Assembly (NCBI GenBank): GCA_902523895.1
Contig: CABZAZ010000003.1
Span: 1-64,000 of the forward strand
From: an uncultured Pelagibacteraceae bacterium
Lineage (GTDB): Bacteria; Pseudomonadota; Alphaproteobacteria; Pelagibacterales; Pelagibacteraceae
Reading direction: 5' to 3'
DNA length: 64,000 nt
Part shown: piece by piece, positions 1 through 64,000 of the stretch
How the letters are laid out: each line of letters opens with the position of its first letter
How positions within the stretch are numbered: position 1 is the stretch's first letter
Position numbers and translations under genes: made by a program
Notes under the pieces: model-generated
What the model was told of the DNA's origin: nothing
Database searches by the model: none
What the model saw: only the letters and a program-made list of their open reading frames with translations

Positions 1-1580
1 AACCTTTTCTAACTGAACAATGGTTTGTTGATGCAAAAAAATTAGCAGTCAAAGCAAAAAAAATTGTTAAAACAAAAAAAACAAATTTTTTTCCAAATAA
101 CTGGTCTAAAACTTATTTTCAATGGATGAATAATATTGAGCCTTGGTGTGTCTCTAGACAGTTGTGGTGGGGTCATCAAATCCCAGCATGGTATGGACCT
201 GACAATAAAATATTTGTTGCTTTAAATGAAAAAGAAGCAATCAAGCAGGCTAAGAAATATTACAAAAAAGACGTAAAATTAGTTAGAGATCCTGACGTAT
301 TAGATACCTGGTTTTCATCTGGTTTATGGCCGTTTGCAACTTTAGGATGGCCAGATAAAAAAGATATTGTAAAGAAATTTTATCCAACCACAGTGTTAGT
401 AACTGGCTTTGATATCATTTTTTTCTGGGTTGCAAGAATGATTATGTTTGGAATGGAATTTCTAAATAAAGAACCATTCAAAGATATCTATGTTCACGCT
501 TTAGTAAGAGATGAAAAAGGACAAAAAATGTCTAAATCTAAAGGTAATGTAATTGATCCTTTAGACTTAATAGAAAAATATAGTGCAGATGCACTAAGAT
601 TTACTTTGCTTTCAATGGCGTCACCTGGAACCGATGTAAAACTTTCTGAAGATAGAGTTAAAGGCTATAGAAATTTTTTAAATAAATTGTGGAATGCAAA
701 TAATTTTTTGATCACAAATAATTGTGATTTTAACAAGACTGATAAAGTTCCTAAAACTACTTTAAATATAAATAAATGGATTTATTCTGAATTGATAGAA
801 ATAAAGGATAAAATTCAAAAAAATATAAAAGATTATCGATTTGATGAGGCAGCCAAAAATGCTTATCAATTTGCTTGGCATTCATACTGTGATTGGTATA
901 TCGAACTTTCAAAAACAATCCTTTATTCAGATGATGAGAAGTCAAAAAGAGAGGTAAAAGAGGTATCAGCTTATGTTTTTAAACAAATACTTATTATGCT
1001 TCATCCATTTATCCCATTTGTTACTGAAGAAATATGGTTAAAAAACAAGTTTGATAAATCGAATAAGAATTTCCTTATGTACAAAAACTGGCCATCAGGA
1101 AAAGTCAAAAAAGACAAATCCCAAAGGGATGTAGAGAAAATCATCAATATTATCTCAGAACTCAGATCGTTTAAAAATGAGCTAAATGTCAGTCCAGGTT
1201 CATTTGTAGATCTTTCTATGAATAAGATAGCTAAAAAAAATCGATCTTTAATGGATAATAATGAAATAATCTTAAAAAAGCTTGGTCGTATCAATAATTT
1301 TTTTGAAAAGGATCAAGATCGACCTTCTGCAACTCTTGTAATTTCAGGTGATATATTCAAGATTTATTTTGATGAAAATGTTGATCTAAATTTAATTAAA
1401 GAAAATTTGCAAAAAAGACAAACGAAATACCAAAATGAATTAGATAAGATTTCACAACGATTATCAAACAAAGGATTTGTCGATAGGGCGCCAAAAAATA
1501 TTGTTGAACAAGAAAAAACTAACTATAGTAATTTAAAAAATGATATTAAAAAAATATCTTTAACAATTGAAAGTTTATAA
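1..1580 (+). CDS. valS: Valine--tRNA ligase, C-terminal part (5' truncated by window edge)
   Basis: Frame stays open from base 3 ([15 protein letters not shown]...) into the 126..1580 [11 protein letters not shown] motif, [17 protein letters not shown]-terminal coiled coil typical of ValRS. Confidence 0.96.
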
Positions 1581-3298
1581 TGCGGAAATTTAATAAGAAA
1601 AAATTACCAAGTCGACATACATCCTTAGGACCTGATAGAGCTCCTCATAGATCTTTTTATTATGCAATGGGAGAAACAGAAAAAGATGTTGCCAAACCTT
1701 TTGTAGGAGTTGTATCAACATGGAACGAGGCGGCACCTTGTAATATAGCCTTAATGAGACAAGCCCAATCTGTTAAAAAGGGTGTAAGAGCATCAGGTGG
1801 AACACCAAGAGAGTTTTGTACAATTACCGTAACAGACGGTATTGCTATGGGTCATGAGGGAATGAAATCCTCATTAATATCAAGAGAAGTTATTGCTGAT
1901 AGTGCTGAATTAACTGTAAGAGGTCATTGTTATGATGCATTAGTAGGTATTGCAGGTTGTGATAAGTCTTTACCAGGTTTGATGATGTCGATGGTTAGAT
2001 TAAACGTTCCAAGTGTATTTATATATGGTGGTTCAATATTACCAGGGAAATACAAAGGTAAAGATGTAACTGTCGTAGATGTTTTTGAAGCCGTTGGAAA
2101 ACATTCATCAGGACAAATGTCTGCAAAAGAATTAAGAAAATTAGAATTAGTTGCATGTCCAACAGCAGGAGCTTGTGGAGGACAATTTACTGCTAACACT
2201 ATGGCCTGCGTATCTGAAGCGATTGGTCTAGCACTACCTTATTCAGCTGGAACACCAGCTCCGTACGAAGAAAGAGATAAGTATGCAAAAGCAAGTGGGC
2301 GAATGGTTATGGAATTATTAGCTAAAAAAATTAAACCAAGAGATATAGTTACAAGAAAAGCTTTGGAAAATGCTGCAACAATTGTTGCTGCAACAGGTGG
2401 ATCAACCAATGCAGGTTTACATCTTCCAGCAATAGCAAATGAAGCAGGTATTAAATTTGATTTAATGGATGTTGCGAAAATATTTAAAAGAACTCCATAT
2501 CTTGCTGACTTAAAACCAGGTGGAAAATATGTTGCTAAAGATATGTGGTTAGCAGGTGGGGTACCAATGCTTTTAAAAACTCTTTATGAAGGTGGTTATA
2601 TTCATGGAGATTGTATGACCGTAACAGGTAAAACAATGAAAGAAAATTTAAAGGGAATTAAATTTAATCCCAAACAAAAAGTAATGAGATCTTTTAAAAA
2701 TCCTTTATCACCAACGGGTGGTGTAGTTGGTTTAAAGGGTAACTTAGCTCCTGAAGGAGGAATTGTTAAAATTGCAGGATTAAAGAAGTTACAATTTACT
2801 GGAAGAGCAAGATGTTTTGATAATGAAGAAAGTGCAATGAAAGCAGTTCAAAGTAGAAAATATAAAGACGGTGATGTAATTATTATCAGATATGAAGGAC
2901 CAGTTGGTGGACCAGGTATGAGAGAAATGCTTTCAACAACAGGTGCAATTTATGGTCAGGGTAAAGGAGAAAAAGTTGCTTTAATAACTGATGGAAGATT
3001 CTCTGGAGCAACTCGTGGATTTTGTGTAGGTCACGTAGGACCAGAGGCTGCATTAGGTGGACCTATCGCTCTATTAAGGAATGGAGATATTATTGATATT
3101 GATGCTAAGAAGGGAACAATTAATGTTCGGTTAACAAGAGCACAATTAGCTTCAAGAAGACGAAAATGGAAAGCTAGAAAATCTGATTTTGGATCAGGAA
3201 CTCTATGGAAATACGCACAAACTGTAGGACCTGCATATTTAGGTGCACCAACACATCCAGGTAAGAAAAACGAAGTTAGGGATTACTCAAAAATTTGA
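1580..3298 (+). CDS. ilvD: Dihydroxy-acid dehydratase
   Basis: 572 aa; [44 protein letters not shown] motifs; TAATG overlap with valS. Confidence 0.96.
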
Positions 3299-4488
3299 TG
3301 AAAATTCGCCCAGTCATTTTATGTGGTGGAGCTGGAACAAGACTTTGGCCCAACGCTAAAAAACACCAAGCAAAACAATTTATAGATTTTGGTAATTGGA
3401 CTTTGTTGGGTAAAACTTTAGAGAGAGTTAAAGCATCTATATATGATGCTCCAATTATTAGTACTAATGCAAAATATTTAAAACAAGTAAAACAACACCT
3501 AAAGAAACACAAAATAAGAAAATTCAAGATAGTTTTAGAACCAGCTAAAAGAAATACCGCACCAGCTATATTAAGTACGGCATTAATAAAGGATATACCT
3601 AACGAACAACCTTTAATGTTCTTGGCCGCTGATCATTTGATAGAGAAGGTTACATTATTTAATAAAGCTATCAAGAAAAACCAAAAGAAACTTACTCATA
3701 ATAATATCATTATCTTTGGAATTAAACCTACAATGCCTTCAAGTGAGTTTGGCTATTTTTTAACAAAAAATACTAAAGTAACTAGATTTATAGAAAAACC
3801 AAAAGAGGCTAAAGCTAAACAAATAATTAGTAAAAAAGGTTATTGGAATTCTGGAATGTTTTATCTGAGAAAAGACTCGATCATTAATAATTTTAAGAAA
3901 TACCAACCAAATATTTACCGAAACTGCAATAACGCTTTAATAAAAGCAAAATATAAAAGTAACGTGTACTATTTAAACAAACAAGCATTCACTAAAGCAA
4001 CAGCTAAGTCTTTTGACTATGCAATTCTAGAAAAAACTAAAGATATAAATGCTATCAAGTTGGATATTCCTTGGTCTGATTTAGGATCTTGGAAAGAAAT
4101 CTGTAAGATGTACGGAAGAAATAAGAAACATTATTATAAAAAGAAAAATGTGTTCCATAGACCTTGGGGTAGTTATGTTAATTTATTTAATGGTAAAGAA
4201 TTCTTGATAAAAGAACTATATGTAAAACCTAAAGGTATATTAAGTCTTCAGAAACATCATCATAGAGCTGAACACTGGGTAGTAACCCAAGGTAAACCTA
4301 AAATTACGTTAAATAAAAAATATTTTACCATGAAACCTGATGAAACTATTTTTATACCATTAGGTGCAATCCATAGAATAGAAAACCCATATAAAAAACC
4401 AGTAAAAATAATTGAGGCACAAGTAGGCTCAATTTTAAAAGAAACTGATATAGTCAGATACCAAGATGTTTATGGAAGAGTAAAATAA
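3295..4488 (+). CDS. Mannose-1-phosphate guanylyltransferase / mannose-6-phosphate isomerase-type protein
   Basis: N-terminal [11 protein letters not shown] nucleotidyltransferase motif; C-terminal cupin ([18 protein letters not shown]). Confidence 0.88.
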
Positions 4489-5373
4489 TTATTTTACAAG
4501 AAAATTCACTTTTTTATTTGATAGATTTAAATGAATTTTTTTATGTGAGCCAAAATTATCTCCATCAATTTGAACAGGCATCAAATCATTTCCGTCAATT
4601 GTAATGTTTTGTGCATAAGTAGTAATAACATTTTTATTTTTACTTAAATCACCATTAAGAATTATTAAAAATATTGAATATAATAAACTAATCCTAGTCA
4701 AATCTTTAAATATATAGGTGACTAATTTATCTTCAAAAATATTTGTTTTATTTATTTTATGATGTCCAGCGTAATATTTGGTATTTGAAGATAATATCCA
4801 GTCTGCTTGATAAAATTGATCATCAAAAGTGACATTTAATTTTTTATTATTCATAAACAAGAAATATTGAAAACCTTTGATACCAAATATAATTTTACCT
4901 AGAAACTTTTTAATTTTTGAATTAATTGAATGAACAATTTTTGCATCCCATCCTATACCAGCCATTAAAAAGAAATAATTCTCGTTAATTTTTACAAGAT
5001 TAGAGGATTTATAATTATTAGAAACCAATATATTGACTATATCATCAACTTTTTTATTCATTGATAATTCAGCTTGAAGCAAATTAGCAGTACCAGCAGG
5101 AATATAACCTATGGCAAAATCGTCTTTAAAATTAAAATTATTTTTAATTAATTCATTAATTGCAAAAGAAACTGAACCATCACCGCCAGCTACTATTAGT
5201 CGATCATAATTTTTTTGATTAAAATTTTTGAAAATTTTCTTAGCTTGATTTATTGTTTTAGTCTCAAAGTAGTCTACAGAAATATTCTCTTTTAACTTAG
5301 ATAAAATCCTATTTATGAATTTAGATTTTCTTCCAGAGGAAGAATTCAAATTATAAATCAAACAACATAACAT
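4489..5373 (-). CDS. Diacylglycerol kinase-family lipid kinase (DagK/YegS-like)
   Basis: GGDGSVSFAINEL and GTANLLQAEL motifs of the DAGK catalytic domain; C-terminal PVQIDGDNFG. Confidence 0.87.
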   Translation of the reverse strand: MLCCLIYNLNSSSGRKSKFINRILSKLKENISVDYFETKTINQAKKIFKNFNQKNYDRLIVAGGDGSVSFAINELIKNNFNFKDDFAIGYIPAGTANLLQAELSMNKKVDDIVNILVSNNYKSSNLVKINENYFFLMAGIGWDAKIVHSINSKIKKFLGKIIFGIKGFQYFLFMNNKKLNVTFDDQFYQADWILSSNTKYYAGHHKINKTNIFEDKLVTYIFKDLTRISLLYSIFLIILNGDLSKNKNVITTYAQNITIDGNDLMPVQIDGDNFGSHKKIHLNLSNKKVNFLVK

Positions 5374-5392
5374 AATTAATCCTTAAAAAATT

Positions 5393-5421
5393 TTTAACAA
5401 ATTTGTAACATTTAAATGAAA
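5393..5421 (+). promoter_or_regulatory. Putative Pho box (11-bp-phased direct repeats) upstream of plcP-like gene
   Basis: TTTAACA(5393)-AATT-TGTAACA(5404)-TTTA-AATGAAA(5415); 7-bp repeats with 4-bp spacers, same geometry as the pstS promoter. Confidence 0.6.
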
Positions 5422-5471
5422 TAAGAAATACATGATTCGTGTTACAGTTGTATTAAAATATAGGTTTTTAA

Positions 5472-6284
5472 ATGCCTAATTTACTTAAATATAAAAGTAT
5501 ATTTATTTCTGATGTTCATTTAGGTACCAAGGGTTGTCAGGCAAAAAAACTTTTAGAGTTTTTTAAAAACTCAAGATCCGAAAATCTTTATCTTGTAGGG
5601 GACATTATAGATATCTGGGAAATGCAAAAAAGCTTTTTTTGGCCTCAAGAACATAATGATGTAATCCAAAAAATTTTAAGAAAAGCTAGGCATGGTACTA
5701 AAGTTTTCTACATTATGGGTAATCATGACGAAATGTTAAGAAAATTTATTCCAATGCATTTTGGTGACATCCATATGGTTAATAGAGTTATTCATGAAAC
5801 AAATGCAGGAAAAAAATATGTTGTTGTTCATGGTGATGCTTGGGATGGTGTTATGAAACATGCTAAATGGTTATCTAAACTTGGATCAATAGCCTATAAT
5901 TTACTATTAAAATTAAATGTAATAATTAATTTTTTTAGAAGATTGAGAGGAAAAGAATATTGGTCTCTTGCAAAATTTTTAAAGTATAAAGTCAAAAATG
6001 CAGTTAAATATATTGGTGAATATGAAAAAACACTTTCAGATTATGCAAAAAGAAAAAAATTTGATGGAATTATTTGTGGCCACATCCATCATGCTGAGGA
6101 TAGAGATTTTAATGGGGTCAATTATTTAAATTGTGGAGACTGGGTTGAGTCCTGCACTGCATTAGCCGAAAATTATGATGGTAGTTTTGAAATATTATAT
6201 TGGGACAAAATAAGAGAACAATATTTAGACGATAAAGAAAAAATTGAACCATTTAAAACTGAAGAATTAAAAAAAGCTTCATAA
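5472..6284 (+). CDS. plcP: UDP-2,3-diacylglucosamine pyrophosphatase-like metallophosphoesterase, probable PlcP-type phospholipase C
   Basis: ISDVHLG, GDIIDIW, GNHDE, VHGD, CGHIHHAE metallophosphoesterase motifs; adjacent glycosyltransferase and Pho genes suggest PlcP rather than LpxH. Confidence 0.78.
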   Translation: MPNLLKYKSIFISDVHLGTKGCQAKKLLEFFKNSRSENLYLVGDIIDIWEMQKSFFWPQEHNDVIQKILRKARHGTKVFYIMGNHDEMLRKFIPMHFGDIHMVNRVIHETNAGKKYVVVHGDAWDGVMKHAKWLSKLGSIAYNLLLKLNVIINFFRRLRGKEYWSLAKFLKYKVKNAVKYIGEYEKTLSDYAKRKKFDGIICGHIHHAEDRDFNGVNYLNCGDWVESCTALAENYDGSFEILYWDKIREQYLDDKEKIEPFKTEELKKAS

Positions 6285-6287
6285 TTA

Positions 6288-7295
6288 ATGAAAATTTTAA
6301 TTGCTACAGATGCATATTTTCCCCAAGTAAATGGTGTTGTAAGAACCTTACATGAAACAGGCAATATATTAAAAGAACAAGGTCATAGAATAGAATATAT
6401 TACACCTGACTTATTTTTTACTTTTCCGATGCCGAAATATAATGAAATTAGGTTGTCTATAAATGTATGGCCCAGAGTTGGTAGTTTAATAAAGAAAATC
6501 AATCCAGATGCAATTCATATCGCTACCGAAGGCCCGATAGGCACTATGGCAAGAAGATATTGTTTAAAAAATAATCTAAAGTTTACTACGAGTTTCCATA
6601 CAAGATTTGATAAATATCTAAAACTTTACTTTCCTATTATACCAGCAAAATGGGCTGAAAAATTCTTAGCAAATTTTCATAATAAGGCTGAGAGAATTTT
6701 AGTAACTACAGAGTCTATGAGAAAAGAATTAATCGATATAGGTATAGATGACAATAAAATGATTACTTGGACTAGAGGAGGAAATCATGGAGCTTTTAAG
6801 AACCCTAAAAAAATTGATTTACCTCATAAAAGACCTATTTGGATTTATGTTGGAAGAGTTGCAGTTGAAAAAAATATAAGAGCTTTCTTAGAATGTGATT
6901 TAGAAGGTACAAAGATAATTATAGGAAAAGGACCTGATTTAAAAAAATTGAAAAAAGAATTCCCTAAAGATATTTTTTTAGGAGAAAAAACAAATGGTGA
7001 ATTAGCATCACATTTTGCATCCTCTGATGTTTTTGTTTTCCCAAGTAAAACAGATACATTTGGAATTGTAGTTACAGAAGCTTTAAATTGTGGAACACCT
7101 GTTGCTGCGTATCCTGTTCCAGGTCCTAAAGATATATTTGAAGGATCCAAAATAAATTGTTTAGATGATGATCTTAAAGTATCAGCACATAAAGCTTTGA
7201 AAGTTAATAGAAATGATTGTCTTGAATTTGCAAAAAAATTCACTTGGGAAGAAACAGCAAAAATATTTTTTAACAATATTTCACCAAATCATTAG
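6288..7295 (+). CDS. agt: GT4-family glycosyltransferase, probable DAG glycosyltransferase (Agt-like)
   Basis: PQVNGVVRTLHET, SFHTRFDKY, YVGRVAVEKN, FVFPSKTDTFGIVVTEALNCGTPV; 3 bp downstream of plcP-like gene. Confidence 0.78.
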   Translation: MKILIATDAYFPQVNGVVRTLHETGNILKEQGHRIEYITPDLFFTFPMPKYNEIRLSINVWPRVGSLIKKINPDAIHIATEGPIGTMARRYCLKNNLKFTTSFHTRFDKYLKLYFPIIPAKWAEKFLANFHNKAERILVTTESMRKELIDIGIDDNKMITWTRGGNHGAFKNPKKIDLPHKRPIWIYVGRVAVEKNIRAFLECDLEGTKIIIGKGPDLKKLKKEFPKDIFLGEKTNGELASHFASSDVFVFPSKTDTFGIVVTEALNCGTPVAAYPVPGPKDIFEGSKINCLDDDLKVSAHKALKVNRNDCLEFAKKFTWEETAKIFFNNISPNH

Positions 7296-7360
7296 TTAAT
7301 TTTTCCTTAATTTATTTGCATTAAAAAGTGTAATGATGCAAAATTAAGCCATCTAAATTT

Positions 7361-8503
7361 ATGGAATATTTCGTCATTCTACTTATAGTTGTGATAGTTT
7401 ATCTTCTCTATTTACTTAATCAAAAAAAAAATAAATCAATAAATACCGCTACAATAGTTAATAAAAGAGAAGAAAAAACAAAAAGAGTAATTATTGATGA
7501 GCTTGAAGATCAATTTTTTGCATTAAATAAATTTAACATAATTAAATATGCCAATCCAAGTGCATTAAAAAGATTTGGAAGTAATTTAATTGATAAAAAC
7601 ATATCTTCTATAATTCGAAAACCAGAATTAATAGAAAATATTGAAAAAGCTATCGTAGAAAATAAAACAAAAAATATCGATGTTGAAATAGACCTCCCAT
7701 CATATCAATTCTATAAAATTTATATTATTCCTGGCCCAACTCATTTGTTTACTGAACCAGACTCTGTTGTGTTATTTTTAAAAGATTTTACTGAAATTAC
7801 AAAAGCACAAAAATTTAAAACTGATTTTGTAGCAAATGTAAGCCATGAATTAAGAACACCTTTAATGGCAATCAAAGGATCACTAGAAACAATTGAGGGC
7901 CCAGCGTCTGATGATGAAAAGGCTAAAAAAAAATTTATGAAAATTTTGTCTGAACAATCAACAAGGATGGAAAGTTTAATTAATGATCTATTAATTCTTA
8001 CACGGATTGAACTTGATGAACATATAAGACCTACTTCAATAGTAAATATTAATGAACTCTTTGAAACTATTATTAGTAATTTTGAAATTGTTTTAAAAAA
8101 GAAAAATATAACTGTTAAAAATCAATTAACAAATACATCAATTGTTATAGGTGATGAAAAAAGATTAAATACAGTTTTTTCTAATCTTTTGGATAATTCA
8201 ATAAAATATTCTCCAGAAAATAAAAATATATATATTTCTAAAAATGAAAATAGTAACAAACTATTAGAAAAGAATATAATGATTAGTATTAAAGATGAAG
8301 GTTATGGCATTCCCCATGAACACATTTCGCGTGTTACAGAAAGATTTTACAGGGTTGACACAGAACAAAGTAAAAAAGTTGGTGGAACTGGTTTAGGATT
8401 AGCTATTGTTAAACACATAATTACCCAACACAGAGGTGATTTTGAGATTCTTTCAGAGGTTGGTAAAGGTACTGAAATTAGAATATATTTGCCTTCGAAA
8501 TAA
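7361..8503 (+). CDS. phoR: Phosphate regulon sensor histidine kinase
   Basis: N-terminal TM, PAS-like region, H-box NVSHELRTPLMAIKGSLETIEG, HATPase GTGLGLAIVKHI; upstream of pst genes. Confidence 0.9.
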   Translation: MEYFVILLIVVIVYLLYLLNQKKNKSINTATIVNKREEKTKRVIIDELEDQFFALNKFNIIKYANPSALKRFGSNLIDKNISSIIRKPELIENIEKAIVENKTKNIDVEIDLPSYQFYKIYIIPGPTHLFTEPDSVVLFLKDFTEITKAQKFKTDFVANVSHELRTPLMAIKGSLETIEGPASDDEKAKKKFMKILSEQSTRMESLINDLLILTRIELDEHIRPTSIVNINELFETIISNFEIVLKKKNITVKNQLTNTSIVIGDEKRLNTVFSNLLDNSIKYSPENKNIYISKNENSNKLLEKNIMISIKDEGYGIPHEHISRVTERFYRVDTEQSKKVGGTGLGLAIVKHIITQHRGDFEILSEVGKGTEIRIYLPSK

Positions 8504-8525
8504 AGATTTAAAAAAAACTTCATTT

Positions 8526-8565
8526 TATAACCCTTATTTGAGAAAACTTTAACATTTCTTTGATT
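8526..8565 (+). promoter_or_regulatory. Weak putative Pho box upstream of orphan secreted protein
   Basis: 11-bp-phased TATAACC(8526)/TTTGAGA(8537)/TTTAACA(8548)/TTTGATT(8559), then TGTATAGAT -10-like sequence; degenerate. Confidence 0.3.
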
Positions 8566-8598
8566 GATTCGTGTATAGATTTTATTTAAGTTTTTATA

Positions 8599-9207
8599 AT
8601 GATTAAAATACTCAAAAATATTTTAATATTTTTTTATTTAATCTTGTTTTTCACAACTAGTGTATATTCAAAAGACCTGTCTACTCTTTTACGTACTCAG
8701 CAATTAACAGTTTTTGACATAGGTATTTTTAGATTAGAAGAGGACTTAAAGAGTTCTTATCCTGCTGTAAAGAAACATAAAGATGTGCCTTATGAAGATA
8801 TATATATGGATGTTGTCAGTTCCTATTGGAGAAATACAGTAGATTTAATTGTTTCAATCCCAGTAAATGAAAATTTAAAAAAAGAGAATTATATGTCAGA
8901 CTCATTTAGATGTAGAAATATATTTAATTCAGTAAGAGATCATTTGTTAAGAAACGAAAATTTAAGTAATTATAGGTTTACTATGGCAACTAGTTATTTA
9001 ACATCTGTTTTTTCTACTCCAAGCACATGGCCAAGATGGCGATACGATCAAAGCGTCTTAGAAGAATTAGTTAATTTAGTAAAACTTGAAGTTATTTTGA
9101 GACCTACAACTGAGCTTGCTTTTAAAGATAAAGTTAACCCCGTTTCTTGTAAAGGTGGTTTAGAAACAGAAAATGATGAGATTATAATCTCAATGAAATA
9201 CAACTAA
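8599..9207 (+). CDS. Hypothetical secreted protein located between phoR and pstS
   Basis: 202-aa ORF with N-terminal signal peptide (MIKILKNILIFFYLILFFTTSVYS); conserved-looking Trp/Arg segment (STWPRWRYDQS); no family recognised. Confidence 0.82.
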   Translation: MIKILKNILIFFYLILFFTTSVYSKDLSTLLRTQQLTVFDIGIFRLEEDLKSSYPAVKKHKDVPYEDIYMDVVSSYWRNTVDLIVSIPVNENLKKENYMSDSFRCRNIFNSVRDHLLRNENLSNYRFTMATSYLTSVFSTPSTWPRWRYDQSVLEELVNLVKLEVILRPTTELAFKDKVNPVSCKGGLETENDEIIISMKYN

Positions 9208-9218
9208 AAAGTTATCTT

Positions 9219-9247
9219 TTTAACAAAAGTGTAACAATTCTGTAATA
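9219..9247 (+). promoter_or_regulatory. Putative Pho box of pstS
   Basis: Three 11-bp-phased repeats TTTAACA-AAAG-TGTAACA-ATTC-TGTAATA, then TTATAC -10-like sequence at 9265-9270. Confidence 0.75.
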
Positions 9248-9316
9248 TTAAAGATTCAATTAATTTATACGAGTCTGTCATCTTTATATTAATTAATAAC
9301 GAAAGGATTAAAGATA

Positions 9317-10348
9317 ATGAAAAAACTAACTATAGTGATCGCTTCTTTAGTTGCTTTATCAATAGCAACTGTTGCTCAAGCAAGAGATCAAATTAAGATA
9401 GTTGGTTCTTCTACGGTATTCCCTTACGCAACAGTTGTTGCTGAAAGATTTGGTGGTTCAGGATTTAAAACTCCTGTAATCGAGTCTACTGGTACTGGTG
9501 GTGGAGCTAAACTATTCTGTGCTGGTGTAGGTGAACAACATCCAGATATTACAAATGCATCAAGAGCTATGAAAGATAAAGAAAAAGCTCTATGTAAGAA
9601 AAATGGTGTTAATGATATCGTTGAGATCGTAATTGGTAACGATGGTATTACATTAGCTTACAGCAAAGATGCAAAACCAGTAAACTTTACTAAAGAACAA
9701 TTATATTTAGCACTTGCTGCTCATACAGTTGTTGATGGTAAATTAGTTCCAAATATTTATAAAACTTGGGACCAAATTGACCCTAGCTTACCAAAACAAA
9801 AAATTTCAGTGATGATCCCACCAGGAACATCAGGAACTAGAGATGCTTGGAATTCTTTAGTAATGAAAAAAGGTATGACTAAAGAAGCTAAAGCTCTTTA
9901 TAAAGCTGGTTTTGAAGCTGGAAATAAAAAATACAAAAAACCTCAAAAACTTTACAGAGAAGATGGTGCTGCTATTGAAGTTGGAGAAAACGATAGTTTA
10001 ATCATCCAAAAGTTAACTCAAGATAAAGAAATGTTTGGTTTCTTTGGTTTCAGTTATTTCTTAGCTGCAAAAGATAAATTGCAAGCAGCAAGTATTGATG
10101 GTGGACAACCGTCATTAAAGTCTATTCAAGACTACAGTTATGCTGTTGCTAGACCTTTATTCTTCTACGTGAAAAAAGCACACGTTGGAGTAATTCCAGG
10201 CTTACATGAGTTTGTGAAAGAATTCACAACTAAGAAAGCTATTGGAAAAGGTGGTTACTTAGCAGACATTGGCTTAGTGCCATTAGACTCTAAGTTGTAT
10301 AAAACAACTAGAACTAATGCTACGAAGCTAGTTGCTATGGGTAATTAA
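9317..10348 (+). CDS. pstS: Phosphate ABC transporter substrate-binding protein
   Basis: Signal peptide; IVGSSTVFPYA, STGTGGG, GTSGTRDAW motifs; followed by pstCAB. Confidence 0.96.
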   Translation: MKKLTIVIASLVALSIATVAQARDQIKIVGSSTVFPYATVVAERFGGSGFKTPVIESTGTGGGAKLFCAGVGEQHPDITNASRAMKDKEKALCKKNGVNDIVEIVIGNDGITLAYSKDAKPVNFTKEQLYLALAAHTVVDGKLVPNIYKTWDQIDPSLPKQKISVMIPPGTSGTRDAWNSLVMKKGMTKEAKALYKAGFEAGNKKYKKPQKLYREDGAAIEVGENDSLIIQKLTQDKEMFGFFGFSYFLAAKDKLQAASIDGGQPSLKSIQDYSYAVARPLFFYVKKAHVGVIPGLHEFVKEFTTKKAIGKGGYLADIGLVPLDSKLYKTTRTNATKLVAMGN

Positions 10349-10372
10349 TTATTCCTAAGTTAACAAATGATT

Positions 10373-10404
10373 AAAAAGGGGGTCTTTTTAGACCCCTTTT
10401 TTTT
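10373..10404 (+). terminator. Rho-independent-type hairpin between pstS and pstC
   Basis: AAAAAGGGGGTCTTTTTAGACCCCTTTTTTTT: GGGGTC/GACCCC stem plus T tract. Confidence 0.85.
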
Positions 10405-10439
10405 AAAAAAAGAGTAAAGTCCTCACTTAAGGAGATTCT

Positions 10440-11825
10440 GTGAACTTAATACTATTTACATTTATTGTTCTTCTAGGTTTCACAAGCTATTATTTTGGAC
10501 GCAAAAAAGCATATACAATTCAATCTACAAAAAAAAGATTAACTGCATTACCACAATTTTATGGTTATTATCTTGCAATCTGGTGTGCAATACCAGCCTT
10601 TATAATTTTTTCATTATGGGCAATTTTTGAGCCCACAATTGTAAAACTATTAATCTTAAGTGATTATTCAAATCAAGGTTATCTTGATGATGAATTAAAT
10701 TTATTATACGAAAAATCAAAAGCATTGTCTCGAGGGCAATTCACTGGAGAAATTACACCTTTTATTGAAGCTTCAGCTGAAAAATATTTAAGTCTTCGAT
10801 CAATAGCTCAAAGTTCAAAAGTTGTTATAGTATTATCTGCAATTATTGCCTCTGTTGCTTATGCGTATAAAAGAATTTCATCTAATTCTAGAACAAGAGA
10901 ACCAGTTGAAAAATTTTTGAACGCAGTTTTATTTACAGCTTCTTTAGCTGCAATATTAACTACTGTTGGAATAGTTTTCTCACTTATATTTCAAACTATA
11001 GATTTTTTTAAAGTAATTCCATTATTTGATTTTGTCTTTGGAACTCACTGGTATCCAGCAAAAGCTTTTGTTAGAGATTCTTCTGAGGCTTTAGATCCGA
11101 CGATGTATTCAGATACTTTTGGAGCAGTCCCTATTTTTGCAGGTACTTTTTTTATTGCATTTATTGCTATGTGCGTTGCTATCCCAATTGGATTAATGAG
11201 TGGAATTTATTTAGCTGAATATGCATCAACTAAAGTTAGACAATATGCAAAACCATTAATCGAAATTTTAGCTGGTATACCAACAGTTGTTTATGGTTTT
11301 TTTGCTGCCCTAACTGTTGGACCATTTTTGAAAGAATTAGGAACTTCTATGGGTCTTGAAGTTTCAGCTGAAAGTGCTTTAGCAGCAGGAGGGGTAATGG
11401 GTATTATGATCATACCATTTATTTCAAGTTTAAGTGACGATGTAATTACAAGTGTGCCTCAAAGTTTAAGAGATGGAAGTTACGCTATGGGAGCAACTAA
11501 ATCAGAAACAATCAAGAGAGTTATTTTTCCTGCGGCATTGCCGGGGATAGTTGGATCTATTTTACTTGGTGTTTCAAGAGCTATTGGAGAAACAATGATA
11601 GTTGTTATGGCCTCTGGTTTAGCTGCTAATTTAACTTTAAATCCTTTAGAGTCTACTTCAACGATTACAGCTCAAATTGTAGTTATTCTAATTGGTGACC
11701 AAGCTTTTGGCGACCCAAAAACGCAAGCTGCTTTTGCTTTAGGTATGTCATTATTTTTAGTAACACTTTGTTTAAATATTGTGGCCTTGAGAGTAGTTAA
11801 AAAATATAGAGAAAAATATGAATAA
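10440..11825 (+). CDS. pstC: Phosphate ABC transporter permease PstC (long form)
   Basis: GTG start with AAGGAG RBS; BPD permease motifs (EILAGIPTVVYGFFA, RDGSYAMGATKSETI). Confidence 0.94.
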   Translation: MNLILFTFIVLLGFTSYYFGRKKAYTIQSTKKRLTALPQFYGYYLAIWCAIPAFIIFSLWAIFEPTIVKLLILSDYSNQGYLDDELNLLYEKSKALSRGQFTGEITPFIEASAEKYLSLRSIAQSSKVVIVLSAIIASVAYAYKRISSNSRTREPVEKFLNAVLFTASLAAILTTVGIVFSLIFQTIDFFKVIPLFDFVFGTHWYPAKAFVRDSSEALDPTMYSDTFGAVPIFAGTFFIAFIAMCVAIPIGLMSGIYLAEYASTKVRQYAKPLIEILAGIPTVVYGFFAALTVGPFLKELGTSMGLEVSAESALAAGGVMGIMIIPFISSLSDDVITSVPQSLRDGSYAMGATKSETIKRVIFPAALPGIVGSILLGVSRAIGETMIVVMASGLAANLTLNPLESTSTITAQIVVILIGDQAFGDPKTQAAFALGMSLFLVTLCLNIVALRVVKKYREKYE

Positions 11826-13086
11826 AAATAAAGAACAATTATTAAATAAAAGATATAAAGCTGAACAGCGATTTCGCTTATACGGTCTGAGTGCAATTTT
11901 TATGGCACTTTTATTTTTAACAATCTTTATTTTTAAAATTTTTTCAACTGGCTATTCAGCTTTTCAAAAAACATGGCTTATTGTTCCAGTAACTTTCGAT
12001 GCTGAATTAATGATGTTAGACCAAAATCCTTCTAAAGAAGATTTACAGGACGCTGATTATTACGATATAGCATTAAAATCAATGGCTGATTTAGATCCAA
12101 ACGCTAATGAAGATCAAGAAAATGAATTGAAGAGAATGGTGTCTTATTTTTTTGAAAAAGAAATTAAAAATGAACTTTTAAATGACCCTAATTTAATAGG
12201 AAAAACAAAGGAAGTTTATCTAACTGCTTCAGATGATTTAGACCAAGTCTTTAAAGGAAATTATCCAAGAGATTTACCTGAAGACCAAAGAAGAGTAAGC
12301 GATTATCAATTAAAAATTTTTGATCAACTTGTTGCAAATGGTAAGGTTGAAAGTAAATTTAATATAAGTTTTTTTACAAATGCTGACTCAAGAGAAGCTG
12401 AGCTAGCTGGAATAGCAAGTTCATTTATGGGCTCAATTTTTTCTATACTTGTTTGTTTAATGATAGCTTTTCCTGTTGCGGTTCTAGCTGCAATCTATCT
12501 TGAAGAATTTGCCCCTAAAAATAGATTTACTGATTTTATTGAAGTAAATATAAACAACTTAGCAGCGGTTCCATCTATAGTTTTTGGTCTATTAGGGTTA
12601 GGAGTTTTATTGGCTATATTTCAATTACCAAGGTCTACCCCATTAGTTGGAGGTATCACTTTGTCCTTAATGACCTTACCAACAATAATTATAGCTGCTA
12701 GAGCATCTTTAAAAGCAGTTCCACCAAGTATAAGAGAGGCAGCACTTGCTATGGGAGCAAGTCGAATGCAAACCACAATGCATCATACAGTTCCTCTTTC
12801 TATGCCTGGCACGTTATCAGGAACAATAATTGGTTTAGCTCAAGCTTTAGGAGAAACTGCACCCCTAATTTTAATTGGAATGGTTGCTTTTGTTAACACG
12901 ATACCTGGATCACCCATGGATCCTGCTGCAAGCTTACCAGTTCAAATTTATATTTGGGCTGAAAGTGCTGAAAGGGGATTTGTAGAAAAAGTTTCGGCAT
13001 GTATAATGGTCTTACTTGGCTTTTTAATAATAATGAATTTATTTGCCCAAATAATAAGACATAAGTTTGAGAAAAAATGGAGTTAA
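11818..13086 (+). CDS. pstA: Phosphate ABC transporter permease PstA (long form with large N-terminal periplasmic region)
   Basis: [42 protein letters not shown] permease motifs; overlaps pstC. Confidence 0.94.
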
Positions 13087-13087
13087 A

Positions 13088-13843
13088 ATGATAAAGATTA
13101 AAGCAAAAGATGTTGATGTTTTTTATGGAAAAAAACAAGCACTCTTTAATATAAGTTTAGATATTGAGGAAAATCAAGTAACGGCATTAATTGGTCCCTC
13201 TGGTTGTGGTAAATCAACTTTCCTAAGATGTCTTAATAGAATGAATGATGTAATTGATATCTGTAGTGTTAAAGGAGAAATTTTAATTAATGACTTTAAT
13301 ATTAATGATAAAAGTTGTGATGTAGTAAGATTAAGAGAAAAAATTGGTATGGTTTTTCAAAAACCTAATCCTTTCCCAAAAACTTTATATGAAAATGTAT
13401 CTTACGGTCCAACAATTCATGGTATGGCTCAATCAAAACAAGAAATGGATGAAATTGTTGAAACTAGTTTAAAAAAGGCTGCACTATGGGAAGAGGTAAA
13501 AGATAGATTGCATGAACCTGGAACTGGATTATCTGGAGGACAACAACAAAGACTTTGTATTGCTAGAGCGATTTCTGTAAGACCAGAAGTTATATTAATG
13601 GATGAGCCTTGTTCAGCATTAGATCCTATAGCAACAGCGCAAATTGAAGAATTGATTGATGAGTTAAAAAAAGAGCACACAATAATAATTGTAACTCATT
13701 CTATGGCTCAAGCAGCACGCGTTTCTCAAAATACAGGTTTTTTTCATTTAGGACAATTGATTGAACATGGATCTACTGATAAAATATTTAAGAATCCTGA
13801 TAATAAAAAAACGCAAGATTATATAACAGGGAGGTTTGGATAA
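13088..13843 (+). CDS. pstB: Phosphate ABC transporter ATPase
   Basis: Walker [35 protein letters not shown]; start revised from 13067 to [14 protein letters not shown]. Confidence 0.96.
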
Positions 13844-14550
13844 TGTCTGAAGCACCACATACAGTTAAATCTTACGAGGAAGAACTAAAAAATCTTAATG
13901 CTAATATCGTTAAGATGGGAAGTGCATGTGAGGATGCTTTAGGTAAAGCAATTCAAGCCATTACAACAAGAAATAGCGATATTGCAGAAAATGTAATTCA
14001 AGAAGATGAAAAAATAGATAAATATGAGACTTTAATTGAACAGCAAGTTGTGAATTTAATTGCTTTAAGACAACCTATGGCAATTGATTTAAGAGAGACA
14101 GTAACGGCTTTGAAAATGTCTTCAGATTTAGAAAGAATAGGTGATTTAGCAAAAAATATATCCAAGAGAACACTTTTGCTTAACGAAAATCTTCCAAAGA
14201 ACTTGGTAGACTCATTGAATAGAGTATCTACCAATGTTCAAAAACAATTAAAATCAACATTAGATGCTTATCTAGAAAGATCTGCGCCAATGGCAGTAAA
14301 TGTTTGGGAAGGTGATGAGCAAATAGATGATCTAACAAATCTTTGTATGCAAGAAGTTATAAAATATCTTAAAGAAAATGAAAAAAATTTAGAAGATGGA
14401 ACCCATTTATTGTTTGTAACTAAAAACATAGAGCGTATTGGTGATCATACTACAAATGTTGCAGAACAAGTTTATTATTTAGTTAAAGGCGAATATTTAG
14501 AAGGTGATAGACCCAAGGGAACAGAGCCAATTGTAACCGGAGAAAAATGA
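13843..14550 (+). CDS. phoU: Phosphate signalling complex protein PhoU
   Basis: SSDLERIGDLAKNI and TKNIERIGDHTTNVAE PhoU repeats. Confidence 0.95.
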   Translation: MSEAPHTVKSYEEELKNLNANIVKMGSACEDALGKAIQAITTRNSDIAENVIQEDEKIDKYETLIEQQVVNLIALRQPMAIDLRETVTALKMSSDLERIGDLAKNISKRTLLLNENLPKNLVDSLNRVSTNVQKQLKSTLDAYLERSAPMAVNVWEGDEQIDDLTNLCMQEVIKYLKENEKNLEDGTHLLFVTKNIERIGDHTTNVAEQVYYLVKGEYLEGDRPKGTEPIVTGEK

Positions 14551-14553
14551 TTT

Positions 14554-15237
14554 ATGTCAGCTCATGTTTTCATAGCTGAAGATGAAGCATCAATTGTTAG
14601 TTTGTTAAAGTACAATCTTGAAAAAGAAGGTTATAAAGTCAGTCATTCAGAAAATGGAGAAGATGCTCTTAAACAAATAAAATTAAAACAGCCAGATTTA
14701 ATATTAATGGATTGGATGTTACCAGAATTATCTGGTGTTGAAATTTGTAAAAACTTAAAAAAAGATAATAAGTTTAATGATATTCCTGTCATTATGTTAA
14801 CTGCAAAAGGGGAGGAAGAAGACAAATTAAAAGCATTTGATACAGGTGCAGATGATTATGTAACTAAACCTTTTAGTCAAAAAGAATTGAATGCTAGAAT
14901 TAAATCTTTATTGAGAAGATCTAAACCTCAATCATCGTCAGACATTGTAGAATTTACTGATTTAAAAATAGATCGGATTACAAAAAGAGTTTATAGAAAA
15001 GATAAAGAAATTACTTTGGGTCCAACTGAATTTAAACTCTTAGATTTTTTTATCAAAAATCCAAAAAGAGTTTATTCAAGAGAACAACTCTTAAACAATG
15101 TTTGGGGAGAAAATATATATGTTGAGTCTAGAACAGTTGATGTTCATATTAGAAGATTAAGACAAGCAATTAACATACAAAATACAAAACCTTTAATTAG
15201 AACAGTAAGATCAGCTGGTTATTCTTTAGAATCTTGA
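14554..15237 (+). CDS. phoB: Phosphate regulon response regulator
   Basis: Receiver (DLILMDWMLPELSG, DDYVTKPF) plus OmpR/PhoB winged helix (SREQLLNNVWG...VDVHIRRLR). Confidence 0.93.
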   Translation: MSAHVFIAEDEASIVSLLKYNLEKEGYKVSHSENGEDALKQIKLKQPDLILMDWMLPELSGVEICKNLKKDNKFNDIPVIMLTAKGEEEDKLKAFDTGADDYVTKPFSQKELNARIKSLLRRSKPQSSSDIVEFTDLKIDRITKRVYRKDKEITLGPTEFKLLDFFIKNPKRVYSREQLLNNVWGENIYVESRTVDVHIRRLRQAINIQNTKPLIRTVRSAGYSLES

Positions 15238-15743
15238 AGATCTTTGGGTCTTATAAATTTTTTTAATACTCCCTTTTTCTCAACTTCATTCCAGGATTTA
15301 ATATCAAACTCAATTTTTGCAAATGCTGCTGTTGGGAATTTATAATTCATTAGTTTAAAATTATTCGTATTATGATTTTTTGTAAGATTTCGTACTAAAT
15401 TTTTCACTGATGGTTCATGGTTTATAATCAAAATTGATTTATATTCACTGGATATTTCTTTAATTTTTTTTACAATTGCATTCTCATCAACTAAATATAA
15501 ATCTTTTGAAAAATTAACTTTTTTTGGCTTATTAATTTTCTTGGATAAAATTTGAAAAGTTTTTTTTGTTCTTTTTGATGATGAAATTAATGCATAATCA
15601 AATTCAAATTTTTTTTTAACAAAAAATTCACAAATCATTTTTGCATTTTTCTTGCCTCTTTTACTAAGTGGTCTATCAAAATCATTAATACTTAAATCAT
15701 CCCAACTAGATTTTGCGTGTCTCATGACGTATAATTGATACAT
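15219..15743 (-). CDS. sixA: SixA-like phosphohistidine phosphatase (histidine phosphatase superfamily)
   Basis: LYVMRHAKSSWDDLSINDFDRPLSKRG; start revised from 15836 to 15743 to match the domain start. Confidence 0.85.
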   Translation of the reverse strand: MYQLYVMRHAKSSWDDLSINDFDRPLSKRGKKNAKMICEFFVKKKFEFDYALISSSKRTKKTFQILSKKINKPKKVNFSKDLYLVDENAIVKKIKEISSEYKSILIINHEPSVKNLVRNLTKNHNTNNFKLMNYKFPTAAFAKIEFDIKSWNEVEKKGVLKKFIRPKDLQDSKE

Positions 15744-15756
15744 AAAATCTAAATAT

Positions 15757-17913
15757 ATGACTGCTTTAAAAAAACAACATAAAGAAGAGTTGAAATCTAA
15801 ATATATAAATAGAGAGCTTTCTTGGTTAAAATTCAACGATAGAGTACTTTTAGAGGCGCAAAATATCGAAAATCCTCTTTATGAAAGAGTAAAGTTTTTA
15901 TCAATTGCTGGGTCTAATCTAGATGAATTTTTTATGGTCCGTGTAGCTGGGTTATATAGTCAAATAAAACAAGAAGTTGACTCACTAAGCTCTGATGGTT
16001 TGACACCTGAAGAGCAAATGGATGAGGTAGTGCTTGAAACTAAGAATCTATTAAAAAAACAGAACAAAATTTTTATTCAACTGATTATGGAATTAAAAAA
16101 AAATAATATCAATTTAGTTAAACCAGTTAATTTAAATACTAAGGATAAAAAAAGACTTTTAGAAATATTTAAAGAAGAGATTTACCCTTTATTAACACCA
16201 TCAGCAATTGATCCTGCACATCCATTTCCATTTATAATCAATCAAGGAAGAGCAATTGTAATGAAGTTAAGAAAAAAAAATAAAAAAAGGATTTTAAACT
16301 CAATAATAGTAATACCAAAAGCATTATCTAGATTTATTGAAATTGAGTCTTCAAAAAATCATAAGAAATTTGTGATTCTAGATGATGTAATAAGTTTTTT
16401 TGCTAATGAAATTTTTCCAGATCATGATTTAGAAAAGAAAATGATTTTTAGAGTAATAAGAGACAGCGATGTAGAGATTCAAGAGGAAGCAGAAGATTTG
16501 GTTAGATCTTTTGAATTGGCTTTAAAAAGACGTAGAACGGGTGATATTGTTCGTTTAGAGGTTCTTGAAAATAGTGATAACGAATTGATAAGATTTATAA
16601 CTAATAAATTAGATATAAATCCTGACTATATTTATGATGTTGCTGGCCTTGTTGGAATTCAAGATATAGATCAAATATGTAAAGTAAAAAATCCAAAATT
16701 AAGATTTAAACATTTTACACCTAGAGAAGTTGAAAGATTAAAAGAATATAATGATAATTTTTTTGAAACTATTAAAAAGAAAGATTTAGTTGTTCATCAT
16801 CCTTTTGAAACATTTGACTCAGTAATTGAATTTTTAAACCAAGCAGCAAATGATAAAAAAGTTATAGCTATAAAACAAACTCTATATAGAACAACTCTAG
16901 ACTCACCTATTGTTAAAGCTTTAATAACAGCTGCAGAAAACGGAAAAACAGTTACCGCTTTAATTGAAATTAAAGCTAGATTTGATGAGGAAGCTAATAT
17001 TCAACTATCAAGAAGTTTAGAAAAAGTAGGTGTTCAAATTGTTTATGGTTTTGCTAAATACAAAACTCATGCAAAATCATCACTTGTTTTAAGAAGAGAA
17101 CAGGGTAAAATACAAACTTATTTTCATTTAGGAACTGGCAATTATCACCCAGTAAATGCTAAAATTTACACTGATTTGTCTTTATTTAGTTGTGATAAGA
17201 AAATGGCATCAGATGTTGAAAAGTTTTTCAATTATGTAACAGGATACGCAAAACCAAAAAATTTAAATAAAATTTCTATTTCGCCAGTAAATATGAGGCA
17301 AACCTTAAATGAAAATATTGATGCTGAAATTAAAAATTCTAAAAATGGAAAATTTGCAGCTATTTGGGCAAAAATGAACTCTTTAGTAGATCCAGAAATT
17401 ATTGATAAATTTTATGAAGCTTCGAATGCTGGTGTAAAAATTCATTTATTTGTAAGGGGTGTTTGTTGTTTAAGACCAGGAGTTAAAGATAGATCAGAAA
17501 ACATAGTTGTAAAAAGTATCATAGGAAGATTTTTAGAGCATTCTAGAATTTACTGCTTTAGTAATGGTACAAAAAAAATGCCTAATAGAAATGCAAAAGT
17601 ATATATTTCGTCAGCTGATTTAATGCCGAGAAATTTAAATCGAAGGGTAGAACTTCTAGTCCCAATTGAAAATGAGACTGTTCATGAACAGATCTTAGAT
17701 CAAATAATGTTGGCAAATTATCTTGATACTAATCAGAGCTGGGAACTTGAAGCTGATGGCAATTATAAAAAAATTAAATATAGTAAGAGCGATTCCTTTT
17801 CAGCTCATGAATATTTTATGAATAATCCGAGCTTATCTGGAAGAGGTAAAGCTAAACTAAAAATGCAGCCTAAACAACTGCACTTAAGATTGATTAAAAG
17901 TGGAAGTAATTAA
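15757..17913 (+). CDS. ppk1: Polyphosphate kinase 1
   Basis: NRELSWLKFNDRVLLEA, KQTLYRTTLDSPIVKAL, HLGTGNYHPVNAKIYTDL, NRRVELLVPI. Confidence 0.95.
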   Translation: MTALKKQHKEELKSKYINRELSWLKFNDRVLLEAQNIENPLYERVKFLSIAGSNLDEFFMVRVAGLYSQIKQEVDSLSSDGLTPEEQMDEVVLETKNLLKKQNKIFIQLIMELKKNNINLVKPVNLNTKDKKRLLEIFKEEIYPLLTPSAIDPAHPFPFIINQGRAIVMKLRKKNKKRILNSIIVIPKALSRFIEIESSKNHKKFVILDDVISFFANEIFPDHDLEKKMIFRVIRDSDVEIQEEAEDLVRSFELALKRRRTGDIVRLEVLENSDNELIRFITNKLDINPDYIYDVAGLVGIQDIDQICKVKNPKLRFKHFTPREVERLKEYNDNFFETIKKKDLVVHHPFETFDSVIEFLNQAANDKKVIAIKQTLYRTTLDSPIVKALITAAENGKTVTALIEIKARFDEEANIQLSRSLEKVGVQIVYGFAKYKTHAKSSLVLRREQGKIQTYFHLGTGNYHPVNAKIYTDLSLFSCDKKMASDVEKFFNYVTGYAKPKNLNKISISPVNMRQTLNENIDAEIKNSKNGKFAAIWAKMNSLVDPEIIDKFYEASNAGVKIHLFVRGVCCLRPGVKDRSENIVVKSIIGRFLEHSRIYCFSNGTKKMPNRNAKVYISSADLMPRNLNRRVELLVPIENETVHEQILDQIMLANYLDTNQSWELEADGNYKKIKYSKSDSFSAHEYFMNNPSLSGRGKAKLKMQPKQLHLRLIKSGSN

Positions 17914-19411
17914 AAGTAAAAATAGTTTAAAATTAAAACAGGCAAGATTAGCTATAATTGACATTGGATCAAACTCTATAAGAATGCTAATTTATGAAGA
18001 TTTCAGTTCTTCTCGTGTGCCTTTTTTTAATGAAAAAGCAGTTTGTGAACTTGGAAAAAATTTAGATAAATCCAAAAAACTTCACAGATCTGGTACCGAA
18101 TATGCTTTAAAAGTTTTAAAAAGATTCTCTGAAATTTTAAATGTTTCAAAAATCACAAATCTTAAAATCATTGCAACAGCAGTTTTAAGAGAAGCAACTG
18201 ATACAAAACCATTTATTAATGAAGTTGAAAAACTTTTTAAAACTAAGATTAATATATTATCTGGTGAAGAAGAAGCTGAATGCTCAGCTGAGGGAGTTAA
18301 AATAGGCTTTGAAAATGTTGATGGATTAGTTGCCGATCTTGGAGGCGGTAGTTTAGAATTAGCTCGAGTTGAAAACAATATAGTAACTAATAAAACCTCA
18401 TTACCTATTGGTGTTTTAAGATTATTAAATAATCCTATAGTTAAAAAAAGAAATTTAGCAAAATATATCAAAAAATTATTAAGAGAAGAAAAATGGCTTT
18501 CAAAAAAGAAATTTAATAATCTATATTTAGTTGGAGGTACTTGGCGAGCATTATTTAAATTACATCTTTTTCAAAATAATCATCCGGTACATATAATTCA
18601 TCAATACAGTATTGATAACAATGTTTTATCTAAGTTTGTTGAAAAAATTTCATCTTTTAATAAATCTAAACTTAAAACAGTTGAGTATATTTCAAAATCT
18701 AGAACACCATATTTACCTTATAGTTGCATTATACTTGATGAAATTATGAGAGTTACAAATCCAAAAAATATAATTTGTTCTATAAGCGGTTTGCGTGAAG
18801 GTTCTTTATCAATTGACTATTTTAAAGATGTAAAAGAATCAGAAATTTTTCATAAAGCAATTGAGAATATTGCAAAAAAAAGAGGTGATCTAGGATCGAA
18901 CTATAAAAAATATTATGATTTTATTCAGCCAGTTTTTGAAGGCAATGAACATTTTAATAAGAAATTATTATATCTGGCATGTGTATTAAGTCATATGGAT
19001 TGGGGATTAGGAGCATTTCAAAAAGCTGAATTGGTATTTCAAGAAACAATAAATACTCCTTTACTTAGATTGACTCATAAAGAAAGAATACAATTAGCTT
19101 TGTCATGTTATTGGCGGTACTGTAGTATCAAGTATAATCCAAAGATGGAGTATCTAACTTTTTTAAATAATAATGAAATTTTTTCAAGCAAACAAGTTGG
19201 AGCAGCTTTGAGATTTTCACAATCATTGACCTCGATATCTACGATATTTCTTGAAGAGTTTAAATTATATAAAAGAGGTAATGCTGTATTTTTGAAAATT
19301 CCATCACAACATCAAGAAATAATCTCAAAACAAGTTACTAAAAGATTTAAAGCTCTTGCTAGAGAATTATTTTTAGAACCAAGAGTAATTTACTCAAATA
19401 ATTCAAGATAA
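17900..19411 (+). CDS. ppx: Ppx/GppA family exopolyphosphatase
   Basis: GTG start; AIIDIGSNSIRMLIYE, ATAVLREATD, VADLGGGSLELARV. Confidence 0.92.
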   Translation: MEVIKSKNSLKLKQARLAIIDIGSNSIRMLIYEDFSSSRVPFFNEKAVCELGKNLDKSKKLHRSGTEYALKVLKRFSEILNVSKITNLKIIATAVLREATDTKPFINEVEKLFKTKINILSGEEEAECSAEGVKIGFENVDGLVADLGGGSLELARVENNIVTNKTSLPIGVLRLLNNPIVKKRNLAKYIKKLLREEKWLSKKKFNNLYLVGGTWRALFKLHLFQNNHPVHIIHQYSIDNNVLSKFVEKISSFNKSKLKTVEYISKSRTPYLPYSCIILDEIMRVTNPKNIICSISGLREGSLSIDYFKDVKESEIFHKAIENIAKKRGDLGSNYKKYYDFIQPVFEGNEHFNKKLLYLACVLSHMDWGLGAFQKAELVFQETINTPLLRLTHKERIQLALSCYWRYCSIKYNPKMEYLTFLNNNEIFSSKQVGAALRFSQSLTSISTIFLEEFKLYKRGNAVFLKIPSQHQEIISKQVTKRFKALARELFLEPRVIYSNNSR

Positions 19412-19483
19412 ATTAAATTTAATTCTATTTTTAATTGAGTGATATTTTTTTTGTAACATTATTTTAATTTAAATTCATTTAAC

Positions 19484-19526
19484 TTTAACAATAAGTAAAT
19501 AATTTTGTAATTTAGTTTATGTATAA
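19484..19526 (+). promoter_or_regulatory. Possible weak Pho box/promoter ahead of a non-coding hairpin region
   Basis: TTTAACA(19484)-ATAA-GTAAATA(19495)-ATTT-TGTAATT(19506), then TATGTATAA; AT-rich context makes chance matches likely. Confidence 0.22.
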
Positions 19527-19588
19527 AGCACCATCAAAGTTTAAATATTCATTATTTCTTCCCCTGTTTAAATTTTGTTGATTAACTA

Positions 19589-19622
19589 CTTTCTTCCTTC
19601 TCTTAAATGAGAAGGGAGAAAG
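19589..19622. other. 14-bp near-perfect hairpin in intergenic region (candidate terminator or small RNA element)
   Basis: CTTTCTTCCTTCTC-TTAAAT-GAGAAGGGAGAAAG, one G-U pair; no following T tract on either strand. Confidence 0.6.
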
Positions 19623-19633
19623 ACGATTTGGAA

Positions 19634-19843
19634 TTAATTATTTATAGATGCAGGAGACTGCTCTGCATTTTTCTTAGCAAGCTTTTTTGCTTTTTTTTCT
19701 GCAACCTTTTTTTCTAGACCAGCAATTTTAATATTAAGGCTTGATAATTTTTTTTCTTTTGCTGTAATTTTATTTTTAAGTTTGTCTATTGATTTTAATA
19801 TCTTTGTTTTTTTCTTTTCATTTTTTTTTAGTTTTTTTCTCAT
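19634..19843 (-). CDS. Small lysine-rich coiled-coil protein
   Basis: 69 aa, heptad-like K/L pattern (KILKSIDKLKNKITAKEKKLSSLNIKIAGLEKKVAEKK); strong GGAGG RBS. Confidence 0.7.
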   Translation of the reverse strand: MRKKLKKNEKKKTKILKSIDKLKNKITAKEKKLSSLNIKIAGLEKKVAEKKAKKLAKKNAEQSPASINN

Positions 19844-19922
19844 TACTGCCTCCGAATTATTTAATATTTGATTTAATCATATAATCCTTAAATAAAAAAG
19901 ATATTTTGATACAACCTTTAGT

Positions 19923-20414
19923 TTATAGTTTTTTAAGAACTGTTATTAAATAAAAAAACATTGCTATATGAGAACTATTATTGAATTTTTGATTTAATAT
20001 TAATTTAAATATCTCTTTTTGATTAAAAAGATGAATTCTAATACCTTGTTCTGGTTTCGAAATTTTAATTAAGTCTTCTGTGTAATAACCAGTAATTTTA
20101 GTAGTTAGTCTTCCAGGTTCAGTATAAAAAGTTATTATTTTACTCAATTTTGATCTTGATCTATATCCTGTTTCTTCTCTTAATTCCTTATATGCTGATT
20201 GCAGAGTTGTTTCCTTTTTTTCCACTATGCCAGAAGGAAACTCGTAATTAATTTTATTAATTGGAACTCTTTTTTGGGAAACTACTACATATTTGTCTTT
20301 AATCTTAGGTATTACTAATGAAAGATTAGAAGTTTTAAGATAATGATAAAACTCTTTTTTTTTAAATTTTTTGTTAATTAAACTTATTCGATTAGTAAGT
20401 TTTATATTTTTCAA
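19923..20414 (-). CDS. NUDIX hydrolase
   Basis: Nudix-like box (GIVEKKETTLQSAYKELREETGY); 4-nt overlap with aquaporin gene. Confidence 0.88.
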   Translation of the reverse strand: MKNIKLTNRISLINKKFKKKEFYHYLKTSNLSLVIPKIKDKYVVVSQKRVPINKINYEFPSGIVEKKETTLQSAYKELREETGYRSRSKLSKIITFYTEPGRLTTKITGYYTEDLIKISKPEQGIRIHLFNQKEIFKLILNQKFNNSSHIAMFFYLITVLKKL

Positions 20415-21070
20415 TTTTTTTCTAAAAATAACTTTTTAACAATAAGTACAGCAATTAACATTCCAATAAGCTCAGCTAAAATATAATAAGGAGTATTTAA
20501 ATAACTAATACCAGTAAAAGATTCTGTAAATGTTCTAGCAATAGCAACCGCAGGATTTGCAAAAGAAGTTGAAGAAGTAAACCAATAACCTGCAGTAATG
20601 TAAAGCCCAACACTAGCAGCAACAGCAATTTTACCTGACTTCATAGCCCCAAAAATTATCACTATAAGTCCTAATGTTGCTATCACTTCAGATGTTAGTA
20701 TATAAATCCCATCTCTTGATTTAGTAGATAATTCATAAATTTCATGTTCAAAAAAGAAATTGGCTAAACCAACACCAATCAAGCAACCAACCAATTGAGC
20801 AATGATATAGTAGGGTAATAGTTTCCTTTTTAATTTGCCTGTTATTGCCATTGCGATACTTACAAATGGATTAAAGTGAGCTCCTGATACATCAGCAAAT
20901 ACTGTAATAAGCACAAATAAACCTGCTCCTGTTGCTATAGTATTAGCTATTAACATCACAGCAACATCATTAGTTAAGTTTTCAGCCATTAAACCTGAAC
21001 CAACAATAATCATTACTAAAAAACAACTGCCTAATAATTCAGCAAGAAAATAGCGGCTTTTATTTTTCAT
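20411..21070 (-). CDS. MIP-family aquaporin/aquaglyceroporin, AqpS-like
   Basis: Two half-motifs HFNPFVS and FANPAVA; adjacent to arsC-like gene. Confidence 0.88.
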   Translation of the reverse strand: MKNKSRYFLAELLGSCFLVMIIVGSGLMAENLTNDVAVMLIANTIATGAGLFVLITVFADVSGAHFNPFVSIAMAITGKLKRKLLPYYIIAQLVGCLIGVGLANFFFEHEIYELSTKSRDGIYILTSEVIATLGLIVIIFGAMKSGKIAVAASVGLYITAGYWFTSSTSFANPAVAIARTFTESFTGISYLNTPYYILAELIGMLIAVLIVKKLFLEKN

Positions 21071-21491
21071 AAATCAGTTCCTTTATTCTTTTATAAATAT
21101 TATTGTAAACTTCTTCTATTATTTCATCTTTTTTATTTAAGTCGTTTGTTTCATCAAGTAATTTGACAGGATCCTCTATATCCCAATGAATTATCTGATC
21201 TTTATTTGGCCAAATAGGACAGACTTCGTTATTGGCATTATTACAAACTGTAATCACATAATCCATTTTAATTTGACCATTAATAAACTCATTAAAATTT
21301 TTAGATCTATAATTTGAAAGATCATAATGTTTTGACAATAAATAATTCTTCACATCCTCATTAATTTTTCCTGTTGGATTACTCCCAGCACTAAAACCTT
21401 TATACTTATCGTCATACTCGTTGTTTATTATACTTTCAGCAATAATACTTCTTGCTGAATTACCTGTGCATACAAACAAAATATTCTTCAT
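21060..21491 (-). CDS. arsC: Arsenate reductase (low-molecular-weight PTPase-type ArsC)
   Basis: CTGNSARSIIAE P-loop; CNNANNEVCPIWP Cys pair and HWDIEDP motif. Confidence 0.87.
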   Translation of the reverse strand: MKNILFVCTGNSARSIIAESIINNEYDDKYKGFSAGSNPTGKINEDVKNYLLSKHYDLSNYRSKNFNEFINGQIKMDYVITVCNNANNEVCPIWPNKDQIIHWDIEDPVKLLDETNDLNKKDEIIEEVYNNIYKRIKELIYEK

Positions 21492-21713
21492 TTAAAAAAT
21501 AATCTTATAAATTCCAATAACAAATAATGGAATTTGTAATCCAAAGTTAGTGAGTATCGCCTTATCTTTGCTAACAAATCCAGCGATAGTCCATCCAATA
21601 ACTCCTAATCCATGAAAATATATATTTAAAGGATATATATTTAAGTTTGTAAGAAGTATTCCTACTAAAACTAAAAAAGTACTGATCCACTTTAGATATT
21701 TTTTTATAAACAT
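21492..21713 (-). CDS. Small membrane protein, first gene of the ars/aqp operon
   Basis: 73 aa, two to three TM segments; AGAAGGAGA RBS; directly abuts arsC. Confidence 0.72.
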   Translation of the reverse strand: MFIKKYLKWISTFLVLVGILLTNLNIYPLNIYFHGLGVIGWTIAGFVSKDKAILTNFGLQIPLFVIGIYKIIF

Positions 21714-21733
21714 ATTTTCTCCTTCTTATTAAT

Positions 21734-21762
21734 TATTACATTAATGTTACAAATTTATTAAG
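21734..21762 (-). promoter_or_regulatory. Putative Pho box of the ars/aqp/nudix operon
   Basis: Minus strand CTTAATA-AATT-TGTAACA-TTAA-TGTAATA, three 11-bp-phased repeats closely matching the pstS box. Confidence 0.5.
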
Positions 21763-21773
21763 ATGTAACAGTA

Positions 21774-22112
21774 TTAGAGAAAATTTGTTATATATTTATG
21801 AATAAAGAAACCAACAACTAAAAATCCTAAGCCTGTGCCATAAATTAGGAAGAAATTCATATTAAATGATTTTGCAAAAAAGAAGGGTAAAAAAAATAAA
21901 TAACTCACAGGTACCGCTACTAGTATGCTCTTAGTAAAAAGAATTGTTTTTTCTATATCATTATGCTCATAATAGGAAAAAGCTATAGCTATGAGTGATA
22001 CAAGAGGTAAGGCGATAATAAAACCTGCAAGTTTTGGATTTTGACCCGAAAGCCAACTAGCAAAGGCAATTATAATTGCAGCAAGAACAATCTTTAAGGT
22101 AAAAAATATCAT
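21774..22112 (-). CDS. Hypothetical membrane protein (possibly DUF3147-like)
   Basis: 112 aa, about 4 TM helices. Confidence 0.7.
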   Translation of the reverse strand: MIFFTLKIVLAAIIIAFASWLSGQNPKLAGFIIALPLVSLIAIAFSYYEHNDIEKTILFTKSILVAVPVSYLFFLPFFFAKSFNMNFFLIYGTGLGFLVVGFFIHKYITNFL

Positions 22113-22161
22113 TAATGATTTAATTTTATTAAAAAAATATCATTAATGATATGATTTTATT
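22101..22161. repeat. Imperfect tandem direct repeat (about 31 bp x 2), each containing ATCATTAATGAT
   Basis: AAAAAATATCATTAATGATTTAATTTTATT and AAAAAAATATCATTAATGATATGATTTTATTT; palindromes at 22108-22119 and 22139-22150. Confidence 0.7.
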
Positions 22162-22564
22162 TAAGTGTGCATTTTTTGCATAAACCAAAAAACTCAAGAT
22201 TATATTTACTGTATTTCATACCATCTTTGTCTTTAAAGTTTGCTAAGTATTTTGAAAGACCTGCGCTACTTATTTCTGTTACTTTTTCACAAATCTCACA
22301 GATTGAAAACGCAGTAGCTTTAGCCACCTGACAACTTGAATTATGACATGCAATAAAGGCATTTCTACTTTCAATTTTATGAATTTTACCTATTTCAACT
22401 AACTTATCTAATGCTCGATAAACTTGCAGAGGAGCTTTAATACCTTTTTTTTGAACATTATAGAGTATTGAGTAGGCCTTAAGTGGCTGAGATGATTTAT
22501 CAATTAAATCAAAAATAATTTTCTGATTTTTGGTGAGATTATGTTCTTTGTGCATTTTATTCAT
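22157..22564 (-). CDS. zur: Fur-family transcriptional regulator, probable Zur
   Basis: Fur-family fold with CEIC and CKKC Cys pairs; downstream of znuCB. Confidence 0.85.
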   Translation of the reverse strand: MNKMHKEHNLTKNQKIIFDLIDKSSQPLKAYSILYNVQKKGIKAPLQVYRALDKLVEIGKIHKIESRNAFIACHNSSCQVAKATAFSICEICEKVTEISSAGLSKYLANFKDKDGMKYSKYNLEFFGLCKKCTLK

Positions 22565-22579
22565 TTTACTGATTCCTCA

Positions 22580-23383
22580 TTAGTTTTTCAATTTAATTGA
22601 TTGTTTGATATTAAATAATGAAAGTATGAACAAAAATAATGCTGCCGTTATAATTGATGGACCCGAGGAGGTATTAAATTCCAAGGATGTAAATAATCCT
22701 AAAATTACTGACAGAAGACCTCCAATGATTGAATAGATAACCATTCTTTGTGGACTAGACGAAATATTTCTAGCCATTGCAGCTGGTATGATTAGCATTC
22801 CTGTTATTAATAACAAACCAACCATTTTAATTGATATAGCAATAATTGCAGCCATCAATATTGTGAATATTGCTTTTGCTCTATCAGGATTTAAACCTTC
22901 TGCTTCAGCTAACTCATAGTTTACTGTGGATGCGAATAAAGGTTTCCAAATTAATTTTAAAATTAACAGAATTATTGCTCCTCCAACCCATATTATTAAT
23001 AGATCATCAACTGTAACAGCTAATATATCTCCAAATAATAATCCCATAATGTCAAATCTGATAAATGTTAAGAAACCAATAACAACAAGTCCTACGGCTA
23101 AAGATGAGTGAGCTAAAAGCCCTAATAATGCATCTCCTGGAAGATTAGTTCTTTTTTGAAGTTGTATTAATGTTAAAGCAATTAAAGATGAGATTATAAA
23201 TACAGATAACGCAATATTAAATTCCATTGTAAATGCTAATGTTACTCCCAATAAAGCCGAGTGGGCCAACGTATCACCAAAATAAGATAATCTTCTCCAA
23301 ATTACAAAACAACCAAGAGGCCCTGTAACGAAAGCAACTCCAATTCCAGCAACCAATGCTCTTATAAAAAAATCGTCGAACAT
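22580..23383 (-). CDS. znuB: Zinc ABC transporter permease
   Basis: ABC-3 permease: GPLGCFVIWRRLSYFGDTLAHSALLGV. Confidence 0.93.
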   Translation of the reverse strand: MFDDFFIRALVAGIGVAFVTGPLGCFVIWRRLSYFGDTLAHSALLGVTLAFTMEFNIALSVFIISSLIALTLIQLQKRTNLPGDALLGLLAHSSLAVGLVVIGFLTFIRFDIMGLLFGDILAVTVDDLLIIWVGGAIILLILKLIWKPLFASTVNYELAEAEGLNPDRAKAIFTILMAAIIAISIKMVGLLLITGMLIIPAAMARNISSSPQRMVIYSIIGGLLSVILGLFTSLEFNTSSGPSIITAALFLFILSLFNIKQSIKLKN

Positions 23384-24130
23384 TTAATTTTTCTTAATTT
23401 TACCCTCATCAGTATGAATATGATCATGTCTATGTTCATATCTTGATAATATCTGTGAAGCTTGTTCACCAAACAAAGCCTTATATTCATTATTTTTTGC
23501 GACATCCATGGGTGTCCCTGAGCAGCATACATGACCATTTAAGCAAACAACATGGTCTGTAGCACTCATTACAGTATGTAAATCATGAGAAATTAATAAG
23601 ATACCACAATTCAATTCATCAGAAATTCTCTTTATAAGTTCATATAAAGCTATCTCACCTGTAAAATCTACACCTTGAACTGGCTCATCAAGAACTAACA
23701 ATTCTGGTTTTTTTGAAATAGCTCTTGCTAGCAATACTCTTTGAAACTCACCACCCGATAAATCACCTAAATTTTTATCTTTTAAATGAATAACACCAGT
23801 TAATGATAGTGCCTCATCAATTATTTCATTTTTTAAACTTTCAGTTAATACCATAAAATCATTGACCCTAAGTGGTAAAGTCCAATCAATTGAAATTTTT
23901 TGTGGAACATAACCAATTTTATTTGTGTATTTTTCTACTTCTCCCTCAATTTTTTTATAAATTCCTAAAGCAATTTTAGCCGTTGTACTTTTTCCTGATC
24001 CATTAGGTCCTATTAAAGTAACTATTTTACCTTTTTCAACTTGAAGGGAAACTCCTTGAACGAGCCATTTATCGTTTATTTTAAAACCAGCGTCTTTTAA
24101 TTTGACCAATATATTTTGATTAGCATTCAT
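23384..24130 (-). CDS. znuC: Zinc ABC transporter ATPase
   Basis: GPNGSGKST, LSGGEFQRVLLARA, VLDEPVQGVD; C-terminal His-rich tail. Confidence 0.93.
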   Translation of the reverse strand: MNANQNILVKLKDAGFKINDKWLVQGVSLQVEKGKIVTLIGPNGSGKSTTAKIALGIYKKIEGEVEKYTNKIGYVPQKISIDWTLPLRVNDFMVLTESLKNEIIDEALSLTGVIHLKDKNLGDLSGGEFQRVLLARAISKKPELLVLDEPVQGVDFTGEIALYELIKRISDELNCGILLISHDLHTVMSATDHVVCLNGHVCCSGTPMDVAKNNEYKALFGEQASQILSRYEHRHDHIHTDEGKIKKN

Positions 24131-24150
24131 TATATCACTTGACTTATAAA

Positions 24151-24183
24151 CGTTATATTATTACATAGTGTTATATTATAACA
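24151..24183. promoter_or_regulatory. Tandem Zur-type boxes between znuC and znuA
   Basis: Perfect palindrome TGTTATA-T-TATAACA at 24169-24183; 13/15 copy CGTTATATTATTACA at 24151-24165. Confidence 0.75.
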
Positions 24184-24200
24184 ACTAAAAAAATTAAACT

Positions 24201-25265
24201 ATGAAAACTATTAAAAAAATCCCATTATTAATATCACTTTTATCATTCCTAACAATTTTTTCACCTGTTAATGCTGAAGTTAAGGTAGTAGCTTCAATAA
24301 AACCAATTCATTCACTCGCAAGTTATTTGATGGACGGTATTGGTAAACCAGATTTAATAGTTGATGGCTACGCATCACCTCATGGATTTGCACTTAAACC
24401 ATCGCATGCAAAAATGATCCAAAATGCAGATATTATTTTTTGGGTAGGTGAAGACATAGAAAGTTTTTTAGAAAAACCATTAAAATCTATTGCAAAAAAA
24501 GCTGAAAAAATTGAATTAATGGAAATTAAAGGGATAACCAAACTTAAGTTTAGAGAAAGAAATATTTTTGAAGATCATGACGATCATGGTCATAAAGAGG
24601 ATGATCATGATGATCATGCTAAAAAAGAAGACGATCATGATGACCACGATCATGATAAAAAAGAGAAAGAACATGGTCATGACGAACATGATCATGACAA
24701 AGAAAGTCATAAAGAAGACGACCATGATGATCACGGCCATGGACATGAAGGACATGCTCATGGTGAGTACGATCCGCACATTTGGTTAGATCCAATGAAT
24801 GCAAAAGTTATTTTAAGCGAAATGGCAGAGCACTTGATTGAGAATGATCCAAAAAATACTGACAAATATAAAGAAAATTTAAAAAAAGCACATAAAGATT
24901 TAGATAAGTTAACTAAGAAAGTAAAATCTGAATTAAATAAAGATTTTAAATCAATAGTATTCCATGATGCGTATCAATATTTTGAAGAGAGATTTGGTGT
25001 TAATATTTTAGGCGCGTTTACAGTAAATACAGATGTTATGCCCGGTGCTGAGCAATTGGCTGAAATTAGAGAAGTAATTGAGCATGATAAAGTAAGCTGT
25101 ATATTTTCAGAGCCACAGTTTAACCCTGATATTATTAAGGCTGTAGCAAAAGATACTAACGTTGCAACAGGCGTAATTGATCCATTAGGGGCAACACTTA
25201 ACCCTGGCAAAGATCTATACTTCGATTTAATTGGCAATATGTCTAAATCTTTTAAAGGCTGTTAA
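24201..25265 (+). CDS. znuA: Zinc ABC transporter substrate-binding protein with long His/Asp-rich loop
   Basis: Signal peptide; SIKPIHSLASYLM, HAHGEYDPHIWLDPMNAK; His-rich insert approx. residues 124-190. Confidence 0.93.
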   Translation: MKTIKKIPLLISLLSFLTIFSPVNAEVKVVASIKPIHSLASYLMDGIGKPDLIVDGYASPHGFALKPSHAKMIQNADIIFWVGEDIESFLEKPLKSIAKKAEKIELMEIKGITKLKFRERNIFEDHDDHGHKEDDHDDHAKKEDDHDDHDHDKKEKEHGHDEHDHDKESHKEDDHDDHGHGHEGHAHGEYDPHIWLDPMNAKVILSEMAEHLIENDPKNTDKYKENLKKAHKDLDKLTKKVKSELNKDFKSIVFHDAYQYFEERFGVNILGAFTVNTDVMPGAEQLAEIREVIEHDKVSCIFSEPQFNPDIIKAVAKDTNVATGVIDPLGATLNPGKDLYFDLIGNMSKSFKGC

Positions 25266-25307
25266 ATAAAAATTGATCTTTAACCATTAATAATATCTAA
25301 TATTGGG

Positions 25308-26306
25308 ATGAGTACCGTTTCCCTCACATTAGATGAAATTTTTGATTTAGCTAAAAAGACTTTACTAGCTAATGGCTGTGATGATGAAACAGCATCTATT
25401 CTCTCTGATTTAATAAGAAATGCTGAAAGAGATGGATCTTTATCTCATGGTTTGTTTAGGTTGCCTGCATATGTGAGTGGTTTAAAAAGTGGAAAAATTA
25501 ATGGTAAAGGAAAACCTGAAGTAAAAAAAATTTCAGCATCAGTAATAAAAGTTCAAGGGAATAATTGTTTAGCCCCTGTAGTTTTAAATAAAGGATTACC
25601 TGAATTAGCAAAAGCTGCAAAAGAAAATGGAGTGGCCGTACTTGCTATAAATAATTCTCATCATATGGCTGCGATGTGGCCGGAGACTGAAAAATTAGCA
25701 GAAGAAGGTTTAGTTGCCTTTGCTTGCACATCCTACAAGCCTGCTGTAGCACCCGCTGGGGCTATTAAACCCTTGTTTGGAACAAATCCAATTTCTTTTG
25801 CATGGCCACGACCAGGAAAAACTCCTGTAGTTTACGATATGGCAACTGCATCAATGGCCATGGGTGAAGTTCAAGTTGCTAAAAGAGAAGGGCATAAAGT
25901 TCCACTTGGAACTGGTTTAACTAAGGATGGCAAAGAGACAACTGACCCAGGTGCAATAGCTGATGGAGGTGTATTACTTCCTTTTGGGGGATATAAAGGT
26001 TCTGCTATAGCAATGATGGTAGAACTAATGGCTGGCGCATTAGTTGGTGATAATTTTAGTTTTGAGACAGCTGCAAAAGATAAGAATGACGGCGGACCTC
26101 CCAGTGGCGGAGAATTTATTCTCGCAATCTCACCTGATAAAACCTCTGGGACCGATTGGCAGAAACATGCTGATGAATTTTTTAATAAAATGAAATCGTT
26201 CGAGGGAGTTAGACTTCCAGGGGAAAGAAGACATAAAAATAGATTAAATAAGGGCCCTCGAAATATTAACGAAGAGCTGTTTAATAAAATAAAATCTTTA
26301 AGCTAA
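25308..26306 (+). CDS. Ldh2-family NAD(P)-dependent malate/lactate-type dehydrogenase
   Basis: NNSHHMAAMWPETEKLAEEGL, FGTNPISFAWP, LPFGGYKGSAIAMMVE motifs. Confidence 0.87.
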   Translation: MSTVSLTLDEIFDLAKKTLLANGCDDETASILSDLIRNAERDGSLSHGLFRLPAYVSGLKSGKINGKGKPEVKKISASVIKVQGNNCLAPVVLNKGLPELAKAAKENGVAVLAINNSHHMAAMWPETEKLAEEGLVAFACTSYKPAVAPAGAIKPLFGTNPISFAWPRPGKTPVVYDMATASMAMGEVQVAKREGHKVPLGTGLTKDGKETTDPGAIADGGVLLPFGGYKGSAIAMMVELMAGALVGDNFSFETAAKDKNDGGPPSGGEFILAISPDKTSGTDWQKHADEFFNKMKSFEGVRLPGERRHKNRLNKGPRNINEELFNKIKSLS

Positions 26307-27074
26307 AGTAATTTCTATTGGGGTATGGTCTGAAGGTTTTTCACGGCCTCTTGGATCTTTATTAATATTAATACTTTTAACTTGGTCTATTAAAGAATTT
26401 GAAACCAAAAAGTGATCAATTCTCATTCCATTGTTCTTTTGCCATGCACCTCTCATATAATCCCAAAAAGTATATCCTTCTTTAGTTTCATTAAAATGTC
26501 TATAAACATCATTAAATCCTAGATTAATCATTTCTCTTAATTTTTTTCTTATTTCTAATCTAAATAGAGCATCATCTTCAAAGCTTTTTGGATTATAGAC
26601 ATCCTCAGCTGCAGGAATAATATTAAAATCACCACCAAGAATTATATTTTGATTTTTTTTGGTTAAAGCTTTTAATTGTTTAATTAAATCATCAAGCCAT
26701 TTTTTTTTGTAATCATATTTTTCAGTATCAACAGGATTACCATTTGGTGTATAGATATTGATTAACTGAATATTTTTCTTTTTGTGTTCAAGTTCAGCTG
26801 AGATTATTCTTGATTGTTTTAGTTTATCTTTGATTAAGTCTGTTTTAACATTTTTTAATTTTCCTTTTGAAATAATAGCAACACCATTGTAACTTTTTTG
26901 ACCAAATACATGACTTTCATAGTCCATTGAGGAAAAATCATCATAAGGAAAGTTTACATCCTCAGTTTTAATTTCTTGCATCATCACAACATCAGGTTTG
27001 TATTTTAGTAGATAACTTTTGATATTTTCAATACGTGCTCGCACAGAATTTACATTCCACGAGGAAATAATCAT
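26298..27074 (-). CDS. xth: Exodeoxyribonuclease III
   Basis: SWNVNSVRARI, MMQEIKTED, GGDFNIIP, RIDHFLVS, SDHTPIEI; start revised to 27074. Confidence 0.92.
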   Translation of the reverse strand: MIISSWNVNSVRARIENIKSYLLKYKPDVVMMQEIKTEDVNFPYDDFSSMDYESHVFGQKSYNGVAIISKGKLKNVKTDLIKDKLKQSRIISAELEHKKKNIQLINIYTPNGNPVDTEKYDYKKKWLDDLIKQLKALTKKNQNIILGGDFNIIPAAEDVYNPKSFEDDALFRLEIRKKLREMINLGFNDVYRHFNETKEGYTFWDYMRGAWQKNNGMRIDHFLVSNSLIDQVKSININKDPRGREKPSDHTPIEITLA

Positions 27075-27391
27075 TAAAGAGAAAACGAAACACCACAACC
27101 ACAAGAAGATTTGGTTTGCGGATTAGTTATTTTGAATTGTTCACCAATTAATTCAGAAACATAGTCTATTTCTGATCCTTTTAATAAATCTGCAGAGGTT
27201 TTATCTATCAATATATTTTCATAATTTAAATCATCGGCTGCTTTTTCTTTGTCAAAAGTAAATTCATATTGGAAGCCTGAGCAACCACCACCTTTGATAG
27301 CGATTCTAAAAAACGACCCTTTGTCTTTTTTAGACAGCAAAACATTGATCTGTTTTAGAGCCTTATCAGTAAATTTAATTTCTTTAATCAT
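27074..27391 (-). CDS. Iron-sulfur cluster insertion protein (HesB/IscA/ErpA family)
   Basis: GGGCSGFQY and CGCG cysteine motifs. Confidence 0.9.
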   Translation of the reverse strand: MIKEIKFTDKALKQINVLLSKKDKGSFFRIAIKGGGCSGFQYEFTFDKEKAADDLNYENILIDKTSADLLKGSEIDYVSELIGEQFKITNPQTKSSCGCGVSFSL

Positions 27392-27441
27392 TATTGATCA
27401 CTGGTATTACTAATATAATACTTAAATTTTAATTTTAAAGG

Positions 27442-28560
27442 ATGAAAAAATACTCAAAGATTGCTCTTACTAAAAGCAAAGGAAGAATATTCAAAGAATC
27501 TGTATCAAAATATAGATCGCCATTTCAAAGAGATAGAGATCGAATAGTTCACAGCGCCTCATTTCGAAGGCTCAAACACAAGACACAAGTATTTGTAAAC
27601 ACAGAAGGTGATCATTACAGAACAAGATTAACCCATTCAATGGAAGTTGCTCAAATTGCGCGATCTATTGCAAGATATCTTGAATTGAATGAAGATCTAG
27701 CTGAAACCTTAAGTTTGGCACATGATTTGGGCCACCCACCTTTTGGTCATGCTGGCGAGGACTCTCTTAATGAATGTATGGAAGATTATGGAGGCTTTGA
27801 TCATAATTTACAAACTCTTCGTGTGGTTATGTTTTTGGAGAATAAATATTTTAAGTATAGTGGATTAAATCTTTCAATTGAAACCTTAGAGGGATTGCTT
27901 AAGCATAATGGTCCTGTTTATGAATTAGATTTAGTTGACAGTCTTATTGGGGTAAAAAAATTCAATCATAAGATTAATTTTGAGACTTATCCATCATTAG
28001 AGGCTCAAGTTTCAGCTATTTCAGATGATATAGCTTATAACAATCATGATATTCAAGATGGTATAAATGCAAATTTATTTAAACTAGAGGAGTTAATTGA
28101 AATTAACTTTTTTAAAGATATTTATAAAAAATATAAAAAAAAGATAAACAAACATAACTATAAAATTGCAACATATCAGATTATAAGAGATTCTATTGAT
28201 CAAATGATTAGAGATTTAATTAAAAATACCAAAACTAATTTGAAGATTAATAAAATAAAAAATTATAAAGATATTACTAAAGCAAATTTAACAATGGTAG
28301 ATTTTTCTGAAAAAGTCAAAGATTCTGTGGATGAAATAAGATTTTTTTTAAAAACAAAGATGTATAATAATAATGCAGTTCTGAAAAAAAACGATAATGG
28401 CAAATTAATAATTAAAAAACTGTTTAATAAAATACAAAAAAACCCTAAAAAATTTATTTCAAAAGATCATCTCTCAAAGAATAAATATAGAGCAATTTCA
28501 GATTTTATATCAGGAATGACAGACAGATATGCAATCAACCTTCACAAAAATTTTAAATGA
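27442..28560 (+). CDS. dgt: dGTPase-like deoxynucleotide triphosphohydrolase
   Basis: HD domain: FRRLKHKTQVF, RTRLTHSMEVAQIAR, AHDLGHPPFGHAGE. Confidence 0.92.
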   Translation: MKKYSKIALTKSKGRIFKESVSKYRSPFQRDRDRIVHSASFRRLKHKTQVFVNTEGDHYRTRLTHSMEVAQIARSIARYLELNEDLAETLSLAHDLGHPPFGHAGEDSLNECMEDYGGFDHNLQTLRVVMFLENKYFKYSGLNLSIETLEGLLKHNGPVYELDLVDSLIGVKKFNHKINFETYPSLEAQVSAISDDIAYNNHDIQDGINANLFKLEELIEINFFKDIYKKYKKKINKHNYKIATYQIIRDSIDQMIRDLIKNTKTNLKINKIKNYKDITKANLTMVDFSEKVKDSVDEIRFFLKTKMYNNNAVLKKNDNGKLIIKKLFNKIQKNPKKFISKDHLSKNKYRAISDFISGMTDRYAINLHKNFK

Positions 28561-30287
28561 ATATTTTTGAACAGTATTTAGATAAAATAAAAGAAATCCT
28601 TTCAACACTATCTTCAAATGGAGATTTAATTTTACCAGATTCACTAAACGGGATAACTGCTGAAATTCCACCTTCAAAATTTGATAGTGATATTTCTACT
28701 AACGTAGCCATGGTCCTTTCTAAGATTAATAATAAATCTCCATCAGATCTGGCTTCAATTTTGGCAGAAAAAATCAAAAAAGAAGATAAATTTATTGAAG
28801 AGATATCAGTTGTAAAACCTGGTTTTATCAACATTAAATTTAAACCTATTTTTTGGACAAATTTTATTAAAGAGGTGATTAAAAATTCTAAATCTTTTGG
28901 AACAAATAAAAATATAAAAAGAAATTACCTAATAGAATTTGTATCTGCTAATCCAACAGGCCCTTTACATGTTGGCCATTGTAGAGGAGCAATATTAGGT
29001 GATGTGATGGCTAATCTTTTATTATTTAATAATAATAAAGTTACAAAAGAGTATTATATAAACGACTACGGTAATCAGATTATAAATTTTACAAAGTCAG
29101 TTTATTATAGAATAAGAGAGATTTCTTTTAATGAACCTTTTCCAATAGATAATGAAGATTTATATCCTGGAGACTATTTAATTGACTTTGCTCAAAACAT
29201 TTTAAACTCAAATAAAAATATTGATTTTAATAATTTTGACAAAATATCTCAAGAATTGACTTCTTTAGCTATTAACGAGGCATTAAAGTTAATCAAAAGT
29301 AATCTTAAAAGTCTTGGTATTAATCATGATAACTTTGTCAGTGAAAAGAAAATAGTTGAAAATCAAGAAGTGGAAAAAGTTGTTGAATTTCTTCAAAAAA
29401 ACAAATTTGTTTATAAAGGAAAAATAAAGGCACCGGCAGGTGAAGATGATAGTAATTGGGTTGAGCGTGAGCAGTTGCTTTTTCGATCGACTGATTTTGG
29501 AGATGACAAAGATAGAGCATTGCAAAAATCTGATGGCGCTTGGACTTATTTTGCAAGTGATGTTGCATACCACAAAAATAAATTAGACAGAAAATTTGAT
29601 AGGCTTATTAATATTTTAGGCGCAGATCATGCTGGTTATATAAAAAGAATTTTATCATCTGTTGAAGCTTTATCAAACTCTAAAGATAGATTAATTTGTA
29701 AAGTTAGCCAACTTGTTAAACTTATTAAAGATAAGAAACCCTTTAAAATGTCTAAAAGAAAAGGGGACTATATAACTATAGATGATTTAATTAATGAGGT
29801 AGGAAAAGATGCAACAAGATTTATAATGCTAAATCGAAGTAGTGATGTTGAACTCGATTTTGATTTTGATAACGTTGTAGAAAAATCAAAAGATAACCCC
29901 CTTTATTACGTTCAATACTGTTATGCAAGAATATGTTCAGTATATAGACATCTTGATAAAGATTTAAATTCAGATCTAGATATTACTAAATACGATTTTG
30001 AATATTCCAAAGATGAAATAAAAATCTTAAAAAAATTATCTGAATGGCCCAAGTGTATTGATGTATCTTGTAATAAACTTGAGCCGCATAGAATACCGAC
30101 TTATTTATATGAATTGGCCTCTTTATTTCATTCATATTGGAATTTAGGTAAGGAAAATCCAGACAAAAGATTTATTAATGATCAAAAAAAGATAACAGAT
30201 GATAAATTGATTTTTCTTAAGGCTATTTCCAATGTAGTAAAATCTGGAATGAATATAGTTGGCGTATCTACACCAGATAAAATGTGA
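28557..30287 (+). CDS. argS: Arginine--tRNA ligase
   Basis: FVSANPTGPLHVGHCRGAILGD; KMSKRKGDYITIDDL; DALR domain. Confidence 0.97.
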   Translation: MNIFEQYLDKIKEILSTLSSNGDLILPDSLNGITAEIPPSKFDSDISTNVAMVLSKINNKSPSDLASILAEKIKKEDKFIEEISVVKPGFINIKFKPIFWTNFIKEVIKNSKSFGTNKNIKRNYLIEFVSANPTGPLHVGHCRGAILGDVMANLLLFNNNKVTKEYYINDYGNQIINFTKSVYYRIREISFNEPFPIDNEDLYPGDYLIDFAQNILNSNKNIDFNNFDKISQELTSLAINEALKLIKSNLKSLGINHDNFVSEKKIVENQEVEKVVEFLQKNKFVYKGKIKAPAGEDDSNWVEREQLLFRSTDFGDDKDRALQKSDGAWTYFASDVAYHKNKLDRKFDRLINILGADHAGYIKRILSSVEALSNSKDRLICKVSQLVKLIKDKKPFKMSKRKGDYITIDDLINEVGKDATRFIMLNRSSDVELDFDFDNVVEKSKDNPLYYVQYCYARICSVYRHLDKDLNSDLDITKYDFEYSKDEIKILKKLSEWPKCIDVSCNKLEPHRIPTYLYELASLFHSYWNLGKENPDKRFINDQKKITDDKLIFLKAISNVVKSGMNIVGVSTPDKM

Positions 30288-30541
30288 TGCTAAAAGAGAT
30301 TAAATATTTAATATTTTTATTAATCATCGGTTTTTTTATATTTTTTACAGGTAAGTATTATTTTTCAGATGATAATAAAAAAAATTCTTTTAGATCTTTG
30401 AGCAATATTGACAAAAAAATTGATATTTATTCTGAAAAATTGCCAGTTTTAGAAAATGATACCAAAGATATCATTCAATATGTAGAGAAATCTAATAAAG
30501 ATAAAAAGAAAAAATTTAATTTTTGGAAACTTCTAGATTAA
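30284..30541 (+). CDS. Small membrane-anchored hypothetical protein between argS and nagZ
   Basis: 85 aa, one N-terminal TM; ATGA overlap with argS and TAATG overlap with nagZ. Confidence 0.75.
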   Translation: MMLKEIKYLIFLLIIGFFIFFTGKYYFSDDNKKNSFRSLSNIDKKIDIYSEKLPVLENDTKDIIQYVEKSNKDKKKKFNFWKLLD

Positions 30542-31488
30542 TGAATAATCGAAGATCTTTTATTATCGGTATTAAATCAACAAAACTTAGCTCCAGAGAA
30601 AAGAATTTTCTAAGAAAATATAAGCCATGGGGAGTAATTTTATTTACCAGAAACATAAAAGATATCAAACAGGCAAAACAATTAACCACATCTATTCGAA
30701 AAATCTTTAACGATAATAAATATCCAATCTTAATTGATCAAGAGGGTGGTAGAGTAAACCGACTTAAAAATATTATATCTTTTGAAAATTTAACCTCTGA
30801 ATTTTTTGGCAAAAAATTTATAAAAAAACCTAAGGAATTTAATTTTTTCTATAAATTATTTATTGATAAAACATCATATTTATTAAAATTGATAGGAGTT
30901 AATATCAACACTTGTCCTGTTTTAGATCTTAGAAAGAAAGGTTCATCATCAATTATTGGAGACAGATCTTTTTCTAGTAATCCTAAAATAGTTTCAAAAA
31001 TTGGCGATTATTGTATCAACTATCACCATAATAATGGCGTAGGAACTGTTATTAAACATATACCAGGACATGGTTTAGCAAAAGTTGATAGTCACCATTT
31101 TACACCCGTAATTAGTAAAAATTTGGATTACTTATTAAAAAATGATTTTTTTCCTTTCAAAAGAAAAAATTCTTTTTTTGCAATGACAGCCCACATCATA
31201 TTCAAAAAGATCGATTTAAAAAACACAGTAACGCATTCTAAAAAAATGATAAAATTAATAAGAAATAAAATAGGTTTTAAGAATATTTTGATTTCTGACG
31301 ATATATCAATGAAAAGTTTAAAAGGTAAAATTAAAGAAAATACAATCAATGCGTTTAATGCTGGTTGTAATCTTGTTTTACATTGTAATGCCAAAGAAAA
31401 TGAGATGGAAATTGTTGCTGAAAATTCACCTTTCATAAGCAAATTTGTAATAAAAAAAACATCACAATTTTATAAGATAATAAGTTAG
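30541..31488 (+). CDS. nagZ: Beta-N-acetylhexosaminidase (GH3)
   Basis: IDQEGGRVNRL, KHIPGHGLAKVDSHH, ISDDISMKSL; start revised to MNNRRSF. Confidence 0.9.
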   Translation: MNNRRSFIIGIKSTKLSSREKNFLRKYKPWGVILFTRNIKDIKQAKQLTTSIRKIFNDNKYPILIDQEGGRVNRLKNIISFENLTSEFFGKKFIKKPKEFNFFYKLFIDKTSYLLKLIGVNINTCPVLDLRKKGSSSIIGDRSFSSNPKIVSKIGDYCINYHHNNGVGTVIKHIPGHGLAKVDSHHFTPVISKNLDYLLKNDFFPFKRKNSFFAMTAHIIFKKIDLKNTVTHSKKMIKLIRNKIGFKNILISDDISMKSLKGKIKENTINAFNAGCNLVLHCNAKENEMEIVAENSPFISKFVIKKTSQFYKIIS

Positions 31489-31497
31489 TATTCGCTT

Positions 31498-32235
31498 ATG
31501 ACAGAAAATGATTCCTCACTTTTTAGTGTTGATATTGAAAATTATAACGGTCCATTAGATATATTGTTAGACCTTGCAAAATCTCAAAAGGTGAATTTAG
31601 AAAATATTTCTATTACAAAACTAGCAGATCAATTTCATGATTTTATAACAAACCAAAAAAATCTAAATCTAGAGTCCGCCTCTGAGTATTTACTTATGGC
31701 CACATGGCTTGCTTATTTGAAATCTAAACTTCTTTTACCTGGAACACCTGAGGAGGAGTTTAAAGTTCAAGAAGTGGCAGAAAAATTAAAACTCCAACTT
31801 AAAAAATTAGAATTAATCAGATTATTATCAGAGCAAATGTTAAAGCGTAAAAGATTAGGTCGTGAAATCAGAACAAGAGGTGTAAGGGCAGGCATTAGCC
31901 CCATTTATAACAGTGAAATTAAAGTAAATTTATTTGAATTACTAAAAACATATTCAACTATTATTATGACTAAAGATTTTCAAAAAATAAATATTCCTAA
32001 ACTCCCTGTTTTTACAACTGAAGAGGGGATTAAAACAATCAGAGATTTTTTTGGAAAACTAACTGATTGGAAAAAATTAGAGGACTTGATACCTAAAAAT
32101 TTTAAGAGTATTACAAAATACAAAAAAACTGGTACAGCAGGTATTTTTGCAGGATCACTTGAACTTGTGAAAGAAGGTAACTTAAAAATTAAACAAGAAA
32201 ATTTATTTGATGATATTTTTATTAAGGAAAAATAA
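31498..32235 (+). CDS. scpA: Segregation and condensation protein A
   Basis: YNGPLDILLDLAKSQKVNLENISI; YLLMATWLAYLKSKLLLP. Confidence 0.92.
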   Translation: MTENDSSLFSVDIENYNGPLDILLDLAKSQKVNLENISITKLADQFHDFITNQKNLNLESASEYLLMATWLAYLKSKLLLPGTPEEEFKVQEVAEKLKLQLKKLELIRLLSEQMLKRKRLGREIRTRGVRAGISPIYNSEIKVNLFELLKTYSTIIMTKDFQKINIPKLPVFTTEEGIKTIRDFFGKLTDWKKLEDLIPKNFKSITKYKKTGTAGIFAGSLELVKEGNLKIKQENLFDDIFIKEK

Positions 32236-32942
32236 TGAATAAAAGAAATACTAAAAAAGATAATGTTATTGATTTTCCTAATAAATTATCCTCAATTGAA
32301 AAAGAAATTGAAGCAATAGTTTTTGCAGCTGCTGAGCCACTTGATATTGAAACTATAGAAAATAAGATTTCAAAAAAAACTAATGTCGAAAAAATTTTAT
32401 TAAAATTACAAAACGAATATTCCAATCGAGGTATTAATTTAGTGTGTATCTCAAAAAAATGGTCATTTAGAACATCGCCAAATCTTTCTGAAATTATGAA
32501 ACAGGAAAAAATTGTTGAAAAAAAATTATCAAGAGCTGCAATTGAAACACTTGCAATCATTGTTTATCATCAACCAGTGACACGAGCTGAAATTGAAGAA
32601 ATTAGAGGTGTTGCATTTGGTACAAATACTCTTGAAATTTTGATGGAGTTAAACTGGGTAAAACCAGGTGGTAGAAAAGATGTCCCAGGAAAACCAATTC
32701 AATATGTCACGACTGATGATTTTTTAAGTCATTTTAATCTTCAAAAGTTATCCGATTTACCAACCGTTGATGAATTGGGTGCCGCTGGTCTTATCGATAG
32801 TACAAATATTGATAATACAATTTTTGGAACTGGTAAATTTTATAAAGAGAAACAAGATGGCAAAAAAGAGGATATTTATTCGAATATTGATGAAATGCTA
32901 AGCAGCACTTTAGACTCTGAGGAGAAAAATAAGAATTCATAA
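32235..32942 (+). CDS. scpB: Segregation and condensation protein B
   Basis: AIETLAIIVYHQPVTRAEIEEIRGV; paired with scpA. Confidence 0.92.
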   Translation: MNKRNTKKDNVIDFPNKLSSIEKEIEAIVFAAAEPLDIETIENKISKKTNVEKILLKLQNEYSNRGINLVCISKKWSFRTSPNLSEIMKQEKIVEKKLSRAAIETLAIIVYHQPVTRAEIEEIRGVAFGTNTLEILMELNWVKPGGRKDVPGKPIQYVTTDDFLSHFNLQKLSDLPTVDELGAAGLIDSTNIDNTIFGTGKFYKEKQDGKKEDIYSNIDEMLSSTLDSEEKNKNS

Positions 32943-32998
32943 CTTAGGTTAAAAAAAAGTCACTTTTAAATTGAGAATAAAAGATATATAACTTTTCT

Positions 32999-33199
32999 AT
33001 GAGCATAGGAATTTGGCAGATAGCGATTGTTGTTATACTTGTAGTTTTACTTTTTGGAAGAGGTAAGATCTCAAGTCTGATGGGAGATGTTGCTAAAGGA
33101 ATTAAGAGCTTTAAAAAAGGTATGGCATCAGATGTTACTGATGACAACGAACCTAAAAATATTTCCGAAGATAATCAAGATAATAACAAAAAAGATTAA
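32999..33199 (+). CDS. tatA: Sec-independent translocase TatA
   Basis: [24 protein letters not shown]...[12 protein letters not shown]. Confidence 0.93.
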
Positions 33200-33204
33200 A
33201 TCAC

Positions 33205-33420
33205 ATGCCTACTATTGGTTGGTTTGAGATTTTAATTATTGTAGCAATAGCTATTGTTGTTCTTGGACCAAAAGATTTTCCAATAATGTTAAAAAAAGTT
33301 GGCTCATGGATTGGTACAATTAAGAATTATATCAATAATGTCCAAAATGAAGTTTCAAATATTGATATTGAAAACGATAAAATAGAAAAAAAAGAAGAAA
33401 AAAAACATGAGTCAGAATGA
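33205..33420 (+). CDS. tatB: Sec-independent translocase TatB (short)
   Basis: MPTIGWFEILIIVAIAIVVLGPKDFP. Confidence 0.9.
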   Translation: MPTIGWFEILIIVAIAIVVLGPKDFPIMLKKVGSWIGTIKNYINNVQNEVSNIDIENDKIEKKEEKKHESE

Positions 33421-34177
33421 TAAAGAGGGTGGTTTTGTAAGCCATTTAGCTGAACTAAGAAAAAGACTTATACATAGTTTTATTTTTCTAATTGTTTTTT
33501 TTGTTGGATGTTATTTTTTTGCAGAACATTTATATGGTTTTTTAGTAGATCCTTTCGCCCAAGCCGTTAAAGATGATGGAACTGACAGACGATTAATATT
33601 TACCGCTCTTCAAGAAACCTTTTTAACATATCTAAAAATTTCTTTCTTTACAGCATTCTTTGTCACTTGCCCGTTTATACTTATGCAAATTTGGAAATTT
33701 ATTGCGCCTGGATTATATAAACATGAAAAACATGCAATATTACCTTATCTAATATTAACTCCAGTGCTTTTTTTTCTTGGAGGGATGTTAGTTTATTATT
33801 TGATAATGCCTTTAGCGATAAAGTTTTTTTTATCATTTGAAAGCACAGGTTTATCCACGAATTTACCGATACAACTTGAAGCTAAGGTAAATGAATATTT
33901 ATCACTAGTCATGAAACTTATTTTCGCTTTTGGTATAAGTTTTCAACTACCTGTGGTCTTAAGTTTACTAGCAAGAATTGGTGTTGTTGATTCTGAATTT
34001 TTAAAGAAAAGAAGAAAATACGTTGTAGTTATAATTTTTGCAGCAGCAGCGTTATTAACACCACCTGATCCTATAACCCAAATTGGTTTAGCGATTCCAT
34101 TATTAATTTTATATGAATTATCAATTTTTTCTGTAAAGTTTATAGAGAATAAGAAATTTAAAGATTCTAATGCATAA
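33407..34177 (+). CDS. tatC: Sec-independent translocase TatC
   Basis: HLAELRKRLIHS; six TM; LLTPPDPITQ. Confidence 0.95.
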   Translation: MSQNDKEGGFVSHLAELRKRLIHSFIFLIVFFVGCYFFAEHLYGFLVDPFAQAVKDDGTDRRLIFTALQETFLTYLKISFFTAFFVTCPFILMQIWKFIAPGLYKHEKHAILPYLILTPVLFFLGGMLVYYLIMPLAIKFFLSFESTGLSTNLPIQLEAKVNEYLSLVMKLIFAFGISFQLPVVLSLLARIGVVDSEFLKKRRKYVVVIIFAAAALLTPPDPITQIGLAIPLLILYELSIFSVKFIENKKFKDSNA

Positions 34178-35429
34178 CTTAAAGGAAATAAGAAAAAATT
34201 TTGATGATTTTAAAAACGCTCTGAAAGGTAGATTTCTTAAAATAGATTTTAATGAACTTAAAGACTTAGATATCAAAAATAGAAATTTTATCCAAAAAAA
34301 AGAGTCTTTGGAAAATGAAAAAAAAGAGATTTCAAAATCTAAAGATGAAAAATTATTTAATAAATCAAAAGAAATTTCAAATGAAATAGACGAAATATCA
34401 AAACAACAAAAAATAATAAAAGACCAACTAGATAAAATTTTATCATTTATCCCAAATATTCCTCATAAAGATGTTCCGAGCGGAAAAGATGAAAATGATA
34501 ACGTAGAAATAATGAAATCAGGTCAAATACCAAATTTTGATTTTAAACCCTTATCACATTATGAATTAGGTGAAAAACTTGAAATGCTTGATTTTGACCT
34601 TGCTACAAAAACTACTGGCTCACGGTTTGTATTCGTAAAAAATAAACTGGCATTACTGGAAAGAGCTATTTCAAATTTCATGTTAGATACGCACATATTA
34701 AATAATGGTTATGAAGAAATTTCACCACCTTTATTCGCTTCTGAAAGCACAATGTTTGGTACAGGTCAACTTCCTAAATTTGAAAATGATCAATTTGAAA
34801 TCAAACTGGATGATAATGGGGAAAGAAAGTTTTTGATACCTACTGCAGAAGTAATTTTAACTAATATTGTTAAAGATAAGATTATTAATCAAAAAGATCT
34901 ACCAATGAGATTTGTTGCCTCTACACCATGCTTTAGAAAAGAGGCGGGTAGTTACGGTAAAGATACAAAAGGTATGATTAGACAGCATCAGTTTTACAAA
35001 GTTGAAATGGTTAGTATTGTCGAACAAGAAAAATGCCTAGAGGAACTTGAGAGGATGACAAAATGTGCGACATCAATTTTAGATCTATTAGAATTACCAT
35101 ACAGAAAAATGATCCTATGCAGCGGTGACATGGGATTTAGTGCTGAAAAAACCTATGACATTGAAGTTTGGCTACCTTCAGAGAAAAAATATAGAGAAAT
35201 TTCTTCTTGTTCATCTTGTTCAACTTTTCAAGCTGTGAGAATGAAAGCAAGATATAAGAATCAGAAAAAAGAAACTCTTTATGTTGGTACTTTAAATGGG
35301 AGTGGTCTAGCTGTGGGTAGAACTTTAATAGCAGTTTTAGAAAATTATCAACAAAAAGATGGTTCAATAATAATTCCAAAAGTTTTAAGACCGTATATGG
35401 ACAATTTGGAAAAAATTTCTGTCAAATAA
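34170..35429 (+). CDS. serS: Serine--tRNA ligase
   Basis: N-terminal coiled coil, FRKEAGSYGKDTKGMIRQHQF, EISSCSSCSTFQAVRMKARYK. Confidence 0.96.
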   Translation: MHNLKEIRKNFDDFKNALKGRFLKIDFNELKDLDIKNRNFIQKKESLENEKKEISKSKDEKLFNKSKEISNEIDEISKQQKIIKDQLDKILSFIPNIPHKDVPSGKDENDNVEIMKSGQIPNFDFKPLSHYELGEKLEMLDFDLATKTTGSRFVFVKNKLALLERAISNFMLDTHILNNGYEEISPPLFASESTMFGTGQLPKFENDQFEIKLDDNGERKFLIPTAEVILTNIVKDKIINQKDLPMRFVASTPCFRKEAGSYGKDTKGMIRQHQFYKVEMVSIVEQEKCLEELERMTKCATSILDLLELPYRKMILCSGDMGFSAEKTYDIEVWLPSEKKYREISSCSSCSTFQAVRMKARYKNQKKETLYVGTLNGSGLAVGRTLIAVLENYQQKDGSIIIPKVLRPYMDNLEKISVK

Positions 35430-35483
35430 AGTTGTTTTAATCTTTTAGATAGTATAAATAATCAATTTTAATTAAGGAGTTTT

Positions 35484-35771
35484 ATGGATAGTGCAGGAAT
35501 AGGACAATTTATACCATTAATTTTAATTTTTGTTATTTTTTATTTTTTCTTAATAAGACCTCAGCAAAAAAAAGTTAAAGAACATAAAGCTATGGTTGAG
35601 AGCTTAAAAAAAGGTGACAAAATTGTAACGTCTGGTGGTATTACGGGAACGATTTCTAGAGTTGTAGATAATGATAAAATTGAAGTAGAGATTGCTGATA
35701 ACGTAACAGTTGAGGTGATTAGAGGTACTGGTGTTCAAAGTCTAATGAACTCTCAAGAAGTAAAAAAATAA
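35484..35771 (+). CDS. yajC: Preprotein translocase subunit YajC
   Basis: FFLIRPQQKKVKEHKAMVESLKKGDKIVTSGGI. Confidence 0.95.
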   Translation: MDSAGIGQFIPLILIFVIFYFFLIRPQQKKVKEHKAMVESLKKGDKIVTSGGITGTISRVVDNDKIEVEIADNVTVEVIRGTGVQSLMNSQEVKK

Positions 35772-35787
35772 TTTTTTTGAATTTAAA

Positions 35788-37341
35788 GTGTTATATTTTT
35801 CAAAACTAAGAATTATTTTTATTACTTTAATTTCCTTACTTTTTATTATATTTGCTTTATCAAACCTTTTTAATTTTGATAACAAAATATTAAATAAAAA
35901 AATTAATTTAGGTTTAGATCTACAAGGAGGATCTTATCTTTTGCTGGAAATTGATAATGATCCAGTAATTGAGCAAAAACTTCAAAATTTAACAGTTACG
36001 ATAAGAAATTTTTTTAAAGAAAAAAATGTAAGAATTACAAATTTTAAACTTTCAAATCAGACCTTATCATTTACTTCAGATGAAAATTCAAAACAAACTA
36101 TCTTGGATGAATTTGCGTCAGAAGAAAGTGAATTAAATCCTTATTATCAAAGATTTAAATCACATCAATTAGATATAGTTGAGGAAAATAATTTTTTTAA
36201 GGTTTCTTTCTCAAAGCAAGGAATTATTAATCTAAAAACATCATCTCAAGATCAAGCGCTAGAAATAGTCAGAAGAAGGATAGATGAAATCGGTACAAAT
36301 GAACCCAATATTTTAAAAAGAGGTAATGATAGAATATTAGTTGAGTTACCAGGTTTAGATGATCCAATGAGAATAAAATCTTTACTTGGAAAAACTGCAA
36401 ATTTAACATTTAGATTTGTTACGAATGATACCGAAGGTTCATTCGGAGCAGAAAAATTAGAATTCGAAGATGGTACGGAGGAAGTAATAGTTAGTAAAAG
36501 GATTATACTAAGTGGTGAAAATCTTTTAGATGCTCAACCAAGAATGGATGCGGAAAACAATGAGACTGTTGTAACTTTTTCACTGGATAGGGTAGGAGCA
36601 AAAAGATTTGGTAAAGCCACATCTACAGGTATTGGTAAAAGATTAGCTATAGTTTTGGATGGAAAAGTTATTAGTGCTCCAGTTATCAGAGACACAATTG
36701 CTACCGGTTCTGGCCAAATCAGTGGAGGATTTACATTTCAATCAGCAACTGATCTTGCCTTACTTTTGAGATCAGGTGCATTACCTGCTCCTCTAAATAT
36801 TATTGAAGAAAGAACTGTTGGTCCAGATTTAGGACAGGATTCTATAAACGCAGGAATGATTGCCTTGTTAATAGGTTTTATATTGGTCATACTTTATATT
36901 TTTGTTAAATATAAAATCTTTGGAATCATTACTAATATTGCTTTAATATTAAATCTTTTCATATTAGTTGGAATACTAACTATTTTTGAAGCAACTTTAA
37001 CTCTACCTGGTATAGCAGGAATAATTCTTACTGTGGGTATGGCTGTTGATGCAAATGTTCTAATTTTTGAGAGAATTAAAGAGGAGTTAAAGAGTGAAAA
37101 AAATAATTTAATAGCATTTGATAGTGGTTATACAAAATCCAGAACTGCTATACTAGATGCAAATATTACTACTTTATTAGCAGCAATTATTTTATTTTTT
37201 ATGGGATCAGGTCCAATTAAAGGTTTTTCATTAACACTAGGAATTGGGATATTTACAACATTATTCACTGTCTATTTTATAGCAAGATTATTGACCGTTT
37301 TGTATGTATCAAAAAATAAAGAAAAAGAAGGACTGATTTAG
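35788..37341 (+). CDS. secD: Protein translocase subunit SecD
   Basis: LGLDLQGGSYLLLEID; GMAVDANVLIFERIKEE; GTG start. Confidence 0.96.
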   Translation: MLYFSKLRIIFITLISLLFIIFALSNLFNFDNKILNKKINLGLDLQGGSYLLLEIDNDPVIEQKLQNLTVTIRNFFKEKNVRITNFKLSNQTLSFTSDENSKQTILDEFASEESELNPYYQRFKSHQLDIVEENNFFKVSFSKQGIINLKTSSQDQALEIVRRRIDEIGTNEPNILKRGNDRILVELPGLDDPMRIKSLLGKTANLTFRFVTNDTEGSFGAEKLEFEDGTEEVIVSKRIILSGENLLDAQPRMDAENNETVVTFSLDRVGAKRFGKATSTGIGKRLAIVLDGKVISAPVIRDTIATGSGQISGGFTFQSATDLALLLRSGALPAPLNIIEERTVGPDLGQDSINAGMIALLIGFILVILYIFVKYKIFGIITNIALILNLFILVGILTIFEATLTLPGIAGIILTVGMAVDANVLIFERIKEELKSEKNNLIAFDSGYTKSRTAILDANITTLLAAIILFFMGSGPIKGFSLTLGIGIFTTLFTVYFIARLLTVLYVSKNKEKEGLI

Positions 37342-38226
37342 ATGATTGCCTTTAACAAATATTATAATAAATTTAATATTCTTTCAGTATCTTTAGTGAT
37401 TGTTTCTTTATTATTACTTACATTTAAAGGTTTAAATTTTGGAATAGATTTTAAAGGTGGAACTCTTATTGAATTAAGATCTACAGATACAAAAATTAAT
37501 GTATCTTCACTTAGAGATAATTTAAGTCAGATGAATTTGGGTGATATATCTGTTAAAAATTTTGGTAATGAGACAGATTTTTTAATTAAGTTTGAAAATA
37601 ATGAAAATAAAAACGTAATTGAAGAAATTAAAAAAAATTTAGATAAATCATTTGGGAATAACTTCAATTTCAGACGAGTAGAAAATGTTGGCCCTAAAGT
37701 TAGTGCTGAATTATTAAGATCAGGTGTAATTGCAATATCAGTGGCTTTGTTTTTGATGCTTGTCTATATTTGGATAAGATTTGAATGGCAATTTAGCTTA
37801 GGTGCCATAGTAGCTTTATTTCATGACGTCATTGTTACACTTGGCCTCTTTTCTTTACTAGGTCTGGAGATTAATCTTTCAATAATTGCAGCTGTGCTCA
37901 CAATAGTTGGTTATTCAATGAATGATACAGTTGTTATTTTCGATAGAGTTAGAGAAAATTTAAGAAAATATTCAGATATTAAAATTTTTGAATTAACAAA
38001 TATCTCTATAAATGAAACTTTGTCTCGAACTTTGATAACTTCTGTGACAACTCTATTAGCCTTATTATCAATATTTTTTTTTGGTGGTGAGGTTTTAAAA
38101 GGTTTTTCTTTAGCTATGATATTTGGAGTAATTTTTGGAACTTATTCATCAATTTACATTGCAAACACAGTGCTAGTAAGGCTTAATGTGACTCAAAAAA
38201 CAGTTCTTAGAGGTGATAAAGACTAA
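37342..38226 (+). CDS. secF: Protein translocase subunit SecF
   Basis: GIDFKGGTLIELR; GYSMNDTVVIFDRVREN. Confidence 0.96.
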   Translation: MIAFNKYYNKFNILSVSLVIVSLLLLTFKGLNFGIDFKGGTLIELRSTDTKINVSSLRDNLSQMNLGDISVKNFGNETDFLIKFENNENKNVIEEIKKNLDKSFGNNFNFRRVENVGPKVSAELLRSGVIAISVALFLMLVYIWIRFEWQFSLGAIVALFHDVIVTLGLFSLLGLEINLSIIAAVLTIVGYSMNDTVVIFDRVRENLRKYSDIKIFELTNISINETLSRTLITSVTTLLALLSIFFFGGEVLKGFSLAMIFGVIFGTYSSIYIANTVLVRLNVTQKTVLRGDKD

Positions 38227-38825
38227 TATAGATTTTGAGCAGCTACCATTGAAAGTAGCATTGGTAAGGATAACAAAGTATTTGTTCTTGAAAACAACAT
38301 TGCTGTTTTAGCTGATTTTGCTTTTACTTCTGGCTCACATTCTACTATACCTAACGCTTTTTTTTGGTTAGGCCAAATTACAAACCATACATTAAAAGCC
38401 ATAACAACGCCCAGCCACATCCCAATTCCAATAGCAGTATGTTTTGGCACTCCTGAGCCTATACTTAAAGTCATAGCATCATGAAGATATCCATTTAACC
38501 ATGCTAATATAAATCCTGATAGAATTGTAAGTGCTGCTGCCCATCTAAAATAAAAAAGTGCAGCTGGAGCAATAACTTTACCTATTGCTGGTTTTTGTTC
38601 GTCTGGAATTTTACTCATGTTTGGGATCTGAACAAAATTAAAGTACCACAACAGACCTATCCACATTATGGCTACTACAACGTGAAAAAATCTTGTTAAC
38701 CAAGACCAGAAAAGTCTATCGAAACTAAATCCATCATTTTGATAGAATAATCCAATAAAAACAATTAATGCTAAGGCTAGCGAAGTATGTATTGTTCTTG
38801 GTAGAGAGGCTAATAATTTGTCCAT
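38223..38825 (-). CDS. Membrane protein resembling the N-terminal membrane domain of urate hydroxylase PuuD
   Basis: 200 aa; RFFHVVVAIMWIGLLWYFNFVQIP, MWLGVVMAFNVWFVIWPNQKK. Confidence 0.75.
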   Translation of the reverse strand: MDKLLASLPRTIHTSLALALIVFIGLFYQNDGFSFDRLFWSWLTRFFHVVVAIMWIGLLWYFNFVQIPNMSKIPDEQKPAIGKVIAPAALFYFRWAAALTILSGFILAWLNGYLHDAMTLSIGSGVPKHTAIGIGMWLGVVMAFNVWFVIWPNQKKALGIVECEPEVKAKSAKTAMLFSRTNTLLSLPMLLSMVAAQNLY

Positions 38826-38869
38826 ATTTAAATATACTAATTTTGATTAGGTTTAACAATGATTTTTTC

Positions 38870-41725
38870 TTAGTTTAAAAGTGGTTTCAAAAATTTTCCA
38901 GTGTAACTCTCATTAATTTTACAAATTTCCTCTGGCTTTCCCTCTGCGATAATTTTTCCACCTTTAACACCACCTTCGGGGCCCATATCAACAATATAAT
39001 CAGCTGTTTTTATTACATCTAAATTGTGTTCAATTACAACAACAGTATTTCCCAGGGCTACAAATGTATGGAGAATTTCAAGTAATTTTTTTATATCATG
39101 TTGATGTAAACCAGTAGTTGGTTCATCTAGTATGTACATTGTTCTTCCTGTAGATCTTTTTGATAATTCTTTAGCTAGCTTAATTCTTTGAGCTTCACCA
39201 CCTGATAGAGTTGTAGCTTGTTGGCCAATTTTAATATACCCTAAACCAACCTTCTTTAATGTTAGTAATTTTGTTTTGATATTAGATATATTTTCAAAAT
39301 ATTCACATCCTTCATCTACAGTCATATTCAAAACATCAGCAATACTTTTATCTTTAAATTTAATTTCTAGAGTTTCCCTGTTGTATCGAGTTCCTTTGCA
39401 TTCGTCACATTGAATATAAACATCTGGTAAAAAGTGCATTTCATAAGTAATGACTCCGTCACCTTCACATGCTTCACATCTTCCACCTTTAACATTAAAT
39501 GAAAATCTCCCAGGTTTATAACCTCTAGACTTTGACTCAGGTAATCCAGTAAACCAATCTCTTATAGGACCAAAGGCACCTGTATAGGTTGCGGGATTAG
39601 ATCTAGGAGTTCTTCCTATAGGCGATTGATCAATATCAATTATCTTATCAACTAACTCTGTTCCTTTAAAACCTTTAAAGGGCTTGGGAATTTTTCTTGA
39701 TTTGTTATTATTTAATGTAAGATTTAAAGCGTTATACAGTGTCTGCAAAACAAGAGTAGATTTTCCACTACCTGATACTCCTGTTACACAAGTTAAACTT
39801 CCTAATGGAATTTTTAAGTTTACATTGTTAAGATTATTTCCAGTTGCACCCGTAATTTCTAAAAATCTTCCATTCTTAGCTAATCTTCTTTTTGATGGTA
39901 CATTTATTTTAAATTTGTTTGATAGATATTTCCCAGTAATGCTATTTTGATTTTGACTTATCTCTTTTATTGAACCTGCAGCAACAACTTCACCACCTTT
40001 GTTACCAGCTTCTGGTCCAAGGTCAATTATATGATCTGCATTCTCCATTGTTTCAGTATCATGTTCAACCACTATAACTGTGTTGCCTAAATCTCTTAAT
40101 CTTTTTAAGGCATTGATAAGTTTTACATTATCTTTTTGATGAAGACCTATTGATGGTTCATCTAAAACGTATAAAACACCTGTTAAACCAGAACCGATTT
40201 GAGATGCTAATCTTATTCTTTGTGCTTCACCACCAGATAAAGTTCCAGACTCTCTTGAAAGAGTTAGATAATCAAGACCAACATTCAGTAAAAAATTTAA
40301 TCTTTCGTTAATTTCCTTTAAAATATGTTCTGCAATTTTAACTTGTCTTTTGTCTAAGTTATTCTTTAAATTATCAAACCATATTGCAGCATCTGAAATT
40401 GATTTTTCTGTAACCTGACTAATATGAAGGCCATCAATTTTTACGCATAATGCTTCATCTTTTAATCTATGACCATTACATCTTTCGCATTTGGTATCTG
40501 ATTGATATTGAGCAATTTCCTCTCTTTTCCAATCACTATCTGTCTCTAGGTATCTTCTTTCTAGGTTGTTTATTACACCTTCAAAAGTTTTTTTATGTGA
40601 ATATTTCTCGTAACCATCGTCATATGTAAATTTGATTTCTTCATCATCAGATCCATAGAGGATAATATCTTTTATTTTTTTTGGTAATTTTGACCATCTT
40701 TCTTCTAGAGAAAATCCATAATGTTTAGCTAAAGAACTTAATGTTTGAGCATAATACAATGTTGTTGTCTTCGCCCATGGCTCGATCGCACCATCAATTA
40801 TACTTTTTTTTTCATTTGGTATTACTAAATTTGGATCAACATTAAGCTTTATCCCGATACCTTCACATTCCTCGCATGCGCCAAATGGACTATTGAATGA
40901 AAATAATCTTGGTTCAATTTCCTCTATTGTAAATCCACTTTCAGGACATGCAAATTTTGTTGAAAAAATTAATTTTTCTATTTTTCTAAATTTTTTTGGT
41001 AAAGTTTCATCTTCATATTCAACAAATAAAAGCCCATTAGCTAGCTGTATTGATGTCTCTATACCTTCTGCAAGTCGATTTCCTAAAGATGAGTTTAGAA
41101 CTATTCTATCAACAAGTATTGAGATATCATGTTTAATTTTCTTATTTAACTCTGGAACTTTTTCAATATCATATAAAACATCATCAATTTTGATTTTTCT
41201 AAAACCTCTTTTTTTATAATTTAAAATCTCCTTTCTATATTCGCCTTTTCTTCCTCTAACTACAGGAGCATAAAGATAAATAGTTGATTTTTTAGGTAAT
41301 TTTTTAATCTTATCTACTATTTGACTAACTGTTTGTGACTCGATTGGTTTACCAGTAAAAGGGGAATATGGAATACCAGCTCTAGCATATAACACCCTCA
41401 TATAATCATAAATTTCGGTAACTGTTGCAACTGTAGATCTAGGATTTTTTGATGTATTTTTTTGCTCTATCGATATTGCGGGACTTAATCCCTCTATAAG
41501 ATCTACATTTGGCTTTTTCATTTTATCTAAAAATTGTCTCGCATAAGCAGATAAACTTTCGACATATCTTCTTTGACCTTCTGCATAAATTGTATCAAAC
41601 GCTAGTGAAGATTTTCCTGACCCAGATAGTCCAGTAATTACAATAAATTTATCCTTTGGAATTTCTAAAGATATATTTTTTAAATTATGTTCTTTTGCAC
41701 CCTTTATAACTATCTTTTTAATCAT
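38870..41725 (-). CDS. uvrA: Excinuclease ABC subunit A
   Basis: [35 protein letters not shown]; zinc-finger Cys pairs; two LSGGEAQRI signatures. Confidence 0.97.
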
Positions 41726-41815
41726 AATTTTTGTTGCTTTGGCCTAATAAAATTAATATTCAGAGTAAAATTGTGATATAAATTAATTAACTAATAAAAT
41801 AAATATTAAAATATT

Positions 41816-42271
41816 ATGGCTGGAAGTTTAAATAAAGTACTTTTAATTGGTCGTTTAGGCGCAGATCCAGAAATCAAGCAAATGGTTAATGGAAAAAGCG
41901 TTGCAAGATTAAGTCTTGCAACAAGCCAATCATGGAAAGATAAAAATACAGGTGAAAAAAAAGAAAAGACTGAATGGCACCGTATAGTTGTATTTAATGA
42001 GGGTTTAGTAAATGTTGTTCAACAATATCTTAAAAAAGGTGCTCAAGTTTATGTCGAGGGACAAATTTCAACAAGAAAATGGAAGGATGAACAATCAGGA
42101 CAAGACAAATATTCAACTGAAGTAGTTATACAGGGTTATAATTCATCTCTAACTATGCTTGGAGGTGGAAATTCAGGTGGCGGTATAGCTAATGACAATT
42201 CACAAGCATCAAATAATACTGAGGATTTATCTCAAGTACAAAATGATATGGACGACGATATTCCATTCTAA
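41816..42271 (+). CDS. ssb: Single-stranded DNA-binding protein
   Basis: [16 protein letters not shown]; acidic C-terminal tail MDDDIPF. Confidence 0.96.
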
Positions 42272-42276
42272 TCATT

Positions 42277-44856
42277 ATGGAAAAAAACGAAGTTTCTAAA
42301 GATAAAAATATAAAACTAATTTCAATGCATGATGAGATGAGCTCATCTTATCTATCATATGCAATGAGTGTCATAGTTAGCAGGGCCTTACCAGATGTTA
42401 GAGATGGCTTAAAACCTGTACATAGAAGAATATTATATGCAATGTATAAGGGCGGTTATGATTGGTCGAAACAATTTAGAAAATCTGCAAGAATAGTTGG
42501 AGACGTAATTGGTAAATATCATCCACATGGTGATCAATCGGTTTATGATGCCCTCGTTCGTATGGTTCAAGATTTTTCAATGAGTTTACCTCTAGTTGAT
42601 GGTCAAGGAAATTTTGGATCTATAGATGGTGATCCCGCTGCTGCTATGAGATACACGGAAACCAGGCTATCAAAAGTCTCACAATTTTTAATCGATGATA
42701 TTGAAAAAAATACAATCGATTTTAAAAGTAATTATGATGAAACAGAAAAAGAGCCATCTGTATTACCTGCACAATTTCCAAATTTATTAGTAAATGGAGC
42801 AGGTGGTATCGCCGTTGGTATGGCGACAAGCATTCCACCTCATAATTTAGGAGAGATTATTAATGGTACATTAGCTTTAATTGATAACAAAGATATAAAG
42901 ATTAAAGATTTAATGAAGCACATACCAGGACCTGATTTTCCTACAGGTGGCGTAATTATTGGTAAAGATATTATTAAACAGGGTTATAACAAAGGTAGAG
43001 GCTCTTTTAAAATTAGAGGCGAAATATCAAACGAAACTCTTAAAAATGGTAGGGATAGATTAGTTATAAATTCTATTCCTTATCAAGTTAATAAATCTGT
43101 GTTGAATGAGAGAATAGCACAATTAGTTAGAGAAAAAAAAATAGAAGGTATTAGAGATATACGAGATGAGTCTAACAGAGAAGGTATCAGAGTTTCAATA
43201 GATTTAAGAACTGGCGTTGAACCTGAGACTGTTAAAAGACAATTATACAAAAACACTCAAATAGAAAGTTCATTTGGGTTTAATACTCTTGCAATTGTAG
43301 ATGGTAAGCCAAAGACTTGCAATCTTAAAGAATTTTTAGAGAATTTTTTAAAATTTAGAGAAGATGTTGTACTCAAGAAAACAAAATTTGATCTCCATAA
43401 AGCAGAAGATAGAGCACATATCTTAATTGGTCTATCCGTATCCGTTGAGAATTTAGATAAAGTAATAAAGATTATAAGAGGTTCAAAAACTCCAGATGAC
43501 GCAAAAAAATTTTTATTAAATACTAAATGGAAAATTAATAAATCAAAAAAAATGGTTTCATTGATAGAGAGCAAAAATTCAAAAGGTTTATATAATTTAT
43601 CAGTTGTGCAAGTTGAAGCTATATTAGAATTAAGATTACAGAAATTGACAGCACTTGGTATTAATGAAATAGAAGTGGAAATAAAAAAAATATCTGAGTT
43701 AATTTCTTCATTAAAAAAAATTATATCCTCAAAGAAAGAATTATTAAAAGTAATCAGCAACGAACTTAAAGAAATAAAAGAAAAATATGCAATACCAAGA
43801 AGAACAAAAATTATTGATGCAGTACTAAATTATAATATTGAGGAAACAATACAAAAAGAAACTGTTCTTATAACTGTTACCTTGCAAGGCTATATAAAAA
43901 GAGGGTCACTTAAAACTGTAAAGATTCAAAAAAGAGGTGGTAAAGGTAAAACTGGTATTACAACTAGAAATGAAGACTCTGTAGTTCAAACCCTATCAGT
44001 TAATACTCATACTTCTGTTCTATTTTTTTCTACAGAAGGTCTTGTTTATAAAGTAAAAGCATGGAAAATCCCTGAAGGTTCATCATCATCAAAAGGTAAA
44101 TCTTTATTCAATATTTTGCCACTTAAAAATCATCAATCAATAAGTTCAATTATGCCATTTCCTGAGAATGATGAAGATCCGAGTAAATATCAGATAGTTT
44201 TTGCAACCTCACAAGGCAAAGTTAGAAAAAATAGTTTAGAAGATTTCGCTTCAATTAATACATCAGGAAAAATAGCAATGAAGCTAGATACTAATGATAA
44301 AATAATTGGAGTAAAGATTTGTAAAGATGATCAAGATATAATTCTAAGTACAAAATTTGGAAAATGTATTAGATTTGAGTCTAAAAAGTTAAGGATATTT
44401 AAGGGAAGATCATCAAAAGGTATTAAGGGGATAGAATTAGCATCCAACGATGAAATAGTCTCTTTATCAATTATTGATAATAATAAGTTAAAGAAAAATG
44501 GAAAAAATACGAAAGATGATAAGTCTGAATTAGCAGCGAAACAAAAATTTATTTTATCTATTAGTGAAAATGGTTTTGGCAAAAAAACCTCACATTATGA
44601 TTACAGAACAACAAATAGAGGTGGTAAAGGAATTATTGGAATAATTAATTCACCGAGAAATGGGAACATTGCATCATCATTTCCCGTGTATGAAGGGGAC
44701 GAAATTATGATATCTACAAACAAGGGTCGAGTAATACGACTAGCAGTTAAAGAAATAAGAACAGCCGGTAGAAACACACAAGGAGTAAGAATAATTAAAT
44801 TATCTGGTGATGAAAAAGTTGTTTCAGCAATTAAAATTGATGATAATTTAATATAA
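42277..44856 (+). CDS. gyrA: DNA gyrase subunit A
   Basis: [49 protein letters not shown]; GyrA-box-like repeats. Confidence 0.96.
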
Positions 44857-45350
44857 TGTCCAAAACAGCAATCTATCCTGGTACTTTTGATCCAATTACT
44901 TTTGGTCACATTGATGTAATAAAAAAAGCATTAAAATTATTTGATAAAATTGTTGTAGCTGTATCAGATGGTGAAAATAAAGATTATCTTTTTGATGCTG
45001 ATGAAAGATTAGAAATTGTAAGAAATGCTCTTTTTAAAGATCTAAAAATGAATAAAAAAAAAATAATTTTGATTTCATTTAAATCATTAACGACTAGCCT
45101 TTGTAAAAAATATAAATCAAATATTATATTGAGAGGGTTAAGAGCAGTATCAGATTTTGAATACGAGTTTCAACTCGCTGGCATGAATAGAAAATTGAAT
45201 AATAATATTGAAACTTTATTTTTGATGTCCGATGTCGAAAATCAAATTATTTCCTCAAAATTTGTTAAAGAAATCATTAAACTTAATGGAGATATAAAAA
45301 AATTTACAACAAAAAGCACTATTAAAGCCTTAAAAGATAAATATGAGTAA
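44856..45350 (+). CDS. coaD: Pantetheine-phosphate adenylyltransferase
   Basis: IYPGTFDPITFGHIDVI; ILRGLRAVSDFEYEFQLAGMNR. Confidence 0.96.
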   Translation: MSKTAIYPGTFDPITFGHIDVIKKALKLFDKIVVAVSDGENKDYLFDADERLEIVRNALFKDLKMNKKKIILISFKSLTTSLCKKYKSNIILRGLRAVSDFEYEFQLAGMNRKLNNNIETLFLMSDVENQIISSKFVKEIIKLNGDIKKFTTKSTIKALKDKYE

Positions 45351-45903
45351 ACTTTTTATAAAAATATTAATTATTTTTTTACTTACAATTAATCAATCGT
45401 TAACAGAGGAGAATATAATGATTTTAAAATTAAAAGATGGTGATGTAAAGATAGAATTATTTTCAGATACAGCACCCAATCATGTCAAAAGAATAAAAGA
45501 ATTGGCTGATGCCGGCAAGTATGACAATGTGGTATTTCATAGAGTTATTGATGGCTTTATGGCACAAACAGGTGACGTTAAATTTGGCAACTCAAATTCA
45601 GATGATTTTGACTTAAGGAGAGCTGGAAGGGGTGGATCAGATTTACCTGACCTTAAACAAGAATTTAGTAATCTTCCTCATGATCGAGGTACATTGTCTA
45701 TGGCTAGATCATCAGATCCCAATAGTGCTAATAGTCAATTTTTTATTTGTTTTAAACCAGCACCATTTCTTGATAATCAATATACAGTTTTTGGAAAAGT
45801 TATCGAAGGAATGGAGTTTGTTGATAAGATTAAAAGAGGTGATGAAAATAATAATGGTGCAGTAACAGATCCTGACAAAATTATTAGTTTCAAATCTTTA
45901 TAA
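45343..45903 (+). CDS. ppiB: Cyclophilin-type peptidyl-prolyl isomerase, secreted
   Basis: Signal peptide; FHRVIDGFMAQTGD; SMARSSDPNSANSQFFIC. Confidence 0.93.
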   Translation: MSKLFIKILIIFLLTINQSLTEENIMILKLKDGDVKIELFSDTAPNHVKRIKELADAGKYDNVVFHRVIDGFMAQTGDVKFGNSNSDDFDLRRAGRGGSDLPDLKQEFSNLPHDRGTLSMARSSDPNSANSQFFICFKPAPFLDNQYTVFGKVIEGMEFVDKIKRGDENNNGAVTDPDKIISFKSL

Positions 45904-45917
45904 AATTCTGACTTCAA

Positions 45918-47024
45918 TTGAAAAAATTTGAATTTAAAGTTTTAAAAAAAAGTAAATTTGCAAGACTTGGTTTAATTCAAACTCATAGAGGTAATATTGA
46001 AACACCAGCTTTTATGCCTGTGGGGACCCAAGCTACAGTAAAAGCTTGTACAATTGATGATATAAAAAAAACAGGATCACAAATTATTTTATCTAATACT
46101 TATCATTTAATGATACGCCCAGGCGTAGAACGAATTGAACATGCTGGTGGTCTTCATGAATTTATGAATTGTGATCTTCCAATACTTACAGACTCGGGTG
46201 GGTTTCAAGTAATGTCATTGTCAAAATTAAATGAAATAGATAAAGAAAAAGGCGCAATTTTTAACTCACACATTGATGGTAAAAAGTTTTACCTTAGTCC
46301 TGAAGAAAGTATAAGAATTCAATTAGGATTAAATTCAGATATTGTGATGGTAATGGATGAGTGTCCGAAAAAAACAAATGATTATCAAATTATAGATAAA
46401 TCTATGAATTTGTCTTTGTATTGGGCTGATAGATCCAAAAAAGCTTTTGGAAATAATCCTCATAAAGCTCTATTTGGTATAGTACAAGGTGGTTTGTTTA
46501 AAGATTTGAGACTAAAATCTTTAAAAGGACTTTTAAAAATTGGATTTGATGGTTATGCATTAGGTGGTTTAGCAGTTGGAGAAACTCAAGGCGAAATGTT
46601 TACAGTTTTGGAAGATATTAAAGAGCATTTGCCAGATAATAAACCTCATTATTTAATGGGCGTTGGTACTCCAAATGACATCTTAGGTGCTGTTAAAAGG
46701 GGTATTGATATGTTCGATTGCGTTCTTCCAACAAGATCAGGTAGAACTGGACTTGCCTTTACTTGGCAGGGAAGGGTAAATATTAAAAATAATAAATACC
46801 AAAATGATAATACTCCGCTAGATCCTGAATGTAAAAATCTAAATTTGAATAGATATTCAAAAAATTATCTTAACCATTTGTTTAACACTAATGAGATACT
46901 TGGATCGATGTTATTAACGTTACACAATATAAATTTCTATCAAGAATTAATGAAAACTATTAGAGAAAATATCCAAAATGACACATTTGATGCTTTTCAT
47001 GATAAATACATAGATAAGTTGTAA
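45918..47024 (+). CDS. tgt: Queuine tRNA-ribosyltransferase
   Basis: TTG start; PAFMPVGTQATVKA, LTDSGGFQVMSL, YLMGVGTPNDILGAVKRGIDMFDCVLPTR; the usual downstream Cys/His zinc-site region is partly altered. Confidence 0.94.
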   Translation: MKKFEFKVLKKSKFARLGLIQTHRGNIETPAFMPVGTQATVKACTIDDIKKTGSQIILSNTYHLMIRPGVERIEHAGGLHEFMNCDLPILTDSGGFQVMSLSKLNEIDKEKGAIFNSHIDGKKFYLSPEESIRIQLGLNSDIVMVMDECPKKTNDYQIIDKSMNLSLYWADRSKKAFGNNPHKALFGIVQGGLFKDLRLKSLKGLLKIGFDGYALGGLAVGETQGEMFTVLEDIKEHLPDNKPHYLMGVGTPNDILGAVKRGIDMFDCVLPTRSGRTGLAFTWQGRVNIKNNKYQNDNTPLDPECKNLNLNRYSKNYLNHLFNTNEILGSMLLTLHNINFYQELMKTIRENIQNDTFDAFHDKYIDKL

Positions 47025-47104
47025 ATAGTGAAGTTATTTTTTTCAAATTCCTGTTTGAAATATTTAGATTATTCTATATATACATTTCATCTTGAAGTGA
47101 ATAT

Positions 47105-47180
<76 letters not shown>

Positions 47181-47184
47181 TATT

Positions 47185-48018
47185 TTAGGCAATCGGTGGG
47201 TATTTAATAATTATTTCGTTCAACCAAGTTTGTATATTTCTTATTCTACTATCAGATGAAGGATGAGTGCTCATAAATTGAGGAGGTTCCTTACCTTTGT
47301 TCTCTTCTTTCATCCTCTCCCATATTTTTTCAGTTTCTCTAATATCATAACCAGATAAAGAGGAAAAAATCATACCTAAATAATCAGCCTCACTTTCCTG
47401 TTTTCTATTGAAAGGGTTCATTATACCAATTGATGAAATTAGACCAACAGTGTCCATACCAGTTGATCTATTAATTTGACTGAGTGCTCCACCACTAAAA
47501 ATATCAATAAGTGTAGTGCCTGTTTGCACCAGAACTCCACGACTTGCTCTTTCAACAGAATGTTTTGCAACAGCATGAGCAATTTCATGACCCATAACAG
47601 CCGCTAATCCATTGGTGTTTTTTGTAATTTTAAGCATACCACTATAAACAGCAATTTTACCTCCCGGCATACACCAAGCATTTTTGATTTTATCATTATC
47701 AATTAAAATATATTCCCACTTAAAATTTGCTGTCGGATCTGGAAGATTTGATTTATCAAAATAAACTGATATTGAATCTTCCATCTTTTTTCCTATTTCT
47801 TTTATTTCATTAATAGATTTCGTATCTTTGATTAATTTTTCTTTTTCTTTTACTTTTTCATAAATTTGGGCAGCTTGAGAATTTAATTTTGATTCTGGGA
47901 TAAGTTTAAGTTGTTTTCTATCTGTAATTGGAGCAGTAGTACAAGAGTTAATTACAATACTGCAACAACCACAGCCCATATAAGTTAAAAATTTTCTTCT
48001 ATTCATTTTGTAAGACAT
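47185..48018 (-). CDS. M48-family metallopeptidase
   Basis: GHEIAHAVAKHS zinc motif; ESEADYLGM; N-terminal signal with Cys. Confidence 0.92.
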   Translation of the reverse strand: MSYKMNRRKFLTYMGCGCCSIVINSCTTAPITDRKQLKLIPESKLNSQAAQIYEKVKEKEKLIKDTKSINEIKEIGKKMEDSISVYFDKSNLPDPTANFKWEYILIDNDKIKNAWCMPGGKIAVYSGMLKITKNTNGLAAVMGHEIAHAVAKHSVERASRGVLVQTGTTLIDIFSGGALSQINRSTGMDTVGLISSIGIMNPFNRKQESEADYLGMIFSSLSGYDIRETEKIWERMKEENKGKEPPQFMSTHPSSDSRIRNIQTWLNEIIIKYPPIA

Positions 48019-48033
48019 TGATATTATATAACA

Positions 48034-48111
48034 ATGAATCTAAATAATAAAATATTATTAATATTATTCATAATAGCAATAGCTTTTGTGATATTTTCAA
48101 GTTTTAGATAA
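48034..48111 (+). CDS. Putative 25-aa single-TM microprotein coupled to DUF502 gene
   Basis: MNLNNKILLILFIIAIAFVIFSSFR; stop overlaps next start as TAATG; below ORF-track length cutoff; no clear RBS. Confidence 0.4.
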   Translation: MNLNNKILLILFIIAIAFVIFSSFR

Positions 48112-48731
48112 TGGCAAAACAAAAAAAAAAGAGATCAATTAGTTTAATTCTTCGGAATTATTTTATTACCGGCGTAGTGGTTTTAATACCTATTGGTTTT
48201 ACTTTATATTTAAGTAAAATATTAATTGGAATTTCATCTAAAATAATTCCAGAAAATATAAATCCAAATAGCTATCTACCTTTTGAAATTCCTGGATTAG
48301 AAATTATAATTTCAGTAATTTTTATTACTATCGTCGGAGGTTTATCTCTATCTTTTTTAGGTAAACGAATTCTTAAACTTATCGATGACTTATTTAAAAG
48401 AATTCCAGTTCTAAGAACTATTTATTCTGCAATAGTCCAAATGACAGAAACATTTTCTAACAAAGACCAGAATGATAAAAAGAGTGTTGTTTTAGTTGAG
48501 TATCCTAGAAAAGGTGTTTGGGCAGTTGGTTTTGCAACAAAAGAAAATAAGGGTGAAATGGCAGAAAAAACAAATAAGAAATTGATTAACGTTTTTGTCC
48601 CAACAACACCAAACCCTACAAGTGGTTTCTTACTAATGTTCCCGATCGATGAAGTTATATATCTTAACATGACTTTTGAAGAAGCTTCTAAATTTATTGT
48701 ATCCGCTGGAACATCTTCAGGTAAGAGTTAA
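48111..48731 (+). CDS. DUF502 family membrane protein
   Basis: YFITGVVVLIPIGFTLYL; PTTPNPTSGFLLMFP. Confidence 0.9.
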   Translation: MAKQKKKRSISLILRNYFITGVVVLIPIGFTLYLSKILIGISSKIIPENINPNSYLPFEIPGLEIIISVIFITIVGGLSLSFLGKRILKLIDDLFKRIPVLRTIYSAIVQMTETFSNKDQNDKKSVVLVEYPRKGVWAVGFATKENKGEMAEKTNKKLINVFVPTTPNPTSGFLLMFPIDEVIYLNMTFEEASKFIVSAGTSSGKS

Positions 48732-50773
48732 GCAATATCATTAATTATATCAGCTCTATCGTATAATTTAATCAATGGTTTAAATTTACTAATATCTTCA
48801 TTGCAATTTTCAATCCTTTTTATTTCTTTTTCAGCCAAAATAAAAAGATTATGATTATGAATTGGATCTGCTAACCTGAAGTTTTTTATTCCACTTTGTT
48901 TGAAACCTAAAATGTCACCAAAGCCTCTCAATTTCATATCTTCTTCAGATATTTTAAAACCATCATTAGAGTCTTTTAGTATATTAATTCTTTTTTTTGC
49001 ATTATCACTTAAATTTGACTTAAACATTAAAATACATGATGAATCTTTACTACCCCTTCCAACTCTACCTCTAAGCTGATGCAGTTGAGATAAACCAAAT
49101 TTATTTGCATTTTCAATAATTATTACATTTGCATTAGGGAAATCAATACCAACTTCAATTATAGTGGTTGAAACCAAAATCTTAAATTCATTTTTTAAGA
49201 ATTTGTTTAAGATTACTTCCTTTTCATCAGTTGTAGTTTTACCGTGAAGTAAAAAAACTTGTTTAGGAAATAATTTATTTAAGTATTCAAATTTTTTAAC
49301 TGCAGAAGAATGATCAATCTTTTTAGATTCTTCAATTAAAGGGCAAACCCAAAATATTTGATTTCCTAGTTTGATTTCTTTTTTAACAAATTTTATTACA
49401 TCATCAATTTTATCTTCAAGTTTGCTATAGGTTTTTATTGGTTTACGAATATTCGGTTTTTCGTGAATAATTGAAAGATCCATATCACCATAAATAGTCA
49501 TTGTTAAAGTACGTGGGATTGGTGTAGCAGTCATCAAAAGAACATCACAATCTTTCCCAGCTTTGTCAGATAATTTTTTTCTTTGATTTACTCCAAATTT
49601 ATGTTGTTCATCTATAATTATTAATCCAAGTTTTTTAAATTCAACTTTTTTTTGGAAAAGTGCATGTGTTCCAAAAATTATATCAATTTGTTTATTAGAT
49701 ATTTTGTTGAGGATTACTCTCTTATCTTTGTATGAGGATTTACCAGATAGTAAATCAATTTTAATATTTTGAGAAAATAGTTTTTTAGCCAGAAGAAAAT
49801 GTTGTCTAGCTAATATTTCAGTTGGTGCCATTACTGCTACCTGAAAACCAGAATTAATTGTATTAAATGCAGATAGCAAAGATACAATTGTTTTTCCACT
49901 GCCAACATCTCCTTGAAGCAATCTAAACATTTTATTTTCAGAGCATAAGTCGTTATTTATTTCACTTAATGTTTTTTTCTGGTCATTTGTTAATGAGAAA
50001 TTAAGTTTAGATATAATTTCATTTTGTTTTTTTATATCAAAAATTTTTTTTGTTTTTTTTATTCTTTTAATCTTTTTTCGTATTTCAGAGTTTACTAAAA
50101 ACGTGGAGAAAATTTCATCATAAGCTAGTCTTAGATAAAAATTTTCTTTAAATTTACCAATATTTTCAGGTTCATGTAATTTTTTAATAGAGTCATTCCA
50201 ACTTATATTGTTAAATTTTTTCAATATATCTTTTGAATGCCATTCTTCAATTTTTGGTAAATTATTTATTATTTGTAAAATTATTTTATTATAAACTTTT
50301 TCACTTATTCCCTCAGTTAATGAATAGCTATTATGTTTTTGTTTAATTATCGAAGAGTCCTCTGAAATATATTTTGGATTTGTTAATTGATATTTATTTC
50401 TAAAATATTTTATTTTACCACTTATAGTAACCTCTTTGCCAATGGGTAATATTTTTTTGATGTAGCCTTCGTAACTGTTAAAAAAAACACAATCTATTTC
50501 GCCACTGTCATCTTTGCATAAAACCCTATTGGGTAAGTTTCTAACTCTTGGGAATGAATATTTTAGAGGTATTATGGTTATGGTCTGTATTTCATCTATC
50601 TTTAAATCTTTTATTTTAGATGATAAACTTCTATCAGTGTAGGATTTTGGCAATTTCAACAATAAATCAAAAATAGTATTTATCTTTTTTCTCTTTAATA
50701 AATTCGAAGTTTTAGTTCCTACACCTTTTAGTAAATTTAGATCAGACAATAAGTATTCATAATTTCTTTTCAT
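48728..50773 (-). CDS. recG: ATP-dependent DNA helicase RecG
   Basis: LQGDVGSGKTIV, DEQHKFGVNQR, MTATPIPRTL, QLRGRVGRG. Confidence 0.96.
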   Translation of the reverse strand: MKRNYEYLLSDLNLLKGVGTKTSNLLKRKKINTIFDLLLKLPKSYTDRSLSSKIKDLKIDEIQTITIIPLKYSFPRVRNLPNRVLCKDDSGEIDCVFFNSYEGYIKKILPIGKEVTISGKIKYFRNKYQLTNPKYISEDSSIIKQKHNSYSLTEGISEKVYNKIILQIINNLPKIEEWHSKDILKKFNNISWNDSIKKLHEPENIGKFKENFYLRLAYDEIFSTFLVNSEIRKKIKRIKKTKKIFDIKKQNEIISKLNFSLTNDQKKTLSEINNDLCSENKMFRLLQGDVGSGKTIVSLLSAFNTINSGFQVAVMAPTEILARQHFLLAKKLFSQNIKIDLLSGKSSYKDKRVILNKISNKQIDIIFGTHALFQKKVEFKKLGLIIIDEQHKFGVNQRKKLSDKAGKDCDVLLMTATPIPRTLTMTIYGDMDLSIIHEKPNIRKPIKTYSKLEDKIDDVIKFVKKEIKLGNQIFWVCPLIEESKKIDHSSAVKKFEYLNKLFPKQVFLLHGKTTTDEKEVILNKFLKNEFKILVSTTIIEVGIDFPNANVIIIENANKFGLSQLHQLRGRVGRGSKDSSCILMFKSNLSDNAKKRINILKDSNDGFKISEEDMKLRGFGDILGFKQSGIKNFRLADPIHNHNLFILAEKEIKRIENCNEDISKFKPLIKLYDRADIINDIA

Positions 50774-50801
50774 ATCTACAAACTGATATTATATTCTTAT
50801 T

Positions 50802-51059
50802 ATGACTACCGATATAGAACAAATTAAAAAAAAAATTATTTACAGATCAAATTATCGTGGCACAAAAGAAATGGATAAACTTTTAGGTGCATTTACAAGA
50901 AAATATTTAAATCAATTAAATATGGAAGACCTAAATCAATTGATTAAACTCTTAGAGATTGATGATAATAACCTTTATAATTTCTATAATGGTTTGAACA
51001 CAGACATACAATTTGAAGACAATAGAATTAATAAATTATTTAAAAATTTTAAGTATTAA
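50802..51059 (+). CDS. sdhE: FAD assembly factor SdhE family
   Basis: KKIIYRSNYRGTKEMDKLLGAF; SdhE/YgfY RGxxE motif. Confidence 0.88.
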   Translation: MTTDIEQIKKKIIYRSNYRGTKEMDKLLGAFTRKYLNQLNMEDLNQLIKLLEIDDNNLYNFYNGLNTDIQFEDNRINKLFKNFKY

Positions 51060-51068
51060 AAGTTTTAA

Positions 51069-51158
51069 TGGCGGAGAGACTGGGATTCGAACCCAGGAAA
51101 GAGTTGCCCCTTTGCCGGTTTTCAAGACCGGTGCTTTCAACCGCTCAGCCATCTCTCC
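51069..51158 (-). tRNA. tRNA-Ser (anticodon TGA)
   Basis: GGAGAGATGGCTGAGCGGTTGAAAGCACCGGTCTTGAAAACCGGC..., long variable arm, GGTTCGAATCC, encoded CCA. Confidence 0.97.
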
Positions 51159-51275
51159 GTGGACAAGGTTTTATAAGTATAATATTAAAATTCAACTAAA
51201 AAACAGAGCTATATTTTTTAAAAATTTTTAATTTAATCCTAGTTTGGTCCTTGTTATCCTATAAAATCTTACAAT

Positions 51276-51758
51276 ATGAATCTTACAAAAGGTTTTGTAA
51301 TTTTATTTATTTGTTTAATTGTTATAGCTAAAGTTTCATCTAAATTAATCTCAAATACTGGGAAGATTATACGTGGTGCATCAGCAGAAATTACTAACAC
51401 AAAAGATTTTAAGCCAATTTATAAGACTTTGGAAAAAAACAATAATCAAGTTAATAATGATATTTTGTTTTTAATTACATCTAGATGTTCTGGGTTGTTG
51501 AAACAAATTGCTATTCAAAAACAAAATGAAGATAAAGACTTATATAATCAATTGATTAATCTTGCGTTAATATACGCAAAAAAAACAATTACTTTAAAAG
51601 CAACTATAGACAAAATTAATGAAGATGATGCTAAAAATAAATCATTAATTATCATTAATGAATATAGTCAAATCTACAAATCATCAGACCAAGGTAAAAA
51701 TTCTGTTTTTGCAAATGATTTGTTGATATGTGAAAAATTTGGAAATCAAATTCAATAA
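51276..51758 (+). CDS. Hypothetical exported protein
   Basis: 160 aa with N-terminal hydrophobic segment; no family recognised. Confidence 0.65.
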   Translation: MNLTKGFVILFICLIVIAKVSSKLISNTGKIIRGASAEITNTKDFKPIYKTLEKNNNQVNNDILFLITSRCSGLLKQIAIQKQNEDKDLYNQLINLALIYAKKTITLKATIDKINEDDAKNKSLIIINEYSQIYKSSDQGKNSVFANDLLICEKFGNQIQ

Positions 51759-51761
51759 CTA

Positions 51762-52004
51762 ATGAAAAATAAAATTACAACTTGGATATTTGGAACTTTG
51801 TTCACTTTAGGTGTTTATGTAGCAATATATTTTACTGCCTTAAAAGAATACGATTTTGGAAGTTTTTTTGGTGAAATGACTCTCATTATGCTTATAGCTT
51901 TTATAATTGTAACAATTGTTGTAACTTTTTTTTTAATTTTTTTAATCATTTTAATTTCATTAATGTTGTGGGAAGTGATTAGAGGTATATTTAAAACAAA
52001 ATGA
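51762..52004 (+). CDS. Hypothetical small membrane protein
   Basis: 80 aa, 2 TM; ATGA overlap with next gene. Confidence 0.65.
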   Translation: MKNKITTWIFGTLFTLGVYVAIYFTALKEYDFGSFFGEMTLIMLIAFIIVTIVVTFFLIFLIILISLMLWEVIRGIFKTK

Positions 52005-52252
52005 CAACTTTTTTATGCCCCGAGTGTGGTTGTAAGAATGATAAAATAAGAGGTTATGAGTTCTTTGCTAAAGATTTAGAACCATCTGATCCTTGGTCAG
52101 AAGAGTTTGAATTCATTAATTGTCCAAAATGTATAAGATCTATACCTGGATCTTTAGGTTATCGATATGGTAAAACAAAAACTTACGATAAAGCTAAAAA
52201 AAAATGGAATGATAAGTTTAAAAATCTATTTAGAGAGTATTTAGTTAAATGA
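52001..52252 (+). CDS. Hypothetical zinc-ribbon-like protein
   Basis: CPECGCKND...CPKC; 4-nt overlaps on both sides. Confidence 0.68.
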   Translation: MTTFLCPECGCKNDKIRGYEFFAKDLEPSDPWSEEFEFINCPKCIRSIPGSLGYRYGKTKTYDKAKKKWNDKFKNLFREYLVK

Positions 52253-52692
52253 AAAGAATATTAATGATAATCTTGTTTTTATTAGTCCCGATTTCACTTG
52301 AGGCCTCTTCTAAGACATTTTATGAATGTAATGACCCAAAAATTAAAAATTTTGAAATAACTAAAAGTAATCCAATTAAAGTTAAATTTTTTGGCAATGA
52401 AATTATAGGAAAAGCCTCAAAACATGATACTGGCCAAAAAACTTATGAGTGGGGAACAGTTTATCTAAAACAAAAGGTACAAATAAGATATTTCTATATT
52501 ATTGAAGAAAATAGGCTAGTTGTCCTTCAAATTGATTTAACAGATAAAGAATTAGATACTATTATAAAACAATCCAAAGCAGATAATACTGGTGTGGCTT
52601 TAGAAAAAACTAAGGCAGAAATTTTTTATGCAAAATATAAGATGAATGATAAAATTAAGAGGTTAGGCGAAAGTAAATGTAAAGAAAAATAG
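52249..52692 (+). CDS. Hypothetical exported protein
   Basis: 147 aa, signal peptide; two Cys (YECND, ESKCKE). Confidence 0.65.
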   Translation: MKRILMIILFLLVPISLEASSKTFYECNDPKIKNFEITKSNPIKVKFFGNEIIGKASKHDTGQKTYEWGTVYLKQKVQIRYFYIIEENRLVVLQIDLTDKELDTIIKQSKADNTGVALEKTKAEIFYAKYKMNDKIKRLGESKCKEK

Positions 52693-52703
52693 GCTGTATT
52701 AAA

Positions 52704-53000
52704 ATGTCAAAAAATAATAAAGATTTAATTAACTTTAACCAAATCGCATTATTTGGAGCAATTATAATTTCGATTTTGATTTTTATTTTTGAATTTTCAC
52801 ATATTATAGGCTTAGGTTTAAGTGGTGGACAGGCATTTGCTTTTGCAATTGGTTATGTGGCTCCACCAACTATCATTGCTTTAGTTTTATCTTTTGTTTT
52901 TAATAAATTTAAATTTAACAATCAAAGCTTTAATAAATTTTGGTTTTGGATAATGATAATAACTTTGATTACCTATGTAGCTAATTCATTAGTTAGTTAA
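52704..53000 (+). CDS. Hypothetical membrane protein
   Basis: 98 aa, three TM segments. Confidence 0.65.
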   Translation: MSKNNKDLINFNQIALFGAIIISILIFIFEFSHIIGLGLSGGQAFAFAIGYVAPPTIIALVLSFVFNKFKFNNQSFNKFWFWIMIITLITYVANSLVS

Positions 53001-53684
53001 ATGATATATTTGATTTTAAGTGCGTTTGTTTATTTTATACCTGGTCTTTGGGTTAATTACACACTGAATAAACACAATGATGTTCTTCCTAATATGCCAT
53101 TTACAGCCAAGGAATTTGGAGAGCAATTATTAAAGGAAAAAGGTTTAGACGATGTAAAAATTGAAACTACTAAAGATGGAGATCAGTACGATTTAATTGA
53201 TAAAGCTGTGAGAGTTGAACCGTCAAGAATTGATAGAAGGAGTTTAACAAGTATAACAGTTATGTGCCATGAAATTGGTCACGCAATTCAACATAAAGAA
53301 AAATATCCACCTTTAGAGAGAAGATATAAAATAGCTAAAGTAACTAATTTTCTAACAAAATTAGCAACTGGAATTGGTTACATTGGTATACCTGCAATAC
53401 TAGCAACGGGAGCATTACCTTTAATTAGAGTTTGTTTAATTGTAGTTTTTGCATCAGTACTTATTTCTATGATTATTCACTTAATAACCTTAGATGTAGA
53501 ATTAGATGCAAGTTTTAAAAGAGCAATGCCAATTTTAGAAAAAAAAATTCCTCAAGAGCATCATTCTGCATGTAAATCTATCTTGCGCGTATGTGCTTTT
53601 ACTTATGTGATTGCGTCTTTAACGAGTATTTTTCAAGTTAGAAATTTATGGATGTTCGTAAGAATATTTTTATTCAGAAGGTAA
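53001..53684 (+). CDS. YugP-like zinc metallopeptidase
   Basis: MCHEIGHAIQHKEKY zinc motif, multiple TMs. Confidence 0.85.
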   Translation: MIYLILSAFVYFIPGLWVNYTLNKHNDVLPNMPFTAKEFGEQLLKEKGLDDVKIETTKDGDQYDLIDKAVRVEPSRIDRRSLTSITVMCHEIGHAIQHKEKYPPLERRYKIAKVTNFLTKLATGIGYIGIPAILATGALPLIRVCLIVVFASVLISMIIHLITLDVELDASFKRAMPILEKKIPQEHHSACKSILRVCAFTYVIASLTSIFQVRNLWMFVRIFLFRR

Positions 53685-53707
53685 TTCAGTTATTTAAAAA
53701 ATAATAT

Positions 53708-54586
53708 ATGAACCAACATTTTAATAAAGGATTAATACTTACTTCTTTAGGATCCTTTTGGTGGGGTTTTATTGGAGTTATATATTTTGAATATGTTGCT
53801 TTTATAGGACATGTTGAATTGGTTGTGCATAGATGTTTATGGACAGCTGTTATGTTAATTTTGACAACACTTTTTTTAAAAAAATGGAAACTTTTTTTAA
53901 AAAGTATTTCAAATAAAAGGAATCTTTTTTATCTTTTTATATCAGGTTCTTTAATATTTATTAATTGGGCTATTTGGATTTACGCTGTAGCTACGGAAAG
54001 AATAATAGATGCTAGTTTTGGATATTTTATAATGCCAATTATTAGTGTTTTGTTGGGATATATATTTTTTAAAGAAAAATTAAATAAAAAAAGAATTTTT
54101 TCTATTCTGTTAGTAATCATATCTATTTTGATTATGATTTTTCTAAATATAAAAACACTTCCATGGGTTGGTATAATCGTTGCTTTAAGTTGGGCATTTT
54201 ATAATCTTGTGAGAAAAAAAATTGATATAGAAACTGATATAGGACTTTTAATAGAGAGTTTATATATTTTTCCTTTTGCCCTTATTGTCTTTTACTTTAT
54301 TTTTGATATGGGGTTAAATGACTTTAGTTTGTCTAACCCAGGTTTGAGTATGTTTCTATTATTAGCGGGACCCATGACTGTGATTCCTTTATTTCTATAT
54401 GTACGAGGTGTTGAATTAATTGGTCTAGGAGCTACAGGAATGATTTTTTATATTACACCTACATTGCAGTTTATTTTAGGCTACTTTTATTACAATGAGG
54501 ATTTTTCACTAATTAAATTAGTGAGTTTTATTATTATCTGGATTGCTGTAATTATATATCTTAAAGATCTTTATGAAACTAATTAG
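53708..54586 (+). CDS. rarD: EamA/RarD-family transporter
   Basis: About 10 TM; GSFWWGFIGVIYFEY, NWAIWIYAV, GPMTVIPLFLYVRG. Confidence 0.88.
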   Translation: MNQHFNKGLILTSLGSFWWGFIGVIYFEYVAFIGHVELVVHRCLWTAVMLILTTLFLKKWKLFLKSISNKRNLFYLFISGSLIFINWAIWIYAVATERIIDASFGYFIMPIISVLLGYIFFKEKLNKKRIFSILLVIISILIMIFLNIKTLPWVGIIVALSWAFYNLVRKKIDIETDIGLLIESLYIFPFALIVFYFIFDMGLNDFSLSNPGLSMFLLLAGPMTVIPLFLYVRGVELIGLGATGMIFYITPTLQFILGYFYYNEDFSLIKLVSFIIIWIAVIIYLKDLYETN

Positions 54587-55574
54587 TCAAATATTTTTTT
54601 TATTTTTAGTAACAATATTGAATGGTTACTCTAGTGAAAATATCAATTTTAATGAATGGAAAAAGAATTTCAAAAAAGTGGCATTAGCAAATGATATTTC
54701 AGAAATGACTTTTGATACAGCAATGCAAAATGCAAAATTTTTACCTAAAGTTATTGAATACGATAGATTTCAACCAGAGTTTTATGAGGACACAAAAACA
54801 TACATTAACAAACGTGCTTCAATTAAAAAATTAAAAAAAGGTGTAGATTTTTACGAAAATAATTCAAATTTAATAAATTTAGTTGAAAAAAATTTTGGAG
54901 TGGAAAAAGAATTACTTTTATCTTTAATGGGTATTGAGACTAACTTTGGTACTTATGTTGGAAAAATGGATATTATATCATCATTAGCAACATTAAGTTA
55001 TGATAAAAGAAGATCAGAGTTTTTTTCAAATGAACTCTTAACTTTATTGAAATTAATTGACGATAATCAAATAGATTATAAAACATTGTATGGTTCATGG
55101 GCAGGTGCATTTGGTTTTTTTCAATTTATGCCATCAACAATAAAGAATTATGCTTTTGACTACAATAAGGATAATTATATCGATTTGAAAAATTCTGAGG
55201 ACGCATATGCATCTGCCGCTAATTATTTGAATAAGATTGGGTGGAAAAAAAATGATCTTTGTTTTAAGAAAATTGAATTAGATGAAAATATTCCAATTAA
55301 ATTTTTGAATGTATCAGCTAGAAAATTACATAGTAAAAAAAAAATTAAATCTTTTAAAAAATATATTAAGAATTATTCTGATTTAAACATAATTAACGAA
55401 AATCAGAAAATAGCAATTATAACACCAGACAAAGATATTATCCCTAATGCTCAAACTTTAAGTCCCGCTTATATAGTTTTTGAAAATTACGAAATAATTT
55501 TACAATGGAATAGATCTTTAAGATTTGCACTTGCTGTGTGTACTTTAAAAGATAAATTTAAAAATGAAATTTAA
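54573..55574 (+). CDS. Lytic murein transglycosylase (MltB family)
   Basis: LMGIETNFGTYVG; YGSWAGAFGFFQFMPST. Confidence 0.92.
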   Translation: MKLISQIFFLFLVTILNGYSSENINFNEWKKNFKKVALANDISEMTFDTAMQNAKFLPKVIEYDRFQPEFYEDTKTYINKRASIKKLKKGVDFYENNSNLINLVEKNFGVEKELLLSLMGIETNFGTYVGKMDIISSLATLSYDKRRSEFFSNELLTLLKLIDDNQIDYKTLYGSWAGAFGFFQFMPSTIKNYAFDYNKDNYIDLKNSEDAYASAANYLNKIGWKKNDLCFKKIELDENIPIKFLNVSARKLHSKKKIKSFKKYIKNYSDLNIINENQKIAIITPDKDIIPNAQTLSPAYIVFENYEIILQWNRSLRFALAVCTLKDKFKNEI

Positions 55575-56316
55575 TATTTTTATTATTTTTAGTACATTAT
55601 TTTTGTTATTAAGTTGTGATCAAAATACTATTAATCAAAGTAAGAAATTAGATATTACATTTGACAAAAAATACAAAAATAGTGGTTTTTCTCTTATTTA
55701 TAATGATGATTTAAAAATTAAAAAAATTGATCAAAGATCATTAACAATATTTCATAAAGATCTAAAAAGAAAATCAAATGTGAAAATTACTAATCCTTTA
55801 AATGGAAAATCACTTATCGCAGAAGTAAAATCAAACAGAGTAAAATTTTCACCATTTTACAATTCAATTATCACTCAAAGAATTGCTGAGGAGTTAGAAC
55901 TTGATTTAAAAGAACCTTATGTAGATATAGTCTTGATATCAAAAAATTCTACATATATTGCCAAAAAGACTAAAACTTTTGAAGAAGAAAAAACAGTTGC
56001 TGAAAAGGCGCCTATAGATGGTATTAAAATAAGCGACCTTAATTCATCTAGTAAAATAAAAAAAAAATTAAAGAAAAATAATAAATTTTCTTATTATATA
56101 AAGGTAGCTGATTTTTATTATAAAAAATCTGCTAAAAATATGAGTAATAGAATTAAAAATGAAGTTAAATTAAAAAATATTCAAATCCTTGAACTTACTA
56201 AAACAAATTATAGGTTATTATTGGGACCTTTTAATGATATACAGTCGCTTAAAGACTCATTTGAAAAAATGAATTCTTTGTATTTTGAAAATCTAGAAAT
56301 AATAAAAGATGTTTAA
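55564..56316 (+). CDS. RlpA-like lipoprotein with SPOR-like C-terminus (degenerate DPBB)
   Basis: Lipobox LLLSC; VKITNPLNGKSL resembles DPBB core; C-terminal YYIKVADFY...YRLLLGPF SPOR-like; synteny with MltB/dacA. Confidence 0.65.
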   Translation: MKFNIFIIFSTLFLLLSCDQNTINQSKKLDITFDKKYKNSGFSLIYNDDLKIKKIDQRSLTIFHKDLKRKSNVKITNPLNGKSLIAEVKSNRVKFSPFYNSIITQRIAEELELDLKEPYVDIVLISKNSTYIAKKTKTFEEEKTVAEKAPIDGIKISDLNSSSKIKKKLKKNNKFSYYIKVADFYYKKSAKNMSNRIKNEVKLKNIQILELTKTNYRLLLGPFNDIQSLKDSFEKMNSLYFENLEIIKDV

Positions 56317-57460
56317 AAAAATTTTTATCATTACCTCATTATATTTGTCATTAATTTTTTCTGTAAGTGCAAATATTGATATCAAAGCTAGAACAGCAAT
56401 TTTGCAAGATTTCTTATCTGGAGAAATTTTATATGAAAAAGATCCAGATAGATCAATTTATCCAGCTTCAATGACTAAGATAATGACATCAATAATTGCT
56501 TTTGATTTAATAAAATCAGGTGATCTATCTTTGGATGATAAATTTATAATTTCAGAAAAAGCTTGGAGATTATCAACCGCAGGTTATTCATCTATGTTTA
56601 TTATGGTTGGTGATGAAGTTTCTGTAGAAGATTTACTATTAGGTATAATCATAGCATCAGGTAATGATGCATGTATTGCACTTGCAGAAGGTATAGCTGG
56701 TACTGAGGAAGAATTTGCAATCCTAATGACAGCCAAAGCAAAAGAATTAGGTATGGAAAATACAAACTTTGCCAACTCATCTGGTATTAATGATCCAGAC
56801 AATTATTCAACCGTTAGAGATATTTTGATTATGTCTACTTATTTAATTAAAGAACACCCAAAATATTATGAATGGTTTGCTGAAAAAGAATTTACATGGA
56901 ATAGAACTGGAGGTGATCCAATCACACAAGGCAACAGAAATCCTCTTCTTTATAAAAACATTGGTGCCGATGGTATTAAAACAGGCTATTTAGCTGTTGA
57001 AAAATATTCATTAGCATCATCAATTAACAGAAAAGGTAGAAGATTAATAGCTGTTGGTAGCGGATTTGAAACCAAAGGTTCAAGATCAAAAGAAAGTTCA
57101 AGATTATTAACTTATGGATTAACAAATTTTGATCTTGTTGAGATAAATAAAGCTAATAAACCCATTGATAAAATAGACGTTTGGCTTGGTAAACAAGATC
57201 AAGTAGATGTTCATGTTGATACAGATATTTATAAAACAATTAAAAAAGCAAAAAAAAGATTATTAAAGATATCCATGAAATATGATGGACCAGTAGAAGC
57301 ACCTATTAAAAAAAATCAAAAAATTGGAACTTACAGAGTAGTATACGATCAGGAATTAATAGGTGAATATGATCTATTAGCATCTAATGATGTTCAAAAA
57401 GTAAATATATTTACTAGATTAATTAAATCATTGAATTATTTAATCTGGGGCGATGTCTAG
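56309..57460 (+). CDS. dacA: D-alanyl-D-alanine carboxypeptidase (penicillin-binding protein)
   Basis: SMTKIMT (SxxK), SGNDA (SxN), KTGYL (KTG). Confidence 0.93.
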   Translation: MFKKIFIITSLYLSLIFSVSANIDIKARTAILQDFLSGEILYEKDPDRSIYPASMTKIMTSIIAFDLIKSGDLSLDDKFIISEKAWRLSTAGYSSMFIMVGDEVSVEDLLLGIIIASGNDACIALAEGIAGTEEEFAILMTAKAKELGMENTNFANSSGINDPDNYSTVRDILIMSTYLIKEHPKYYEWFAEKEFTWNRTGGDPITQGNRNPLLYKNIGADGIKTGYLAVEKYSLASSINRKGRRLIAVGSGFETKGSRSKESSRLLTYGLTNFDLVEINKANKPIDKIDVWLGKQDQVDVHVDTDIYKTIKKAKKRLLKISMKYDGPVEAPIKKNQKIGTYRVVYDQELIGEYDLLASNDVQKVNIFTRLIKSLNYLIWGDV

Positions 57461-58067
57461 AAAACCTGTTATTGTTTTCGAGGGTATTGAAGGAAGTGGG
57501 AAGACACATCATTTAAATAAAATTTCAAAATATTTAAAAAAAAAAAAACTTTCCTTCATCAAGATTAGAGAACCAGGAGGAAGTTTAAATTCAGAAAAAA
57601 TAAGAAAATTGATACTTAATAGAAAATCTAATTTTAATAAGAATACAGATATGCTGCTTTATTTAGCCTCTAGAAGTGAAAATATCAATCTACTACGAAA
57701 ATATTACAAAAAAAGAATCATATTAATAGATAGATTTGTTGATTCAACTATTTCGTATCAACATTATGGTATGGGTGTAAATTTAGATTTAATAAATAGT
57801 ATAAACAAACATATTTTATCAAACTTTAAAGTCTCTTTTACTTTTTTAAACCTAGTAAATCATAAAAATATGATAAAACGACTTAGATTAAGAAAATCTA
57901 CAAATAGGTACGATAATTTTAAAAAAAATTTTTACAATAAAGTTCAAAAGGGTTTTATAAAACTATCAAATAAAAATAAAAAAAAATATCAAATAATTGA
58001 CTCAAATTTAGATATTGAGTTAAATGAAAAAATGGTTTTAAAGAAAATTGAAAAATTAATAAAATGA
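57453..58067 (+). CDS. tmk: Thymidylate kinase
   Basis: FEGIEGSGKTHH; REPGGSLNSEKIR; LIDRFVDSTISYQ. Confidence 0.94.
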   Translation: MSRKPVIVFEGIEGSGKTHHLNKISKYLKKKKLSFIKIREPGGSLNSEKIRKLILNRKSNFNKNTDMLLYLASRSENINLLRKYYKKRIILIDRFVDSTISYQHYGMGVNLDLINSINKHILSNFKVSFTFLNLVNHKNMIKRLRLRKSTNRYDNFKKNFYNKVQKGFIKLSNKNKKKYQIIDSNLDIELNEKMVLKKIEKLIK

Positions 58068-58993
58068 GCTTAAGTCCAATAAATCAAACTAATTTGTTTT
58101 CACTCGATAATTATCTGTTAGAATTTATAGAACTTTATAAGAAAAAAAAATTACCTACAAAGATTTTACTTAGTGGTGACAAAGGTTTGGGTAAGTCAAC
58201 TTTAGCATTTCATTTAGTAAACTATATATTATCTATTAATGAAGAACATCCTTACATTATTAAAGATTTTAAGATTAATCCTGATAATAAGTCTTATAAA
58301 CTTACAATAAATGGTTCAAATCCAAACTTATTTTTAGTTGATACATTAAGTGATAAAAAAAAAATAGATATTAATCAAATTAGAGAATTAATTATAAATT
58401 TAAACAAATCATCTTTTAATAATAAAGAAAGGTTTATAATTATTGATAATATTGAAACATTAAATATTTCTTCGATTAACGCACTTTTAAAAATTTTAGA
58501 GGAGCCGCCAACAAACACTTACTTTATTTTAATAAATAATGACAGATTTATTTTACCAACTTTAAGATCAAGATGTATCAATTTTAAAATATTTTTAAAT
58601 CACAAAACCTGTATCTCAGTTATAAATAAGATCTTAGATGACGATATATTGAAATTTATCAATAAAGATTTGATAAACTACTATTTAACACCAGGACAAT
58701 TATTTTTTTTAGTCGAATTTTTTAAAATACAAAAACACGATCTTAAAGATCACGATTTAGAAAGTTTTCTAAAACTTGTTATTAAGGATAATTTATATAA
58801 AAAGAACTCATTAATTAGAGATATAATATTTGAATATTTTGAGTTTTATTTTCGAAAAAAAGTAAAATTGGCAAAAACTAATACTTTTAAATATTATGAT
58901 TATTTTTTAAAGAGAATAAACAACACTAAAAAATTTAATTTAGATGAAGAGTCTTTATTTATGGAATTTGAATATAAAATTTTGAATGGATAA
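58064..58993 (+). CDS. holB: DNA polymerase III delta' subunit
   Basis: LLSGDKGLGKSTLA; LLKILEEPPTNTYFILI; position between tmk and metG. Confidence 0.9.
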   Translation: MSLSPINQTNLFSLDNYLLEFIELYKKKKLPTKILLSGDKGLGKSTLAFHLVNYILSINEEHPYIIKDFKINPDNKSYKLTINGSNPNLFLVDTLSDKKKIDINQIRELIINLNKSSFNNKERFIIIDNIETLNISSINALLKILEEPPTNTYFILINNDRFILPTLRSRCINFKIFLNHKTCISVINKILDDDILKFINKDLINYYLTPGQLFFLVEFFKIQKHDLKDHDLESFLKLVIKDNLYKKNSLIRDIIFEYFEFYFRKKVKLAKTNTFKYYDYFLKRINNTKKFNLDEESLFMEFEYKILNG

Positions 58994-60527
58994 AAATTTT
59001 TATATTACTACACCAATATATTACCCTTCTGGAAGACCTCACATGGGGCATGCTTATTCGAGTATTATTGCTGACTTTTTTGCAAGATTTAAAGCAATTG
59101 ATGATTATAATGTTCATTTTTTAACTGGTACAGATGAGCATGGTTTGAAGATACAAAGATCAGCTGAAAAAGCGGGTAAGGAGCCTAAGGAATTCTGTGA
59201 TCAAATTAGTCAAACATTTAAAGATCTTTCAAAAACATTAAATTTATCTAATACAGATTTTATAAGAACTACTGAGGATAGACATAAAAAAACAGTTCAG
59301 CATCTCTGGTCTCTTCTAGAAAAAAATGATGACATTTATTTATCAAATTATTCTGGATGGTATTCTGTCTCAGATGAGGCTTTTTACAATGAAGATGAAA
59401 TAGAAGAAATAAAGGGAAAAAAAATTTCAAAATCGTCAAAATCTACCGTTGAATGGATAGAAGAGGAGTCTTATTTTTTTCGACTCTCTAAATGGCAAAA
59501 ACCCTTATTAGAATTTTATGAAAATAATCCAGATTTTATATTACCTGAGTCTAGAAAAAATGAGGTAATTAGTTTTGTAAAAAGTGGTCTTAAGGATCTT
59601 TCTGTAAGTCGTAAAACTTTTACATGGGGGATTCCAGTTCCTAGTAATGATAAACATATTATTTACGTATGGCTCGACGCATTAACAAATTATTTAAGTG
59701 CTTTAAATTATCCAGATACAAATAATGAACTTTTTAAAAAATTTTGGCCGGCATCTATCCATTTAATTGGTAAAGATATCCTAAGATTTCATACAGTTTA
59801 TTGGCCTGCTTTCCTTTTAGCTGCTAAAATTGAATTACCAAAAAAAGTTTATGGCCATGGTTGGATATTATCTGGTGAAGAAAAAATGTCAAAATCTAAG
59901 GGAAACATTTTAGATCCATTAAAAATTATAGAAGAATACGGTTTAGACCCTTTGAGATATTATTTGGTTAAGGAAGTTTCATTTGGAAACGATGGTAATA
60001 TTTCTCAAGATAGACTTGAAGATTGTATAAATAGCGATTTAGCAAATAATTATGGTAATTTATGTCAAAGAGTTACTGCTTTCGCGATGAAAAATTGTGA
60101 TGGAAAAATTCCTACAAAAATTGATTTTCAAGCAGATGATTTAAAGATATTGAACAAATTTCAAGAGAATTTAGATAATATAAGGTCTAAAATAGATGAA
60201 CAAAATATAAATTTTTATATAGATTTCATTGTTAATTCACTATTTGAGGCAAATAAATACTTTAATGATCAAGAGCCATGGAAAAAAAAGGATAATTTAA
60301 TTAGGTTAAATACTATAGTCTATACAACATTAGAAATAGTCAGGAAAATTACCTTTTTACTTTATCCAATTATTCCTGAAACATCATTGAAAGCATTAAA
60401 AATTTTTGATTTATCAGAAAAAGATATCAAATTAGAAACTATTTCTAATAATGAATTTATTATTAAAGGTAATATGATAAATAAGATAGATATATTAATT
60501 AAGAAAATAGAGAAAGAAGATGATTGA
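58986..60527 (+). CDS. metG: Methionine--tRNA ligase
   Basis: [32 protein letters not shown]. Confidence 0.96.
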   Translation: MDKNFYITTPIYYPSGRPHMGHAYSSIIADFFARFKAIDDYNVHFLTGTDEHGLKIQRSAEKAGKEPKEFCDQISQTFKDLSKTLNLSNTDFIRTTEDRHKKTVQHLWSLLEKNDDIYLSNYSGWYSVSDEAFYNEDEIEEIKGKKISKSSKSTVEWIEEESYFFRLSKWQKPLLEFYENNPDFILPESRKNEVISFVKSGLKDLSVSRKTFTWGIPVPSNDKHIIYVWLDALTNYLSALNYPDTNNELFKKFWPASIHLIGKDILRFHTVYWPAFLLAAKIELPKKVYGHGWILSGEEKMSKSKGNILDPLKIIEEYGLDPLRYYLVKEVSFGNDGNISQDRLEDCINSDLANNYGNLCQRVTAFAMKNCDGKIPTKIDFQADDLKILNKFQENLDNIRSKIDEQNINFYIDFIVNSLFEANKYFNDQEPWKKKDNLIRLNTIVYTTLEIVRKITFLLYPIIPETSLKALKIFDLSEKDIKLETISNNEFIIKGNMINKIDILIKKIEKEDD

Positions 60528-61281
60528 CTCACATTGCCATCTTGATCATGAACCGTTACTTAGTGATCTTTCAAATGTACTAAAAAGATCCAAGGATGTT
60601 GGTATTAAAAAGTTATTAACTATATCTACATCTTTTGAGAGTTTTTCTAAAATTAAAGATATAGTCAACAAAGATGAGATCATATATGGCACAGTAGGCA
60701 TACATCCACATGAAAGTGACACTAATACAATAACTAAAAATGAAATAGTTAAAAGTCTTAAAGAAAACCCTAAAATAATTGGAATTGGAGAAACAGGGCT
60801 AGATTATTACTATAATAATAGTGATAAACAGAAACAAATAACTAGTTTTAAAACACATATTGAAGCAGCAATAGAGTGTAACGTTCCTATTATTGTACAT
60901 TCAAGAAATGCTGAGGACGATACTTTTAAAATACTTAATGAATATAAAGAACATAATCCCAAAATTTTAATGCATTGTTTTACTGGATCAAAAAAATTTT
61001 CAGAAAGGCTTCTTACATTGAACTCTTATTTTTCTGCTAGTGGAATTATTACTTTTAAGAATTCAGTTGAACTTCAAGAAACCTTTGGATCCTTACCAAT
61101 AGATAAAATTTTAATAGAGACCGATAGTCCATATTTGGCACCAGTTCCAAATAGAGGAAAAAAAAATGAGCCTTCTTTTATTGATTTTACTGCTAAAAAA
61201 CTCTCTGAGATAAAAGAAATTTCCAAGTTAGAGCTGATAGATAAAACAACAGACAATTTTAATAGATTATTTTTTCAATAA
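60520..61281 (+). CDS. tatD: TatD-family DNase
   Basis: IDSHCHLDH; GIHPHES; GETGLDYY; IETDSPYLAP. Confidence 0.94.
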   Translation: MIDSHCHLDHEPLLSDLSNVLKRSKDVGIKKLLTISTSFESFSKIKDIVNKDEIIYGTVGIHPHESDTNTITKNEIVKSLKENPKIIGIGETGLDYYYNNSDKQKQITSFKTHIEAAIECNVPIIVHSRNAEDDTFKILNEYKEHNPKILMHCFTGSKKFSERLLTLNSYFSASGIITFKNSVELQETFGSLPIDKILIETDSPYLAPVPNRGKKNEPSFIDFTAKKLSEIKEISKLELIDKTTDNFNRLFFQ

Positions 61282-61287
61282 TATATT

Positions 61288-62058
61288 ATGAAATTTATAA
61301 TTCTTGGTTGTGGAAGTTCAATGGGCGTTCCAAGAGCAGACGGTTTTTTTGGCAATTGTGATCCAAAGAATAAAAAAAACTATAGAACCAGGTGCTCAGC
61401 TTTATTAAAAACTTCAGATGAAAATATTTTAATAGATACATCTCCAGACTTAAGACAACAACTATTACGTCATAAAATATCAAAAATTGATAAAGTTTTT
61501 TATTCACATATTCATAGTGATCAAACACATGGGATTAATGATCTTAGAATTTTTTATATTAAAAACAAAAAACAAATAAATGTTTATGCAGATTTAAATA
61601 CATCTAACTATTTAAGAAAAAGTTTTTCATATTGTTTTAATAGTTATTCTAAAGAATACCCCGCAACTTTAAAGTTGAATAGATTAAAAGATAATCATTC
61701 AATTTTAAATCGAAAGAGCAAAATAAATGTAAAATCTATTAAAGTTAAGCATGGTAAAGTAAAATCAAACTGTTTTGTAATTAATAAAAAGTTAGCCTAT
61801 ATAAGTGATGTTAATAAAATTTATAATAAAGATTATAGATACTTTAAAAATTTGAAATATCTAATTATTGATTGTTTAAGATATGATTTCCATCCATCTC
61901 ATTTTAACTTAGAGTCAACGTTAAATTTGATCAAATTATTCAAACCAAAAAAATCGATATTAACAAATCTACATACCGATTTAGATTATGATATTCTTAA
62001 AAATAGATTGCCTAAAAATGTAGAGCCTGCTTATGACGGTCTTTCAATTAACCTTTAA
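61288..62058 (+). CDS. MBL-fold metallohydrolase (PhnP-like)
   Basis: LGCGSSMGVPRADG; YSHIHSDQTHGINDLR. Confidence 0.88.
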   Translation: MKFIILGCGSSMGVPRADGFFGNCDPKNKKNYRTRCSALLKTSDENILIDTSPDLRQQLLRHKISKIDKVFYSHIHSDQTHGINDLRIFYIKNKKQINVYADLNTSNYLRKSFSYCFNSYSKEYPATLKLNRLKDNHSILNRKSKINVKSIKVKHGKVKSNCFVINKKLAYISDVNKIYNKDYRYFKNLKYLIIDCLRYDFHPSHFNLESTLNLIKLFKPKKSILTNLHTDLDYDILKNRLPKNVEPAYDGLSINL

Positions 62059-62598
62059 AGTTTCTTCTATTTTTTGTATTATCTTTTGTGACATAGGTTT
62101 AGTTAATGACGAAAATGTATCTTCAACTTTTCCCTCTTTATTAATCAAAATTTTATAAAAATTCCATTTTGGTACTGCAGATTTTCCATGGTTTTCTTTA
62201 GCCCATTTAAAAATTTCATGTGCATTTTCACCCCTTACATCAGTAATAGCAGTAAGTGGAAAACTAATATCAAAGTTTACTTCACAAAATTCTTTAACAT
62301 CTTTACTTGATTTTTTTTCTTGATTAAATGAGTTTGAAGGAACTCCAAGTACGATTAATCCTTTTGATTCGTATTTTTCCCATAATTTTTGTAAGCCTTC
62401 ATATTGTTTTGTAAAACCACAATAACTTGCTGTGTTAACTACCAAGACAGCTTTATTCTTATACTTTTTAAAATCTATTAGATCTCCTGTGATACTATTA
62501 ATTTGCAAATCATAAAAAACCTTATTGTAGTTAGCCAATGCAAAATTTTTAAAAAAAAACATAATAAATACCAAAATTATAAAAACTAATTTTTTCAT
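62044..62598 (-). CDS. Glutathione peroxidase family protein (Cys type)
   Basis: NTASYCGFTKQYEGLQKL; LGVPSNSFNQE; PKWNFYKILI; signal peptide. Confidence 0.92.
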   Translation of the reverse strand: MKKLVFIILVFIMFFFKNFALANYNKVFYDLQINSITGDLIDFKKYKNKAVLVVNTASYCGFTKQYEGLQKLWEKYESKGLIVLGVPSNSFNQEKKSSKDVKEFCEVNFDISFPLTAITDVRGENAHEIFKWAKENHGKSAVPKWNFYKILINKEGKVEDTFSSLTKPMSQKIIQKIEETLKVN

Positions 62599-62605
62599 TT
62601 ATAAA

Positions 62606-63778
62606 TTACTTATTGGGAGTAAGTAATATCAAAAAGTAGCCAAATAAGGTGGATAATAGTGACCCGGTCAATACACCTATTTTTACACCATCCATATACT
62701 GCATGTTTTCAACAAAAGCTAAATTTCCAACAAAAAGACTCATTGTGAAACCGATACCAGTTAATACACCTACGCCATAAAAATTATACCAACTTGTGTT
62801 ATTTGGCATCTGGGCTATTTTTGTTTTTATTGCAACATAAGAAAAAACAAATACACCTAATTGCTTACCTAAAAATAACCCTAAAACTATTCCTAATGGT
62901 ACTTTATCTAGCAAAGAACTAAGAGATAAACCCTCTAACGAAACACCGGCATTTGCAAATGCAAATAAAGGCATGATACCAAATGCAACATAAGGGCTTA
63001 TTGCATGTTCAATTTTGATTAATAAAGAAAAATCTTTTTCTTTTTTTCGATGAGGTATTGTCATCGCTAACAAAACACCTGCAATTGTTGCATGTATTCC
63101 AGAATTATGGGTAAAATCCCATAGGAAAATACCAATAATTAAATAGGGTAAGAATTTTTTGATGTTAAATTTATTGATTACTAGCAATATTAAAAAAGCT
63201 AACAACATGAGACTTAAATACTTAATACTTAAGTCTCCTGAGTAAAATAGCGCTATTATTACTATAGCACCTAAATCATCAATAATTGCTAGAGCTGTTA
63301 AAAAAACTTTTAATGATAAAGGTACCCTTTTTCCCAATAAAGATAATACTCCAAGTGAAAAAGCGATATCTGTTGCAGAGGGTATTGCCCATCCATTCAT
63401 TGTTTCACTATCTCCAAAATTGATAAATACATAGAATAATGCAGGCACTAACATTCCGCCAACAGCTGCAATTATTGGGAGTAACGCTTGTTTTATATTA
63501 GAAAGTTCACCTTGTAAAAATTCTCTTTTTATTTCTAAAGTGACGAAAAAAAAGAATATGGCCATTAAAGCATCATTTATCCAATGAAGAACTGACAATT
63601 TTAATCCAAAATTATTTATGCCAATGAATAAGTATTGATTTAAAGTTGAAAAATATAATTCTGATAAACCTGAATTACTTATTATCAATGCTATTATTGC
63701 TGCGAATAATAAAACTAGACCACTAGCAGCTTCAAGTTTAAAAAACCAAATAAAAGGTTTCGATAAATAATTAATCAT
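62606..63778 (-). CDS. nhaA: Na+/H+ antiporter NhaA
   Basis: PSATDIAFSLGVLSLLG; LAIIDDLGAIVIIALFY. Confidence 0.95.
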   Translation of the reverse strand: MINYLSKPFIWFFKLEAASGLVLLFAAIIALIISNSGLSELYFSTLNQYLFIGINNFGLKLSVLHWINDALMAIFFFFVTLEIKREFLQGELSNIKQALLPIIAAVGGMLVPALFYVFINFGDSETMNGWAIPSATDIAFSLGVLSLLGKRVPLSLKVFLTALAIIDDLGAIVIIALFYSGDLSIKYLSLMLLAFLILLVINKFNIKKFLPYLIIGIFLWDFTHNSGIHATIAGVLLAMTIPHRKKEKDFSLLIKIEHAISPYVAFGIMPLFAFANAGVSLEGLSLSSLLDKVPLGIVLGLFLGKQLGVFVFSYVAIKTKIAQMPNNTSWYNFYGVGVLTGIGFTMSLFVGNLAFVENMQYMDGVKIGVLTGSLLSTLFGYFLILLTPNK

Positions 63779-64000
63779 TTATTTCAGATCTTTAGCAAAA
63801 AGTATTAAATCTCTCAAGGTTTCAAATAAGTTATATAATACAAGTTCTAAATTAGGGAAAATATTACTTAATGGATCCTTAAATGTGTCTAATACGATTA
63901 TAATTGCAACAAAAGTTATTAAAGAGACAATTATATAACTTAAAAATTTTCCAAAGGTAAAATTATATTTTGGCTGATATCTTACTAATTCTGATCCTGG
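63779..64000 (-). CDS. Hypothetical membrane protein, C-terminal fragment (truncated by window edge)
   Basis: Open minus frame to window end: ...PGSELVRYQPKYNFTFGKFLSYIIVSLITFVAIIIVLDTF...LILFAKDLK*; stop abuts nhaA ATG. Confidence 0.6.
   Translation of the reverse strand, partial: PGSELVRYQPKYNFTFGKFLSYIIVSLITFVAIIIVLDTFKDPLSNIFPNLELVLYNLFETLRDLILFAKDLK

Follow-up and report, generated by a model that had tools for sequence, protein, structure and literature searches.

SAR11 bacteria count among the most abundant groups in the ocean. The SAR11 (Pelagibacteraceae) DNA analysed here, a 64-kb stretch referred to below as the window, raises the question of what a metallophosphoesterase and a glycosyltransferase encoded side by side contribute to these cells. 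In named genomes, its 80 best matches all belong to Pelagibacteraceae/SAR11. A sequence-only reading had taken the pair for a Pho-box-driven lipid-renovation system of the PlcP/Agt kind. Its description of the genes proved accurate as to the open reading frames, the 3-bp gap that separates them and both protein families, yet it overlooked that the pair adjoins a phoR-pstSCAB-phoU-phoB cluster. The genes in question are the following:

4489..5373, minus strand: divergent DgkB/YegS-type lipid kinase, 294 aa, with a GGDG motif (DAGK_cat, E 2.7e-22)
5472..6284, plus strand: plcP, PlcP-type metallophosphoesterase (phospholipase C), 270 aa (Metallophos, E 1.3e-12)
6288..7295, plus strand: agt, GT4 diacylglycerol (DAG) glycosyltransferase, 335 aa (Glyco_transf_4 and Glycos_transf_1 domains)
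7361..8503, plus strand: phoR-like sensor kinase 3' of the cassette (TIGR02966 phoR_proteo, scoring 291.9 bits where the cut-off is 334)
9317..15237, plus strand: pstS, pstC, pstA, pstB, phoU and phoB, names read from the translations

An Rfam scan of positions 4400-9400 returned no credible RNA element, the one sub-threshold match being to a snoRNA within agt.

PlcP shares its metallophosphoesterase superfamily with LpxH (22-27% local identity between LpxH and the window protein), and the phosphoesterase might instead be read as LpxH, the lipid A pyrophosphatase, with the glycosyltransferase acting in LPS core synthesis. Homologues are indeed labelled 'UDP-2,3-diacylglucosamine diphosphatase' in public annotation, the window protein gives weak LpxH profile matches, and the genus carries the lipid A genes lpxC and lpxB, whose presence means that LpxH cannot be argued against on the ground that lipid A is missing. 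However, those profile matches fall far short of the curated LpxH cut-offs (49.1 against 134 bits for one, 39.2 against 190 bits for the other), and in the maximum-likelihood tree that the sequence-only reading had called for, the six LpxH sequences fall together in a clade of their own (100/99). The window protein groups with PlcP, together with its SAR11 relatives, a Sinorhizobium meliloti homologue, and homologues from Sphingomonas, Methylobacterium and Pseudomonas, in which an Agt-type gene directly follows plcP. Its motifs GDIID, GNHD and GHIH are those of metallophosphoesterases with GNHD, a signature found in nearly all PlcP rows, whereas proteobacterial LpxH sequences read GNRD; by itself this motif is not decisive, because the LpxH side of the tree includes a Bacteroides protein, labelled LpxH, that also has GNHD. 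Besides, all 13 well-assembled relatives carry LpxI next to LpxB, six of them lacking plcP, so that PlcP is not needed for lipid A. Within the window's own draft genome, LpxI gave no match and lpxB a partial one, consistent with an assembly gap. Cut-offs, tree, motif and the presence of LpxI led us to reject the LpxH identity, against which the Pho box and the Pho-cluster context also speak, and which we consider extremely improbable. As for the S. meliloti phosphoesterase on the PlcP side of the tree (L148 copy; 46% identity over 243 aa), there is no agt among its annotated neighbours and it is maybe not the characterised S. meliloti PlcP.

The second enzyme of the PlcP-Agt pair was identified by its motifs and by the 15 published mutated positions of GTcp, the HTCC7211 Agt (WP_008545403.1; 334 aa, compared with 335 aa in the window; PMC8231724). 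At each of these 15 positions, the window protein has the identical residue under the same numbering; the catalytic His104-Asp256 and the DAG-contacting Thr162, Arg163 and Trp320 are shared. The UDP-sugar motifs GRVAVEKN and FPSKTDTFG match GRVAXEKN and FPSXTDTFG. Judged by these features, the glycosyltransferase is Agt/GTcp.

The pair in 'Candidatus Pelagibacter' sp. HTCC7211 (PB7211_983 / PB7211_960; type 2 of Sebastian et al., as described in PMC4796936) belongs to the same clade and has the same gene order and both enzyme families, though in a different SAR11 genome. Purified HTCC7211 GTcp glycosylates DAG (PMC8231724), agt of this strain leads to MGDG and GADG formation when expressed in E. 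coli, and its plcP complements a Phaeobacter plcP mutant (both as described in PMC4796936). With the phosphoesterase on the PlcP side of the tree, the LpxH cut-offs missed and the Agt residues retained, the lipid-renovation reading is borne out, and the locus is almost certainly the SAR11 phosphate-starvation lipid-renovation cassette known from HTCC7211. Since that system has been published (PMC4796936, PMC8231724), the PlcP-Agt pair is already known. What the present analysis mainly adds to the earlier reading is a second, inverted Pho box and a divergent lipid kinase that shares the intergenic region with plcP; the main text of PMC4796936 makes no mention of a second inverted Pho box at the HTCC7211 pair. 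The sites of interest are these:

5393..5410, plus strand: Pho box 1, TTTAACA-AATT-TGTAACA, oriented to plcP and ending 61 bp before its ATG
5420..5425, plus strand: candidate plcP -10 element, AATAAG, with an invariant ATAA core, 9 bp past box 1 (by inspection and conservation)
5434..5438, no strand assigned: GATTC between the boxes, a GANTC (CcrM-type) methylation site, invariant in near relatives
5440..5457, minus strand: Pho box 2, TTTAATA-CAAC-TGTAACA, oriented to the lipid kinase (rank 3 in the window, 21.2 bits)
9219..9247, plus strand: pstS Pho box of three half-sites, TTTAACA-AAAG-TGTAACA-ATTC-TGTAATA, with the same motif as box 1

Box 1 had been proposed earlier as TTTAACA-N4-TGTAACA, and the match at 5393-5410 has the exact 11-bp phasing claimed for it. 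We scored the window with a Pho-box matrix trained only on box 1 sequences from relatives in which PlcP is <90% identical to the window protein, a restriction to more distant relatives which allowed chance to be judged without circularity. Box 1 came first among ~128,000 window positions at 22.9 bits, followed by the pstS box at 9219-9236 with 21.4 bits, and the top score over 40 shuffled windows was 18.5 bits. With up to two mismatches allowed, the window contains 10 copies of TTTAACA-N4-TGTAACA where 2.8 would be expected, a count of 10 being reached by 0/100 shuffles. The degenerate pattern TKTAAYA-N4-TKTAACA retrieved three sites only from the whole assembly (951 kb, 79% complete), namely box 1, box 2 and the pstS box at 9219-9236. 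Across 32 diverse plcP upstream regions, box 1 was found in 28, 25 of which had trained the matrix. Where SAR11 genomes lack plcP, the strongest Pho box in the neighbourhood of pstS is located between this gene and pstC, not before pstS (L243:2585-2602 and L245:2590-2607; similarly in L244 and L246-L248). Between phoR and pstS, the window further holds a small open reading frame (8599-9207, plus strand) with a hydrophobic N-terminus and without a Pfam or NCBIfam match, preceded by a weaker Pho-like box (8537-8554, plus strand).

The cassette is a trio of kinase, plcP and agt, which had escaped the sequence-only reading. The three genes are present together in 8/14 SAR11 genomes and absent together from the other six, the kinase occurring in 8/8 genomes with plcP-agt and being absent from 6/6 without. 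Two of the trio-less genomes (L243, L247) have manC directly before phoR and thus display the empty site. Over the 32 diverse plcP loci, agt lies 3' of plcP in every case, and 25 of the loci have the kinase in divergent orientation. Besides, a Red Sea metagenome study lists the HTCC7211 kinase, phosphoesterase and glycosyltransferase genes in a single table of over-represented clusters (PMC3686209). Among solved structures, the best match of the kinase is DgkB (2qv7; E 1.6e-19, near full-length), with which it has the GGDG motif in common, yet it misses the NCBIfam subfamily and equivalog cut-offs (TIGR00147, 103.3 vs 118.65; PRK13337, 116 vs 385). From this distant similarity, we infer DAG as its substrate. 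Given that the kinase is closest to DgkB and that membrane DgkA was not found in 13/14 SAR11 genomes, it may be the main DAG kinase of these cells. A four-gene up-regulated cluster was reportedly found by Carini et al. in 2015.

Kinase and plcP are separated by 98 bp, in which the two inverted Pho boxes stand face to face. Hardly any variation affects the two boxes across 46 distinct intergenic sequences from near relatives: the half-sites of box 1 vary at 0/7 and 2/7 positions, and the TGTTACA half-site of box 2 does not vary at all. Such blocks might owe their conservation to shared ancestry and not to selection, as the 46 sequences come from close relatives and the 19 bp adjoining the kinase start also vary little. 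The variable positions nevertheless cluster outside the boxes (10/19 positions in the stretch between them, 11/14 in the stretch before plcP) and are nearly lacking within them, and among wider relatives box 1 is retained down to a PlcP identity of 56%, which leaves ancestry a very unlikely explanation. In the wider relatives, box 2 accompanies 9/9 kinases of at least 73% identity and 0/16 more divergent ones, and is hence a feature of one lineage; as it is missing in 16/25 kinase-bearing relatives, PhoB control of the kinase via box 2 is not family-wide.

We tentatively propose, as a possible though rather doubtful reading, that the 98 bp form a two-way PhoB operator whose inverted boxes induce PlcP-Agt plus the DAG kinase. 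Under such an arrangement each bound box would possibly hinder the opposite promoter and so balance the DAG pool, and the conserved GANTC between the boxes may add a methylation (cell-cycle) input. A competing reading, in which plcP alone is served by both boxes, box 2 being an extra PhoB or repression site inside its promoter or leader and the kinase not being phosphate-regulated, is a substantial possibility, albeit one that falls short of being probable. It is consistent with the position of box 2, at 14-15 bp from the ATG of plcP and overlapping the presumed 5' leader of this gene, and with the absence of this box from most kinase-bearing relatives, but the orientation of box 2 is that of a canonical box pointing to the kinase, it is confined to one kinase lineage, and the kinase has been gained and lost along with plcP-agt. 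On the kinase side, the -10 element (a candidate by inspection) is weak.

A GANTC site was present in all 32 plcP upstream regions, and one match to a RAMA-domain (CcrM-type) methylase was obtained in each of 14/14 genomes. In the window overall, GANTC is depleted (88 sites vs 164 expected). Such a site follows shortly past each Pho box upstream of plcP, of the small open reading frame at 8599 and of pstS (5434, 8566 and 9253, respectively). An apparent GATTC 'dyad' in some relatives was rejected, as it consists of two GANTC sites.

For the cassette as a whole, low phosphate would activate PhoR-PhoB, and PhoB would then bind box 1 to drive plcP-agt, which the box and the 3-bp gap suggest to be one transcript. 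By analogy with the HTCC7211 orthologues, PlcP would strip the phosphorylated head group off membrane phospholipids to yield DAG, to which Agt would add glucose, galactose or glucuronic acid from a UDP-sugar, giving phosphorus-free glycolipids. In the kinase subclade with box 2, PhoB might also induce the DgkB-type kinase, a step much less certain than this core; the kinase could then return surplus DAG to phosphatidate and act as a salvage valve against DAG build-up. Exchanging phospholipids for glycolipids reduces the phosphorus need of SAR11, and the kinase together with box 2 offers a concrete idea of how free DAG might be kept in check during the lipid swap.

Further Pho-linked genes were seen in the window and elsewhere. 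Tandem Pho half-sites at 21734-21762 (minus strand) precede a small open reading frame followed by genes for an arsenate reductase of the LMW-phosphatase type and a MIP channel (20411-21491, minus strand), and in one relative (L128) this same arsenate reductase/MIP pair is divergent from plcP and has its own Pho box of 21.6 bits. The half-sites before arsC fit the 2.3-fold induction of this gene in phosphorus-starved HTCC7211 (PMC6426599).

PlcP relatives are also encoded on at least 109 viral contigs. The Pelagibacter phage Mosig EXVC030M (MT647606.1; L149:3919-4732) carries a PlcP homologue of 49.8% identity, divergent from a gene of the phage whose annotation is phosphate ABC transporter. 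Its start is preceded, at a distance of 58 bp (61 bp in the host), by a SAR11-type Pho box, TTTAACA-AAAA-CTTAACA, which scores 18.1 bits (next best 9.6). A similar box was found upstream of viral PlcP relatives in 2/21 contigs scanned (L169 and L170).
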